DNA of 52,533 nt from Candidatus Saccharimonadota bacterium (GTDB lineage Bacteria; Patescibacteriota; Saccharimonadia; Saccharimonadales; Saccharimonadaceae), in contig JAGCAJ010000002.1 of the NCBI GenBank assembly GCA_017652765.1, positions 1-52,533 of the forward strand. Direction: 5' to 3'. The notes below the pieces were generated by a model. The model saw only the letters and a program-made list of their open reading frames with translations. It was not told the DNA's origin and did not search any database. How positions within the stretch are numbered: position 1 is the stretch's first letter; every line of letters starts with the position of its first letter. The position numbers and the translations under genes were made by a program. Positions 1-52,533 of this stretch are shown here, piece after piece.

Positions 1-366
1 CAGAAGGCTACTTCTAAGGCCTAGAAAAACATGATTGAATTCGCTATGGATGGCGAGACTATCTGCCACGAAGTAGAAACCAAAGTTACTGGCGCAGACG
101 TTCTCATGAAGCCTGCTGCCCCTGGTACTGGTATTATCGCCGGTGGCGTAGTTCGTTCTATCATCGGCCTTACCGGAGTTAAGAACCTAATCTCCAAATC
201 TCTAGGCTCCACCAATAAAGTCAACATTGCTTACGCAGTAGTTGATGGCCTCAAGGCCCAGGTTCCTAGAAAAGATTGGGAAACCACCAAGGTAAAAGCC
301 ACCAAAAAGGCTGCTCCAGCCAAGAAGGCTACCGCCAAAAAGACCTCTAAAAAGGAGGACAAATAA
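1..366 (+). CDS. rpsE: 30S ribosomal protein S5, partial, interrupted by an in-frame TAG
   Basis: S5 helps shape the decoding centre of the 30S subunit. From the ATG at 31 the frame encodes the complete S5 C-terminal domain (PAAPGTGIIAGG motif, then a Lys/Ala-rich tail). The eight codons before it are in the same frame and read QKATSKA followed by TAG at 22-24. They align with the segment of E. coli S5 that reads QKAMEKARRNMI, so the stop sits inside the protein and not before it. The N-terminal RNA-binding domain lies left of the window. Either the TAG is an error or polymorphism (CAG or AAG to TAG), or it is suppressed, or the ATG at 31 restarts translation. The gene overlaps rplO by one base. 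Confidence 0.85.
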
Positions 367-854
367 TGAAGTACAATGATTTAGTCGTAGACAAGAATAC
401 TCGCCCATCCCGCAAGGGTCGCGGTATCTCTGCTGGCCAGGGTAAGACCGCCGGTCGTGGTACCAAGGGTCAGAAATCCCGTACTGGCCACCGCAAGATG
501 CCAGCCGGATTCATGGGTGGTCAGCGCGCTATCATGCAAGCTGTACCAAAGCTAAAGGGCTTCAAATCCCTGCACGCTAAAGCCGAAGTCGTCTATACTG
601 ATAGACTAAACGACCTATCTGGCGACGTCGACAACGCTAAGCTCTACGAAGCAGGCCTCATCAAGAGTCCGTTCAACAAGGTAAAGGTTATCACTCGTGG
701 TGAACTCACCGCTAAGGTTAACCTCTCTACCCAGTTTGCTTCCAAAACTGCTATCGAAGCCATCAAAAAGGCCGGTGGTAAGTTTGTCAAAGTTGCCGTC
801 CCTACGCGCTCCGTTTCAGAAGACAGTAGAAAAGGCAGCAAATCCGAGAAATAA
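366..854 (+). CDS. rplO: 50S ribosomal protein L15
   Basis: L15 binds 23S rRNA during large-subunit assembly. The Gly/Arg/Lys-rich N-terminus (GRGISAGQGKTAGRGTKGQKSR) is diagnostic, and the 162-residue length is normal. Its ATG overlaps the rpsE stop (TAATG), indicating translational coupling. The usual rpmD (L30) gene between rpsE and rplO is absent, as is typical of CPR bacteria. A strong terminator follows, so secY is not co-transcribed. Confidence 0.95.
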   Translation: MKYNDLVVDKNTRPSRKGRGISAGQGKTAGRGTKGQKSRTGHRKMPAGFMGGQRAIMQAVPKLKGFKSLHAKAEVVYTDRLNDLSGDVDNAKLYEAGLIKSPFNKVKVITRGELTAKVNLSTQFASKTAIEAIKKAGGKFVKVAVPTRSVSEDSRKGSKSEK

Positions 855-869
855 TTAAACTTTCTCATC

Positions 870-896
870 AAAAAGACCCCTACACGGGGTCTTTTT
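870..896. terminator. Bidirectional intrinsic terminator
   Basis: Ten-base-pair stem (aaaagacccc / ggggtctttt, loop tacac) with A and T tracts on either side. It lies between convergent rplO and the reverse-strand surface protein and should serve both. Confidence 0.9.
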
Positions 897-897
897 G

Positions 898-2442
898 TTA
901 CAACCCGAACTGCTCAGGATTCTGTCCCGGTGTTGATTCCCGCTCTGGCGCAGGCGTCTGTACTGGCGTGCTACTGATATTTTGGCCGAGTGGCTCGTTC
1001 AACACTAGCGGCTTTTTCTTGCCTTTTTTAATCGCAAAAATCGCCACGGCTACGATAATAATTAGTGTAATTACGCCCCCACCAATAGCGAAATAGCCCC
1101 AAGTTGGGAACCCAGAAGTGCTAGAATTTTGTGGGGTAATCACGACCACATCTTCCGATGCGTCGGTTTCTACTAATACGGATTCGTCAAACGTTAGGAA
1201 CGATTCTGGTGCCTCGCCTTCATTTATGGCCGCTTCTTGGCCGTTTACGTAGAGTTTATGTCCATTAGCATAAATATTAGAATTACTACTGTCGGCGTTA
1301 GTTAGCGAGCTAATCTTACTGTCTTCAGTTAATACTATAATAGAATCTTCTGACACAGTTAGGCTTACTGCGCCTTCGCCAGTGAATGCCCCCTTAAAAT
1401 AGCTATGTTCTAGGCTCATAGTTAGTGAAGAAATGCTATCAATCACAATATCGCCATTGATTTCTTGATCTGTTGCAGAGAGTGTCACCTTTCCGCCGTT
1501 ACTGCCAGAATTACCCCACGCAGATTTAGAAGCGCGAAGGAAGGCTCCACTTGTATCGTTCTGGATAAACTTGTTTCCAGAAAGTGCAATTTTTGCGTCC
1601 GTATTAGTTACAAAGAATATGTCTCCCTGATTGCTAGTAATTAAGGAATCGGTCGCAGAAAATGTTCCCGTACCTTCACTAGCGTCGCCACTCATAGATT
1701 GATAAATAAATACGGTTTTATACGTCTCTGACTGACCGTTTAGCTGGTTATTTGTTGCGGTTAGCCTAGTTCTGTCTAATGTAACGGAATTTTTACCTTC
1801 TATTACCACGCCTTCCGACGCCGTAGATTCTAGTACGGTGCCAGTAGCATAAATGTCGGCCGTAGAATAAATTGCTGGGCTACCCACGCCACTAGTCTGA
1901 TAACTTCCGCCGTTAACGTTAATTGTTCCTCCGCCCCTATCACTTCTGATTGAAGCCGAAGATCTTCCTGTCGTCGCCACAGTTACACCTGTAGCATTAA
2001 TCGTACCACCGCCAGTTACCATAATTCCGCCGGAATTATCAGCCGTAGTATTAATGGTGCTGTCGTCAATATTTATCACGGCATTTCCATAAGCAAATAC
2101 AGCGTTGGCGTGTTTTCCATTAGTATTAACAGAAAGGCCCGTAATATCTACTTTTGCGTCATTTATAGCTAGAATGCCGGCATTCGTTCCATAAAAATCC
2201 GCCGAGTCCCCGTCCGAATCGCCAGATTTTGTTACGGAAACGTTATTCAGTTCTATATTTCCGCCAGAAATCAATAAGGCATTCTGTCCGCCAGTAGTAC
2301 TCTCATAAGTAGCTCCCGTAACGATATCATCGCTAGAAATTGTACTAGCTCCGGTATAGCTTGCGCTTCCAGTAGTGCCCCCACCGTCTGGAGGCATTCC
2401 GCCACCCTGCCCTCCGGGTTCATTAGTTGGTTTATCGAGCAT
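898..2442 (-). CDS. Beta-helix-like surface protein with C-terminal membrane anchor
   Basis: 514 residues of unknown specific function. Residues about 30-440 are repetitive, Gly/Ser/Thr/Asn-rich and beta-strand-like (repeated short strands such as GGTINVNGGSY, ALLISGGNIELNNV), as in right-handed beta-helix adhesins or carbohydrate-binding surface proteins. One membrane segment follows (about 447-472) with KKGKKK behind it, then a roughly 37-residue tail. There is no signal peptide. The ATG has an excellent SD (aaggaaggag, 6 nt upstream), and an in-frame TAA just before the SD rules out a longer N-terminus. The gene sits reversed between rplO and secY, splitting the spc operon. Confidence 0.65.
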   Translation of the reverse strand: MLDKPTNEPGGQGGGMPPDGGGTTGSASYTGASTISSDDIVTGATYESTTGGQNALLISGGNIELNNVSVTKSGDSDGDSADFYGTNAGILAINDAKVDITGLSVNTNGKHANAVFAYGNAVINIDDSTINTTADNSGGIMVTGGGTINATGVTVATTGRSSASIRSDRGGGTINVNGGSYQTSGVGSPAIYSTADIYATGTVLESTASEGVVIEGKNSVTLDRTRLTATNNQLNGQSETYKTVFIYQSMSGDASEGTGTFSATDSLITSNQGDIFFVTNTDAKIALSGNKFIQNDTSGAFLRASKSAWGNSGSNGGKVTLSATDQEINGDIVIDSISSLTMSLEHSYFKGAFTGEGAVSLTVSEDSIIVLTEDSKISSLTNADSSNSNIYANGHKLYVNGQEAAINEGEAPESFLTFDESVLVETDASEDVVVITPQNSSTSGFPTWGYFAIGGGVITLIIIVAVAIFAIKKGKKKPLVLNEPLGQNISSTPVQTPAPERESTPGQNPEQFGL

Positions 2443-2468
2443 AAAAAACTCCTTCCTTTATAACCATA

Positions 2469-2474
2469 AGTATA
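2469..2474 (-). promoter_or_regulatory. Extended -10 box of the surface-protein gene
   Basis: TGT-TATACT on the reverse strand, 26 nt upstream of the ATG at 2442. No clear -35 box is visible. Confidence 0.55.
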
Positions 2475-2543
2475 ACAGAAAAAGCTTAAAATTTCATTAA
2501 AGCCGACAAGATATAATTTCTTCCCCAATCTTAAATTCTGTGT

Positions 2544-2549
2544 TATTAT
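2544..2549 (+). promoter_or_regulatory. Extended -10 box of secY
   Basis: TGT-TATTAT, 28 nt upstream of the secY ATG. It gives secY its own promoter, which it needs because the spc operon is interrupted upstream. Confidence 0.5.
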
Positions 2550-2577
2550 AGATAGAGTAATACGGAAGTTACAGATC

Positions 2578-3993
2578 ATGCATTTCAAGACTATTTTCAA
2601 ATCGTTCAAAAACAAAGACATGCTAAAACGCATTTTAATCGTGCTAGGCATTGTTGTTATCTATCGTTTCTTGGCTCACGTCCCGGTTCCTTTGGGCGAT
2701 TCCGCTACCTTTAAAGAGGCTATAGAGAATTTACTTGCCAAATCTGACTTTTCTAGCTTCCTTAACCTGATTTCTGGTGGTGGACTAACTTCTCTCTCTA
2801 TTATCCTAGTCGGCCTCTCTCCGTTTATTACCGCTTCTATCGTAGTCCAGCTTATCACTAAGGCTATCCCGCGCCTAGAAGAACTGTCCCAGGACGGCGA
2901 AACCGGCCGGCGTAAGATTAACCAGTGGACCCGCATGCTGACCGTTCCTCTAGCTATCGTCCAGTCCATTACCTATATTTTCATCTTAAAACAGTCCGCT
3001 ATGGCCAACACCGCCGGCGTAATAGAACTTTCTGCCTCTCAGTGGATTCTCGCTGTTACGGCTATGACGGCTGGCTCTATTATCTTGATGTGGCTCGGCG
3101 AGCTTATCTCCGAACAGGGAATCGGTAACGGTATTTCTATGGTTATCTTTGCCTCTATTATCTCCCAATTCCCAAACACCTTTGCCCAGCTCTTTGCTTC
3201 ACTATTTGATACTTCAGAAGGCTCGCTCAGCCTCTTTGGTTGGCTTAATCTCCCGGTTAATCCTACTGTCTTCTGGATTTTGCTTGGCTTTACTGTTGCG
3301 CTTGTCGTTGTCATCTACTTCCTAGTTAAACTAAACGAAGCTCAGCGCATTATTACTATTAACTACGCCAAACGCGTTCACGGTAATAGCTCTTACGGCG
3401 GAATTAAATCCATTCTCCCAATTAAACTTATTGCTGCCGGCGTCGTCCCAGTTATCTTTGCTACGTCTTTTCTTGCTATGCCGGCGCTTATCGGCCAGCT
3501 CGTCCTGACCTTTAACCCAGGCAACGAGTTTGTAACTAATATGATTAATCTCTTTACCGCTCCTAGCGCGTCTAACTTCACTACGCAGTATCCTAACGGT
3601 ATTACTGGCGAGTGGTTTGTCTATCCTGCGATGTATTTTGTCCTCGTAGTAGCGTTTACTTACTTCTATACATCTATTATCTTTAACACTAACGAGATTG
3701 CCGATAATTTGCAGAAGCAAGGTGGCTTCATCGAAGGTGTCCGCCCGGGCAACACTACAGCTAAGTATTTGAATAACGTCGTTAACCGTCTCAATCTCCT
3801 CGGCTCTCTTTCCCTCGGCCTTATCGCGATGCTCCCATTTATCACGGATTACATCTTTATCTTAACGCTAGGCTATCCTATTGGCCTTTCTATCTCAGGA
3901 ACTGGTCTTCTTATCGTAGTGACGGTCGCCCTCGAAAGCCTCCGCCAGCTAGATTCTCGCGCGCTAATGATAACATACGACGATTATAAATAG
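2578..3993 (+). CDS. secY: Preprotein translocase subunit SecY
   Basis: Pore-forming subunit of the Sec translocon in the plasma membrane. It is 471 residues with about ten hydrophobic segments and SecY hallmarks: the N-terminal IYRFLAHVPVP segment, the plug region (SGGGLTSLSIILVGLSPFI), the cytoplasmic loop at PRLEELSQDGETGRRK, and a late GGFIEGVRPG motif. The partner SecE is encoded at 18241. A moderate SD (ggaag) precedes the ATG. The following sortase gene starts 5 nt after the stop, so the two are probably co-transcribed. No adk or map follows, which departs from the usual operon order. Confidence 0.96.
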   Translation: MHFKTIFKSFKNKDMLKRILIVLGIVVIYRFLAHVPVPLGDSATFKEAIENLLAKSDFSSFLNLISGGGLTSLSIILVGLSPFITASIVVQLITKAIPRLEELSQDGETGRRKINQWTRMLTVPLAIVQSITYIFILKQSAMANTAGVIELSASQWILAVTAMTAGSIILMWLGELISEQGIGNGISMVIFASIISQFPNTFAQLFASLFDTSEGSLSLFGWLNLPVNPTVFWILLGFTVALVVVIYFLVKLNEAQRIITINYAKRVHGNSSYGGIKSILPIKLIAAGVVPVIFATSFLAMPALIGQLVLTFNPGNEFVTNMINLFTAPSASNFTTQYPNGITGEWFVYPAMYFVLVVAFTYFYTSIIFNTNEIADNLQKQGGFIEGVRPGNTTAKYLNNVVNRLNLLGSLSLGLIAMLPFITDYIFILTLGYPIGLSISGTGLLIVVTVALESLRQLDSRALMITYDDYK

Positions 3994-3998
3994 GACAT

Positions 3999-4787
3999 AT
4001 GGCACTAAGGTTTAACTGGAAGAAAAATCTTCCCAAAATTATCTGGGGCATCATACTGCTTATTCTTATCATCTGCCTCATCAAAATTAAGGTCTGGGAG
4101 AACAACTACTACGCGGAAAAAGAAGGTAGCGTCCGCGCCGTCTCCGCTAATAATGCCATCGCTCCCGCCGACACTTCCGAGGATGTCAACGAAGAAGACG
4201 TCACAGAAGCCGACAAGCTCGCCTACAAAGTCGCGCCCAACAAGCCTCGCTTCCTCTCTATCGAGAAGCTCGGTATCGACCGCGCTAGAGTCCTAGAAGT
4301 CGCTATTAATAATTCTGGCCGGCTACAGACCCCTGCTAGCATTTTTGACGTGGGCTGGTATCGCTCTTCCGGTAAGCCTGGCGAAGGCGGTGTCATGTTA
4401 ATAGACGGACACAACGGCGGTCCAACCAAAGAAGGCGTATTCAAACACCTCCCAGAGCTAGAGAATGGCGATATTATTACTATCGAGCGTGGCGACGGTA
4501 AATTCTTCCGCTACGCCGTCGTAGAAAACCAAGAAGTCCCACTAGCCCAGGCCGACGCCATGATGGCCAAGATGATGACCACCCCCGAAGCCGGCAAAGA
4601 ATCTCTATCTCTTATCACTTGTACCGGTGCCTGGTCTCAGGTCCAACAGACCTATCTCTCTCGCCAGTTCCTCCGCGCCGTCAAGGTTGACGAAAACACC
4701 AACTACACCACCGTAGAGATCAAAAACGAGCTCAAAGAAAAGCGCGAAGCCGACGCCAAAAAGGCCGAAGAAAACAAGTCTGAATAA
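3999..4787 (+). CDS. Sortase-family transpeptidase 1
   Basis: Cysteine transpeptidase that attaches or links surface proteins outside the membrane. It has an N-terminal membrane anchor (residues about 12-30), a Ser/Glu-rich linker, and a sortase beta-barrel from about residue 83. The catalytic set is visible: His138 (DGHNGG), Cys208 (LITCTG) and Arg222 (YLSRQF). A charged Lys/Glu tail follows. 262 residues is normal. It lies directly behind secY. Its exact sortase class cannot be fixed by eye. Confidence 0.88.
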   Translation: MALRFNWKKNLPKIIWGIILLILIICLIKIKVWENNYYAEKEGSVRAVSANNAIAPADTSEDVNEEDVTEADKLAYKVAPNKPRFLSIEKLGIDRARVLEVAINNSGRLQTPASIFDVGWYRSSGKPGEGGVMLIDGHNGGPTKEGVFKHLPELENGDIITIERGDGKFFRYAVVENQEVPLAQADAMMAKMMTTPEAGKESLSLITCTGAWSQVQQTYLSRQFLRAVKVDENTNYTTVEIKNELKEKREADAKKAEENKSE

Positions 4788-4801
4788 GTTTCAAAAAACT
4801 C

Positions 4802-4831
4802 TTGCACCCGCCAACTCGCTTGTGCTATAAT
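4802..4831 (+). promoter_or_regulatory. Promoter of the FISUMP gene
   Basis: -35 TTGCAC at 4802-4807, 18-nt spacer, extended -10 TGC-TATAAT at 4826-4831. A small stem-loop (gtcat...atgac, about 4848-4872) sits in the leader. Confidence 0.75.
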
Positions 4832-4901
4832 CAATACATACAAAGGTCATCCAGGCTCTTTTGCCGTATGACATAAATCGCAAATAAAGGGAAGGTCAAC
4901 A

Positions 4902-6963
4902 ATGTCAATCAGGTCAACACGGGGAGGGGTATAACAGAAAACAACTAAGGCGCTATTTTGAGAAAATAGGCCTTGCCCGGCGTGATAGTCGCCTCAAACT
5001 CCTCTCTTCCTCTCTCGCCATCTTCTCCTTGGCATTCCTCACTACATTTCTAGCTTCGTCTATTCTTGCTCCGGCCCGTACTACCAGTGCCGATACTCTT
5101 TCTTCCGACTCCGCTTCTACCGGAGGCTATTCTCTTTCTCTCTCTGCCACACCTAGTATTGATCTCAACCTCGGCGTACTAGAAGTTCCCGCCATGACTG
5201 TACAAAGAGCCACAGTCATGACCTCCACCACCTCTCCCAACGGCTATAGGCTCTACCTTTCCATGACCGGTACGTCTAATGACCTCAGACGTACCGGTGG
5301 CGATGAGACCATCTCTCATGCTACCGGTACCTTCGACTCCCCACAGGCCCTCACTACGGGTACTTGGGGCTATGCCATTCCTAGCGGTACAGAACACATT
5401 GTCGCAAACCACTTTGACACTGCCTATGTTACCCAAGAATCCGCCTATCCAGCTTCTACCAAGTTTGCTGCTCCACCTATCTCTACTGCCTCCGCCCAGC
5501 TTATTACTTCTACTTCTTCTGCCAACGAGACAGAAGACGATGAACCTATTCCAGACGAGATATCTATTTACTATGGCGTTAATGCAGACAATACTACTAC
5601 ACTCGGTACTTATACCAATTCTGTCTTACTTACCGCCGTAGCAGACGCAGCGGAGACAGCCAGTGCTTCTGTTTCTCCAAATAGCGGCTCAACACTTGGC
5701 GGGGAAACAATTACAGTAGCAACAACACTGTATGCTACAAACGATGTAGACGCAGATATTTACATGCTAACTAACACCCAATATGCTGACGTTTCTACTA
5801 CTCCAGCTAACATTTCTAACTATTCCAGCGCTAAAATGACCTGTACCAAGACTGCTGCTACGGCTGTAACGTATACTTGTACCACTCCAGCCAACACCGC
5901 TGGCAATAACTATCATGTTTACGTAGATATACCAAGATATGATAGACAGTATTCTGCTAGCTTCTCGTACGTGATACCGAGCTTTACTGTTACCGTTACA
6001 GGAACAAACACCAGTGTGGGCGCCTCCTCTCTTTCTATTCCATACGGCGGCTCCAAAACTGTTACCGTCACGCCAAACTCTGGCTATTACCTCAGCGCCG
6101 TATCCTGCCCATCCGGCTATACTTGTACGGGGTATAGCACCGGCTCTACCCAAACTGGCACGCAAACTATCACAATCACAAACAACAATACTGCATCTGG
6201 TGGAACACTAACGGTTACCAGCACTCTAATACCAGCATTTTATAGAATTTCCAATATGCAAGAAATGACTTCAACAATCTGTAATAATACTGCGGTTGGA
6301 ACAAGTAAAACCCTGACCGATACCCGCGACAACAAAACCTATACCGTAAAGAAGCTCAACATGAACAACGGCTCTACTACCTATGGTGCTTGTTGGATGA
6401 CCCAAAACCTCCGCCTGGTTGGTCCAATCTCTGCAGCGAATCTTAACTCTACCAACACCGATGTAGCCCCAGGTAGTACCTTTGCCCTCACCGCCAGTAA
6501 CTCCGGCACTTGGTGCCTTAGCTGGGATAGTTCCTGTATCAACCAATCTCTGATGCTAGACAGTGGAAGCAATAGCTATGGAGCGTATTACAACTGGTAT
6601 GCCGCTACGGCTGGTACTGGCAAATATGAAACCACTTCTGGCAACACTTCTGGTTCCATCTGTCCTAAGGGTTGGAAACTGCCAAAGGGCGGCAGTTCTG
6701 GCGATTTCCAATACCTTTATAATGCTTATAACTCCTATGCTAACATGACAACCAATGCTAGCGGTCCTCAGTTCGTCAGAGCTGGCAGCCGCTGGACCAA
6801 CAGTATCGAATATCAGAATGTAGAAGGCTACTACTGGGCTAGTACGGCGACAAGTGATTCTACCGCGAACGCTCTGTACCTGAGTAGTGCTATTACCAGG
6901 GTGTACGCTGATGACAAAAATAACAAGATGATCGGAGAATCTGTGCGTTGCATCGCCCAGTAG
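4902..6963 (+). CDS. FISUMP-domain surface protein, probable frameshift near start
   Basis: A large secreted or envelope protein. The C-terminal third is a FISUMP domain (the Fibrobacter succinogenes major paralogous family): DTRDNKTYTVKKL, CWMTQNLRL, YGAYYNWYAA, ICPKGWKLP, YYWAST, VRCI. The N-terminal part is Ser/Thr-rich, with an Ig-like or immunoglobulin-repeat appearance. The main frame is open from 4888 but has no ATG, GTG or TTG before the hydrophobic signal segment. The only well-placed start, ATG 4902 with SD aagggaagg, is in another frame and hits TAA after ten codons. Skipping one base at the G tract 4921-4929 fuses it to the main frame and yields a good signal peptide (RRDSRLK, then a hydrophobic stretch). 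No sorting signal is seen at the C-terminus. Confidence 0.75.
4921..4929 (+). other. G tract (GGGGAGGGG), candidate phase-variation or error site
   Basis: The homopolymeric tract lies between the SD-led ATG at 4902 and the signal-peptide frame. Loss of one G would join them, so it could be a slippage switch or a sequencing or assembly error. Confidence 0.45.
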
Positions 6964-6985
6964 CATCCCATCCTAGCATCCCACC
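6961..6985 (+). repeat. TAGCATCC direct repeats behind the FISUMP gene
   Basis: tagcatcccatcctagcatc and a third degenerate unit start at the stop codon. A closely similar motif occurs in reverse orientation at 52478-52501, behind the second FISUMP gene. Confidence 0.6.
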
Positions 6986-6988
6986 TTA

Positions 6989-7016
6989 GCACCCTGCACG
7001 TCAGGGTGCTTTCCTT
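6989..7016 (+). terminator. Intrinsic terminator of the FISUMP gene
   Basis: Perfect 8-bp stem gcaccctg / cagggtgc with loop cacgt, followed by tttccttt. Confidence 0.85.
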
Positions 7017-7073
7017 TGCCAAAGTAGGGCTTCGAAAAGTAAAGCACTAGCCCGCCAAAACCAAAAATCCCCC

Positions 7074-7102
7074 TTTACTTTTCAATAATAATTTGATATA
7101 AT
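7074..7102 (+). promoter_or_regulatory. Promoter of the infA ribosomal operon
   Basis: -35 TTTACT, 17-nt spacer, extended -10 TGA-TATAAT ending at 7102. The infA ATG is only 13 nt further, so the leader is very short and has no SD. Confidence 0.8.
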
Positions 7103-7115
7103 TAACTCGTAATTT

Positions 7116-7340
7116 ATGGCTAGTCAAAAGGAAGTGATTGAACTCACCGGCAAAGTCGTTGAGGCTCTGCCTAATACCCAATTTCGGGTTGAACTCGAGA
7201 ATGGTCATATTATCATTGCGCACATGAGCGGAAAAATGCGTAAAAACTATATCCGTTTGGTGCCTGGTGATAAGGTGAAAGTGGAACTAACCCCTTACGA
7301 TCTTACGAAGGGGCGTATCAGTTTTCGCCTAAAAGATTAA
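7116..7340 (+). CDS. infA: Translation initiation factor IF-1
   Basis: OB-fold factor that occupies the A site of the 30S subunit during initiation. It is 74 residues with the typical [20 protein letters not shown] and [23 protein letters not shown] motifs. No SD precedes the ATG, and the predicted leader is about 6 nt, so the mRNA is nearly leaderless. infA heads the rpmJ-rpsM-rpsK-rpsD-rpoA-rplQ run, as in many bacteria. Confidence 0.97.
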
Positions 7341-7345
7341 TAAAG

Positions 7346-7408
7346 TGTTGTAAAAATTACAACATTCTGAAGCAATTCCTAGAGCGAGGCAGGAGTAGTC
7401 GTTCCTGC
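7346..7408 (+). other. Two small hairpins in the rpmJ leader
   Basis: Stem 1 is tgttgtaa/ttacaaca at 7346-7364 and stem 2 is gcagga/tcctgc at 7389-7408. They lie in the 131-nt gap between infA and rpmJ and could tune expression of the downstream ribosomal genes. Neither has a U tract. Confidence 0.4.
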
Positions 7409-7471
7409 GATGCAAAAGGTAAGAATGACAGATATTTTTACGACCATAACAAGGAAAGGATTTTGACACTT

Positions 7472-7588
7472 ATGAAAGTACGTGCAAGTGTTAAAAAAAT
7501 CTCCCCTGATGACATTATTGTTCGCCGTAAGGGTGTACTTCGTGTCATCAACAAGAAGAAACCTAAGAACAAGCAAAGGCAGGGTTAA
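7472..7588 (+). CDS. rpmJ: 50S ribosomal protein L36, zinc-free form
   Basis: 38-residue protein: [10 protein letters not shown] at the start and KQRQG at the end match L36. The zinc ligands of the common form (three Cys and one His) are replaced by Ser11, Asp14, Asn27 and Asn33, so this is a C-minus, zinc-independent L36. SD-like aaggaaagga lies 11 nt upstream, and rpsM follows after 2 nt. Confidence 0.93.
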
Positions 7589-7590
7589 GC

Positions 7591-7977
7591 ATGGCAAGAA
7601 TTGCAAGTGTTGTTATCCCTAACGATAAACAGGTATGGATTGCCCTTACTTATGTTTATGGTATCGGAAGAACGACCGCTAAAGCCATCCTTGCGGAGGC
7701 CAAAATTGAGCCTACCACTCGGGTGAAAGATCTCACCGAGGCGAACGAGCAAAAAATCAATGAGATTATTGCTAACAAGTATCACGTAGAAGGTGATCTC
7801 CGTCGCTTGGTGACCAATAATATTAAGCGTATCAAGGACATTAATTCCTACAAGGGACTTCGCCACAAGGCTAAGCTTCCAGTCAACGGTCAGCGCACTC
7901 GTACGAACGCACGCACTCGTAAGGGTAAAGCTATCGCAGTTGGTGGTACGCAACCAAAAGCAGCAAGTAAGACTTAA
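7591..7977 (+). CDS. rpsM: 30S ribosomal protein S13
   Basis: S13 lies in the head of the 30S subunit and contacts tRNA and the 50S subunit. 128 residues with the typical [17 protein letters not shown] helix-hairpin-helix, the [27 protein letters not shown] tail and a short C-terminal extension. It follows rpmJ closely and precedes rpsK by 15 nt, in the standard alpha-operon order. Confidence 0.97.
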
Positions 7978-7992
7978 AGAAAGGAGTAGAAT

Positions 7993-8439
7993 ATGGCAGA
8001 AGAAGATATTAAGAAAACTACTGACGTTGTTGAAGCTCCTGAGACAGAAGCTCCAAAAACTGCAAAGAAAGCTAAAAAGGGTAAACGCATTGTGACTTCT
8101 GGTCAGATGCATATCCAAGCAACCTTTAACAATACTATTATTACGTTTACCGACAAAAACGGTGGTGCTATTTCTAGCTCTTCCGCTGGAGCTAACGGCT
8201 TCCGCGGTTCTAAGAAGGGTACCGCCTATGCAGCTCAGATTGCTGCCGAAAAAGCCGGTGAAATCGCTAAAAAAGACCACGGCATGAACAGTGTTGATGT
8301 TTATGTTAAGGGTATTGGTCTTGGTCGCGATAGCGCCATTCGCGCCGTATCTAGTGTTGGTATGAAAATCGACAGCATTACCGATATGACCCCAATCGCT
8401 CACGGTGGTGTCCGTCCTAAAGGAGAAAGGAAACCATAA
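7993..8439 (+). CDS. rpsK: 30S ribosomal protein S11 with N-terminal extension
   Basis: S11 forms the platform of the 30S subunit near the mRNA exit. The core begins near residue 33 (GQMHIQATFNNTIITFTDKNGG) and ends with HGGVRPKGERKP. The first 32 residues are an extra charged Glu/Lys/Ala segment beginning MAEED, much like the extra N-terminus of L1 at 21273. SD aaggag precedes the ATG. The stop overlaps the rpsD start by one base. Confidence 0.96.
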   Translation: MAEEDIKKTTDVVEAPETEAPKTAKKAKKGKRIVTSGQMHIQATFNNTIITFTDKNGGAISSSSAGANGFRGSKKGTAYAAQIAAEKAGEIAKKDHGMNSVDVYVKGIGLGRDSAIRAVSSVGMKIDSITDMTPIAHGGVRPKGERKP

Positions 8440-9056
8440 TGGCACGTGATAAATCTCCAATCGTAAAACAGAGCCGTCGCGAAGGTTATGCTCTCGCTCC
8501 AAAAGCTCACAAGGTAATGGCTAAAAAGACCGGTATTCCTGGTCAGCACGGTGACATGCGTCAGCGTGGTGGTAGCCTCTACCTTACTCAGCTCCGCGAG
8601 AAGCAGAAAGTCCGTCGTTTGTACGGTTTACTTGAAAAACAATTCGCAAAACTAATGAAAGAAGCCACCCGTGCCGAGGGTCTAACTGGCGAAAAATTGC
8701 TTGAGTTCCTAGAGCGCCGTGCTGATAACGTTGTTTATCGTGCCGGTTTTGCAACTACTCGCCGCCAGGCTCGTCAGCTTGTTTCTCACGGTCACTTCAC
8801 TTTGAACGGTCGTCGCATCGATATTCCTTCTATTCGTTTGAACCCAGGCGACGTTCTAGAAGTCCGTCCAAAATCACAGAAATCAGCTTACTTCAAGAAT
8901 CTTGATCAGGTTATCGGCGCAGCTGGACAGCCAAAAATGTCTTGGCTCAAAGTCGACGGTAAGAAGATGAAAATTGAGGCCACTGGTTTGCCAAAGCGCG
9001 AAGAAGCAGAGGCGGGCATTAACGAACAATTAATCGTTGAGTACTACTCACGCTAA
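8439..9056 (+). CDS. rpsD: 30S ribosomal protein S4, zinc-free form
   Basis: Primary 16S rRNA binder and assembly initiator. 205 residues with GQHGDMRQRGG, LREKQKVRRLYGLLEKQF and the S4 RNA-binding domain (RADNVVYRAGFATTRRQARQLVSHGHFTLNG). The N-terminal cysteines that bind zinc in C-plus S4 proteins are absent. Start TAATG overlaps rpsK. Confidence 0.97.
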   Translation: MARDKSPIVKQSRREGYALAPKAHKVMAKKTGIPGQHGDMRQRGGSLYLTQLREKQKVRRLYGLLEKQFAKLMKEATRAEGLTGEKLLEFLERRADNVVYRAGFATTRRQARQLVSHGHFTLNGRRIDIPSIRLNPGDVLEVRPKSQKSAYFKNLDQVIGAAGQPKMSWLKVDGKKMKIEATGLPKREEAEAGINEQLIVEYYSR

Positions 9057-9071
9057 GGAGGACAATAATTT

Positions 9072-10022
9072 ATGACAACTAAAGCAATTCACGAAGCCAA
9101 ACTAGAGGAAGTGAAAGAGCTCGGCGAAAACAGCGCAGAGTTCGTCGTTCGCCCTCTATACTATGGCTACGGCAATACGCTAGGGAATTCCCTTCGTCGC
9201 GTCCTTCTTTCTAGCATCAAAGGTGCTGCTATTACTTCTTTCAGTATCGAAGGTACCACTCACGAATTTACCGCCATCCCAGGTATTCGCGAAGATGTCG
9301 TAGACATTATGTTGAACCTAAAAAACGTCCGCGTTAAATCCCATTCTGACGCTCCAGTCGAACTCTATCTAGAGATTAAGGGTTCTGACCAGTCCGAAAA
9401 AGATGGCGACAAGCGCGTCGTTGCTGGCGATATCAAACTCCCAGCCGAGATTGAAATCGCTAACCCAAATCAGGTAATCTGCCACATCGACGATCCAAAG
9501 TACGTCCTAAAGATGCACATGATTGTCGACACTGGTCGTGGTTACCTCACTATTGAAAAATCTGGTGCAGACCGCATTCATAGCGACATGATCGCTCTTG
9601 ATGCTGTGTTCTCCCCAGTTCTACGTGTTCGCTACAAAGTAGAAAACACCCGTGTTGGCCAGGATACTAACCTCCAGCAACTCACTCTTACTATCGATAC
9701 CGATGGTACGCTTTCTCCAAAGGAAGCATTCGAAGAGGCTGCCGCTATCCTAGTTAACCAATACACCGCTCTAGCTGGTGGCACTACTGTCGAAAGTGCC
9801 CCAACCCCTGGCACCACCAAGGAAGAAGAAGATACCGGTCTTATGCTACCTATCGAGGAGCTTGGTCTATCTGCTCGTACCGCTAATGCACTTACGAACA
9901 ACGACATTAAGACCGTACGTGACCTCGTCATGCTATCTGATTCTGATCTTAAAGACCTCAAAGGTTTTGGTGCAAAGGCTCTAGACGAAGTCAAAGAAAA
10001 GATAACGGAGTTAAATATTTAA
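9072..10022 (+). CDS. rpoA: RNA polymerase alpha subunit
   Basis: Scaffold for RNA polymerase assembly and contact point for regulators. 316 residues: the N-terminal dimer domain has the YGYGNTLGNSLRRVLLSSIKGAAIT motif, a Glu/Thr-rich linker lies near residues 235-252, and the C-terminal domain has the helix-hairpin-helix region (LGLSARTANALTNNDIKTVRDL, GFGAKALDEVKEKI). SD aaggagg is upstream. rplQ begins 1 nt after the stop. Confidence 0.98.
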   Translation: MTTKAIHEAKLEEVKELGENSAEFVVRPLYYGYGNTLGNSLRRVLLSSIKGAAITSFSIEGTTHEFTAIPGIREDVVDIMLNLKNVRVKSHSDAPVELYLEIKGSDQSEKDGDKRVVAGDIKLPAEIEIANPNQVICHIDDPKYVLKMHMIVDTGRGYLTIEKSGADRIHSDMIALDAVFSPVLRVRYKVENTRVGQDTNLQQLTLTIDTDGTLSPKEAFEEAAAILVNQYTALAGGTTVESAPTPGTTKEEEDTGLMLPIEELGLSARTANALTNNDIKTVRDLVMLSDSDLKDLKGFGAKALDEVKEKITELNI

Positions 10023-10023
10023 T

Positions 10024-10401
10024 ATGCATCGCCACGGATACAAAGGCCGTAAATTCGGCCGAGAAACCGATCAGAGGCTAGCACTCCGCCGTGGGCTGAT
10101 GTGCTCCCTGATTGAACATCAATCTATTACTACTACTCTCGCCCGTGCCAAAGAAATGCGCCGTGAAACTGAGAAGCTTGTAACTATCGCAAAGAAGGGT
10201 GGCCTTGCTAATCGCCGTCTTCTCATCTCTCGCTTGAACAGTGTTGAGGTAGCTGACCTTCTTATGGACAAGGTTGCCCCACAGATTAAGCGCGATTCTG
10301 GCTACCTCAAAATCGAGCGTGCCGAAAACCGTAAAGGTGATAACACCGAAATGGCTACTATTTCTTTCGTCGACGAGATCGAGATTAAGGAGGACAAGTA
10401 A
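10024..10401 (+). CDS. rplQ: 50S ribosomal protein L17
   Basis: Large-subunit protein near the exit tunnel. 125 residues beginning MHRHGYKGRKFGRETDQRLALRRGL, the L17 signature, with the conserved TTLARAKEMRRETEKLVTIAKKG segment. It is coupled to rpoA upstream and overlaps rplM by one base. Confidence 0.97.
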   Translation: MHRHGYKGRKFGRETDQRLALRRGLMCSLIEHQSITTTLARAKEMRRETEKLVTIAKKGGLANRRLLISRLNSVEVADLLMDKVAPQIKRDSGYLKIERAENRKGDNTEMATISFVDEIEIKEDK

Positions 10402-10826
10402 TGAAAACTTATTCTCAAAAATCCGCAGAAATTAAGCGTGAATGGTATCTTATCGATGCCTCTACGCTTCCTCTCGGCAAACTTGCCGTCGTCATCGCTG
10501 ACAAGCTAATGGGGAAGAGCAAAGTTACTTATACCCCACACATTGACAACGGTGACTATGTTGTCGTCATTAACGCCAAAAACCTCAAGGTAACTGGCAA
10601 CAAAATGACCGACAAAATGTACTACCGCCACAGCGGTTTTCCAGGTGGTATCAAGGGCCTAAAACTTGAAGAAGTTATCGAGAAAGACCCATCCTATGCC
10701 ATCAAAGAAGCCGTCAAAGGTATGCTCCCTAAGAACAAATTAGCAGAAGGACGCCTCTCTCGCCTCCGTGTTTTCGACGGCGCAGAACACGCCCATACTG
10801 CACAGAATCCAAAGGAGATTAAATAA
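10401..10826 (+). CDS. rplM: 50S ribosomal protein L13
   Basis: Early-assembly 23S rRNA binder. 141 residues with WYLIDASTLPLGKLAVVIADKLMGK, the YTPHIDNGDYVVVINAKNLKVTGNK block and the YRHSGFPGGIK loop. SD aaggagg lies inside the end of rplQ. It forms the usual pair with rpsI. Confidence 0.98.
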   Translation: MKTYSQKSAEIKREWYLIDASTLPLGKLAVVIADKLMGKSKVTYTPHIDNGDYVVVINAKNLKVTGNKMTDKMYYRHSGFPGGIKGLKLEEVIEKDPSYAIKEAVKGMLPKNKLAEGRLSRLRVFDGAEHAHTAQNPKEIK

Positions 10827-11224
10827 TGGCAGACAAGAAATACACCTACGGACTTGGCCGTCGCAAAGCAGCTACTGCTCGCGCTCGTCTCTACAAAGGT
10901 AAAGGCGAAATTACCATCAACGGCAAACCAGCTCTAGAGTACCTATCTGGCGACAAGTCCAAACTTGCCGAAATCACCGATCCACTTGCTCTCACCCAGA
11001 AGCAAAAGGACTATGACATCACTGTCGTAGTAAAAGGCGGTGGTCTAGCCGGCCAAGTCGACGCTATTAAACTTGCTATTTCTAAGGCTATCACTCTAGA
11101 AGCTTCCGATCTTCGCCCAGTGTTGAAGAAAGCTGGCTTCATCAAGCGTGATCCACGCGAAAAAGAGCGCAAGAAATATGGTCTTCGCTCCGCCCGCAAG
11201 AAAGAGCAGTTCAGCAAACGCTAA
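10826..11224 (+). CDS. rpsI: 30S ribosomal protein S9
   Basis: S9 contacts P-site tRNA through its C-terminal tail. 132 residues: YGLGRRKAATARARLYKGKGEI at the start, GGGLAGQVDAIKLAISKAI in the middle and the basic tail ending SKR. It is the last gene of this operon, followed by a strong terminator. Confidence 0.98.
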   Translation: MADKKYTYGLGRRKAATARARLYKGKGEITINGKPALEYLSGDKSKLAEITDPLALTQKQKDYDITVVVKGGGLAGQVDAIKLAISKAITLEASDLRPVLKKAGFIKRDPREKERKKYGLRSARKKEQFSKR

Positions 11225-11240
11225 TCCACTACTGGATAAA

Positions 11241-11274
11241 AAATCCCCCACAGATTTCTCTGTGGGGGTATTTT
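11241..11274 (+). terminator. Terminator of the infA-rpsI operon
   Basis: Stem cccccacag / ctgtggggg around loop atttct (11245-11268), followed by tatttt. The reverse-strand SleB-like gene converges on it. Confidence 0.9.
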
Positions 11275-11282
11275 GTGCGCTT

Positions 11283-11993
11283 TTAAACGTTCTCTACTAC
11301 TGTATATTTATTGTTACTCGCATATCCCACAATTTCTTTGTAGGCTTGCCATACATCGGCCGTAATTTCCTGACCGGGTAGAGCATAAAACTCTACTGTG
11401 CCATCATCCGCAATTCTATAAAACCAATTCTGCTTGTTATACCCAAAGAAATACAGGAAATCATTAGGTAGTAGTGCTTCACTAGTTTCATCAGACCACA
11501 AACTTATAGCTTTTATGGCCGCTGCATGACTCTTGTCCGAATAGCCGTCAACCAGGTCAGCATATTGGAAGGGCTGTTCCACTACTCCAGAGAGTGTATC
11601 CGGATAAGTCTCCGAATGTACCCTATAAAAAGCAGTTAGAGCTACTGCCACTCTACCGTCTATGCTGTCTACATTTCCAGCCTCAGACTCAATTAGTGTA
11701 GCAACGTATTTTACGTTATAAATTCCGGCTTCTGTATCCGCAAGTTTTGCCTCGCTAGCCAGCTTTTCTTCGTCAGCTGCGTCTAATTCTTCGGAGATAC
11801 TAAGGTCAATTGCATTTAGTTCTGGTTCCACGTGGAGACCAGTTTCCTCTGCTGGTACCCTAGTTCCGATATTTTCTACGATCTCAGACTCGCAGTTTTC
11901 GTTTGCTGATACTTGCTTGGCATTATTGCCGATACACATAATTGCCACCATGCTGATTGTTGCCACTACTTCTACAAATCTTCTGTTCCTCAA
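11283..11993 (-). CDS. Secreted SleB/CwlJ-like cell-wall hydrolase
   Basis: Predicted peptidoglycan hydrolase acting outside the membrane. The TTG start gives a good signal peptide (MRNRRF, hydrophobic core to residue 21, likely cleavage after VSA). A Glu-rich linker leads to a SleB-like domain from about residue 97: LIESEAGNVDSIDGRVAVALTAFYRV, with Glu as the probable catalytic residue, then TLSGVVEQPFQYADLV. SD gggagg is 8 nt upstream. An upstream 12-codon ORF overlaps this start (TTGA). The promoter belongs to the conserved-spacer family. A role in remodelling its own or its host's wall is an inference. Confidence 0.7.
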   Translation of the reverse strand: MRNRRFVEVVATISMVAIMCIGNNAKQVSANENCESEIVENIGTRVPAEETGLHVEPELNAIDLSISEELDAADEEKLASEAKLADTEAGIYNVKYVATLIESEAGNVDSIDGRVAVALTAFYRVHSETYPDTLSGVVEQPFQYADLVDGYSDKSHAAAIKAISLWSDETSEALLPNDFLYFFGYNKQNWFYRIADDGTVEFYALPGQEITADVWQAYKEIVGYASNNKYTVVENV

Positions 11994-12028
11994 AAAATCT
12001 TCCTCCCTTTTCCATTAGCGACCTCCAT
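11990..12028 (-). CDS. Possible 12-codon leader peptide
   Basis: ATG GAG GTC ... TGA, whose stop overlaps the TTG start of the SleB-like gene in a TTGA arrangement typical of coupling. A similar gacatggaggtc block occurs 50 nt upstream at about 12072-12083. Coding status is uncertain. Confidence 0.3.
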   Translation of the reverse strand: MEVANGKGRKIF

Positions 12029-12095
12029 GTCAGCAAATGGGCTACTAAGCGCACAAAATGATAATTTACCAGGACCTCCATGTCCTAATCCTTTT

Positions 12096-12124
12096 ATTAT
12101 AGCACAGATAAGCCAAAAAGTCAA
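12096..12124 (-). promoter_or_regulatory. Conserved-spacer promoter of the SleB-like gene
   Basis: -35 TTGACT, 17-nt spacer ending in TATCTGTGC, -10 TATAAT. One of several near-identical promoters in the window. Confidence 0.85.
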
Positions 12125-12210
12125 TACATAAATGATTTCCTTGGGGCTTGGTGAACTTTTTGTATATTTCAAACTTTTTATGCTAAAATAAAATTAAACA
12201 AGGCCATAAA

Positions 12211-13956
12211 ATGAAAAATCGCACTAAACTATCCACTACACTATGCCTATTAGCTGGCATCATTACAAGCGCCTTCATTATCTTGTCGAGTGCCGTCGAT
12301 ATTGGTGCAATTTCACATACAATTACTGTTACGTATCCATACTATGCCTTCGTAGAAGACCCCAATCACCCCTGGAGTACAGTCTGGGACGCCCTAGATA
12401 GCACCGATACAATTGACTATAGTGACGAATTTTTTGAAGAAAAATCCCCTGGAGACCACCCAGAACTCCGCGCCATGTCTTATGCCTTAGCTCTCGCCGG
12501 TTACGAAAATCAAGCCGACGGCTATCCTAGTACCAGCACAGAAGCTAATCCTAAGCTAAAAAATCTTTTAGATCAAATAGGCTTTTCTGATTACGAAAGT
12601 TGGGACGTCTCCTCCGACGCAGATGGTCACTCTATGGGAACTACTATCGGCCACAAAATCCTCGAAAACGACCAAGACCTTATCGTAGTCGCTCCCAGAA
12701 ACTATAACTACATGACTGAGTGGCTCTCTAATTTTAATCTTGGCACATCCGGCGACCATGCCGGCTTCTCCGAATCAGCTAGCCTGATTGTTTCTAGGCT
12801 CAATCAGTATCTTTCAACCCGAGATTACCATAATTACAAAATCTGGATGGTAGGATATTCTCGGGGTGGCGCCGTAATAGACCTCACTGCAAAAGCCATT
12901 AACCAAAATCTCACAAATTACGATATGGAGTCTGATGATTTTTATGTCTACACTTTTGGGGCCCCAAGAGCTAGTGCGACAGAAACCAATTTTGACAATA
13001 TCCACGACGTCAAAGACGGTAACGACCTGCTCCTTGGCTACGTTTTCCCGGAAATCTGGGGGTTTTATAATACTGGCACTTACGAAGAGATTCATCCCGC
13101 CGATCTAACTATCACTACTTCTGTTATAGACATCACCGATCTAGCCGACGGCGAAAGAGCTATGAATATACTTGCATCAAACAATGGCGTTACGATGGAC
13201 GTGGGAACCATGAATGGTAAAGAATTTATGGATAGCTGGATTCAGTTCGTCACCGCAAACGGCCTTACACGTGAGTATTTCGACGGACAGATAAAAGAGC
13301 CACTTTCGGCTCTCATGCAAGCGTACCAACTCCGCACCATAGACAAACAAAGCGAGTTTACAGATTTTATCAAAAGCACTGAATACGGTATTGCTGGCAT
13401 GGTTGCGGGGAACGCTATGATGGATTTTATGACAGGTGGATATGCCTCTTTAGATGAGTTCCCGCCATACCAAGACATAGTTAAAATACTACAAGGTACC
13501 GCAACAAACGCCGACGTCGATGATTTAATGTCATATCTTACGACTTATGCTGGAGAATATTCGGACTATGAACCTAGAATGGGCAGACCTCCAACAATTT
13601 CAGAAGAAGAATTTGCCATCATTAAAGAAAATATCCCAAAGCTCGTCAAAGCGCTCGCACCTATGTTAATCGCCGACGCACGATACACTGGGGAACAATA
13701 CGGCGACAACTACTCCTTATTCTACACATACACCCTAGTTAGTAATGCCGAGACTCTTGTCATTGGCCATATTCCAGAAAGTATTATGCCTATTTTAAAG
13801 AGTCTCATCCCAGAAAACGACGGCCCGCTTGTCCCGGACACCGGCACCATGGAACAACAAAAAACATCATCAGAGAATTACTACCTAGTAGCCCTCATCG
13901 CTATTGCGCCAATCTATATTATTCTAGTGCGATTCATCAAAAAACGCCTAAACTAA
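12211..13956 (+). CDS. Cell-wall-anchored lipase-like alpha/beta hydrolase
   Basis: 581 residues. An N-terminal signal segment (about 8-28) is followed by a lipase-like domain with nucleophile elbow GYSRGG (Ser218) and FGAPRA downstream, resembling class 3 lipases (DUF2974-like). The C-terminus is a sortase sorting signal: VPDTG near residue 541, a hydrophobic stretch, then a basic end (FIKKRLN). With three sortases in the window, it is likely linked to the cell surface. The substrate is unknown, and acquisition of host lipid is only a guess. The -10 TGC-TAAAAT lies about 23 nt upstream, with no convincing SD. Confidence 0.7.
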   Translation: MKNRTKLSTTLCLLAGIITSAFIILSSAVDIGAISHTITVTYPYYAFVEDPNHPWSTVWDALDSTDTIDYSDEFFEEKSPGDHPELRAMSYALALAGYENQADGYPSTSTEANPKLKNLLDQIGFSDYESWDVSSDADGHSMGTTIGHKILENDQDLIVVAPRNYNYMTEWLSNFNLGTSGDHAGFSESASLIVSRLNQYLSTRDYHNYKIWMVGYSRGGAVIDLTAKAINQNLTNYDMESDDFYVYTFGAPRASATETNFDNIHDVKDGNDLLLGYVFPEIWGFYNTGTYEEIHPADLTITTSVIDITDLADGERAMNILASNNGVTMDVGTMNGKEFMDSWIQFVTANGLTREYFDGQIKEPLSALMQAYQLRTIDKQSEFTDFIKSTEYGIAGMVAGNAMMDFMTGGYASLDEFPPYQDIVKILQGTATNADVDDLMSYLTTYAGEYSDYEPRMGRPPTISEEEFAIIKENIPKLVKALAPMLIADARYTGEQYGDNYSLFYTYTLVSNAETLVIGHIPESIMPILKSLIPENDGPLVPDTGTMEQQKTSSENYYLVALIAIAPIYIILVRFIKKRLN

Positions 13957-13971
13957 GGCGGTTATAATAAA

Positions 13972-14047
13972 TGGTGGAGACGATGAGACTCGAACTCACC
14001 ACCTCAGCAATGCGAATGCTGCGCTCTACCAGATGAGCTACGTCCCC
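13972..14047 (-). tRNA. tRNA-Ala (anticodon CGC)
   Basis: Complete cloverleaf on the reverse strand. Anticodon loop ttcgcat gives CGC (Ala, GCG codon). The acceptor stem pairs ggggacg with cgtctcc, the TTCGAGT arm is present and CCA is encoded. Confidence 0.95.
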
Positions 14048-14057
14048 AACTCCCTAA

Positions 14058-14063
14058 ATTATA
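14058..14063 (-). promoter_or_regulatory. Extended -10 box of tRNA-Ala(CGC)
   Basis: TGC-TATAAT directly follows the T tract of the upstream terminator hairpin, forming a fused terminator-promoter. Confidence 0.65.
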
Positions 14064-14096
14064 GCATAAAAAATTGCCTAGGGCTAGGCCCTAGGC
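14064..14096 (-). terminator. Terminator of the small acidic membrane-protein gene
   Basis: Palindrome gcctaggg...ccctaggc at 14076-14096, followed on the reverse strand by aatttttt. It runs directly into the tRNA-Ala -10 box. Confidence 0.8.
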
Positions 14097-14110
14097 GGGG
14101 TGTTGTTTGA

Positions 14111-14329
14111 TTATTGTTTAGATTTAGATTTAACAATTAGGTGAACGATAAGCCCGGCGATTAGCCCTGTTGCCAGGGAAGAATACGCAATTAGTTCTTC
14201 GCGCTTTCTGCGCAACCTTCTCCTGTGCCGTCTACGAATCTCGTCATCCTCCGGATCCTCAAAATCATACTCATCAAAATCTTCTTCCTCCCCATCATAA
14301 TCATAAACATCGGGATAAATCCTATCCAT
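14111..14329 (-). CDS. Small acidic membrane protein, unknown
   Basis: 72 residues from ATG 14329, chosen for the SD aggagg 7 nt upstream. The first 28 residues are very acidic (YDYDGEEEDFDEYDFEDPEDDE), then a basic patch (RRRHRRRLRRKRE), then one membrane segment (SSLATGLIAGLIVHLIV) and a Lys-rich end. It looks like a charged membrane-tethered protein with its bulk in the cytoplasm. No family is recognised. It has its own conserved-spacer promoter at 14370-14398. Confidence 0.6.
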   Translation of the reverse strand: MDRIYPDVYDYDGEEEDFDEYDFEDPEDDEIRRRHRRRLRRKREELIAYSSLATGLIAGLIVHLIVKSKSKQ

Positions 14330-14369
14330 ACCACACCTCCTAAGATACTTAGTTTGCACTACATATCTT

Positions 14370-14398
14370 ATTATAGCACAGATAAGCTAAAAAGTCAA
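14370..14398 (-). promoter_or_regulatory. Conserved-spacer promoter of the small membrane protein
   Basis: TTGACT, 17-nt spacer ending TATCTGTGC, TATAAT. Sequence is nearly identical to the promoter at 12096-12124. It begins just 12 nt after the glyA stop. Confidence 0.85.
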
Positions 14399-14409
14399 TG
14401 CGCTATAGC

Positions 14410-15849
14410 TTACCCCTCTGTTGGGAGTGGGAATTTTAGTGCTAGAGTCTTTACCTCTTCGCGAATCGCCGACAACTTATCGGAAGCCTCATCTAGCTTA
14501 TCTTCGGCGCCCACCCCTACACAGATGTCCGCTACGTCTTTCATCCAATCCGCAATCTGTTCCATCTCATGGATTCCCATTCCGCGCGTTGTAATCGCTG
14601 GCGTACCAAGCCTCACTCCCGACGGCCTAAACGCCGCTGACTTGTCATTTGGAAGTGCATTTGCGTTAAGCGTTAGCCCTACCATATCTAGTGCTCGCTC
14701 ATAGAATTTTCCGTCAATCCCAAAGCTCTTCTTTACATCAACTAGCACTAAGTGATTTTCTGTTCCGCCCCCCTGTAATACAAACCCATTTTTCTGCAAT
14801 CTAGAAGCTAGTGCCTTAGCATTCTTTACGATTGCCTCTGCATATTTCTTGAACTCTGGCTTCAGTGCTTCACCAAACGCCACCGCTTTTCCAGCAATTA
14901 CGTGCTCTAGCGGCCCGCCCTGCGTACCAGGGAACACCGCACGATCGATTAGGATTGGGATATTTTCTAGCTTCTTTTCTGGCTTTTTAAGAGGTGAGGC
15001 TACATTCCCCTTGGATAAAATCAGCCCTCCGCGAGGCCCTCGCAAGGTCTTGTGCGTGGTCGTAGTTACTACATTAAACCCAAAATCCAGCGGATTTGGA
15101 TGTACTCCTCCCGCAATTAGCCCCGCTACGTGCGCCATATCTGCCATTAGCAGGATTTCATGGCCAAATTTCTCTTCTGCTTTTTCTCTAATTTCTACTA
15201 CGCGAGCAAAATCCGGCACTTTCATAAACGCCGAGTACCCAATTAGGATAATCTTTGGCCCCTCTGCCATCGCTTTTTTCTCTAATTCATCATAGTCAAT
15301 ATCGCCGTCCGCCGTCGTACCATAATCTATAAATTTATAAATCTTGGCTGACCTAGTTACTGGCGACCCGTGTGTTAAGTGTCCGCCATGCGCTAGGCTC
15401 ATTGCTAGGATTTTGTCGCCCGGCTCACACCACGCAAAATACACTGCCTCATTAGCATTAGCCCCAGAATGTGGCTGTACATTAGCATGGTCCGCATGAA
15501 ACAGCCTCATCGCACGCGATATCGCGAGCCTCTCTATTCTATCTACATTCGTCTGCCCACCATAATACCTGTAATTCGGTAGAATAGTGCTAGCTATCCA
15601 TTTATCAATTTCAGAATCAGGACATGCGCCTGGTTCTGAAATCGAACTAGGTTCTTTTCGTTGGGACTTTTCTTCCGAAGAAAAGTCCCACTTGAAACTT
15701 GGATAGCCTTCGCTATACTTGTTGGTAAGAACGCTTCCCATCGCTCTCAGCACGCCCTCAGATACGTAATTTTCGCTCGGAATTAGCTCTAGCCCCTCGC
15801 GCTGGCGCTTTTTTTCTTCGTCAATCAACTTAAACACTGGATCTTTCAT
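14410..15849 (-). CDS. glyA: Serine hydroxymethyltransferase with in-frame palindromic insertion
   Basis: PLP enzyme converting serine plus THF to glycine and methylene-THF, which feeds the neighbouring thyA. Canonical blocks are present: IPSENYVSEGVL, GSVLTNKYSEGYP, RYYGG, VQPHSGANAN, MADMAHVAGLIAGG, and THKTLRGPRGG with the PLP lysine at 267. 479 residues is long. Between EGYP (residue 50) and RYYGG (94) there are about 43 extra residues, mostly encoded by two hairpins of a dispersed element (15608-15690). SD aaggagg is present. Whether the extra loop is tolerated in the active-site region is not known. Confidence 0.93.
   Translation of the reverse strand: MKDPVFKLIDEEKKRQREGLELIPSENYVSEGVLRAMGSVLTNKYSEGYPSFKWDFSSEEKSQRKEPSSISEPGACPDSEIDKWIASTILPNYRYYGGQTNVDRIERLAISRAMRLFHADHANVQPHSGANANEAVYFAWCEPGDKILAMSLAHGGHLTHGSPVTRSAKIYKFIDYGTTADGDIDYDELEKKAMAEGPKIILIGYSAFMKVPDFARVVEIREKAEEKFGHEILLMADMAHVAGLIAGGVHPNPLDFGFNVVTTTTHKTLRGPRGGLILSKGNVASPLKKPEKKLENIPILIDRAVFPGTQGGPLEHVIAGKAVAFGEALKPEFKKYAEAIVKNAKALASRLQKNGFVLQGGGTENHLVLVDVKKSFGIDGKFYERALDMVGLTLNANALPNDKSAAFRPSGVRLGTPAITTRGMGIHEMEQIADWMKDVADICVGVGAEDKLDEASDKLSAIREEVKTLALKFPLPTEG
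15608..15690 (-). repeat. Double-hairpin palindromic element, copy A (inside glyA)
   Basis: Hairpin 1 is 15608-15621 / 15629-15642 with loop acatgcg on the + strand. Hairpin 2 is 15662-15674 / 15678-15690 with loop ccg, a perfect 13-bp stem. Together they encode part of the 43-residue glyA insertion. The element is homologous along its length to copy B at 48147-48238. Confidence 0.85.
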
Positions 15850-15858
15850 AAAACCTCC

Positions 15859-16314
15859 TTATTTTTTATCGTATTGAGAAAAGGTGTATTTTATACCATT
15901 GTCCTCGCCCTTTCCTAGCTCCACCCGTGTATATTTATCCTTGTCAAATTCCGGAAAAAACGTATCCGCCTCTGCGTCTGTCGCATCTACCTCTGTTAGA
16001 TATAATCTAGCCGAGTACGGCAACATTTTCTGGTATACACTTCCGCCCCCCGCCACAAACACTTCTTCGTTAGAACACGCCAGCTCTCTAATAATCGCTT
16101 CTGCGTCGCCACTTTTTCTAGAAAGTACAATGTTTTCTCGGCCTTCTAATCCCTTTCCGCCAGGGATAGATTCATAAGTTTTTCGCCCCATAACGACTTT
16201 GTGTCCCAGCGTTTTTTCTCTAAAAAACTTCATGTCTCCCGGCAGTCTCCAAATCAGCCCGCCTTTCTTGCCTAGCTCTCTGTTTTTTCCGACCACCGCA
16301 ATAATAGAAAACAT
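15859..16314 (-). CDS. folA: Dihydrofolate reductase
   Basis: Regenerates tetrahydrofolate after ThyA uses it. 151 residues: IIAVVGKNRELGKKGGLIWRLPGDMKFFREKT carries the acidic active-site residue and the Met20-type loop, followed by VVMGRKTYESIP and VFVAGGGSVYQ (NADPH binding). SD aggagg is 6 nt before the ATG. It lies between thyA and glyA with gaps under 10 nt, forming a complete dTMP cycle operon. Confidence 0.96.
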   Translation of the reverse strand: MFSIIAVVGKNRELGKKGGLIWRLPGDMKFFREKTLGHKVVMGRKTYESIPGGKGLEGRENIVLSRKSGDAEAIIRELACSNEEVFVAGGGSVYQKMLPYSARLYLTEVDATDAEADTFFPEFDKDKYTRVELGKGEDNGIKYTFSQYDKK

Positions 16315-16321
16315 ATTCCTC

Positions 16322-17236
16322 CTATACCGCTATTGGCATTGTAATCTTGCCTAAATTCTCATAATTCTCTAGCTTGATATCCTCTAGCGCGCCAGAATTA
16401 TCAAATTTGAAAAAGTCTTTTACCTTTGGATTAATCCAGAGCTTTGGCGCCGAAGGCAAAGTCCCATCAGCCATCGCTTTATCATACTTTTTAATCTGTT
16501 CTTTTATCCCATCTACTTGATTTTCATAGATGTGTGCGTCGTTAGTTACGAAGGTAAATAGCCCCGGTTTTAGTCCCAAACAATGCGCTATTAGATAACA
16601 AAACGTCGCATATTGCACGATATTAAACGGCAATCCCAAAGGCACATCAGACGACCTAGAGTTGACAAGTAAATTTAGCCTCCCATCTGTAATATTCCAC
16701 TCACTATTCCAAACACAGCTCGGAAGCGCTGCTGTCGGTAGGTATTCATTCTGCCAAAGAGATAATACCATTCGCCTGTTTCCAGGGTCATTTTTTAGTG
16801 TGTCAATGAGGTTTTGTGTCAATTTGTATCTGTTAACAATCCAACCATACGCCGTGCCAATTGTATGCGCAAATTCTTTCGGGTCCCAATGCCTACCTAG
16901 ATAATCTCCAGCCTCATCTATCTCCCATTCGTCCCAGATATGGATATTTCGCTCTTGGAGCCAGCGCACATCATTACTCTGTACCTGATAAATCCAAAAC
17001 ATCTCCAGTACCGCCGTCTTAAACGCGACCTTTTTGCTAGTCAAAATCGGAAATTCTTCCTCTAAATCAAACTGTAATATCTGATGTGGGAGGCGTATTG
17101 TTTTTACGCCCTCTTGCGCCGAATGTCCCGGCATCGCCTTATTACCAGAGTCAGCCTTCTTGTAGTTCTCAACCTCCTGCCCAGACTTTAGGATCCTCTT
17201 ACAAAGGTCAATATATTGATCATCAAATTTCGTCAT
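16322..17236 (-). CDS. thyA: Thymidylate synthase
   Basis: Methylates dUMP to dTMP using methylene-THF. 304 residues: RRM (about 154-156), nucleophile Cys174 in ALPSCVWNSEW, RSSDVPLGLPFNIVQYA, and the DAHIYENQ loop. The residue after the nucleophile is Val, where most ThyA proteins have His (PPCH), and PS replaces PP. SD ggagg precedes the ATG. It is the first gene of thyA-folA-glyA, and a divergent ThyX-like protein is also encoded (23816). Confidence 0.96.
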   Translation of the reverse strand: MTKFDDQYIDLCKRILKSGQEVENYKKADSGNKAMPGHSAQEGVKTIRLPHQILQFDLEEEFPILTSKKVAFKTAVLEMFWIYQVQSNDVRWLQERNIHIWDEWEIDEAGDYLGRHWDPKEFAHTIGTAYGWIVNRYKLTQNLIDTLKNDPGNRRMVLSLWQNEYLPTAALPSCVWNSEWNITDGRLNLLVNSRSSDVPLGLPFNIVQYATFCYLIAHCLGLKPGLFTFVTNDAHIYENQVDGIKEQIKKYDKAMADGTLPSAPKLWINPKVKDFFKFDNSGALEDIKLENYENLGKITMPIAV

Positions 17237-17256
17237 TTTACCTCCGTTTGACTCTA

Positions 17257-17296
17257 ATTATAGCACAAAAAGAGGCCCGAGAGATATTCTCGGGCC
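17257..17296 (-). promoter_or_regulatory. Fused terminator and thyA promoter
   Basis: Perfect stem ggcccgaga/tctcgggcc (17274-17296, terminator of the HD gene), a T tract, then extended -10 TGC-TATAAT at 17257-17262. The -35 is weak. Confidence 0.7.
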
Positions 17297-17306
17297 AAGG
17301 TGTGGG

Positions 17307-18089
17307 TCAAACAGACTTGATATGGTCCTCCGGGGCATCCAGAGGTATATCAGTCACGTCAATAGTCATACATTCAGGTACAGAGTGATATGTATCCTTA
17401 AAGGCCGCTGTCAGAATTTTCCTTAAGGGCTCTTTTAAGTCTTCCGGAGCGTGTTTTACTGCTACCCTCAGGTGCAGAGTCCAGACATCTATCGCGCGCG
17501 AAGTCCCCAGGATTTTTGCAAACCGTATATCTCTGCCTGACGGATGAGGCTTTTTAGCCTTAACGTCGCCACATGTTCCTCTGTTGTAGAGGAAAAGCTG
17601 ATATAATACTGCATCGAGCTTTTCTACCATTTTCAAGAAAAGTGGCATTCTGTCCTTATAGGACTCAAATTTCGGGCCAATATCCTGCATTTCTATACTG
17701 TAATGACTCGGAAAATAGAGAAAGAACTCATCCATTAGCTCTTCTTCGTCCTGTCTCATGCTAAGTAACGCGTCGCTACCGAGCGCCGAACCATCATCTA
17801 GGATGTCGCCGTGCTTTATCTCCCCCACATCGTGACAAAGCTCGAACATTAACTGTGTAAACCACGTACTCTGGTCAAACAGTTCCGGATAATGCATCAG
17901 GATTAGCCCCAGTAAAAACGCCGATCTCCCCTGATGTTCAGAGACAAACTCTGGCTTCATGCTATACATTTCTTCTCTAGGTAAATTCAGCGAAGAAACC
18001 ACCTTACAGGCAATCGTGCCACCTCTCTCAATAAAACCAGTTTCTGAGTACAGCATATAAGCACGCCAAACGTTTTTGCTTCTACCCAT
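17307..18089 (-). CDS. HD-domain phosphohydrolase, YfbR-like
   Basis: 260 residues from ATG 18089, chosen for SD aggagg 7 nt upstream. Metal-binding HD features are visible: SEHQGRSAFLL, the HD pair in ELCHDVGEIKHGD, and KMVEKLDAVLYQ with the final Asp. This pattern fits HD hydrolases such as 5'-deoxynucleotidases, which would suit the nucleotide genes next door, but the substrate is not shown. Nothing is recognised in the last 70 residues. Confidence 0.65.
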   Translation of the reverse strand: MGRSKNVWRAYMLYSETGFIERGGTIACKVVSSLNLPREEMYSMKPEFVSEHQGRSAFLLGLILMHYPELFDQSTWFTQLMFELCHDVGEIKHGDILDDGSALGSDALLSMRQDEEELMDEFFLYFPSHYSIEMQDIGPKFESYKDRMPLFLKMVEKLDAVLYQLFLYNRGTCGDVKAKKPHPSGRDIRFAKILGTSRAIDVWTLHLRVAVKHAPEDLKEPLRKILTAAFKDTYHSVPECMTIDVTDIPLDAPEDHIKSV

Positions 18090-18163
18090 AATCCACCTCC
18101 TGTAAAAGTACAACCCACACCAACTCTTCTATCTTATCATATCTGTTAATAAAAAGATACCCC

Positions 18164-18192
18164 TTTACAATTTTTAGCGTCTTTGCTATAAT
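18164..18192 (+). promoter_or_regulatory. Promoter of secE-nusG-rplK
   Basis: -35 TTTACA, 17-nt spacer, extended -10 TGC-TATAAT. Confidence 0.8.
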
Positions 18193-18240
18193 GTACTTGA
18201 CAATCTCCAGAGGAGATTATTTTTTATAGAGAGGAGCAAA

Positions 18241-18585
18241 ATGGCCAAAGTTACCAGAATTAAGGCAGGCGACCACTCCAAAACTGAAGAAGTTAAGGAG
18301 AAAGTCAAAGACGTCCAGCCTAAAAAAGTAGAAAAACCTAAGCAAAAATCCGAAAAATCCGAGAAAAATCCGGCCAAAAAACCGTTTATTCTCATCCGTC
18401 CGATTGTTTATTTCTTCCGTTATCTTCGTGATTCTTGGCGCGAAATCCGCCAGGTCCGCTGGCCATCTCGCAAGGCTACCTGGAAACTATTTTTCGCTAT
18501 TGTAATCTATACTCTCCTCTTTGGCGCTATTATCATGCTCCTAGACGCGCTATTCAGTTGGTTATTTAACTTAATTATAGGATAA
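18241..18585 (+). CDS. secE: Preprotein translocase subunit SecE
   Basis: Small essential SecYEG subunit. 114 residues: a basic, Lys-rich N-terminal half, the amphipathic SecE signature (YLRDSWREIRQVRWPSRKATWK), then one membrane helix. SD gaggag precedes the ATG. It is followed 13 nt later by nusG, the common secE-nusG-rplK order. Confidence 0.96.
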   Translation: MAKVTRIKAGDHSKTEEVKEKVKDVQPKKVEKPKQKSEKSEKNPAKKPFILIRPIVYFFRYLRDSWREIRQVRWPSRKATWKLFFAIVIYTLLFGAIIMLLDALFSWLFNLIIG

Positions 18586-18598
18586 GAAAGGAAATTAT

Positions 18599-19144
18599 AT
18601 GGCAGTAAATCGTTACGACGACACCAGAGCTTGGTACGCTATCTCCACCTACTCTGGCTACGAAGACAAGGTTGCCGATTCTATTAAGCAACGTGTAGAT
18701 AGCATAGAGATGAAAGGCAAGATTTTTGACGCCCTCGTCCCTAAAGAAAAGCAAATTGACATCAAAAACGGTAAACGTAAAGTCGTAGACCGTAAAATTT
18801 TCCAAGGTTACGTCCTAGTAGAAATGAAACTCTCCGACGAAACTTGGTATATCATTAGAAACACCCCTGGCGTTACCGGCTTTATTGGCACCGGTACCCA
18901 GCCTACCCCTGTTTCTCAAAAAGAAATCGAAAAAATCAAGAAGCGCATGGGTGTAGAAAATCCAAAATTCTCCGTCTCCTACGCCATCGACGAAGTCGTC
19001 TCTATTACCGACGGCCCATTCAAAGGCTTCGACGGCACCATCGCCGAAATCGACTCCACCAAGGGCAAACTCAAGGTCATGGTCTCTATGTTTGGTCGCG
19101 AAACGCCAGTCGAACTTGACGCTTTACACGTTAAGAAAATTTAG
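18599..19144 (+). CDS. nusG: Transcription termination/antitermination factor NusG
   Basis: Binds RNA polymerase and couples it to the ribosome. 181 residues: NGN domain starting WYAISTYSGYEDKVADSI, FQGYVLVEMKLSDETWYIIRNTPGVTGFIG, and a C-terminal KOW domain (ITDGPFKGFDGTIAEIDSTKGKLKVMVSMFGRETPVEL). It ends with TAG. The frame stays open through the palindromic element into rplK, but the separate rplK ATG and normal protein ends argue for two proteins. Confidence 0.97.
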   Translation: MAVNRYDDTRAWYAISTYSGYEDKVADSIKQRVDSIEMKGKIFDALVPKEKQIDIKNGKRKVVDRKIFQGYVLVEMKLSDETWYIIRNTPGVTGFIGTGTQPTPVSQKEIEKIKKRMGVENPKFSVSYAIDEVVSITDGPFKGFDGTIAEIDSTKGKLKVMVSMFGRETPVELDALHVKKI

Positions 19145-19186
19145 GTATCATATACTAGTTACGCACGAAAATTAATATTAATAATC

Positions 19187-19266
19187 AAGACCAAATTGCG
19201 ACATGTGCGTAATTTGGTCTTCATAATCAAAAGGAAAGGAAGAAGGGGAAATGTGTTCCCCTTCTT
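19187..19266 (-). repeat. Double-hairpin palindromic element, copy C (rplK leader)
   Basis: Hairpin 1 is 19187-19200 / 19208-19221 (14-bp stem, loop acatgtg on the + strand). Hairpin 2 is 19240-19250 / 19256-19266 (perfect 11-bp stem, loop atgtg). Same architecture, orientation and conserved loop as copies A and B, with different stem sequences. It ends 10 nt before the rplK ATG. Confidence 0.75.
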
Positions 19267-19276
19267 AGCCTGGTTT

Positions 19277-19711
19277 ATGGGAAAACAAGAAAAGAAATGT
19301 ATCGGTAATCTAAAACTCCGTGTCATGGGTGGTAAAGCCACCGCAGGTCCTCCAGTTGGTTCCACTCTTGGTCAATGGGGCCTCAACATGATGGATTTTA
19401 TTAATCCTTTCAATGAAGCCACCAAAGATTACATGGGCAAGAACGTCATCGTCCACATCAAGGTCTATGATGATCGTTCCTTTGACTGGGTCTGTCTTGG
19501 CCAGCCTGTTGACGACCTCATCCGCGAGGCCATCAAAATCAACAAAGGTTCCGGCAAACCTAACCTAGAAAAAGTTGGCAAAATCACTCGTGCCCAGCTC
19601 GAAGAAATCGCCAACAAAAAGATGGATCAGCTCAACGCTATCGACCTAGACGGCGCCGTCAAAATCGTCGCTGGTACTGCCCGTTCTATGGGTGTAGAAG
19701 TCGCCGACTAA
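19277..19711 (+). CDS. rplK: 50S ribosomal protein L11
   Basis: Builds the GTPase-associated centre of the 50S subunit. From ATG 19277 it is 144 residues, the usual length, with KLRVMGGKATAGPPVGSTLGQWGLNMMDF and the C-terminal RNA-binding domain ending AGTARSMGVEV. No SD is present. The region just upstream is the second hairpin of the palindromic element, so initiation may depend on its folding. rplA does not follow: an orphan + gene and an orphan - gene intervene. Confidence 0.95.
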   Translation: MGKQEKKCIGNLKLRVMGGKATAGPPVGSTLGQWGLNMMDFINPFNEATKDYMGKNVIVHIKVYDDRSFDWVCLGQPVDDLIREAIKINKGSGKPNLEKVGKITRAQLEEIANKKMDQLNAIDLDGAVKIVAGTARSMGVEVAD

Positions 19712-19720
19712 TCTATATAC

Positions 19721-19783
19721 ATACCCCCAATATTGACTTATATTACGATAAGTGGTATAATGTCAATAGAGGGGGTATTTTTT
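19721..19783 (+). terminator. rplK terminator with an embedded promoter
   Basis: Stem 19721-19737 / 19762-19778 (15 of 17 pairs) followed by T6. The -35 (TTGACT 19733-19738) and -10 (TATAAT 19756-19761, 17-nt spacer) of the next gene lie between and within the arms, so the same bases act as promoter and as terminator loop. Confidence 0.75.
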
Positions 19784-19828
19784 ATGTTTTATTTCACGAA
19801 TAACATACGTACTTTAGGAGGACAAAAT

Positions 19829-20629
19829 ATGATAGAAGTTTTGATTTTTTTGATCTGGCTTTTAGAGACGGCTAATATCGTTAGCCACCTCTATTTTAAG
19901 ATTAGACACCGTGGCCAAGCCAAGCTCCTAGCCAAATATCTGACCAGTGACGGCAATATGATGACCTATTGTATCCCAGACTACCGGTCCAATGCTAACG
20001 CTAGTTTTAGGTTTCTGACCGAAGGTAGGAGATACGACAAAAACCTCATGCAGGGCGGAATGACCCTGATAGAGTACGAAAGCTGGGGTATGAACGTCGA
20101 AGTTATCGCCAAACAGATTATAGAAGATATCAAAAAGCATGATTATCTACCTTTTATTATCTCTGTTGGCCTGGGCGACCAAATCGCCCGCCTAGTCGAG
20201 CAAGAAGTCCCAGATTTAACTATTATTGCCATCGATCCGCTACCTTCTGACGAAGTTTTGCGCTTTGGTGTCCAGGTTAAATTCCGTATTCTTCTGCCGT
20301 TTTTGAACTTACTGGTAGCGATTTTGGGTTGGTTCAGCCAGCTTCACCTTATCCGAACTAACGTTCCGCGGCTTCTCCAATCTGTTACTCTCTATGCCGA
20401 CCAGCTTAATTCTATTACTTACTCTAAGCTAGATGTAGAAAAATATGCTACTTCAGTCTTAGTTTTAAGCCTAGAAGACCGGCTCACCGACAAAAAAATC
20501 GTCAGGGAACTGTACTACGGCGTGCCATCTAGCAACTTTATCTGGGTCGACACTTGTCGATTCAACACCTACGATGGCGGTATTATCTACCGCGAAAAAA
20601 TGAAAGATCTACTTTATAGTCTATATTAA
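19829..20629 (+). CDS. Membrane-anchored alpha/beta-hydrolase-like protein, unknown
   Basis: 266 residues from ATG 19829, chosen because SD aggagg is 8 nt upstream and the promoter excludes the longer reading. An N-terminal membrane helix (2-24) precedes a domain suggestive of an alpha/beta hydrolase: FIISVGLGDQIARLV at the nucleophile-elbow position and VLVLSLEDRLTDKKIVREL at the usual acid position, with a hydrophobic stretch near 155-175. The elbow lacks a Ser, so it may be inactive. It is inserted between rplK and rplA. Confidence 0.5.
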   Translation: MIEVLIFLIWLLETANIVSHLYFKIRHRGQAKLLAKYLTSDGNMMTYCIPDYRSNANASFRFLTEGRRYDKNLMQGGMTLIEYESWGMNVEVIAKQIIEDIKKHDYLPFIISVGLGDQIARLVEQEVPDLTIIAIDPLPSDEVLRFGVQVKFRILLPFLNLLVAILGWFSQLHLIRTNVPRLLQSVTLYADQLNSITYSKLDVEKYATSVLVLSLEDRLTDKKIVRELYYGVPSSNFIWVDTCRFNTYDGGIIYREKMKDLLYSLY

Positions 20630-20640
20630 CTCCCCCAAGA

Positions 20641-20672
20641 AAAAGGACGCTCAAATTGAGCGCCCATTTTTT
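20641..20672. terminator. Bidirectional terminator
   Basis: Stem cgctcaa/ttgagcg with A and T tracts on both sides. It serves the converging genes at 19829 and 20651. The last four codons of the reverse gene lie inside the stem. Confidence 0.8.
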
Positions 20673-21094
20673 ACGTTTTCTGTCATTATCTCTGTCATTA
20701 CTTCTCTCAGATAGTCAATATTTCCCAATCTTACTAGGAATTCCTCTGTAGTAGAGCCAGAAAATTTCTCTTTGCCATATTGATTAAGAAATCTCTCGAT
20801 TCGGTCTATTTCAGAGTATCTGAGGTCCTCAGGTTTCCAGACGCCGTCCATATCAAAATCCTTAATCTGGATTTCATACCAGGTGTATTTTTCGTGGTCC
20901 GGGACAAATACCCCAAATCTCCGTCTCCAACTAGTAGAGCGATACATCTTTACACCTACCGATTCGTGTCTTTCGCATCTGTCGATGAAGCTAGAATCAA
21001 AGTAGTATGCGGTCATCTTCTTTTCTAGGAGTACTTGTGCTCCTAACACCTTAGAGAATAATGCAACAGTAGTGTTGAATAGTTCATTGTTCAT
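20651..21094 (-). CDS. Hypothetical protein (orphan)
   Basis: 147 residues from ATG 21094 (SD aaggggtgg upstream). No family is recognised. It is a soluble, mixed-charge protein with an aromatic core (YTWYEIQIKDFDMDGVW, YSEIDRIERFLNQYG). It has its own conserved-spacer promoter and sits between rplK and rplA, so it behaves like an inserted single-gene unit. The C-terminus is encoded inside its terminator. Confidence 0.55.
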   Translation of the reverse strand: MNNELFNTTVALFSKVLGAQVLLEKKMTAYYFDSSFIDRCERHESVGVKMYRSTSWRRRFGVFVPDHEKYTWYEIQIKDFDMDGVWKPEDLRYSEIDRIERFLNQYGKEKFSGSTTEEFLVRLGNIDYLREVMTEIMTENVKNGRSI

Positions 21095-21143
21095 ATTTTC
21101 CACCCCTTTCAATCTTAATGTACTATGAACTGCTTGTCCTTAC

Positions 21144-21172
21144 ATTATAGCACACTTTAGTAAAAAAGTCAA
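21144..21172 (-). promoter_or_regulatory. Conserved-spacer promoter of the 147-aa orphan
   Basis: TTGACT, 17-nt spacer ending GTGTGC, TATAAT. A more divergent member of the promoter family. Confidence 0.8.
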
Positions 21173-21180
21173 TATAAGCA

Positions 21181-21209
21181 TTGCGGTTCTCCCTCTAATA
21201 TGCTATAAT
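21181..21209 (+). promoter_or_regulatory. Promoter of rplA
   Basis: TTGCGG, 17-nt spacer, extended -10 TGC-TATAAT ending at 21209. Confidence 0.7.
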
Positions 21210-21272
21210 GGGGAGCATAATTTAATTTGATGGGAGGAGCTCGTCTCCGTTATTACCACAGAAAGGAATATA
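21210..21272 (+). promoter_or_regulatory. rplA leader, candidate L1 autoregulatory site
   Basis: 63-nt leader with gatgggagg followed by a small stem (ggag...ctcc). GATGGGAG resembles the L1 target in 23S rRNA and in known L1 mRNA sites. L1 feedback here is an inference. Confidence 0.35.
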
Positions 21273-22181
21273 ATGGCAGAAGAAGATGCCAAACTTACCA
21301 CCCCTGTAGAAACCCCAGAAACTGAGGTCATTACAGAAGAAAAATTTGCCAAATCCGGCAAAAAGTCCAAAAAACACATTGAAGAAGTCAAAGCCGAAGA
21401 AGAGCGCCAAGCTCGCAAGGTCGAGACCAAAAAGGCCGAAAAAGAAGCCGCCGAAAAGCCAAAAGGCGCAGCTCCTAAGGTTCGCCCGCTCATCGAGCGC
21501 CGTGGCAAAAAATACCAAGAAGTCGCTAAGCTCGTCGAAAAAGGCAAGGTTTATAGCCTAAAAGACGCTGTTGCTCTAGCTATTAAAACTAGCCCAGTTA
21601 AATTTGACGCTACTATGGAAGCCCACGTTCGCCTCGGTGTAGACCCACGTCAGGCCGACCAAAATATTAGAACTACCCTAGTTCTCCCTAATGGCAACGG
21701 CAAGACTGTCCGCGTAGCCGTTTTTGCTCCTCTAGACGAGGCTAAAAAAGCTGCCACCGCTGGTGCTGACATCGCCGAAGATGACGCCTTTTTGAAGCGC
21801 CTAGAAAAGGGCGAAATCGACTTTGATGTCCTTATTTCTACTCCTGCATTCATGCCAAAGCTCGGTCGCTTTGCTCGCTTACTTGGTCCAAAAGGCCTTA
21901 TGCCTAATCCAAAAGCCGGCACCGTCACTATGGACGTAGAAAAAGCTGTCAAAGAAGCCAAAGCCGGTAAGGTAGAATACCGCGTCGACAAACAAGCTAT
22001 CGTCCACATCGGACTTGGCAAGGTCTCCTTTGGAGAAGACAAGCTACTTCAGAACGCTAACGCTTTCTTTGACTCACTAAAGTCCCAGAAACCTGCCTCT
22101 CTTAAAGGTCAGTATGTTAAATCCGCTTATCTTACTACCTCCCAAGGCCCATCTATCGCTGTAGAGAACCTCTACAACTAA
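21273..22181 (+). CDS. rplA: 50S ribosomal protein L1 with N-terminal extension
   Basis: L1 stalk protein involved in E-site tRNA release, and often a translational repressor of its own mRNA. The core starts near residue 76 (RRGKKYQEVAKLVEKGKVYSLKDAV) and contains HVRLGVDPRQADQNIR, and GPKGLMPNPKAGTV with its conserved loop. The first 75 residues are an extra Glu/Lys/Ala-rich segment beginning MAEED. 302 residues compares with about 230 normally. SD aaagga precedes the ATG. It is a single-gene transcription unit here. Confidence 0.96.
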   Translation: MAEEDAKLTTPVETPETEVITEEKFAKSGKKSKKHIEEVKAEEERQARKVETKKAEKEAAEKPKGAAPKVRPLIERRGKKYQEVAKLVEKGKVYSLKDAVALAIKTSPVKFDATMEAHVRLGVDPRQADQNIRTTLVLPNGNGKTVRVAVFAPLDEAKKAATAGADIAEDDAFLKRLEKGEIDFDVLISTPAFMPKLGRFARLLGPKGLMPNPKAGTVTMDVEKAVKEAKAGKVEYRVDKQAIVHIGLGKVSFGEDKLLQNANAFFDSLKSQKPASLKGQYVKSAYLTTSQGPSIAVENLYN

Positions 22182-22197
22182 TCGCCTAAGAGACATT

Positions 22198-22229
22198 AAA
22201 AAGCCACCCCTAGCGGGTGGCTTTTGTTG
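22198..22229 (+). terminator. Terminator of rplA
   Basis: Stem agccaccc / gggtggct with a short loop (22202-22223), then tttt. The reverse gene at 22238 converges on it. Confidence 0.85.
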
Positions 22230-22237
22230 TGAGGGAG

Positions 22238-23083
22238 TTAGACAATTAAATCATTAAATTTAACGCGATAAACCAGATAGTTATTCTGATCGGTAATATA
22301 GCTGACTTTAGCGGTAGCTATAAAATCCGTTATCATCCACCGGTCAGATTTGCTGACTTCATAGAACGTTTCGTCAAACCAGAATGCCGAAATTGGATTG
22401 TGTCGAACATATTCCTTGCGGTCCGCAGGATTTCTAATTAGTGCCTCGCGATAGCCCCGTTTCTCGTCCCCAAAATAGACCAAGAAACAAAAGCTGTCAC
22501 GATAATTATCGTCCGCCATTACAAACCTAGAGCGATTAGAGAGCGCCCGCTTTATCGCAAAAAACGCCTTGTTTTCTCCGCCATTTACTCTCGCCAGCAC
22601 GTTTTCTACCTCTGATAAAATCAGCATACGGTAGATTACGGCGTGTCCTTGTGGCTGGATATTATAGACATTATTTAGATCCGAGCAATCCAGCGCAAAA
22701 ATATCATAAGCGTCGCTAGACACCCCTAGATATTTTAGCCCCATCGACACGTGCAAGTGCCGAACCAGTGGTGTAAACCCTGGCAAATTCCAGTTAAACC
22801 ACATATTAGACAGCCCTAGATAGACTAGTGGTTCCTCGCCCTTGTGTCGCTTTGGGTCATAAGCATCTTTCTCTTCAAAACAAGAAATCGCAAACGCAAA
22901 CAGCACCACATCAGACACTTTTAGGTTGTGTTCTTTTAGCATTTCCTGAACCACCTCGCTATAATGGAGTCCCCAGTGCTCAGTCAACACCTTTGTTACC
23001 ATGCTCGACGCTCTTTTTTGGTCACGAAATAGATATGTTAGTTTCTCTTCTACTCGCGCCAGCATCAAAAAACGATTTTTCAT
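22238..23083 (-). CDS. Hypothetical protein (orphan)
   Basis: 281 residues from ATG 23083 (SD gggggtga 5 nt upstream). No family is recognised. It is soluble and aromatic-rich, with segments SDVVLFAFAISCFEEKDAYDP, FNWNLPGFTPLVRHLHVSMGLKYLG and SFCFLVYFGDEKRGYREA. There is no signal peptide or membrane segment. It is one of three reverse-strand genes separating rplA from rplJ, each with its own promoter. Confidence 0.55.
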   Translation of the reverse strand: MKNRFLMLARVEEKLTYLFRDQKRASSMVTKVLTEHWGLHYSEVVQEMLKEHNLKVSDVVLFAFAISCFEEKDAYDPKRHKGEEPLVYLGLSNMWFNWNLPGFTPLVRHLHVSMGLKYLGVSSDAYDIFALDCSDLNNVYNIQPQGHAVIYRMLILSEVENVLARVNGGENKAFFAIKRALSNRSRFVMADDNYRDSFCFLVYFGDEKRGYREALIRNPADRKEYVRHNPISAFWFDETFYEVSKSDRWMITDFIATAKVSYITDQNNYLVYRVKFNDLIV

Positions 23084-23133
23084 ACCACTCACCCCCTGTA
23101 AATGAACTTGCCTCCCCCAGGCACAACTTTAGT

Positions 23134-23173
23134 ATTATATCACAAAAAGCGCCCCAGAGCAAATCCGGGGCGT
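23134..23173 (-). promoter_or_regulatory. Fused terminator and promoter (22238 gene)
   Basis: Hairpin cgcccc/ggggcg (23150-23172) terminates the upstream gene. -35 TTGCTC (23157-23162) lies in its loop, a T tract follows, and extended -10 TGA-TATAAT is at 23134-23139, spacer 17. Confidence 0.7.
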
Positions 23174-23181
23174 TAGGTAAG

Positions 23182-23682
23182 TTAGCTTGCTTCTCTGTGA
23201 CTAGGCAACAATTCAAAAAGATTTATTCCATATGCTGACAAAAACGCCGAACCAATATCTTGGCGCGCAATTTCATCTTCAATAAGCGAAAATTTAGAAA
23301 CCAAATCCTCTACCGTCTCGATATTGTTACTCCAAAGCTCGTCCTGAGACCTACCCAGACAATTCGCCAGTACAGTAGAAACCTTTACGGGTTCAATCTT
23401 GACATTCTGACTCTTTGCTACAAACCTAAGGCCAAACATCGCCTGAGGGTGATTTAATAGTGCCTGAAGAAGTATTGGATTACTCCAAATCTTAGCCAAA
23501 TCTTTTGGATAAAACTTAGAGCCAATCGTCTCACCATAACCAACATTTTCACTTAGAAAATCCTGGTCGACCATACTATCAAACGCATCCAGCGGGATTT
23601 CGTTCTGCTCAATCTTGCGCGCAGGGTTGCCGACCAAGGTTCTCCCTGGTCTAGGAATATAATTATAATTTTCTAGGCTCAT
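23182..23682 (-). CDS. Hypothetical protein (orphan)
   Basis: 166 residues from ATG 23682, chosen for SD aaaggagg 6 nt upstream. No family is recognised. It is soluble, with a Pro/Arg-rich N-terminus (IPRPGRTLVGNPARK) and a mostly helical C-terminal half (ETVEDLVSKFSLIEDEIARQDIGSAFLSA). Driven by a conserved-spacer promoter, it forms part of the orphan cluster between rplA and rplJ. Confidence 0.55.
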   Translation of the reverse strand: MSLENYNYIPRPGRTLVGNPARKIEQNEIPLDAFDSMVDQDFLSENVGYGETIGSKFYPKDLAKIWSNPILLQALLNHPQAMFGLRFVAKSQNVKIEPVKVSTVLANCLGRSQDELWSNNIETVEDLVSKFSLIEDEIARQDIGSAFLSAYGINLFELLPSHREAS

Positions 23683-23758
23683 ATCGGGCCTCCTTTCCGC
23701 CATATTGGCTAAAATCTCGCAAGCTAACCTCTTAAGGTGCATTTTTACACTGCTCTCT

Positions 23759-23787
23759 ATTATAGCACAGATAGTCCAAAAAGTCAA
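23759..23787 (-). promoter_or_regulatory. Conserved-spacer promoter of the 166-aa orphan
   Basis: TTGACT, 17-nt spacer ending TATCTGTGC, TATAAT. Confidence 0.85.
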
Positions 23788-23815
23788 AAAGACCGCAAAA
23801 TTTGCGGCCTTTTTC
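23788..23815 (-). terminator. Terminator of the ThyX-like gene
   Basis: Stem aggccgcaaa / tttgcggtct-type pairing followed on the reverse strand by tttttgac. Its T tract merges into the -35 region of the next promoter. Confidence 0.65.
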
Positions 23816-25000
23816 TCACACTAACCTAGTAAACACATTTTCCGAACCAAAATAGCACGGAGTCTTGCATTCTATCTCGCACGTTCTACATCTTGGCGAG
23901 TTTACATATGGAGCCAATTCTTCCTGGACGCTGTCTTTGCCGATTGTCGACCAGTAATACTTATACAGCGTCAGCGCCGTCTGTGTACATACGTCTAGAG
24001 GCGCCTGTCCACAGAGCTGTTCAGAGCACTTCATTATGAAATTCTCCACTGTACCACGCTCCGTAATCCTAAGTAGTGTCCCCTGAGGGAAATTACTTTC
24101 CAGATTCTCAGCATCTCTTAGCCATAATCTCTGCAGTTCTTTATCGCCACGCAAAATTGGCGGAATATAGAATTGTATCTTTGCCTCAGCCAAGTCTTCT
24201 AGATTCATGAAAGAAAACTCATAGAGCAAAGTTCGATAGCGTTGCGCTAACGCCAATTGCGCAAAACTGCCATAGTACGTTACACAATAATTTTCGCCCC
24301 ACTCTGTCTCGCGTATGCGCTTAGTGAACAGGGAAAACCCCCGTCCTTTAGTATCTTCTAACCCTGGTACTAACAAATTTTTGTCGATTTTGTTCATAAA
24401 TTCAACAAAAACTTCTGCCAGGCGATTACTAAACTCTCTGGGCAGGCCTCTCTGTTCTGCGTCCATCCCAACAAATTTTTCCATCCACCCTACTAAGTAA
24501 TTCAACTGCCTTACACTTGTTGTATAGGCCATGTTTGTAGACGGAGAAAACACCGAAATTAGATATGTCGCATGCTCCTGCGCATAACGCAAAGCCAATT
24601 TGCTATCCATGTCAGGATATGTCACCATGATTTTGTTTAGAAAAGCATCCTTCCATTTTAGATAGAGTTCTAATTCTAGACCCTGTGATACTGGCGCAGA
24701 ATGATGGACATAATTCTCAGAGGTATTATAGACTCTTTCATTGTTTAGAATCATCGCCAAAATCTTTGGCGCTCCCTCTAGATATAGCGTTACACAGGCG
24801 TGGCCAAACTCTCTGTGGCGCCCCTTTTCCAGGGCTACCGTAGCACGCTCAATTGTGCTACTAGTTGGTTCTGTTAGGATTGTGTCTAGACTTTCTTTTT
24901 GATAGCAAATCCCAGCCATCCTCCCAGAGAAATCCATGATTGTTTCTTGGTTTAGTGCACGTCCGAGCATCGTTGTCGACCCCAGCGTTTTAATTTCCAT
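23816..25000 (-). CDS. Divergent ThyX-like (flavin-dependent thymidylate synthase family) protein
   Basis: 394 residues from ATG 25000 (SD aggagg). Tentative ThyX relationship: GRHREFGHACVTLYLEGAPKI matches the H-x-S/E-H substrate region, ILNNERVYNTSE corresponds to the RHR-x-N-x-S flavin motif in altered form, and QEHATYLISVFSPSTNMAYTTSVRQLNYLVGW matches the later conserved block. The RHR triad is not intact (NNER). An extra C-terminal region ends in a Cys cluster (CRTCEIECKTPC) that could bind metal. A functional ThyA is also present, so the role is unclear. Confidence 0.5.
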   Translation of the reverse strand: MEIKTLGSTTMLGRALNQETIMDFSGRMAGICYQKESLDTILTEPTSSTIERATVALEKGRHREFGHACVTLYLEGAPKILAMILNNERVYNTSENYVHHSAPVSQGLELELYLKWKDAFLNKIMVTYPDMDSKLALRYAQEHATYLISVFSPSTNMAYTTSVRQLNYLVGWMEKFVGMDAEQRGLPREFSNRLAEVFVEFMNKIDKNLLVPGLEDTKGRGFSLFTKRIRETEWGENYCVTYYGSFAQLALAQRYRTLLYEFSFMNLEDLAEAKIQFYIPPILRGDKELQRLWLRDAENLESNFPQGTLLRITERGTVENFIMKCSEQLCGQAPLDVCTQTALTLYKYYWSTIGKDSVQEELAPYVNSPRCRTCEIECKTPCYFGSENVFTRLV

Positions 25001-25063
25001 ATATCCCACCTCCTATATAGTGTGATTTTAAGTTACCAGTTCTGCCTTTCAGCCGAAATACCT

Positions 25064-25075
25064 ACAAATTATAAC
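25064..25075 (-). promoter_or_regulatory. Extended -10 region of the ThyX-like gene
   Basis: TGT-TATAAT on the reverse strand about 70 nt upstream of the ATG. No clear -35. Confidence 0.5.
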
Positions 25076-25102
25076 ATATTTCATGAGAAAAATAAATACC
25101 CC

Positions 25103-25131
25103 TTGCATTTTTAGCCTATCTATGCTAAGAT
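25103..25131 (+). promoter_or_regulatory. Promoter of rplJ-rplL
   Basis: TTGCAT, 17-nt spacer, extended -10 TGC-TAAGAT. Confidence 0.75.
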
Positions 25132-25138
25132 ATTAGAA

Positions 25139-25230
25139 GTTACCAAAGACAGCGACGGGAGTATATATACCCCTTAATCATGTCGCCGAGGAATACGCCT
25201 TATGGCATTCTTATATCTAGAAACGGTAAC
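25139..25230 (+). ncRNA. Ribosomal protein L10 leader
   Basis: Outer stem GTTACC (25139) with GGTAAC (25225), then AAGACAGC, an inner stem, TTAATC and GTCGCCGAGGA. This order matches the conserved L10 leader in which the L10-L12 complex binds its own mRNA and represses rplJ-rplL. It starts 8 nt after the -10 box and ends 47 nt before rplJ. Confidence 0.8.
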
Positions 25231-25277
25231 GGAATTTAACAATCCGACGCCTATAAATTTAATCAAGGAACTTGAAT

Positions 25278-25799
25278 ATGGCTATCTCAAAGGATAAAAA
25301 GCAAACTTTAGTTGCTGATTTGACTGAGCTTCTATCTAGTTCTAAGATGACTGTTTTTGCCTGCTATCAGGGTCTAACCGTTGCCGAGCTCCAAGAGCTC
25401 CGCAAAAATGCCCGTGAAAACGGCGTCAAAATCAAAGTCGTCAAAAACCGTCTAGTTCGCGTCGCCCTAGGTGAAATCGCCGTCTACAAAGACACCGATA
25501 CCACCGGCCTAACTGGCCAGCTTCTCTATGCCGTCTCCGACAGCGACGAAGTTGCCCCAGCCAAGGTACTTGCCGAATTTGGTAAGTCCCACGACGCTCT
25601 CCAAATCGCTGGCGCAATCAATGATCTAGGTGTTAACCTCTCCGAAGATGAGGTCAAGAGCCTTGCTGCTCTCCCATCAAAGAACGAGCTTATCGCCCAG
25701 GTGGTTGCCCAACTTCTCTCCGGTGCTACCGATTCCATCTCCGCCCTTTCTGGCGGTCTATCTGGTATCGTCTCCGGTCTAGAAGCAAAAGCAAATTAG
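25278..25799 (+). CDS. rplJ: 50S ribosomal protein L10
   Basis: Base of the L12 stalk. 173 residues from ATG 25278 (SD aaggaa): ISKDKKQTLVADLTELLSSSKMTVFACYQGLTVAELQELRKNARENGVKIKVVKNRLVRVAL is classic L10, and the C-terminal helix (residues about 135-173) binds L7/L12 dimers. It is preceded by an L10 leader and followed by a 207-nt gap dominated by one large hairpin. Confidence 0.97.
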   Translation: MAISKDKKQTLVADLTELLSSSKMTVFACYQGLTVAELQELRKNARENGVKIKVVKNRLVRVALGEIAVYKDTDTTGLTGQLLYAVSDSDEVAPAKVLAEFGKSHDALQIAGAINDLGVNLSEDEVKSLAALPSKNELIAQVVAQLLSGATDSISALSGGLSGIVSGLEAKAN

Positions 25800-25804
25800 C
25801 ATTA

Positions 25805-25975
25805 AAAGAATTTCTAGATATGAATTTTTTGTTTGATAAAAGCGGATTTCCCCTTAGAAGGATGATGAGCAAATACCTAACGAGCACGTTTTAGTACGGC
25901 GCAGTTAGGATTTGCGAATCATTCGGATAAGGCGGAAACCAAGACAAACAAAAAATTACATATTAAAAATTCTTT
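25805..25975 (+). repeat. 171-nt near-complete hairpin between rplJ and rplL
   Basis: Outer arms (about 25805-25835 and 25945-25975) are almost perfectly complementary over 30 nt, with ttttttgtttg facing caaacaaaaaa. The inner arms (ggatttcc...gcaaatacctaac facing gttaggatttgc...ggaaacc) pair with few bulges. The loop is about 25882-25903. No ORF crosses it. Confidence 0.8.
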
Positions 25976-26006
25976 ATCACAATATTTAATTTAGAAAGGA
26001 GCTATT

Positions 26007-26390
26007 ATGGCTGCTGATATCAAGAAATTGGCCGAAGAATTGGTCAAACTTACCGTTCTCGAAGTGAACGAACTCAAAACTGTACTAAAAGACGAATATG
26101 GCATCGAGCCTGCTGCTGCCGCTGTTGCAGTTGCTGGTCCTGTTGCTGGTGCCGACGCTGGTGCCGCTGACGAAGGCAAATCTGAATTCGACGTCGTTCT
26201 AAAGGACGCTGGCGCCCAGAAGATTGCCGTCATTAAAGCCGTTAAAGAAGCTACTGGCCTTGGCCTTGGCGAAGCAAAAGCTATCGTTGATGGTGCTCCT
26301 GCTACCGTCAAAGAGAAAGTTGCCAAAGACGAAGCTGAAGCTCTTAAGAAGTCCCTTGAAGAAGCCGGCGCTACTGTCGAGCTCGCCTAA
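26007..26390 (+). CDS. rplL: 50S ribosomal protein L7/L12
   Basis: Mobile stalk protein present in several copies per ribosome; recruits GTPase factors. 127 residues: N-terminal dimerisation helices, an Ala/Gly-rich hinge ([23 protein letters not shown]), then the C-terminal domain [41 protein letters not shown] aaaggag is ideal. rpoB does not follow. Confidence 0.97.
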
Positions 26391-26416
26391 TTTATTAACA
26401 TTGTCGGATTGTTACC

Positions 26417-26449
26417 AAAAAAATTCCACCTCTTCCGAGGTGGATTTTT
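26417..26449. terminator. Terminator of rplL
   Basis: Perfect stem tccacctc/gaggtgga with loop ttcc, flanked by A7 and T5. It also serves the converging 64-aa gene. Confidence 0.9.
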
Positions 26450-26468
26450 GGTGGTGTAATTACTTTTG

Positions 26469-26663
26469 TTATCTTGTTGCTATAATTCTGTCGTATTCTC
26501 CTGCGTCTAAATATCCTGGCGGATAACTTACCCGCCCCATATTAGTGAATACCTTGGCATCATCTGTGCCAAAAATTCTGTCGTTAGTTACTTGCATTGT
26601 AGCTGTTGCAGCCTGTCTTAATAGCTCTCTACCAGCTTCTGTAGTAGTAAAAAATTCTAACAT
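26469..26663 (-). CDS. Small hypothetical protein (orphan)
   Basis: 64 residues with SD ggagg 6 nt before the ATG and its own conserved-spacer promoter. These support a real gene despite its size. Soluble, with no known motif (MLEFFTTTEAGRELLRQA start; YPPGYLDAGEYDRII near the end). Function unknown. Confidence 0.6.
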   Translation of the reverse strand: MLEFFTTTEAGRELLRQAATATMQVTNDRIFGTDDAKVFTNMGRVSYPPGYLDAGEYDRIIATR

Positions 26664-26703
26664 TTACACCTCCATCTTAAAGAGCACCACCCCATATTCT
26701 CTT

Positions 26704-26732
26704 ATTATAGCACAGATAGGCAGAAATGTCAA
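26704..26732 (-). promoter_or_regulatory. Conserved-spacer promoter of the 64-aa orphan
   Basis: TTGACA, 17-nt spacer ending TATCTGTGC, TATAAT. Confidence 0.85.
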
Positions 26733-26874
26733 TCCGTCATTGTCAAATTTACAACATTTTTAGCTCCATATCTGTATTTTACGTGGAAAACTTTTAGAAA
26801 AAATCATTGACTTTAATTTGTTGCGGGTGTACTATAATATCAATACTATATTTAACAGACAGGATGCGAGAGGT

Positions 26875-27393
26875 ATGTCTGAATTACCAGAAAAACAAAT
26901 AAAAAGACTTCGCAGCCTTATCCAAGAGGCCGAGACTAATTTGTCAGCAGCAAAAGAGCTGTTGATTTCTGTGCTCGGTGACGGCGAAGCCATTACTGCG
27001 CCTCGCGACGTCGTTGTTTCCGCCCCAGAAGGCAAGGTCATAGAAGGCGTCTTTGACGGCCAAATCATGATCGACCAAGAAGGCAAAAACTATCCTGTCC
27101 CAGCTAACTACGCTTCCAAGTCCAAGCTCGTCGAGGGCGACATCATGAAACTCACCATCACCCCAGAGGGCAAATTCCTCTACAAACAAATCGGCCCAGT
27201 CGAGAGAAAGACCGTTATCGGTACGCTTACTCACCACGACGACAAATATTTTGTAGAAGTCTCCGGCAAAGAATACGAAGTTCTCTATGCTTCCGTTACA
27301 TACTTCCGCCTCCAAGAAGGCTCCCAGGTCGCTGTCATCATCCCCGCCAACAACGACAACGCTACTTGGGCCGCCGTCGAAGCAGCTATCTAA
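26875..27393 (+). CDS. Hypothetical protein with possible nucleic-acid-binding barrel
   Basis: 172 residues from ATG 26875. A short helical start (EKQIKRLRSLIQEAETNLSAAKELL) is followed by two beta-rich halves: VIEGVFDGQIMIDQEGKNYPVPANYASKSKLVEGDIMKLTI and GTLTHHDDKYFVEVSGKEYEVLYASVTYFRLQEGSQVAVII. They look like two barrel repeats, but no family is certain. Extended-type -10 TATAAT at 26833, with TTGACT 20 nt upstream of it. It lies 33 nt before dnaX. Confidence 0.55.
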   Translation: MSELPEKQIKRLRSLIQEAETNLSAAKELLISVLGDGEAITAPRDVVVSAPEGKVIEGVFDGQIMIDQEGKNYPVPANYASKSKLVEGDIMKLTITPEGKFLYKQIGPVERKTVIGTLTHHDDKYFVEVSGKEYEVLYASVTYFRLQEGSQVAVIIPANNDNATWAAVEAAI

Positions 27394-27414
27394 CCCTATC
27401 TATCTAACTCGTGA

Positions 27415-27420
27415 TATAAT
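27415..27420 (+). promoter_or_regulatory. -10 box of dnaX, leaderless geometry
   Basis: TGA-TATAAT, then six bases (agccct), then the dnaX ATG. The predicted start of transcription is the A of ATG. Confidence 0.65.
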
Positions 27421-27426
27421 AGCCCT

Positions 27427-28842
27427 ATGAAGGCATTGTATCGTAAGTATCGTCCGACCAAAATTTCTGACGTTATCGGCCAGGATCAGGTTACCACTCC
27501 CCTAAAAAACGCCTTAAAACGGGGCACTTTTTCCCATTCTTATCTTTTTACCGGCCCACGTGGCTGTGGCAAGACTTCTGTTGCTCGTATTTTTGCTCAC
27601 GAAGTCAACAAATTTAAGTACGAAATCGAAGACAGCTACACCGACATCATAGAAATCGACGCCGCTTCTAATACTGGCGTAGACAACATTAGGGAACTAA
27701 GAGAAAAGGCCTCTATCGCTCCGTCCACCGGTAAATACAAGGTCTATATCATCGACGAAGTCCACATGCTGTCTAAGTCCGCCTTTAACGCTTTGCTAAA
27801 AACCCTAGAAGAGCCCCCGGCCCACGTTATTTTTATCATGGCTACTACCGACGCCTACAAAGTCCCGGTTACTATTACCTCTCGTGCCCAGGTTTATAAT
27901 TTCCAGCTCGCCTCGCCGGACATCATGCAAAAACATCTGCAATCTATCGCAGACAAAGAAAACATCAAAATCACCCCCGATGCACTTGCTATTATCGTTG
28001 CTCGCGGAGGTGGTAGTTTTCGCGACTCTATCTCACTTCTAGACCAGATTTCTACTCTAGCCACAGACAACCAAGAAATCACTACAGAAATGGTCGAGCA
28101 CGCCCTCGGTCTACCAGACCAGACTAGCACCACTAAGCTCCTAGATGCCTATGAACAGGGAAACACCGCCGAAATCACTGATTTAATTAAAACCCTCGTC
28201 AATTCCGGCACTAAACCAGAAATCCTCGCCGAAAACCTCATTTCTGCCATCATCGATAATCCTAAACCTACTCTTCTACCTCTTCTTGCTAAACTCCCAG
28301 AGGTCAAAACCCCTTTCCCAGAAGCTAAATTACTCCTAGCCTTTCTAGAAAACACCGCCGTTGCCCCTGTTATAGCACCAAATCCAGCACCAAAAATCGC
28401 CAAAAAACCACCCCTAGAAGCCCCAGAGAGGCCCATAGAAGCCACTTCAACAGAAACCCCTGTTCCTACCCCAGTTCCAGACAAACCGACCACAGCACCC
28501 ACCGAAGCACCCGTAGAAGCCCCTGCGCGCCCTACTACCTTTGACTGGGACACTTATCTAGAGAGCGTTAAAGGCGTTAATCTTGCTATTGCTTCCACCC
28601 TTTCAAAATGCACCTACAGCCTAGCCGGTACTACCCTAAAAATCATCACTGAACGCAAAATTCACAAAACCATTCTAAGCTCCGCTAATAACCAGCGCGT
28701 CTTGCAGAGATTCCTCCCAGACGGCTATACCATAGAAGTCGGCGATGCTGCCGAACTCACCAATTCTTCTGCCGAGTTTACCAAAATTTCTGATATAATG
28801 GGAGGTGTTACGGAGGTTAAATCAGATGGAGTCCCATTCTAG
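27427..28842 (+). CDS. dnaX: DNA polymerase III clamp-loader subunit gamma/tau
   Basis: AAA+ ATPase that loads the sliding clamp. Walker A GPRGCGKTS at 43-51, IIDEVHMLSKSAFNALLKTLEEPP (Walker B and SRC-region motif) and an arginine-finger context (TSRAQVYNF). The four-Cys zinc module normally inserted after Walker A is missing (residues about 60-72). A Pro/Ala/Thr-rich linker (about 315-375) leads to a small C-terminal domain. 471 residues, shorter than typical tau. A partner delta-prime-like protein is at 40737. Confidence 0.95.
   Translation: MKALYRKYRPTKISDVIGQDQVTTPLKNALKRGTFSHSYLFTGPRGCGKTSVARIFAHEVNKFKYEIEDSYTDIIEIDAASNTGVDNIRELREKASIAPSTGKYKVYIIDEVHMLSKSAFNALLKTLEEPPAHVIFIMATTDAYKVPVTITSRAQVYNFQLASPDIMQKHLQSIADKENIKITPDALAIIVARGGGSFRDSISLLDQISTLATDNQEITTEMVEHALGLPDQTSTTKLLDAYEQGNTAEITDLIKTLVNSGTKPEILAENLISAIIDNPKPTLLPLLAKLPEVKTPFPEAKLLLAFLENTAVAPVIAPNPAPKIAKKPPLEAPERPIEATSTETPVPTPVPDKPTTAPTEAPVEAPARPTTFDWDTYLESVKGVNLAIASTLSKCTYSLAGTTLKIITERKIHKTILSSANNQRVLQRFLPDGYTIEVGDAAELTNSSAEFTKISDIMGGVTEVKSDGVPF
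28794..28799 (+). promoter_or_regulatory. Internal -10 box of dnaB
   Basis: TGA-TATAAT inside the end of dnaX, followed by two SD-like ggagg copies before the dnaB ATG at 28826. Confidence 0.55.
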
Positions 28843-30190
28843 TCCAAATTCATCAGGCGCGCACGTTCCACCCCAGGATGTTAATGCCGAAAAATCCCTC
28901 ATTGGTGCTATTTTGTTGTCCGACACTTCCTTTCCGGATATTCTAGAACGCGTCTCCGACAAAGATTTCTACGAAGAACGCCATGGCAAAATCTACAAAG
29001 CCATGACCAAACTCTATAATACTCACCGTCCAATCGATTTAATCACCCTGACTTCGGAACTTAGAAGTTCCAAAGAGCTAAAGGGAATTGGTGGTGCTAC
29101 TTATCTGACTGAGCTAACTAATTTTGTCCCGACTTCCGCCCATGCTACTGCTTATGCTGACACTATTAAAGAATGCGCTACTCGTCGCCGTTTAATCGAG
29201 GCCGGTACTCGTATCGTTGAGCAGGCCTACGACGGCGGTAGTACTATTGGCGATCTCTTGGGCGACGCCGAAAAAGACCTTTTTGCCGTCTCTGATAACA
29301 CTATCAAAACCGAATATTCCGCCCTAGCCGATCTTCTAGTCGAGGCTTATGACCGTATCGAAAATCTCTACCAAAACAAAGGTGCTCTGCGCGGGCTTAA
29401 AACCGGCTTTCGCGACCTAGACAAAATTACCGCCGGTATGCAAAAGGGCGACCTAGTTATCCTCGGCGCCCGCCCTGCTATGGGTAAAACTACCTTTGCC
29501 CAAAACCTCGCCACTAACGTTGCTACTATTAATAAATGTGGCGTGCTTTTCTTCTCTATGGAGATGGCCAAAGGAGAAATCGTAGACCGCATGATTTCTG
29601 ATGGCTCCGGTATCGACGCCTGGAAACTCCGCACCGGCAACATTACCGGCGAAGATTTTTCACGCATTGGTGACGCACTAGGCGAAATGGGTGAAATCCC
29701 TCTCTATATTGATGATACCAGTAGTATGACCGTCCTAGAATTACGTAACAAAGCTCGTCGCGCCGCCCACGATCACAATATTGGTATGGTTATTATTGAC
29801 TATTTACAGCTTATTTCTGGCTCCGACCGCTATGCCGGTAACCGCGTCCAAGAAGTTACCGAAATCTCCCGCGGGCTAAAACAACTTGCCCGCGAGCTAG
29901 AAGTTCCTGTCATCGCTTTGGCTCAGCTTTCCCGTAATGTTACCGGCCGTGACGACCCTCGCCCAGTCCTCTCCGACCTCCGTGAATCCGGTTCTATCGA
30001 GCAGGACGCTGACCTTGTTATGATGCTCCACCGCGTCGACTATTACCACATGAACGAAGAAGGCTACGAGCCGACCAATATCACCGAACTGCTTATCCAG
30101 AAACACCGCCATGGTTCCGTGGGCAAGGTAGAACTCTACTTCGACGCCGACCACGTTCGCTTTTTGTCACTTGATAAAAACCACGAATAA
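28826..30190 (+). CDS. dnaB: Replicative DNA helicase DnaB
   Basis: Hexameric helicase at the replication fork. 454 residues from ATG 28826 (SD cggagg 9 nt upstream), overlapping the dnaX end by 17 nt. N-terminal domain PPQDVNAEKSLIGAILLSD, primase-interacting region, then the RecA-like domain with Walker A GARPAMGKTTFAQN, MVIIDYLQLISG (Walker B) and LSDLRESGSIEQDADLVMMLHR. Length is normal. Confidence 0.97.
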   Translation: MESHSSPNSSGAHVPPQDVNAEKSLIGAILLSDTSFPDILERVSDKDFYEERHGKIYKAMTKLYNTHRPIDLITLTSELRSSKELKGIGGATYLTELTNFVPTSAHATAYADTIKECATRRRLIEAGTRIVEQAYDGGSTIGDLLGDAEKDLFAVSDNTIKTEYSALADLLVEAYDRIENLYQNKGALRGLKTGFRDLDKITAGMQKGDLVILGARPAMGKTTFAQNLATNVATINKCGVLFFSMEMAKGEIVDRMISDGSGIDAWKLRTGNITGEDFSRIGDALGEMGEIPLYIDDTSSMTVLELRNKARRAAHDHNIGMVIIDYLQLISGSDRYAGNRVQEVTEISRGLKQLARELEVPVIALAQLSRNVTGRDDPRPVLSDLRESGSIEQDADLVMMLHRVDYYHMNEEGYEPTNITELLIQKHRHGSVGKVELYFDADHVRFLSLDKNHE

Positions 30191-30193
30191 CTG

Positions 30194-30199
30194 TATACT
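30194..30199 (+). promoter_or_regulatory. -10 box of the glycosyltransferase, leaderless geometry
   Basis: TATACT, then ggttat, then the GTG start at 30206. Confidence 0.5.
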
Positions 30200-30205
30200 G
30201 GTTAT

Positions 30206-31654
30206 GTGAAGAAAATTACAATTTCCAGACTTTTTCTGTACAGACACAGGTTTGTCATAGGTTATTTCATCTTATTTTTGTTGTTTGTCGCGCTGATTTT
30301 CTTGACCCCTATGCTTTCTCCGGGTGGTTTATCAGAAGCCGAAATGGGCTCTGCTGTTACCTCTAATAATCTCAGCCTAGACACCGTTATGTCTGGCGAT
30401 ATTGTCGACCTCCCATATCACGCCCTCCAAAAAGCTTGCATCAAATTCCTCGGCTTTAATGCCTATATTATTAAACTCCCTAGCATGATTATTGGTTTTT
30501 TGCTTGGCGTTATTTTGATTCTCCTCTTGAATCGCTGGTTCAAAAACAACGTCGCCATCATCGCCTCTATTCTAACCGTCCTATCGGCCCCATTTCTATA
30601 TCTCGCCGGCAATGGTACTCCGCTTATTATGCTAGTTTTTTGGCCTACGCTCCTCCTCTGGCTCGGCTCCAAAATTAACGGCAAAAAGCTATCCAAGGCC
30701 GTTTATACTTTCTTCTTTGCTATCTTTATGCTAGGTTCTCTCTTTACCCCATATATGGGCTACTTTACTATTTTCTCTTTGCTTTATGCTATCGCCCATC
30801 CGCACCTTCGCTTTATGGTTAAGTCCTTACCAAAAATCCCAACTATTCTAATCGGACTTATCGTCGTCGGGGTAATCGGCGTTATGGGCTACGAACTAAT
30901 CAAATACCCATCCACCCTGACTACTCTCTTCTTTATGAAAGATTTTAGCCCCGCTACCTTCTTAGAAAATATTAAAAACGCCCTCCTAGTCTTTTTCTCT
31001 TGGAGTGGCAATATAGAATCCGTCTTCCTCGCACCAATGATTGGTATGGCCTCTCTTACGCTCGCTATTACTGGCCTTATCTCCACCACCAAAGGCTTCT
31101 TTGCCTCGCGCAATTCTATCGCCTCTATCTTTCTTGTCTTTACTGCCATTATTTCTGGATTTAATCCTGACTGTGCCGTCCTCATCATTCTACCTTTTGC
31201 CATTCTCACTGCGCACGGTATTCGCTATGTTCTAGAAAAATGGTACGGCCTATTCCCAGAGAACCCTTATGCTCGCGTTTTTGGACTTATCCCTATCTCT
31301 ACTTTCCTTGGTATTATGATTATCTCTAGTCTCGCTCACTATATCTTTGGTTATAGTTATAACCCTATCGTCGCCAATCAATACAATGACGACCTCGCCC
31401 TAATTTATCAGCACGTTGAGCCGGGCTCTACTATTCTTATTCCAGCCGGCACACTTAACTACGATTTCTATCACATTCTAGAAGAAAAGGGTATTTATAA
31501 AGTTACCAGCAATACTCCGTCCACCGGAGACAAGGCTGATATTTCCCGTATCGCCACCCTAGGCCTCTGGCCGGCTAAGCTCCCATACGACCTTTCTCGG
31601 ATTATCACCTCGTCAAAATCCCTAAATTCTGATAGAATATATCTATACGAATAA
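30206..31654 (+). CDS. Polytopic membrane glycosyltransferase-like protein
   Basis: 482 residues with about nine to eleven hydrophobic helices. LSEAEMGSA in the first extracellular loop resembles the acidic motif of GT-C enzymes (GT39/ArnT-type mannosyl or arabinosyl transferases), which take sugars from lipid carriers. LPSMIIGFLLGVILILLLNRWF and YLAGNGTPLIMLVFW also fit that fold. The C-terminal soluble part is short. GTG start, predicted leaderless. The target is unknown. It lies between replication and recombination genes. Confidence 0.6.
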   Translation: MKKITISRLFLYRHRFVIGYFILFLLFVALIFLTPMLSPGGLSEAEMGSAVTSNNLSLDTVMSGDIVDLPYHALQKACIKFLGFNAYIIKLPSMIIGFLLGVILILLLNRWFKNNVAIIASILTVLSAPFLYLAGNGTPLIMLVFWPTLLLWLGSKINGKKLSKAVYTFFFAIFMLGSLFTPYMGYFTIFSLLYAIAHPHLRFMVKSLPKIPTILIGLIVVGVIGVMGYELIKYPSTLTTLFFMKDFSPATFLENIKNALLVFFSWSGNIESVFLAPMIGMASLTLAITGLISTTKGFFASRNSIASIFLVFTAIISGFNPDCAVLIILPFAILTAHGIRYVLEKWYGLFPENPYARVFGLIPISTFLGIMIISSLAHYIFGYSYNPIVANQYNDDLALIYQHVEPGSTILIPAGTLNYDFYHILEEKGIYKVTSNTPSTGDKADISRIATLGLWPAKLPYDLSRIITSSKSLNSDRIYLYE

Positions 31655-31669
31655 TTAGGAGTAATTGTT

Positions 31670-31972
31670 ATGGGTCAGACTTTCGACCAGATGAAAATGC
31701 TAAATCAATTGCGCAAAGCACAGAAAGAACTAAAGAACGAAATTGTAGAAGTAGAAGCCGGTGACGGTGCCGTTGTAGTCCAAATTACCGCCGAACTCAA
31801 GGTAAAGAAAGTTACCATCGACCCAGAGCGTATTGATCTTGACGACATCCACGAACTAGAACGCTGGATTGAGAACTGTTTCCGCGATGGTTATGCCAAA
31901 GCCCAAGAAATCGCTACTGACAAAATGAAGCCCCTCATGGGTGCTCTCGGAAACTTAGGCCTAGGCGCATAA
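31670..31972 (+). CDS. YbaB/EbfC-family nucleoid-associated protein
   Basis: 100-residue DNA-binding protein, commonly encoded with recR and dnaX. Features: MKMLNQLRKAQKELKNEIVEVEAGDGAVVVQITAELKVKKVTIDPERI and C-terminal helix YAKAQEIATDKMKPLMGALG. SD aggag 8 nt upstream. recR starts 1 nt after the stop, so the pair is coupled. Confidence 0.93.
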   Translation: MGQTFDQMKMLNQLRKAQKELKNEIVEVEAGDGAVVVQITAELKVKKVTIDPERIDLDDIHELERWIENCFRDGYAKAQEIATDKMKPLMGALGNLGLGA

Positions 31973-31973
31973 A

Positions 31974-32579
31974 ATGCTCCCAGAGGCTCTGCAGTCCGCC
32001 ATCGACGCGCTCGGGGCTTTGCCTGGCGTGGGTCCACGCACCGCAGAACGCTACGCTTATTATCTGTTTCGTTCTAGCCCCAAGTTATCTAGCTCTATCG
32101 TCGATGCATTAAAAAATCTTCATTCCGGAGTTAAATCCTGCCCGGTTACTTTTGCATTGATTGACGCTTCAGAAGAAATTTCCCCCCTCTATGATAATCC
32201 TGCCCGCGACAAGTCTACTGTCCTCGTCGTAGAAGAGCCTCTAGACATCTACGCCATCGAAAACACCCGCACATTTAAGGGCACATATCACGTCCTAGGC
32301 GGAGCAGTCTCCCCAATAGATGGCATTACTCCCGATAAGCTCCATATTGCCGAGCTTATCTCCCGCGTAGAAAAAGATGGCGTTTTGGAAGTTATTATTG
32401 CTACTAACCCCTCTATCGAAGGAGAATCTACCGCTCTCTTACTCCAAAAGCTCCTCGAAGAAAAATATCCAGAACTAAAGATTACTCGTCTCGCCCGGGG
32501 CCTGCCTCTAGGCGTTGACCTTTCCTACGCTGACCAAATCACCCTTTCTGCCGCCCTAGAAAACCGCACTAAGCTCTAA
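31974..32579 (+). CDS. recR: Recombination protein RecR lacking its zinc finger
   Basis: RecFOR-pathway clamp for gap repair. 201 residues: N-terminal HhH (IDALGALPGVGPRTAERYAYYLF), Toprim domain (VLVVEEPLDIYAIENT, YHVLGGAVSPIDGITPDKLHI) and the C-terminal RLARGLPLGVDLSYADQITLSAAL. Between them the four-Cys zinc finger is reduced to one Cys (Cys56 in SCPVT), with the other three positions replaced. The protein is otherwise full length. Confidence 0.95.
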   Translation: MLPEALQSAIDALGALPGVGPRTAERYAYYLFRSSPKLSSSIVDALKNLHSGVKSCPVTFALIDASEEISPLYDNPARDKSTVLVVEEPLDIYAIENTRTFKGTYHVLGGAVSPIDGITPDKLHIAELISRVEKDGVLEVIIATNPSIEGESTALLLQKLLEEKYPELKITRLARGLPLGVDLSYADQITLSAALENRTKL

Positions 32580-32586
32580 TTAGTGG

Positions 32587-32592
32587 TATAAT
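32587..32592 (+). promoter_or_regulatory. -10 box of rmuC, leaderless geometry
   Basis: TGG-TATAAT, then tctctt, then ATG at 32599. Confidence 0.65.
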
Positions 32593-32598
32593 TCTCTT

Positions 32599-33762
32599 AT
32601 GGATATATTTTTGATTATTTTAGGTGTAATAAATATCGCCCTACTTATATTTTTAATTATTAAAAAACCAACTACCGCGGAGCCAACTCTTCCTCGTGAG
32701 CTATCCGAGCGTCTCATTCGGATTGAGTCCGAGCTAGACAAGCTCACCCCTAAGATTTCTAACGAATTCCGCGAGAATAGAAAAGAACTTTCCGACAATT
32801 TTCAAATCATCCAAAAAACCGTTGATACCAGAGTTAAAACTTTACAAGACGAAAACACTAAGAAACTCGAAGAAATGCGCGAAACTGTCGACGAAAAGCT
32901 AAAAGCTAGCGTAGAAAAACGCTTCAACGAAAGCTTCAAGAACATTTCTAATCAGCTCACCCAAGTCTATCAAGGCCTCGGCGAAATGAAAAACCTTGCC
33001 ACCGGCGTTGGCGACCTAAAAAAGGTCATGGAAGGAGTCAAAACTCGTGGCATCTACGGCGAAGTCCAGCTTGGCTCAATCATCTCTGATATTTTGAATA
33101 GCTCCCAATACGAAGAAAACATCGCCACCAAAAAGGGAAGTGCCGACCGCGTTGAGTTCGCTATCAAAATGCCCGGCAAAGACGAAGATTCTACTGTTTA
33201 TCTCCCTATCGACTCCAAATTCCCAGTAGAAAATTATTCTCGCCTTATCTCCGCCTATGATAATGGCAACAAAACCGACATAGAGAAATTCTCCAAAGCT
33301 CTCGCCACCGACGTCAAAGAACAAGCCAAAAAAATCAGCACCAAATACCTTGATCCTCCTGCCACTACCGATTTTGGCATGATGTTTGTACCTACCGAAT
33401 CTCTCTACGCAGAAATCTTGCGTATTCCTGGCCTTACCGACAAAATCCGCCAAGATTACCATGTCTCTATCGCCTCGCCATCCACTCTCCCCGTTGCATT
33501 AAACGGTCTTCTCATGGGCTTCAAATCCGTCGCTATTGAAAAGCGCTCCAGCGAGGTCTGGCAAGTTCTTGGCGCAGTTAAGAGCCAATTCGGCAAATTC
33601 GGCGACCTGCTTGACGCTACCCACAAGAAGCTCATGGAAAGCGCCAACAAAATCGAATCCGCTGCTACTACTTCCCGCCAAATCGAAAAAAAGCTAAAAA
33701 ACGTTGAAGCCCTCCCCGAAGCCGACTCCACTAAACTGATTGGCAAAATCGAAGTCGAATAA
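32599..33762 (+). CDS. rmuC: DNA recombination protein RmuC
   Basis: Membrane-tethered protein limiting rearrangements, with a predicted nuclease-like domain. 387 residues: N-terminal membrane helix (2-22), a coiled coil (about 35-150) and the RmuC core (GIYGEVQLGSIISDIL, VYLPIDSKFPVENYSRLISAYD, MMFVPTESLYAEIL, ALLNGLLMGF-type block). Leaderless promoter geometry. DNA-repair genes lie on both sides. Confidence 0.93.
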   Translation: MDIFLIILGVINIALLIFLIIKKPTTAEPTLPRELSERLIRIESELDKLTPKISNEFRENRKELSDNFQIIQKTVDTRVKTLQDENTKKLEEMRETVDEKLKASVEKRFNESFKNISNQLTQVYQGLGEMKNLATGVGDLKKVMEGVKTRGIYGEVQLGSIISDILNSSQYEENIATKKGSADRVEFAIKMPGKDEDSTVYLPIDSKFPVENYSRLISAYDNGNKTDIEKFSKALATDVKEQAKKISTKYLDPPATTDFGMMFVPTESLYAEILRIPGLTDKIRQDYHVSIASPSTLPVALNGLLMGFKSVAIEKRSSEVWQVLGAVKSQFGKFGDLLDATHKKLMESANKIESAATTSRQIEKKLKNVEALPEADSTKLIGKIEVE

Positions 33763-33767
33763 TATGT

Positions 33768-33773
33768 TATAAT
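33768..33773 (+). promoter_or_regulatory. -10 box of the DHH gene, leaderless geometry
   Basis: TGT-TATAAT, then tagtgt, then ATG at 33780. Confidence 0.65.
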
Positions 33774-33779
33774 TAGTGT

Positions 33780-34814
33780 ATGTACAAGTCATTCACTGAT
33801 TTTATTGCCGACAAAAAACACCTCTGTATCATCCAGGCCGAAAATCCTGACGGCGATTCTTTGGGTTCCGCACTCGCACTGGACTACTTGCTTGGAGAGC
33901 GCGATATTACTCTATATTGCCCAGTAGATATCCCTAAATACCTCCGTTATTTTGATGACTGGTCTCGCGTTACTTCCGAATTCGACTACGACGCCGATGG
34001 CTATATTATTGTTGATACTTGTGCCGAAGTCCTACTTTCTAAACTCTTAGACGATCCTAATATTAGTAACTGCCTCTTCCACGCTCCAGTTTTTGTTCTC
34101 GACCACCACGAAACCGAAGACGACTTATCCTTTGCGCATCAGGGATTGATTCAGACTCTCCCGGCCTGCTGTGATTTAATCTACAAAATCGCCATCGAGC
34201 AAGGATTATTATCCAAAGACTTCGACAAATTAAAAGATGAAGCTATCCGGGTTAGAGAATCCAAAGCCTGTGAATACCTCTATTACGGCATTGTTTCTGA
34301 TACCTTGGGTCTAGTTTCTCCCGCCGTTACCGCCGACACTTTTGAGATCGTCGCTGACCTCGTCCGTCACGGGTTATACGTTTCCGCCCTCGATGAGAAA
34401 CGCCGTGAATTTTCTAAAAAATCTCCACGTATCCTAGATTTTAAGGCTGACTTAATTAAGCGCGTCGAATATTACCTAGACGGTACACTTGCTACTGTCC
34501 ACATTCCTTGGGACGACATCCAGAATTATTCCGATGAATACAATCCTAACGTCCTCATTCTAGAGGAACTCCGCATGGTAGAAGGCGTAGAAATCGCCGT
34601 CGCCATTAAAACCTATCCAGACGGCAAAGTTACCGGCAAGCTCCGCTCTAACCGCTCGTATTGTGACAAAATCGCCGAATATTTTGGTGGTGGTGGTCAT
34701 CCTTATGCTGCCGGATTCCGTACTTATGATTTAAGCTACGAAGATACCGTCCACGAACTAATTACCGCCATTACCAAGGTCAAAGCCGAAGAGGAGTCAA
34801 AAGACAATGCTTAA
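33780..34814 (+). CDS. DHH/DHHA1 phosphoesterase, NrnA-like
   Basis: Degrades short oligoribonucleotides or pAp. 344 residues with the metal motifs NPDGDSLGSALAL, IIVDTC and the DHH triad in VLDHHETED, then DHHA1 with GGGGHPYAAGF near the end. Length fits NrnA-type enzymes. Its last 8 bases overlap cysS, as in a coupled pair. Which substrate it prefers cannot be told from sequence. Confidence 0.88.
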   Translation: MYKSFTDFIADKKHLCIIQAENPDGDSLGSALALDYLLGERDITLYCPVDIPKYLRYFDDWSRVTSEFDYDADGYIIVDTCAEVLLSKLLDDPNISNCLFHAPVFVLDHHETEDDLSFAHQGLIQTLPACCDLIYKIAIEQGLLSKDFDKLKDEAIRVRESKACEYLYYGIVSDTLGLVSPAVTADTFEIVADLVRHGLYVSALDEKRREFSKKSPRILDFKADLIKRVEYYLDGTLATVHIPWDDIQNYSDEYNPNVLILEELRMVEGVEIAVAIKTYPDGKVTGKLRSNRSYCDKIAEYFGGGGHPYAAGFRTYDLSYEDTVHELITAITKVKAEEESKDNA

Positions 34815-36153
34815 ACTCTATAACCAGCTCACCAAATCCGTAGAAGATTTTACGCCCCTAGACCCCAAAAACGTCAAGATTTATACCTGTGGCCCAACCG
34901 TCTATAGCTATGCCCATATTGGTAATTTTTCTTCCTATATTTATTGGGATTTATTAGTTAGAACACTCACGCTAAATGGCTACACCGTCAACCGCGTGCT
35001 GAACCTCACCGATGTTGGCCATCTCTCCTCCGATGCTGACGATGGCGAAGACAAACTAGAAAAAGGCGCCAAAAAAGAAGGGAAGACCGTCTGGCAAATC
35101 GCCGACAAATACATTGACGCTTTCCTAAAAGATTTCCACGCTTTAAACATGGTAGAGCCTACCAAAATCGCCCGTGCTACTGACTATATTGACGAAGACC
35201 TAGAACTAGTCCAGACTCTAATCGACAAAGGCTATACATATACCACGGGTGATGGTATATATTTTGACACTAGCAAATTCAAAGACTACGCTAATTTTGC
35301 TAGACTAGACCTAGAAAAACTAAAAGCCGGCGCCCGCGTCGAGTTTAACAAAGAAAAGAAAAATATTTCTGACTTTGCTATCTGGAAATTTGTCCGCCCC
35401 GGAGAAAATCACGCCATGCAATGGGATTTTGAGGGGCGTCCAGGTTATCCTGGCTGGCATCTAGAGTGCTCCACCATTATTCACGCCGAGCTCGGCGAGA
35501 CCATTGATATCCACACCGGCGGTATAGACCACATTCCCGTCCATCACACCAACGAAATCGCCCAGACTGAATGTGCCTACGGCAAAAAAATGGCCAATTT
35601 CTGGCTCCATTGTAATTTTATCACTATCGACGGAGAGAAAGTCTCTAAATCCCTTGGCAATATTTATACCATTGATGACTTAAGAGAACGTGGCTTCTCT
35701 CCGCTAGATTTTAAACTGTGGGTCTTGCAAGGTCACTACCGCGGAGATCGTAATTTTAGTTTTGACGACCTGGCTTCCGCCAAAAATCGTCGCCTAAGCT
35801 GGAGAAATCGCATCGCCTCCGCATACCAAATCACTACAAACTCTACTTTTAGTAGAGATACCGCCCTAGCGCTCGTTTCTAATAACCTCAACTCTTCCGA
35901 GCTACTTGCCTATATTGATAACAATACATTAGGCCTGGATGATTGGGAGTTTATCGACCAGCTCCTAGGGCTTGATTTAATCGCTACAACGCCAAAAGTC
36001 TCTAAAGAAATCTTAGACAAAATTAACGCTAGAGAATCTGCTAGAAAATCCAAAGATTTTGCTACTTCTGACCGCCTACGTGATGAGCTAGCAGGCAATA
36101 ACATTACCATCCTAGACACCGAGCACGGCCCGATTTGGCAATACTTATCCTAG
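34807..36153 (+). CDS. cysS: Cysteinyl-tRNA synthetase
   Basis: Charges tRNA-Cys. 448 residues: class I signature TCGPTVYSYAHIGNF (HIGH-like HIGN), zinc ligands retained (Cys in TCGPT, Cys in LECSTI, His and Glu in HHTNEIAQ), KVSKSLGN as the KMSKS loop, and the C-terminal DALR-type and anticodon regions. Start ATG overlaps the end of the DHH gene. It ends with TAG. Confidence 0.97.
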   Translation: MLKLYNQLTKSVEDFTPLDPKNVKIYTCGPTVYSYAHIGNFSSYIYWDLLVRTLTLNGYTVNRVLNLTDVGHLSSDADDGEDKLEKGAKKEGKTVWQIADKYIDAFLKDFHALNMVEPTKIARATDYIDEDLELVQTLIDKGYTYTTGDGIYFDTSKFKDYANFARLDLEKLKAGARVEFNKEKKNISDFAIWKFVRPGENHAMQWDFEGRPGYPGWHLECSTIIHAELGETIDIHTGGIDHIPVHHTNEIAQTECAYGKKMANFWLHCNFITIDGEKVSKSLGNIYTIDDLRERGFSPLDFKLWVLQGHYRGDRNFSFDDLASAKNRRLSWRNRIASAYQITTNSTFSRDTALALVSNNLNSSELLAYIDNNTLGLDDWEFIDQLLGLDLIATTPKVSKEILDKINARESARKSKDFATSDRLRDELAGNNITILDTEHGPIWQYLS

Positions 36154-36159
36154 TTCCGC

Positions 36160-36190
36160 TAAAAACGCCCCTTAGCGGGGCGGTTTTTAG
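36160..36190. terminator. Bidirectional terminator
   Basis: Stem around cgcccc ttagc ggggcg flanked by A5 and T5. Serves cysS and the converging transporter gene. Confidence 0.85.
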
Positions 36191-37275
36191 TTTTCTGATA
36201 ATGCTCTAATGCTCGGGTATTCGTCAATCAACACTTTAATGATACCCGCAATCGGAATAGAAATAATTGCTCCGATTAGCCCAAACGTATACATACCTAA
36301 CGTAATCGCAACTAGGATCAAAAGTGGAGGAAGCGACATCCTATTACCTTGTACTCTAGGCGCGATGATGTTGGCCTCAATTTGTGCAAAGATAAGATAT
36401 GCTACTAGAAACGCTATCGCTGCCCATGGGCTAGAAATAAATAGCACTAGCGTTACGGTAATATCCGTCATAACTTGACCAAACATTGGAATCATATAAA
36501 ACGCCAAGGATATCATAGCCATTGGTAATGCCAACCCAGAAGAAAATCCAAATATTAGTGACAAAATAAACACCGCTAGTCCTGTAAACGTAGCGTCTAC
36601 TACTGCGACCAGCAATTGTCCCGTTACATATCCGGAAATCACACCAGAAATCTTTTCTAGGATTCGTTTTGTTAGTCTAGAAGCTTTTTCGTTTTTGGCG
36701 TTAATTTTAGAAAGCATAGAATAGAATAGCGCCGGACCTTGCGTAATAAATAGAATCGTTAGAACTAATATCAAAACTGTCCCCATCAAGAAACTTGCAA
36801 TCGCACTTACGCTCGTGAACAATGTTTCTGGAATATGTCCAAATATAGAAGAGAAGGTATTTTTTGCAAACGTAGCAATTTGTACTCTAGCGTTCTCTAC
36901 GCCCAGCGACCTGCCAATTTCATCAATAAATCCACTTTTATCTAGGAAAGATTGCACTTGTTCTGGCGCTTGACCGATAAATTTAGAAGTCTCGGTAATT
37001 ACTACCGGCCCTACCGTCGCAATAATTAACCCTACTATTAGTACTAGCCCCGTTACAGTAATTCCGGCCGCTAGCCCTACGTGATTCTTGAGTCCTAGCA
37101 TTTTATTTACTCTGGACACTAGTGGACGAATCGCCGCTGCCACAAAAATCGAAGCACCTACAATGATTAATCCAGTTTTAGCTCTGACTACTAATAGCCC
37201 AATCAGAAGTAGCGCGAACACCACCAGCCAAAATCTGACAAACGTTTTTGTGTCAACCTCTATAGTTTTTGACAT
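36187..37275 (-). CDS. AI-2E family transporter (PerM-like)
   Basis: 362-residue integral membrane protein with seven or eight predicted helices and the long periplasmic or extracellular segment (about 70-150) typical of AI-2E/PerM permeases. Characteristic parts: IFVAAAIRPLVSRVNKMLGLK, YVTGQLLVAVVDATFTGLAVFIL and the C-terminal GNRMSLPPLLILVAITLGMYTFGLIGAIISIPIAG. SD ggagg is upstream. The transported solute is unknown; export of small molecules or Na+/H+ exchange are known roles in relatives. Confidence 0.88.
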   Translation of the reverse strand: MSKTIEVDTKTFVRFWLVVFALLLIGLLVVRAKTGLIIVGASIFVAAAIRPLVSRVNKMLGLKNHVGLAAGITVTGLVLIVGLIIATVGPVVITETSKFIGQAPEQVQSFLDKSGFIDEIGRSLGVENARVQIATFAKNTFSSIFGHIPETLFTSVSAIASFLMGTVLILVLTILFITQGPALFYSMLSKINAKNEKASRLTKRILEKISGVISGYVTGQLLVAVVDATFTGLAVFILSLIFGFSSGLALPMAMISLAFYMIPMFGQVMTDITVTLVLFISSPWAAIAFLVAYLIFAQIEANIIAPRVQGNRMSLPPLLILVAITLGMYTFGLIGAIISIPIAGIIKVLIDEYPSIRALSEN

Positions 37276-37295
37276 ATACCTCCTTTGTCTCTATT

Positions 37296-38306
37296 TTACC
37301 GCAATTTAAATGCTTTTTGAAGCTGTAAGAGCTTTTTGTCCGCTACGTCATTGGCATAGATTTCACCAGTTTCTAGTAGCTCATATACCATATCGTCTGG
37401 AATTGCCTCAAGCTCTGCCTGGAAATTTTCTAGAAAAACAGAAACCGAGCTTGCTACCTGTTTTTTCAAGTCGCCGTATTTGCTCTCGCCGTTCCATGTT
37501 GCAATCACGTCTTGTAGTGGCTTATCATTAATTAGCGCCTCTATCTGCAACAAATTAGAAATTCCCGGCTGATTAAACATATCGAACTTGATATTGGCAT
37601 AAGAATCTGTCGTTGCACCCATGATTTTTTTAGCGGCACGCTTTGGATCGTCCGACAGCATGATCTTGGAGTTTTCCGACACGGCAGATTTACTCATTTT
37701 TTTCTCAGGGTTGACCAAATCACGAATTCTCACTCCTTCTTCTTCACCCATGAATTTTACCTGGTCTGCTGTTTTTTCTGGAACGACAAATATATTGCCG
37801 TATTTATTATTTACACGCATCGCAAGATTACGTGTTAGTTCTATGTGCTGGAATTGATCCTCGCCTACTGGAATATAATTTGCTGAATATAATAGTATAT
37901 CCGATGCCATTAGCACTGGATAATCAAAAATCCCAGCATTTACACTTTCTTTACCCTGACTTTTGTCCTTGAACTGCGTCATACGTGACAGCTCACCCAT
38001 CGTCGCTACACAATTTAGAATCCAGTTCATTTCCGAATGTGCTGGCACATAAGACTGCCGATAAATATGCACGTTTTCGTCTATCTTCAATCCCGACGCA
38101 ATATAATATTTAATCGAATTAACTAGATTTTTCTGGAAATCGCCGTCCACTTCCGCAATAATACTATGAAGATCCGGCACAAAGATATTGATATTGTATT
38201 CTTTGCTATATTTATTAGCCAGCCTCACCATCGGAAGCATCGCACCTAGGAAATTGCCCAGCGTCGGCTCGCTATTTACTCTAATTCCAGTTAAAATCGT
38301 TTTCAT
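37296..38306 (-). CDS. trpS: Tryptophanyl-tRNA synthetase
   Basis: Charges tRNA-Trp, whose gene is at 48244. 336 residues: TGIRVNSEPTLGNFLGA (HIGH-like region), FDYPVLMASDILLY, GEDQFQHIELTRNLA and KKMSKSAVS. Leaderless promoter geometry on the reverse strand, divergent from tRNA-Ala(GGC). Confidence 0.96.
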   Translation of the reverse strand: MKTILTGIRVNSEPTLGNFLGAMLPMVRLANKYSKEYNINIFVPDLHSIIAEVDGDFQKNLVNSIKYYIASGLKIDENVHIYRQSYVPAHSEMNWILNCVATMGELSRMTQFKDKSQGKESVNAGIFDYPVLMASDILLYSANYIPVGEDQFQHIELTRNLAMRVNNKYGNIFVVPEKTADQVKFMGEEEGVRIRDLVNPEKKMSKSAVSENSKIMLSDDPKRAAKKIMGATTDSYANIKFDMFNQPGISNLLQIEALINDKPLQDVIATWNGESKYGDLKKQVASSVSVFLENFQAELEAIPDDMVYELLETGEIYANDVADKKLLQLQKAFKLR

Positions 38307-38312
38307 GCTTTT

Positions 38313-38318
38313 ATTTTA
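38313..38318 (-). promoter_or_regulatory. -10 box of trpS, leaderless geometry
   Basis: TGT-TAAAAT on the reverse strand, then aaaagc, then ATG at 38306. Confidence 0.6.
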
Positions 38319-38331
38319 ACACATTTTATGA

Positions 38332-38337
38332 TAAAAT
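38332..38337 (+). promoter_or_regulatory. -10 box of tRNA-Ala(GGC)
   Basis: TGA-TAAAAT, ending 11 nt before the tRNA. Confidence 0.6.
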
Positions 38338-38348
38338 ATACCTTAGTT

Positions 38349-38424
38349 GGGGCATTAGCTCATTTGGTAGAGCGCTTCCATGGCATGGAAGAGGTGAGGA
38401 GTTCGAATCTCCTATGCTCCACCA
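38349..38424 (+). tRNA. tRNA-Ala (anticodon GGC)
   Basis: Complete cloverleaf. Anticodon loop atggcat gives GGC. The acceptor stem pairs ggggcat with atgctcc, and CCA is encoded. Confidence 0.95.
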
Positions 38425-38440
38425 GGAAACCGCAAACAAA

Positions 38441-38467
38441 ATGAAGCCAAAGGCTTCATTTTTTTGA
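38441..38467 (+). terminator. Terminator of tRNA-Ala(GGC)
   Basis: Perfect stem aatgaagcc / ggcttcatt with loop aaa, followed by a T tract. Confidence 0.85.
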
Positions 38468-38480
38468 TGGTTTACTGGTC

Positions 38481-38516
38481 GAGCAGCCGGAGAGAGCGAA
38501 GCTTTCTCCGGTGCTC
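38481..38516 (+). other. Strong hairpin upstream of the HD gene
   Basis: gagca-ccggaga pairs with tctccgg-tgctc around one bulged G and an agcgaagct tip. No U tract. It lies between a terminator and the next -10 box (38526-38531). Its last bases (tgctccacc) repeat the tRNA-Ala 3' end. Confidence 0.5.
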
Positions 38517-38525
38517 CACCTGTGG

Positions 38526-38531
38526 TATAAT
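38526..38531 (+). promoter_or_regulatory. -10 box of the HD-domain gene
   Basis: TGG-TATAAT, about 42 nt before the ATG. The gene has SD aaaggagg. Confidence 0.6.
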
Positions 38532-38573
38532 TATATGGTTGCGGTGGGGGAAGTCCTTTAAAAGGAGGTTGTT

Positions 38574-39257
38574 ATGAGCGTGGTTGCAAATCAGCTAGTT
38601 TATGACGAATCAAAAATGTACACTAGACTAATGGCTCAGTTTCAGGCCCTAGGTCTAACACAAAGTGTCAAAGCTTTAGCATTTGCCCGGAAAAAACATG
38701 ACGGAGCAGTTCGCAAAATGACTAATCAGCCATATATTGTCCATCCACTTTTAATGGCATCAATTGCCATGGCGATGGGATTAACTGGCGACGATTTATT
38801 TTCCGTCATCATATTGCATGATGTTCCAGAAGATACCGATACAGCCATAGCCGATTTGCCGGTTAGTGACGAAGTCAAACGTGGTGTCGAAAAAATGACC
38901 TGCAAACCTTATGTTGGCGAAAACAAGCTACAATGCAAGACGCGTTATTTTCACGAATTATTGCAAGACAAAAACGCCATTATTTGCAAGGCGCTTGACC
39001 GTTTTGTTAATCTCTCCAGCATGGCTGGAAGTTTCGAGCCAAACAAGATTAAAAAGAACGTAATTGAAACAGACCAATTACTATTGCCAATCTTGAGAAT
39101 GGCCAAGGATATATATCCAGAAATCGCTCCAACATTATACCTACTTAGAGTTATGGTTAGATCAATCAACGAGACCCTCGCCAACGCTTATGGCGTAGAG
39201 CTTCACGGCGAGCAACTCTATGGCGGTAAAAACCATTACGAAAACGACTTCCAATAA
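38574..39257 (+). CDS. HD-domain protein resembling a small alarmone (ppGpp) hydrolase
   Basis: 227 residues. KALAFARKKHDGAVRKMTNQPYIVHPLLMASIA and IILHDVPEDTD match the HD hydrolase domain of RelA/SpoT and MESH1-like proteins, including the HP and HD-x-x-EDT motifs. A later Asp in KALDRFVNLSS completes the metal site. No synthetase, TGS or ACT domain is present. Strong SD. A single-domain hydrolase would lower (p)ppGpp, but activity is an inference. Confidence 0.75.
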   Translation: MSVVANQLVYDESKMYTRLMAQFQALGLTQSVKALAFARKKHDGAVRKMTNQPYIVHPLLMASIAMAMGLTGDDLFSVIILHDVPEDTDTAIADLPVSDEVKRGVEKMTCKPYVGENKLQCKTRYFHELLQDKNAIICKALDRFVNLSSMAGSFEPNKIKKNVIETDQLLLPILRMAKDIYPEIAPTLYLLRVMVRSINETLANAYGVELHGEQLYGGKNHYENDFQ

Positions 39258-39265
39258 CCAGCAAC

Positions 39266-39292
39266 CGGGCCCGCATTGCGGGTCCTATTTTA
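39266..39292 (+). terminator. Terminator of the HD-domain gene
   Basis: Stem gggcccgc / gcgggtcc with loop att, followed by tattttatt. Confidence 0.8.
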
Positions 39293-39329
39293 TTATGCTA
39301 AAATATAAAAAACTAATTGAGAGGAAACT

Positions 39330-39839
39330 ATGGCTGAACAGACCACAGAAAAATCAGACAAAAAATCTAACAAAGGCCTTATTATTGGCGGAATTATCGG
39401 TGCTGTCGTTGTAATCGCCGCTGTTATTGCACTTATCATTATTAATCCATTCAAAAAAGTTGATTTGACTGGCTCCTATGAACTTACTGGCATGGAAGTA
39501 GATGGCGAAGACCAGACCTCTACTCTTAGCCTTATGAAAGCTTTTGGTATTGAAGCTACACTCGAGATCGAGAACGATAAAGAAGGCAAGCTTAACATTT
39601 TTGGCGACGAAGCTAAATTCACTTATGATGGCAAGAAATTCCACTTCATTCCAGACGAATCCGACGAATACGATGATGACGGCGCTCCAACCGAAGCAGA
39701 TTACACCTTCAAAGATGATGTCCTAACCCTTACCTACACCACAAGCTCTGGCGTTCCAGAAGATGCCGAAACGCTCGTTCCAGCCGAATCCAAAACATCT
39801 ACCGAAAAACTCATCTTCACCAAAAAGAAAGAGAACTAA
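39330..39839 (+). CDS. Membrane-anchored hypothetical protein
   Basis: 169 residues: a charged cytoplasmic start, one membrane helix (about 16-40), then an extracellular beta-rich domain (LTGSYELTGMEVDGEDQTSTL, ADYTFKDDVLTLTYTT) like lipocalin-fold or DUF-type sensor domains. It ends with a Lys-rich tail. SD gagg, -10 TGC-TAAAAT at 39296. No family is recognised with certainty. Confidence 0.6.
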   Translation: MAEQTTEKSDKKSNKGLIIGGIIGAVVVIAAVIALIIINPFKKVDLTGSYELTGMEVDGEDQTSTLSLMKAFGIEATLEIENDKEGKLNIFGDEAKFTYDGKKFHFIPDESDEYDDDGAPTEADYTFKDDVLTLTYTTSSGVPEDAETLVPAESKTSTEKLIFTKKKEN

Positions 39840-39840
39840 A

Positions 39841-40737
39841 GTGATTATCACTGGCAAAAAATTCAGCAAACCTAGTTTGTCTCGTGTCAAAAACGGTGAC
39901 GTCATTTTGCCAGCCGAGGTCCAGCCGGAAGAACGTATCCGGCTGGACCTCTACCTCGTAGAAAATCATCCTGAATTTAACCGTTCTACGCTCCAGAATT
40001 TTATTAAATCTGGCTATGTTACAGTAGGCGGAGAAATCATTAAAAAACCAAACTACGAACTAATCAAAAATTCTATCCCAAAGATTGTTTTACAAGTTCC
40101 AGAAAAATCTCTTCCGGAAGATGTTAAACAATTTTTGATTTATGAAGACGACAACGTCCTAGTTATTAACAAGCCTGCTGGATTATTATCTATGGCCAAG
40201 GGTGAATTCACTACCGAACCCACACTAGAAGATTATGGATTATTAGTTCACCGCCTAGATCGTGATACTTCTGGTGTTGTCATCCTAGCCAAAAACGAAG
40301 CCACACAGTCTATGCTTCGCCGTCAGTTCCAAGACAGAAAAACTCACAAAACTTACTATGCTATCGTCGATGGCCACCCTAAGTTAGACGAAGCCCTAAT
40401 TAACTTACCTATCGCTAGAAATCTAAAACGCCCTACTACCTTCATGGTTGATCCCAAAGGCAAACCTTCCGAAACTTATTACAAAGTCATCAAAAAAAGC
40501 GACAAACACTCTCTTTTAGAATTGAAGCCCGTTTCTGGTCGTACTCACCAGCTCCGCGTTCATCTAAATTACATTGGTTGCCCTATCGTTGGTGACCGCG
40601 TTTACAACGAAAAATCCAAAGCCGACCGCCTCATGCTTCACGCCGGTAGCCTAGAAATTACTATTCCAGGTAGCCCAGAAAACATTAGAAAAACTTTCTC
40701 TGCGCCACTTCCAAAAGAATTCGAAAGCGTAATCTAA
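39841..40737 (+). CDS. RluA-family pseudouridine synthase
   Basis: Isomerises uridine in rRNA or tRNA. 298 residues from GTG 39841, one base after the previous stop (coupled start). It has an N-terminal S4-like domain (IRLDLYLVENHPEFNRSTLQNFIKSGYVTVGG), then the catalytic motif VHRLDRDTSGVVILAK with the essential Asp, and SGRTHQLRVHLNYIGCPIVGDRVY. Target position (RluA, C or D type) not assignable. It overlaps the next gene by one base. Confidence 0.92.
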   Translation: MIITGKKFSKPSLSRVKNGDVILPAEVQPEERIRLDLYLVENHPEFNRSTLQNFIKSGYVTVGGEIIKKPNYELIKNSIPKIVLQVPEKSLPEDVKQFLIYEDDNVLVINKPAGLLSMAKGEFTTEPTLEDYGLLVHRLDRDTSGVVILAKNEATQSMLRRQFQDRKTHKTYYAIVDGHPKLDEALINLPIARNLKRPTTFMVDPKGKPSETYYKVIKKSDKHSLLELKPVSGRTHQLRVHLNYIGCPIVGDRVYNEKSKADRLMLHAGSLEITIPGSPENIRKTFSAPLPKEFESVI

Positions 40738-41417
40738 TGTTTTTTGAAAACGATTCTGAAATAGAGAACATCGCCAGCTCTAGCGGGTTTTCTATTTTTG
40801 TCCTGCCGACCATTCCGGACGCTCTACCAAAAGTGGGTAACAAAAATCACCTCATTATAGAGCCGGACGGAAACAATATCACTATTGAACAAATCCGCGA
40901 AATTATCGACCAAACTAGAACTAAGCAAACCAAAGATTTTTATATCTTTGTTTATCACGCCGAAAAAATGAACGAAAAAGCCGAAAACGCTTTTCTAAAA
41001 CTCCTAGAAGAGCCCGCCGAGAACTACCATTTTGTTTTGTTTACGAATTCCGCTTCGGCGCTTCTTCCGACGATTTTGTCGCGCGGGGACTTATACATCA
41101 AACGTATTAAAGACCCCCTAAATCGCCCCGTAAATGCCTCAGAAACTACCAAATTATACGCCAAACGTATAATTTCTGCCAAAAATTCCGATTTACCAAT
41201 TATCATAAAAGACCTCTCAAACGAAAAAGATTTCAAAAAAGATGCCCGCTCTACCAGTCTTTCTGTCATAGAAACCGCCATCGAAATTCTCTACAAATCA
41301 TATTTTGCGACAAAGAACCCTGCTTTCTTGAAAAAGCTTCCAAAATTAATCACACTCTACGACAACCTTAAGCAAAATGGCCACATAAAGCTTCATCTAA
41401 TCGCCGATTTATGCTAA
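40737..41417 (+). CDS. DNA polymerase III delta-prime-like subunit
   Basis: 226 residues. DFYIFVYHAEKMNEKAENAFLKLLEEPAENYHFVLFTNSASALLPTILSRG is the AAA+ clamp-loader core with Walker B-like and SRC-like segments. There is no Walker A, as expected for delta-prime, which does not bind ATP. It is shorter than the E. coli protein. A partner DnaX is at 27427. Coupled to the pseudouridine synthase (TAATG). Confidence 0.8.
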   Translation: MFFENDSEIENIASSSGFSIFVLPTIPDALPKVGNKNHLIIEPDGNNITIEQIREIIDQTRTKQTKDFYIFVYHAEKMNEKAENAFLKLLEEPAENYHFVLFTNSASALLPTILSRGDLYIKRIKDPLNRPVNASETTKLYAKRIISAKNSDLPIIIKDLSNEKDFKKDARSTSLSVIETAIEILYKSYFATKNPAFLKKLPKLITLYDNLKQNGHIKLHLIADLC

Positions 41418-41420
41418 AAT
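41415..41420 (+). promoter_or_regulatory. -10 box of the TPR gene, leaderless geometry
   Basis: TGC-TAAAAT across the delta-prime stop, then aaactt, then ATG at 41427. Confidence 0.55.
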
Positions 41421-41426
41421 AAACTT

Positions 41427-42149
41427 ATGTTAGGTGTTATTGCAATTCTTTTGATAACCGTGTATATGGTTTTCTTTTTTCCAGTCCTCAAGAAAAAACC
41501 TACCAAAGTCGAAACTAACGAAAAAACCGCTCTCCAGGTTAAAAAACTCTGGCAAATCGCCCAGGTTTCTATGAAAGAGCGCAAGACTCTACGCGCCGAA
41601 AAAGCCCTCCTCGCCATCCTAAAAGTCGACGAAAAAAACGCCGCCGCCTATAACCGCCTAGGTATTTTATATGCTAAGAGTCAGAAATTCGACGAAGCTA
41701 TCGAATGTTTTGAAATCGCCCAATCACTAGACGAAAACGCCTCCTCACTTCACAACGCCGGCCTAATTTATCTAGAGACCGGCGAATACGAAAAGGCCGC
41801 CATGGCCTTCAAACAAGCCATAGAATTAGAAGGCGACATGCCAGCTAGGTATATCGCCCTATCCAAGGCCGAAGAGCGCATAGGTAACCGCAAAAACGCC
41901 CTCGAAGCCCTAGAGCAGGCTTACTCCCTAGACCCCAGCCTAACCATCCTCCGCCAGATTCTCGCCATCCACAAATCCGCCGAAGACGAAGAGGGAATTG
42001 CCTCTACTAACGCCCGCATCGAATCCTTTATTGCCAAGACTCAGAAAGCAGAGAGACAGAAACGTGTCGTCCGCCGTGTTGTCCCACGTCCACACGAGAG
42101 GCATATGCCCCGCCCTCACCCACGCGTCCAGCCTAGAAAGCGTATCTAA
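41427..42149 (+). CDS. Membrane-anchored TPR protein
   Basis: 240 residues: N-terminal membrane helix (about 2-16), then at least three tetratricopeptide repeats (AAAYNRLGILYAKSQKFDEAIECFEIAQ, ASSLHNAGLIYLETGEYEKAAMAFKQA, MPARYIALSKAEERIGNRKNALEALEQA) and a basic, His/Pro/Arg-rich end (PRPHERHMPRPHPRVQPRKRI). Probably a protein-interaction scaffold at the membrane. It overlaps the FNT gene by one base. Confidence 0.8.
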   Translation: MLGVIAILLITVYMVFFFPVLKKKPTKVETNEKTALQVKKLWQIAQVSMKERKTLRAEKALLAILKVDEKNAAAYNRLGILYAKSQKFDEAIECFEIAQSLDENASSLHNAGLIYLETGEYEKAAMAFKQAIELEGDMPARYIALSKAEERIGNRKNALEALEQAYSLDPSLTILRQILAIHKSAEDEEGIASTNARIESFIAKTQKAERQKRVVRRVVPRPHERHMPRPHPRVQPRKRI

Positions 42150-42739
42150 TGAACGGTAAATTCGAGCTAATCAGAAAAAGCATCGGCGCCAGCATCCTAA
42201 TTGCACTCGGCGACTACGCCCTACTTAAACTTGGCAATCCTATCGGCCCAGTAATTTTTGCGCTCGGACTCCTAGGCGTCTGTTATATGGGCCAAAATCT
42301 CTTCACCGGTAAATGCGGATTCGTTATCCAAGACAAGATTAAATTAACCGATTTGTTTCTTATTCTAACCGTCAATCTTGCTACCGGCTATCTTGTTGGT
42401 ATGGTATTTTCCACTCTAGACGAAACCGTCAAAGCTTCCGCCATGTCCAAAATTTCTAGCTGGACCTTTGATTTACCTATGCTTATTAAATCCATTCTCT
42501 GTGGTGTCATTATGTATATTGCTGTTTTTATGTACAAAAAAGGCACGCCACTTGGCATCATCTTTGGCGTACCACTTTTTATTTTTTGCGGATTCCAACA
42601 CTGTATCGCCAACGTTATTACTATGGGCGTCGGCCTAGCATTTGACTGGTCGCTCATTCTTTGCATTGTTGGCAATTTCTTTGGTTCCGTCGCTATGTGG
42701 TTTATTACTAGAGATACCAATATTAAAGTCTTGCGCTAA
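42149..42739 (+). CDS. FNT-family formate/nitrite-type channel, short
   Basis: 196-residue integral membrane protein. GNPIGPVIFALGLLGVCYMGQNLFTGK and FCGFQHCIANVITMGVGL correspond to FNT signatures (relatives have GFEHSIANM, with the pore His). It is shorter than the usual 270 or so residues, and the first helix region is reduced. FNT proteins form pentameric channels for formate, nitrite or lactate. Release of fermentation acid is plausible but not shown. Confidence 0.75.
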   Translation: MNGKFELIRKSIGASILIALGDYALLKLGNPIGPVIFALGLLGVCYMGQNLFTGKCGFVIQDKIKLTDLFLILTVNLATGYLVGMVFSTLDETVKASAMSKISSWTFDLPMLIKSILCGVIMYIAVFMYKKGTPLGIIFGVPLFIFCGFQHCIANVITMGVGLAFDWSLILCIVGNFFGSVAMWFITRDTNIKVLR

Positions 42740-42753
42740 GAAGTCCCAGGTGT

Positions 42754-42759
42754 TATAAT
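42754..42759 (+). promoter_or_regulatory. -10 box of the three-tRNA cluster
   Basis: TGT-TATAAT, ending 9 nt before tRNA-Thr. Confidence 0.65.
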
Positions 42760-42768
42760 TTATAGTGT

Positions 42769-42844
42769 GCCGCGATAGCTCAGTTGGTAGAGCGCATCCA
42801 TGGTAAGGATGAGGTCTCGAGTTCAAACCTCGATCGTGGCTCCA
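42769..42844 (+). tRNA. tRNA-Thr (anticodon GGT)
   Basis: Complete cloverleaf. Anticodon loop atggtaa, acceptor gccgcga/tcgtggc, encoded CCA. Confidence 0.95.
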
Positions 42845-42846
42845 GT

Positions 42847-42932
42847 GCTGGAGTCGTCTAGTGGCTATGACAGCAGACTGTAAATCTGCCGGGGTTCCCC
42901 CATCGTAGGTTCGAGTCCTACCTCCAGCACCA
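42847..42932 (+). tRNA. tRNA-Tyr (anticodon GTA)
   Basis: Class II tRNA with a long variable arm (cggggttccccc). Anticodon loop ctgtaaa, acceptor gctggag/ctccagc, encoded CCA. Begins 2 nt after tRNA-Thr. Confidence 0.95.
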
Positions 42933-42952
42933 GAGACACCAATTTTGTGGAT

Positions 42953-43028
42953 GCCACCTTAGCTCAGTTGGTAGAGCAACGGTTTTGTAAACCGTAGGTC
43001 GTCAGTTCGACCCTGACAGGTGGCTCCA
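42953..43028 (+). tRNA. tRNA-Thr (anticodon TGT)
   Basis: Complete cloverleaf. Anticodon loop tttgtaa, acceptor gccacct/aggtggc, encoded CCA. Confidence 0.95.
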
Positions 43029-43047
43029 TTTTTTATGCAAAATATGT

Positions 43048-43053
43048 TATAAT
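43048..43053 (+). promoter_or_regulatory. -10 box of queA, near-leaderless
   Basis: TGT-TATAAT, then seven bases, then ATG at 43061. Confidence 0.6.
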
Positions 43054-43060
43054 ATATAAA

Positions 43061-45323
<2,263 letters not shown>

Positions 45324-45339
45324 TAAAATATAGAGCAAT

Positions 45340-45549
45340 ATGGCAAAAAAGAATAATACTAAGCGCAAACTCGTTGGCCTCGTTTCTGAAGAATCTGGGA
45401 TTCGTCAGTATTATACCAAAAAGAATACTATGAACACCCCTGACAAGCTAACTCTCCGTAAATATGACCCGATCCTAAGAAAGCACGTCAAATTTACCGA
45501 GACCAAGAAAAACCTAGGCCGCAACGAGGTCAAGGAAAAGAAACGCTAA
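45340..45549 (+). CDS. rpmG: 50S ribosomal protein L33, zinc-free form
   Basis: 69 residues. [35 protein letters not shown] matches L33. No Cys at all, so it is a C-minus form, with a basic C-terminal tail longer than usual. TGA-TAAAAT lies 10 nt before the ATG, with no SD, giving a leader of 3-4 nt. Confidence 0.92.
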
Positions 45550-45564
45550 GCTTACAAAATCACA

Positions 45565-45595
45565 AAAAATAACCCCCTCACGGGGTTATTTTTTT
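45565..45595. terminator. Bidirectional terminator
   Basis: Stem aataacccc / ggggttatt flanked by A and T tracts. Serves rpmG and the converging GH57 gene. Confidence 0.9.
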
Positions 45596-46779
45596 AATCT
45601 GTATTCGAAGTCTCGGAGTACATTCATATAGTACATGAACGCATCGTACGGCGAATCATATGCCGAGAAGTATGCGTGCACATCGCCATCATTCCAATAT
45701 TTTGTACACATATAATATGCGTGATCCGACGTAGTCATCCTGCGCCAATCATCTAGCAAATCTCCACCAATTTTCTTTACCTCGGAGGCTATGCTATATA
45801 GCGCCTCTTGGCCTTCTTGTTGCATGTCGTTACCTAGCCATGCCGTTAGATCTCTTTCCGTATCTGCCCAAGTTACGGTATTTGGCATAGAAATTTCGTC
45901 TGCTGGTTCTTCTAGCTCCGACGCCTCAGACACGGTGACAAATTTGTTGTCATATTCGGACAGCCAGCGATAAATCAATTCATTCATAAAGTTAAAAATC
46001 CCAGAATCCGCCCATTGGTGCTCACCAAACGTCTCAAAATCCATGAATAGATTAATTAGATTCCCGCGCAAGCAGTCATCATTTACCCAATTCTGATATT
46101 TTTCTACAGTTAGTGGCCATTCCGCCCATTGTCTATTAGAAAACCTAAACGCAATATCATCAGATAATCTATAATTTTTAAGTAGTAGCTTTGTCCGAGT
46201 CCCGCCAGCAACCTTATAGACGTGATTTGGGCTTTTCCATCCAAGTACCTTATCCCAACCTTCGGCTAGCACCGCCTTGTATCCCATCTCGTCGCACCAT
46301 TTTCCTAGCTCGTTATTATAGGAAAGCTCTGTATTTCTAAACACCCTTGGGCGTACGCCAAACAATCTCGCGACTAAATCCGAATGCATTTTTACTTGTT
46401 CCACAAACTCATTTTTATCAAAGAAAAACGCTAGGGAATGATAATAAGTCTCGCCTACGATTTCTACTTGGCCCGTAGAGACCATACGTCGTATCTGCTC
46501 TACGAGTTCCGGCTCCCATTCTAGGGCCTGCTCTAGCCATGTCCCGGTAATAGACATCGACACCTTAAACCCTGGATAACGCTTAAGGTTACGCTCTAAG
46601 AGAGCTAACATCGGCTTATAAGATTTCTCGCTCACTTTGCGAAAAATACGCTCGTTGTTTTGTTTGTCATAATAATCGTTTTCGTACCAATAATTATGAT
46701 TGTGCGCCACATCAAAAATACTATACCGACGATACCTCCAAGGCTGGTGGATATGTAGATACAGACAAATCGCTCGCAC
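45586..46779 (-). CDS. GH57 family glycoside hydrolase (alpha-amylase/branching type)
   Basis: 397 residues from GTG 46779, chosen because TAGTG overlaps the upstream stop and SD aaggag is 8 nt away. GH57 motifs: LHIHQPWR, YNxx region FRNTELSYNN with the Glu nucleophile (about 151), and FMDFETFGEHQW with the acid Asp (about 247). Likely acts on glycogen or another alpha-glucan in the cytoplasm (no signal peptide). Coupled to a glycosyltransferase, so the pair probably makes and trims storage glucan. Confidence 0.88.
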   Translation of the reverse strand: MRAICLYLHIHQPWRYRRYSIFDVAHNHNYWYENDYYDKQNNERIFRKVSEKSYKPMLALLERNLKRYPGFKVSMSITGTWLEQALEWEPELVEQIRRMVSTGQVEIVGETYYHSLAFFFDKNEFVEQVKMHSDLVARLFGVRPRVFRNTELSYNNELGKWCDEMGYKAVLAEGWDKVLGWKSPNHVYKVAGGTRTKLLLKNYRLSDDIAFRFSNRQWAEWPLTVEKYQNWVNDDCLRGNLINLFMDFETFGEHQWADSGIFNFMNELIYRWLSEYDNKFVTVSEASELEEPADEISMPNTVTWADTERDLTAWLGNDMQQEGQEALYSIASEVKKIGGDLLDDWRRMTTSDHAYYMCTKYWNDGDVHAYFSAYDSPYDAFMYYMNVLRDFEYRLKK

Positions 46780-48002
46780 TAACAAAACTCCTTATGTTTA
46801 TCAACTCTATTATATACTTCTATTACGTGCTTTGCAATATCACCCCACGAGATTTTCATATATTCTTTTTCAATTCCTTCACGCAGGGTCTTTTTTAACG
46901 CCTTGGATTCCGCAATTGCGATAATTTCGTCTGCTAATTTTTCTGTATCCCAAAAATCATATCGCATCGCACTTCGAATCACCTCCGCCACACCCGACTG
47001 CTTAGTTAGAATTAATACATCTCCATGGTGCGCCGCCTCTAACGCAGTCAGCCCAAACGGCTCAGAAATCGAACTCATCACAAAAATATCAGAAATTTCA
47101 TAAATATCACGTAGTTGTTTTCCGCGTACAAACCCAGTAAACACCACATTTGCAGAAATCCGATACTTAGCGGACAGTTCTAGTAGCTCGTCTTTTTGCT
47201 CGCCGTCGCCCGCAAACACAAAAATCAATTTCTTGTTCTTAGAAATCGCCCGCGCCGCCGCTCGCATCATATTAGCTAAACCTTTTTGCACTGTAAACCG
47301 CCCCACCGTAGACACAATCGTATATCCTAGAGATTTCATTTTTTCTAGGTATTTATAGTCCTCATCGTCATAATGATACGCCGATTTTACAAATTCCTCA
47401 TCCAGGGAATTATACACCACCTCAACTTTGTCCGCCGGGATATGATATTTCTTTACAATAATATCCCTTGTCGCCTGAGACACAGCAATAATCTTGTCTG
47501 CATACATTAAACCTTCGCGTTCAATTTCATGAATCAGCTGATTCCCATATGTCATTCCAGACCGATCAAATTCCGTTGCGTGCACGTGTGCCACTAGCGG
47601 AATCCCATAATTCTTCTTAGCTAGCACCCCTGCCTCAAACGTTAGCCAGTCATGCGCGTGCACTACATCCGGCTTATATTCCATTAGATATTCGTTCACA
47701 AATTTACAATAATCATGCTGAATCTCTCTAATGCTTACGGTTTTTTCGCCTTCCGGAATTAGTGATTTATCTACATACTTAGAATCATACGCCCCCGCCC
47801 CATATCTAAACAACGGGTCCACTTTACACGCAGAAAGCACATTCATAAAATCAATTCCTTCATGCGGAGCAGTATAAGGAACTACAAAATCAATCTGCGC
47901 TCCATTATGCGCCAACGCCCGCGAAAGGTTCAGACACGCCACACCCAGTCCTCCGGAATTATGCGGTGGCAACTCCCATCCAAGCATTAGTATTTTCATC
48001 AT
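46779..48002 (-). CDS. GT4-type glycosyltransferase (glycogen-synthase-like)
   Basis: GT-B enzyme of about 407 residues. ILMLGWELPPHNSGGLGVACLNLSRAL is the N-terminal Gly-rich loop, VVHAHDWLTFEAG follows, VSTVGRFTVQKGLANMM opens the second domain, and SISEPFGLTALEAAHHG is the E-x7-E donor-binding motif. Resembles ADP/UDP-glucose-dependent alpha-glucan synthases. ATG at 48002 is 5 nt after the -10 box (a second ATG follows directly), so the mRNA should be leaderless. Confidence 0.87.
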   Translation of the reverse strand: MMKILMLGWELPPHNSGGLGVACLNLSRALAHNGAQIDFVVPYTAPHEGIDFMNVLSACKVDPLFRYGAGAYDSKYVDKSLIPEGEKTVSIREIQHDYCKFVNEYLMEYKPDVVHAHDWLTFEAGVLAKKNYGIPLVAHVHATEFDRSGMTYGNQLIHEIEREGLMYADKIIAVSQATRDIIVKKYHIPADKVEVVYNSLDEEFVKSAYHYDDEDYKYLEKMKSLGYTIVSTVGRFTVQKGLANMMRAAARAISKNKKLIFVFAGDGEQKDELLELSAKYRISANVVFTGFVRGKQLRDIYEISDIFVMSSISEPFGLTALEAAHHGDVLILTKQSGVAEVIRSAMRYDFWDTEKLADEIIAIAESKALKKTLREGIEKEYMKISWGDIAKHVIEVYNRVDKHKEFC

Positions 48003-48007
48003 ATTCA

Positions 48008-48013
48008 ATTATA
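48008..48013 (-). promoter_or_regulatory. -10 box of the GT4-GH57 operon
   Basis: TGC-TATAAT on the reverse strand, then tgaat, then ATG-ATG. Confidence 0.65.
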
Positions 48014-48028
48014 GCACACATATCAATA

Positions 48029-48173
48029 GAATTCATAGGAAAAATCGTTCATATGGGTGTTTTTTCATAAACAAAAACAAAGTTAGGACATGTGCCTAAC
48101 GGAATTCATAGGGAAAATCGTTCATATGGGTGTTTTTTCATAAACAAAAACAAAGTTAGGACATGTGCCTAAC
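48029..48173 (+). repeat. 73-bp tandem duplication
   Basis: Copies 48029-48100 and 48102-48173 differ at one base and are separated by one G. Each contains gaattcatagg ... aaagttaggacatgtgcctaac, so the duplication copied half of hairpin 1 of palindromic element B. Confidence 0.92.
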
Positions 48174-48238
48174 TTTGTTTTAATCCAATTTTCTTTTTGA
48201 CGTTGGGAACTTTTTCTTTTTAAAAGAAAAAGTGCCCA
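48147..48238 (-). repeat. Double-hairpin palindromic element, copy B (intergenic)
   Basis: Hairpin 1 is 48147-48181 (stem aaacaaagttagg/cctaactttgttt, loop acatgtg on the + strand). Hairpin 2 is 48204-48238 (gggaactttttctt / aagaaaaagtgccc). Read on the reverse strand it aligns with copy A over its whole length and has an open frame with a related peptide. It ends 6 nt from tRNA-Trp. Confidence 0.85.
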
Positions 48239-48243
48239 CTTTT

Positions 48244-48319
48244 TGGCAGGGGTAGAGAGACTCGAACTCCCGACACCAGGTTTTGGAGACCTGTGCTCTA
48301 CCAACTGAGCTATACCCCT
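48244..48319 (-). tRNA. tRNA-Trp (anticodon CCA)
   Basis: Complete cloverleaf on the reverse strand. Anticodon loop ctccaaa, acceptor aggggta/tacccct, encoded CCA. Confidence 0.95.
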
Positions 48320-48355
48320 ATCTCCTGTATTTTAGCATAAAAAGCGTTAAAATGC

Positions 48356-48361
48356 TATACT
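48356..48361 (+). promoter_or_regulatory. -10 box of the YhhN-like gene
   Basis: TGC-TATACT, then nine bases, then ATG at 48371. Confidence 0.5.
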
Positions 48362-48370
48362 AGAGACAGC

Positions 48371-49057
48371 ATGAAGCAATTCTTTGACTACTTTCACCGC
48401 ATTGACCGCATCTGGCGCGCAATTTGGCTGATTATTTTTGCCGGATTTATCACTCTCGACATCTTTTCCCCACACTTTTTTGGTGTAACCTTTTTAAAAC
48501 TCCTTGGCATTGGCCTCTGCCTAGTCTATGTTGCTCAGAAATATTTTAACGACAAATACCTCCTCATGGCGTTTTGTTTCACCTTTGTCGCCGACCTCCT
48601 TCTCGCTGTCAACAATACTTCGCTTTTTGGCGTTTTTACTTTTGCTATGGCCCAATTCATCCACTTTGTCCGTCTAAAAAATCTCAAAAAATCCTACGTC
48701 ATTCCTATCGCCCTCATCATTACCATTATTTTCCTCGTCGTCTCCGCCTTTTCCCTCTACGCCGTCGTCCTCATGGGCGCAATTTATGCCTTTTTCCTCA
48801 TCGCCAACATTCTCTCCGCCCTAGAATGGTACAAAAAATCCCACAGAAAAAACCCCGCTTTCTGCGCACTATTTGGATTTATCCTCTTTGCTTGTTGCGA
48901 CCTCTGCGTTGCCTGCTCATTTTTCTCCGGCATCCACGTTTTACCGTTCGCATTAAAGCGCCTGTTTGACTTTTCTGCCTGGGTTTTCTACTATCCATCC
49001 CAAGTCCTCATCTCTAATTCCTCTAGACTGACCAAAAAAGTTGAAATAGATGTCTAA
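48371..49057 (+). CDS. YhhN-like integral membrane protein
   Basis: 228 residues with seven or eight hydrophobic helices. FVADLLLAVNNTSLFGVFTFAMAQFIHFVRL and FGFILFACCDLCVAC place acidic residues where YhhN/TMEM86 (lysoplasmalogenase) proteins have theirs. A role in ether-lipid breakdown is possible but not shown. No SD; the predicted leader is about 3 nt. Confidence 0.55.
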   Translation: MKQFFDYFHRIDRIWRAIWLIIFAGFITLDIFSPHFFGVTFLKLLGIGLCLVYVAQKYFNDKYLLMAFCFTFVADLLLAVNNTSLFGVFTFAMAQFIHFVRLKNLKKSYVIPIALIITIIFLVVSAFSLYAVVLMGAIYAFFLIANILSALEWYKKSHRKNPAFCALFGFILFACCDLCVACSFFSGIHVLPFALKRLFDFSAWVFYYPSQVLISNSSRLTKKVEIDV

Positions 49058-49079
49058 CCTGTGTTACAATAAAAGCATT

Positions 49080-49580
49080 ATGGAAGGTAAAAAATCACAA
49101 GTTCTGTCGCAACCTCGTGCGATCCTAGTCTTTGGGGCCCCGGCTAGTGGTAAAACAACATTTTGCGAAAAATTCTCGCAACAATTCAGGGCGCCATATT
49201 ACAACCTAACAGAAGTCTGCGAAGAAAACGGTTTTTCTCGTGATACTATGCTTGCGGTTTTGCAACTTATTGCTAGAACTGGCCAAAACATCATCCTAGA
49301 AGGTGGCCTAGACACCCAAGCAGACAGAGAAGAGATTAAAAAGCTCCTCATCGACGAGGGCTATAATCCATCTCTTATCTGGATTCAGACTGACGTCAAC
49401 ACCATTAAGTCCCGCTTAAAAGCTCGCCTTAAGTCCGTCGCTCGCGCCAAAGAAGAATACGATCGCAAGATTTCCGAGCTAGAAGCCCCAGATGAGGTCT
49501 CCGAGAAGCCTATTGTTCTCTCTGGCAAACACACCTTTGAGACTCAACTTTCTCATACCCTCTCCCAGCTCGCCAGCTAA
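49080..49580 (+). CDS. P-loop kinase / AAA-type ATP-binding protein
   Basis: 166 residues from ATG 49080, chosen because the -10 (TGT-TACAAT) ends 9 nt earlier. Walker A FGAPASGKTTFCEK at about 16-29; NIILEGGL and IWIQTDVNTIKSRLKAR resemble small kinases and zeta-toxin-like P-loop proteins (AAA_33). Substrate unknown. The next gene starts 1 nt after its stop. Confidence 0.75.
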   Translation: MEGKKSQVLSQPRAILVFGAPASGKTTFCEKFSQQFRAPYYNLTEVCEENGFSRDTMLAVLQLIARTGQNIILEGGLDTQADREEIKKLLIDEGYNPSLIWIQTDVNTIKSRLKARLKSVARAKEEYDRKISELEAPDEVSEKPIVLSGKHTFETQLSHTLSQLAS

Positions 49581-49581
49581 A

Positions 49582-50127
49582 ATGATTATAAAAGACTCGG
49601 AATTTGGCGAAGTTCTCGTCCGCAAAAACGCCCTCAGCTCTGGGGTTAGGTTTTCTGTGTCCACCTCTGGCAGATTACAGATGTCCGTCCCCGCCTATAC
49701 TAGCGCCTTCCTAGCTAAGCGTTTTCTCGCCCAAAACCGCGACGTCATTAGAGAAAAATTGCCCATAAAAGACCCCGCCTCTCAACGCGCCAGAGATGCC
49801 AAGAAAAAGATTCTAATGAAAAAGGCCAGAGAATATCTCCCTTATCGCCTAGAATACTATGCTAAATTATACGGCTACTCTTATGAAAAGGTCCGCCTAT
49901 CTCATGCCGGTACGCGCTGGGGTAGTTGCTCTAGCACTCGCACTATTTCTCTTAATATCGGCCTCATGCAAGTCCCAGAACAACTTCGCGACTACGTGAT
50001 TTTGCACGAGCTAGCTCATCTCAACCATATGGATCATTCCTCGGCTTTTTGGGCCGAAGTCGGCTCCCACGACCCTAGATATAAGGCGCATAGAAATAAG
50101 CTAAAAAACTTCTCTCCAGGGGTATAA
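49582..50127 (+). CDS. YgjP-like metal-dependent hydrolase (DUF45)
   Basis: 181 residues from ATG 49582. SHAGTRWGSCSSTRTISLN and VILHELAHLNHMDHSSAFW carry the HELAH zinc motif plus the third His of this SprT/YgjP-type family. No signal peptide, so cytoplasmic. Substrate unknown. Coupled to the kinase gene. Confidence 0.85.
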   Translation: MIIKDSEFGEVLVRKNALSSGVRFSVSTSGRLQMSVPAYTSAFLAKRFLAQNRDVIREKLPIKDPASQRARDAKKKILMKKAREYLPYRLEYYAKLYGYSYEKVRLSHAGTRWGSCSSTRTISLNIGLMQVPEQLRDYVILHELAHLNHMDHSSAFWAEVGSHDPRYKAHRNKLKNFSPGV

Positions 50128-50147
50128 CAGGGGTAGATTTTTCGCCA

Positions 50148-50165
50148 ACAGGGGTGTACCCCTGT
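50148..50165 (+). promoter_or_regulatory. Palindrome upstream of sortase 2 promoter
   Basis: acaggggt gt acccctgt, ending 8 nt before the -35 box. Two further caggggt copies occur at 50117-50134. It may be an operator or a U-tract-less terminator. Confidence 0.45.
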
Positions 50166-50173
50166 CCCAAGTA

Positions 50174-50202
50174 TTGACTTTTTAGGTCTCTTGTGCTATA
50201 AT
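50174..50202 (+). promoter_or_regulatory. Promoter of sortase 2
   Basis: TTGACT, 17-nt spacer (starts tttttagg, ends ttgtgc), TATAAT. Forward-strand member of the conserved-spacer family. Confidence 0.85.
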
Positions 50203-50231
50203 AAAAGCATAAACCTTATTTGGGAGATTTT

Positions 50232-51062
50232 ATGAAAACAGGGAAAAAATACGGTTTTAAATATAACTTTTACAAATATCGCCGTATTTTTAGTGCCAAA
50301 AAAGCCAGACTTTATAAGAAATATGATACTTCTTATAATACCTCTTTTGACCGCTCCAAGCTTAGTAGTAACGCCGGTTTCTATACCGTCTTTAACGCAG
50401 TAAAGTTCCACATGACTAGCCACCCAATTTATCATTATTCTGGCGTTGTTGCCGGGTCGTTTATCTTGGGCCTTCTTATTGGTAAACTTGCTACCCCTGT
50501 TTCTCAATCCCAGGCTCTTGCTACTATTTCTGCCGATACTAACGCCGTTTCTACCTCTGTTATAGAATCCGTTTCTACCCCAGAAAAAATCAACATCAGC
50601 GAACTTGGTGCTTCCGCTACCGTTTCTACTACCAAATCTACCTCTACTATCACCCAAAAACCCGTCGAGGTTAAACACAACCAACTCTATATCCCAAAGC
50701 TTGGCATTGACACCAATATCGTCCCGGTCGGCATAGTTGGTAAAACTATCCCCGTCCCCTCTAACCAAATCGGTATTAACGGTACTCTTCTAGTTGGCCA
50801 CAACCCTGGCGTATTCTCTAGTATTCTTAGCCTCCGTGCCGGTGATACTATTACTCTTTATGGCACCACTTATCAGGTCTATTCTGCTAGCGACTACAAA
50901 CTAAAAAGCACTAGCTGGCTTACCGGCGCTCTTGGTAACTTTGCCGTTGACAACCTCAACGCTCGTGCCGGAGAAATCGTTCTTATGACCTGTACCGGTT
51001 CTTATGATCCAGCCCTAGAGTCTATGTCTCACCGTCGCCTTGTCTTTGCTCGCGCCATCTAA
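50232..51062 (+). CDS. Sortase-family transpeptidase 2
   Basis: 276 residues from ATG 50232 (SD gggag). A basic cytoplasmic N-terminus of about 65 residues, one membrane helix (about 70-86), a Ser/Thr-rich linker, then the sortase barrel with His190 (LLVGHNPG), Cys254 (LMTCTG) and Arg269 (SHRRLVFAR). Its long basic N-terminus is unusual. Sortase 3 follows after a short gap with its own -10 box. Confidence 0.88.
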   Translation: MKTGKKYGFKYNFYKYRRIFSAKKARLYKKYDTSYNTSFDRSKLSSNAGFYTVFNAVKFHMTSHPIYHYSGVVAGSFILGLLIGKLATPVSQSQALATISADTNAVSTSVIESVSTPEKINISELGASATVSTTKSTSTITQKPVEVKHNQLYIPKLGIDTNIVPVGIVGKTIPVPSNQIGINGTLLVGHNPGVFSSILSLRAGDTITLYGTTYQVYSASDYKLKSTSWLTGALGNFAVDNLNARAGEIVLMTCTGSYDPALESMSHRRLVFARAI

Positions 51063-51099
51063 TTTAGTCTAAAACCATATACATTTTCATCCCGGCTAT

Positions 51100-51107
51100 G
51101 CTATAAT
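51100..51107 (+). promoter_or_regulatory. -10 box of sortase 3
   Basis: TGC-TATAAT, ending 10 nt before the ATG at 51118. No SD. Confidence 0.55.
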
Positions 51108-51117
51108 AAAAGCATAA

Positions 51118-51657
51118 ATGGGAAGTGTCATATATAGGCCACGTTTTTCTGGCGCACGTAAGATATATCTTGCAATTTTTGCAACTTACTTTCTTTCTGC
51201 TATTGCTTTTGTGGTTATCGGACTCCAGCCCGTTAGAGAAAATACAGGGGTGGCCTATGCTACCGAAGCTAGCTCCGCTTCTGGCTTACTTACCATAGAC
51301 AGTATAGATTTAGATGCCCCGGTTAAGCCGGTCGCGCTTAACGGCAGGGAACTAGAAGTCCCAGACCAGATTGTCGGCTCCTATTCCGCGCATAGTAATA
51401 AGACTCTCCTTATCGGTCATTCCTCTACTATTTTCACCCGCCTAAAGGACGTCAAATTAGGCGACAAAATAACCTATAGTGGCAAATCTTATACCATTAC
51501 CAATATAGAAGAAAAGCAAAAACAAGATATAATAATGTCGGACGTCCTAAAAGAAGAGTCTGTTGATACCCTGGTCCTCATGACCTGCTCCGGCGACGCT
51601 ATTCCCGACACCTCCGGCGATCACACCCACCGCCTCCTCGTCACCGCAAGGTATTGA
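51118..51657 (+). CDS. Sortase-family transpeptidase 3 (short)
   Basis: 179 residues. Membrane helix (about 16-37), then a compact barrel: His101 (LLIGHSS), Cys157 (LMTCSGD), Arg172 (HTHRLLVTAR). It is the smallest of the three sortases. The TGA stop overlaps the -35 box of the small-RNA promoter at 51654. Confidence 0.87.
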   Translation: MGSVIYRPRFSGARKIYLAIFATYFLSAIAFVVIGLQPVRENTGVAYATEASSASGLLTIDSIDLDAPVKPVALNGRELEVPDQIVGSYSAHSNKTLLIGHSSTIFTRLKDVKLGDKITYSGKSYTITNIEEKQKQDIIMSDVLKEESVDTLVLMTCSGDAIPDTSGDHTHRLLVTARY

Positions 51658-51682
51658 CTTTTACGAATAAACGCGCTACAAT
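51654..51682 (+). promoter_or_regulatory. Promoter of a predicted short RNA
   Basis: TTGACT, 17-nt spacer, TACAAT. No ORF follows before the terminator at about 51710-51745. Confidence 0.65.
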
Positions 51683-51688
51683 ATAGCT

Positions 51689-51745
51689 ATATTTCTGGCA
51701 TTAGCCACAATACCCCTAGTTGAAAGATTAGGGGGCAATTTTTTA
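51689..51745 (+). ncRNA. Predicted ~57-nt small RNA
   Basis: From the predicted start it folds as tggc-atta-gcca, then a terminator hairpin (acccct...aggggg) and T6. It converges on the toxin gene, whose last codons touch the terminator. Confidence 0.45.
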
Positions 51746-52201
51746 TTCTAGATATAATTTCTTAAAGCCCGTCTTGATAGTCTCAAGATCATTGGGTGAA
51801 ATCATGCCTATATATCTATAAAGTCTTGCGGTACTAAATACACGGATTTGTGATAGGGCCGCAAAAGAAGGCTTATTTTTAAAAATAAAACGAACATACC
51901 ACGACCCCGTATGAGGTACCGATGTGAGCGGTATTCCAAGGAATCCGCAACTACCTAGCTTCTTAAAAATTAGAACCGGCCTAGAAAAAGTTTCATTCTT
52001 ACCATTAATCTCTATTCCAACATTTTCACCAAATCCACACCACCATATTTGACGATTTTTAATTGCTGGCAAACTTGCTTCATAATGAATCTTTTCTTTC
52101 ACCCCCATCCACTCATCAAACCGCTTGATCTGCCATTCTTCAATACCAGTATCAAAATTAATTAATATTGAAACGCCGATTTTCTTTACAAGTTTTCGCA
52201 T
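51743..52201 (-). CDS. PemK/MazF-like toxin
   Basis: 152 residues from ATG 52201 (SD gaggag 5 nt upstream). The core from about residue 45 fits PemK/MazF endoribonucleases: IKNRQIWWCGFGENVGIEINGKNETFSRPVLIFKK, FLGIPLTSV, and ALSQIRVFSTARLYRYIGMIS. The N-terminal 40 residues are an extra segment. No protein antitoxin gene is seen on either side in the window. Two predicted short RNAs flank it. Confidence 0.7.
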   Translation of the reverse strand: MRKLVKKIGVSILINFDTGIEEWQIKRFDEWMGVKEKIHYEASLPAIKNRQIWWCGFGENVGIEINGKNETFSRPVLIFKKLGSCGFLGIPLTSVPHTGSWYVRFIFKNKPSFAALSQIRVFSTARLYRYIGMISPNDLETIKTGFKKLYLE

Positions 52202-52266
52202 ATTCACTCCTCTTTTAGCTTATTAATCCAATCGCTTGGAAGTAGGAGCAAACGTGGATGATGTAT

Positions 52267-52313
52267 ATTATATCACAAAAAAGCCCCGCTGAGAGCTTTC
52301 GCTCAACACGGGG
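52267..52313 (-). promoter_or_regulatory. Fused terminator and toxin promoter
   Basis: Hairpin ccccg...cgggg (52284-52313, inner stem tgag/ctca), T6, then extended -10 TGA-TATAAT at 52267-52272 leading to the toxin. Confidence 0.65.
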
Positions 52314-52320
52314 TGGTGTC
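52276..52320 (-). ncRNA. Predicted ~45-nt RNA upstream of the toxin
   Basis: Own promoter: -35 TGGACT (52350-52355), 17-nt spacer, -10 TGC-TACAAT (52327-52332). It ends at the terminator hairpin. There is no room for a peptide. Confidence 0.4.
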
Positions 52321-52355
52321 AATATCATTGTAGCACGCAAAACAACAGAAGTCCA

Positions 52356-52460
52356 CCATAACCGTAAAGCCTCATAGACATCCAGCGCGCCAGCGCTCGG
52401 TAGGCCTTTAGAAACAGTGGTGGTTTAGGCCGGGAGCACGATACTGGCGACCAAAAATCC
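52356..52460 (-). other. Non-coding stretch with a strong 62-nt hairpin
   Basis: The gap between the toxin and the next gene (52202-52510) holds no ORF. Its right part contains a stepped stem at 52388-52449: cgccag/ctggcg, then gcgctc/gagc-type pairs, then aggcc/ggcct. It lies between two terminators. It does not match RNase P, tmRNA or SRP RNA by eye. Confidence 0.5.
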
Positions 52461-52486
52461 CCCATTTCTGGGGGATTTGGGATGCT
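52460..52486 (-). terminator. Terminator of the right-edge FISUMP gene
   Basis: Stem aatccccc / gggggatt with loop agaaat-type tip, then ttttt on the reverse strand. Confidence 0.8.
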
Positions 52487-52501
52487 AGGGTAGGATGCTA
52501 A
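52478..52501 (-). repeat. TAGCATCC direct repeats, second copy
   Basis: Reverse strand reads tagcatcctaccctagcatc, nearly the same as 6961-6980 behind the first FISUMP gene. Confidence 0.6.
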
Positions 52502-52510
52502 TGTAGGTAG

Positions 52511-52533
52511 CTAATTGGCATTTATACAGCGCA
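52511..52533 (-). CDS. C-terminal end of a second FISUMP-like protein (partial)
   Basis: The last complete reverse-strand codons read RCINAN followed by TAG. The first FISUMP gene ends VRCIAQ-TAG, and RCI near the end is typical of the family. The shared TAGCATCC repeats and terminator behind both genes support the call. Only seven codons are visible. Confidence 0.5.

Follow-up and report, generated by a model that had tools for sequence, protein, structure and literature searches.

Palindromic repeats for which no mover is known, among them ERIC, the Rickettsia palindromic elements and the hairpins of mitochondria, are a long-standing puzzle. The bacterial MITEs and palindromic intergenic repeats (e.g., ERIC and Correia; PMC10969869) are 100–250 bp long, palindromic, intergenic, dispersed and geneless; they can form part of mRNAs, where RNase III may cleave them (PMC10969869). 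The elements that Ogata et al. (2000/2002, cited in PMC10969869) described from Rickettsia belong to several families of hairpins within one reduced genome and have in-frame insertion into protein genes as a trait; the sources examined contain no description of one hairpin nested in the tip of another. In the ‘inverted-repeat-replacing’ transposition of the IS1272/IS1182 family, any stem-loop is targeted irrespective of its sequence (PMC5678879). The mitochondrial double-hairpin and repetitive hairpin-forming elements and the yeast GC clusters are small mobile hairpins with no enzyme known, and are often found in tandem or within rRNA and protein genes (PMC2800124). REP/BIME sequences, served by TnpA-REP (Y1), are palindromic extragenic repeats that insertion sequences can also target (PMC2817692).

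The window (the whole stretch of 52,533 nucleotides of Saccharibacteria DNA that was analyzed) contains in the gap between rplJ and rplL a hairpin that shares features with all of these systems. It has the size, palindromic form, intergenic location, dispersal and lack of genes of the ERIC and Correia repeats; in contrast to them, its stems are unconserved between copies, with only loops and junctions retained, its apex modules are swapped, and no parent transposon was found. Compared by description rather than by sequence, the Rickettsia elements likewise comprise several hairpin families, whereas the Saccharibacteria family is mostly intergenic. Replacement of an apex or stem-loop is common to IS1272 and this hairpin family (see contigs C16 and C18 below), but IS1272 encodes a DDE transposase (PMC5678879), and transposases of the DUF772 type are missing from the 174 genomes of the genus. 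The mitochondrial elements are organellar, and those of sponges have conserved stems and variable loops, the reverse of the situation here (PMC2800124); REP sequences differ in their length of 20–40 bp, their conserved stems and their Y1 partner (PMC2817692). By eye only, the ACCTAAC/GTTAGGA near the tip resembles the integron attC R boxes (RYYYAAC/GTTRRRY). Searches of the open-access literature found no description of this hairpin family, nor of bacterial palindromic elements nested at hairpin tips; the family appears to be previously unlisted and of a known kind (MITE/Rickettsia palindromic element). One small genome and its close relatives contain both filled and empty hairpins, and strong covariation distinguishes the recognized parts (loops, junctions) from the free parts (stems); together these make apex insertion directly testable, in a phylum with cultured members that have reportedly been manipulated genetically (PMC10633639).

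The hairpin in the rplJ–rplL gap

The gap measures 207 nt and separates an rplJ-like (L10) ORF (25272..25799, + strand; TTG start in table 11, with an ATG at 25278) from an rplL-like (L7/L12) ORF (26007..26390, +), the ribosome-binding site of which (AGAAAGGAG) is not part of the hairpin. The preliminary description reported a 171-nt hairpin that almost fills this gap, and that structure is real: positions 25805–25975 fold as one rod with −67.2 kcal/mol (221 nt folded; z −9.1), a stability equaled by 0 of 200 dinucleotide shuffles, and a window-wide survey of the 52.5 kb found no other hairpin or inverted repeat as strong. The outermost arms (25805–25835 and 25945–25975) are 31 nt each and 77% complementary without gaps.

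The hairpin is composite, that is, an outer arm pair encloses a separable core of ~106 nt. The fold and the arm complementarity delimit the left outer arm (25805..25837, +) and the right outer arm (25944..25975, +), with AT/T unpaired at the junction. The left arm is kin to the outer arm of the copies in the related genome G030 (AATTTTTTGT..) and is missing from most relatives; the right arm shares its first 16 nt with the G030 copies. The core (25838..25943, +), which is of type 1 (AAAAGCGG...ACCAAG), consists of conserved junction motifs, a variable inner stem and a conserved tip. Alignments place the tip module (AACGAGCACG-loop-CGGCGCAGTT) at 25879..25908 (+; helices 3 and 4 of the covariation test described below); it is the best-conserved portion of the hairpin family and sets the strand of the family.

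Comparison of the same gap in relatives, proposed in the preliminary description, showed that the hairpin is missing in most of them and left the proposed effect on L7/L12 dosage unsupported. In 19 of 22 sites (the window plus 21 relatives), the gap is 20–51 nt long and hairpin-free, with the gene order unchanged; outside this range are the window, G003 (129 nt) and G030 (80 nt), the latter two with small hairpins. In G021, the closest relative by L7/L12 (95%), the gap contains a tip-less version of the window core in reversed orientation plus a second, unrelated hairpin. The conservation expected of a regulatory RNA in a ribosomal operon was not found among the 22 gaps. Because most gaps are short and without a hairpin, as against 207 nt here, the window hairpin is an insertion and not a conserved control element; a stable intergenic hairpin within a ribosomal operon need not mean regulation.

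Upstream of both genes is an L10-leader-like element (25125..25222, +), which we take to be the operon's usual autoregulation site. Its match to Rfam RF00557 reaches only 34.5 bits where the gathering score is 44, so the Saccharibacteria version may extend the Rfam family.

A dispersed family with conserved loops and variable stems

The search for similar inverted repeats elsewhere in the genome, also proposed at the outset, was productive. BLAST with the gap identified a second core copy in the window's own genome (G000:C18:11025-11133; inner 108 nt, 88% identical), which has a DNA-repair-like and a mutM-like gene as its neighbors and is enclosed by different outer arms; further nested hairpins are described below. 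A covariance model (R1) built from four cores out of three genomes scores 125 bits at the window locus and has 43 matches in 15 of 174 genomes of the same genus, with a maximum of six per genome; a few of these are the other strand of the same copy. The matches are confined to this genus, with none in the 60 other genera of the family (295 genomes sampled from 61 genera). Spread has been recent in G095, where copies of ~208 nt that are 94% identical occur at unrelated loci. In a survey of ~0.7 Mb (the window plus sampled contigs), element-bearing genomes contained long hairpins, whereas 160 kb of two non-carriers contained none. Public records that match the family are Candidatus Saccharibacteria from the ileum of sheep and water-deer.

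Searches with the tip pattern across the phylum returned matches at chance level. Phages and plasmids contained no match to the element and IMG/VR no match to the exact pattern, and a looser tip pattern gave chance matches only, without hairpins; a phage or plasmid origin was rejected on these results; a known Rfam RNA family was also rejected, as no covariance model matched the element.

Nearly all copies are a hairpin upon a hairpin, in which the tip sits on a variable inner stem and a junction connects this to an outer stem that is variable as well; throughout the genus, they have the loop and junction motifs in common and differ in their stems. The tip loop is asymmetric (CGAGYAC ... GGCGCAG), and the junction is of type 1 (AAAAGMGG / CGAC or ACCAAG) or type 2 (CGARCC / GGACGYGAG). 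The deviant copies are G021a (tip-less), those of G130 and G030c (plain tip) and G093a (decayed).

Pairing is conserved while the sequence of the stems changes freely. Among 33 aligned copies, 95.8% of pair cells hold standard pairs and 35 of 36 pairs show two-sided changes; the covariation score is 0.738, compared with 0.164 for shuffled sequences and 0.06–0.12 with slid partners. Fitting the alignment to the model biases these figures in favor of the structure; the margin is large all the same, and the fold that was to be checked in this way is kept almost perfectly. The outer arms were left out of R1 and their pairing was scored separately: the median score is 25 with the arm's own partner and 6 when partners are swapped between copies, and the arms pair flush with the core junction in 12 of 15 copies versus 1 of 210 swapped pairs. 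Across copies, the left arms are barely more alike than shuffled sequences (median likeness 0.40 vs 0.37).

G.T and A.C mismatches are at parity over the whole alignments (82 to 89). Within helices on the tip strand, G.T exceeds A.C by 41 to 21 (flank 2, p 0.015); changing the stringency gives 50 to 36 and 16 to 11. Because the excess varies with stringency and disappears over the whole alignments, strand-specific folding of the element is only suggested.

Hairpins in the tips of other hairpins

On contig C16, the window's own genome also has the second copy's outer hairpin by itself, without a core (GGCCTAAACACCACTATTTTCAAGGCTA-CCGCGCTCGG-TAGGCCTTTAGAAACAGTGGTGGTTTAGGCC), and a query of the arms only matches it right across the junction. 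With the same arms, C18 has a core of ~107 nt where C16 has a 10-nt tip; the pair does not represent a clean insertion, as the 10-nt tip is replaced. The same left arm recurs at C18:19.5 kb and C3:58 kb, where it leads into a different hairpin (GCATATATTGCAC.../...AGAAAAAAGTCAATATATGC), bounded on both sides by CTA relative to C16. The loop of this hairpin is CAAGACTAAATAGGG in C3 and CAAGACT-[TGAATC...GATTCAAAT]-CTAAATAGGG in C18, that is, the C18 loop has received a further hairpin with a 2-bp (CT) duplication relative to C3. Target-site duplications, of 2–3 bp, are seen in only two pairs from this genome and are ambiguous at most junctions because the junctions are palindromic.

The relatives contain comparable pairs. 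G130d and G130 C35 have the same outer arms and different inner hairpins; G095a and G095d have the same inner sequence and different outer arms; and G030a/b differ from G030c in the core but agree with it in the right outer arm, the left side of G030a/b being cut by contig ends. One outer hairpin thus occurs with differing apex contents. Module boundaries this abrupt and symmetric are not what drift under selection for pairing yields on its own.

Near its 3′ end, the window itself contains the outer hairpin that bears the second core copy, truncated to its right half (52395..52431, +; 52404–52431 match at 96%). Positions 52395–52533 overlap C16:1-140 in inverted orientation at this half hairpin, so the assembly broke at the repeat; all of the genome assemblies are fragmented, and hairpins are places where such assemblies can break or join.

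Explanations, candidate enzymes and genomic settings

We consider it probable, at roughly 0.7, that the hairpin is one insertion of a modular, non-autonomous palindromic mobile element of the MITE or Rickettsia-palindromic-element kind, with modules that insert into or replace hairpin apices. The element has been mobile over evolutionary time: its paralogs are dispersed, it is absent from most relatives, and hairpins occur in filled and empty pairs, as anticipated by the suggestion of a fold-back mobile element. The many dispersed copies have no coding capacity and are absent at orthologous empty sites (the 20–51-nt gaps), as is typical of MITEs. The core would be recognized by its short end sequences (AAAAGCGG / ACCAAG or CGAC) and its tip (CGAGYAC...GGCGCAG); it is seated flush at the end of an outer helix, and the sequence of that helix varies between copies. 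A module may enter, or replace, the apex of another hairpin while its single strand is folded. Entry at the apex is suggested by the position of the module's two ends, side by side at the helix end, which makes joining into the opened tip of another hairpin geometrically simple; handling as a folded single strand is suggested by the conservation of loops and junctions and by mismatches that lean to G.T on the tip strand. The joining could be done by an enzyme supplied in trans or by a host repair activity, and at rplJ–rplL the element would be a tolerated passenger in an untranslated gap. A stronger claim, that these hairpins are a distinct mobile class that spreads as folded single strands (DNA or RNA) inserted specifically at hairpin apices, we regard as tentative and hold with much less confidence; the ends would stack on the opened tip of another hairpin and then be joined, so hairpins would accumulate inside one another with no particular stem sequence needed.

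The outer arms could instead have grown outward in place, if template switching at replication copied the flanks as an inverted repeat around a core, in which case the outer arms would be of local origin and no part of a mobile unit. Such switching is known to correct imperfect palindromes, and this explanation accommodates both the variation of the arms between copies and their abrupt symmetric change around one core (G095a vs G095d); it may apply to some outer arms. As a general account it is unlikely, since the outer arms move together with the core in the recent G095 copies, the window arm is like that of G030 at other loci, the gap in relatives is too short for a 31-nt arm, and the C3/C18 hairpin was added in a loop with a 2-bp duplication. 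We give slightly less weight still to the idea that each locus carries a chromosomal non-coding RNA gene and that these genes form a family, with stems that drift under selection for pairing: the extreme covariation, the conserved asymmetric tip and the weak G.T excess on one strand would be expected, but the family is patchy even in close species (15/174), shows no orientation preference, includes truncated halves and apex swaps, and has no Rfam match.

Least probable, and very doubtful in our estimation, is a cis-acting mRNA structure (an RNase III site or stabilizer) selected to raise L7/L12 over L10, which the preliminary description had offered as one of two readings of the fold. The very stable hairpin is sense-oriented between the two genes, and the modest G.T excess on the tip strand fits a strand-specific fold; this reading is contradicted by the 19 short, hairpin-free gaps, by the reversed, tip-less element of G021 and by the paralogs, which lie beside unrelated genes with no orientation bias (12 sense, 9 antisense). 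Nothing in the data speaks for a conserved role in L7/L12 dosage; RNase III may cleave the rplJ–rplL mRNA incidentally.

For the mobile element that we prefer, the candidate enzymes that we considered were set aside. Y1 transposases are absent (0/15 carrier genomes), so mobility of the IS200/IS605 or REP type (REPtron) was rejected; DUF772 (IS1182/IS5-type) transposases are encoded by 0 of the 174 genomes of the genus, so stem-loop replacement of the IS1182 type in trans was rejected as well. No autonomous element was seen near the copies, the transposase searches covering the Y1 and DUF772 families. Reverse transcriptases are common (98/174 genomes, including 10/15 carriers) and unassociated with the element, and reverse transcription was rejected as the route on this basis. 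The window's genome encodes one of ~390 aa (C3:11353-11970); the reverse transcriptase genes of the genus are perhaps diversity-generating retroelements.

Copies are mostly intergenic or at the 3′ ends of genes. By mechanical ORF calls, ~35 sites comprise 14 between convergent genes, 12 between co-directional genes with the tip strand in sense, 9 with it in antisense and 0 between divergent genes; such a distribution is in keeping with insertions tolerated at the ends of genes and not with a promoter or leader role. In five carriers, a dif-like site (TTTAATGTCGCACAATGTATATTTTACGACATTAAA) is found within ~150 nt of an element copy, with different arms each time (loci L042 in G019, L052 in G093, L059 in G032, L051 in G095 and L062 in G120).

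Other hairpins occur in the same genomes. The der gene (EngA GTPase) of G095 (C41, L121:12650-12856) contains a 207-nt in-frame hairpin, which may or may not belong to this family, and which adds ~30–40 residues after KTDLL that are missing in relatives; in-frame insertion is a Rickettsia-element trait. A second hairpin family on G095 C18 (L123:6620-6827 and L123:9960-10158) has the motif TTACAAC..TAGCCTATC / ATAGGTA..GTTGTAAC and variable arms. A third module, with the junction ATGTATATTCCWGAC / GCRTATGACAT, is common to two species (G130 C35 and G030 C17; L320; L321, L322) and in one case encloses a near-perfect 18-bp inner stem. On contigs of G030 and G130 (L321–L332, L045, L066, L074), hairpins and half-hairpins recur at the 3′ ends of genes that belong to one repeated family, so part of the spread may be due to ordinary recombination; the encoded proteins have (S)VRC-like C-terminal residues, and the arrangement recalls gene cassettes with 3′ palindromes.
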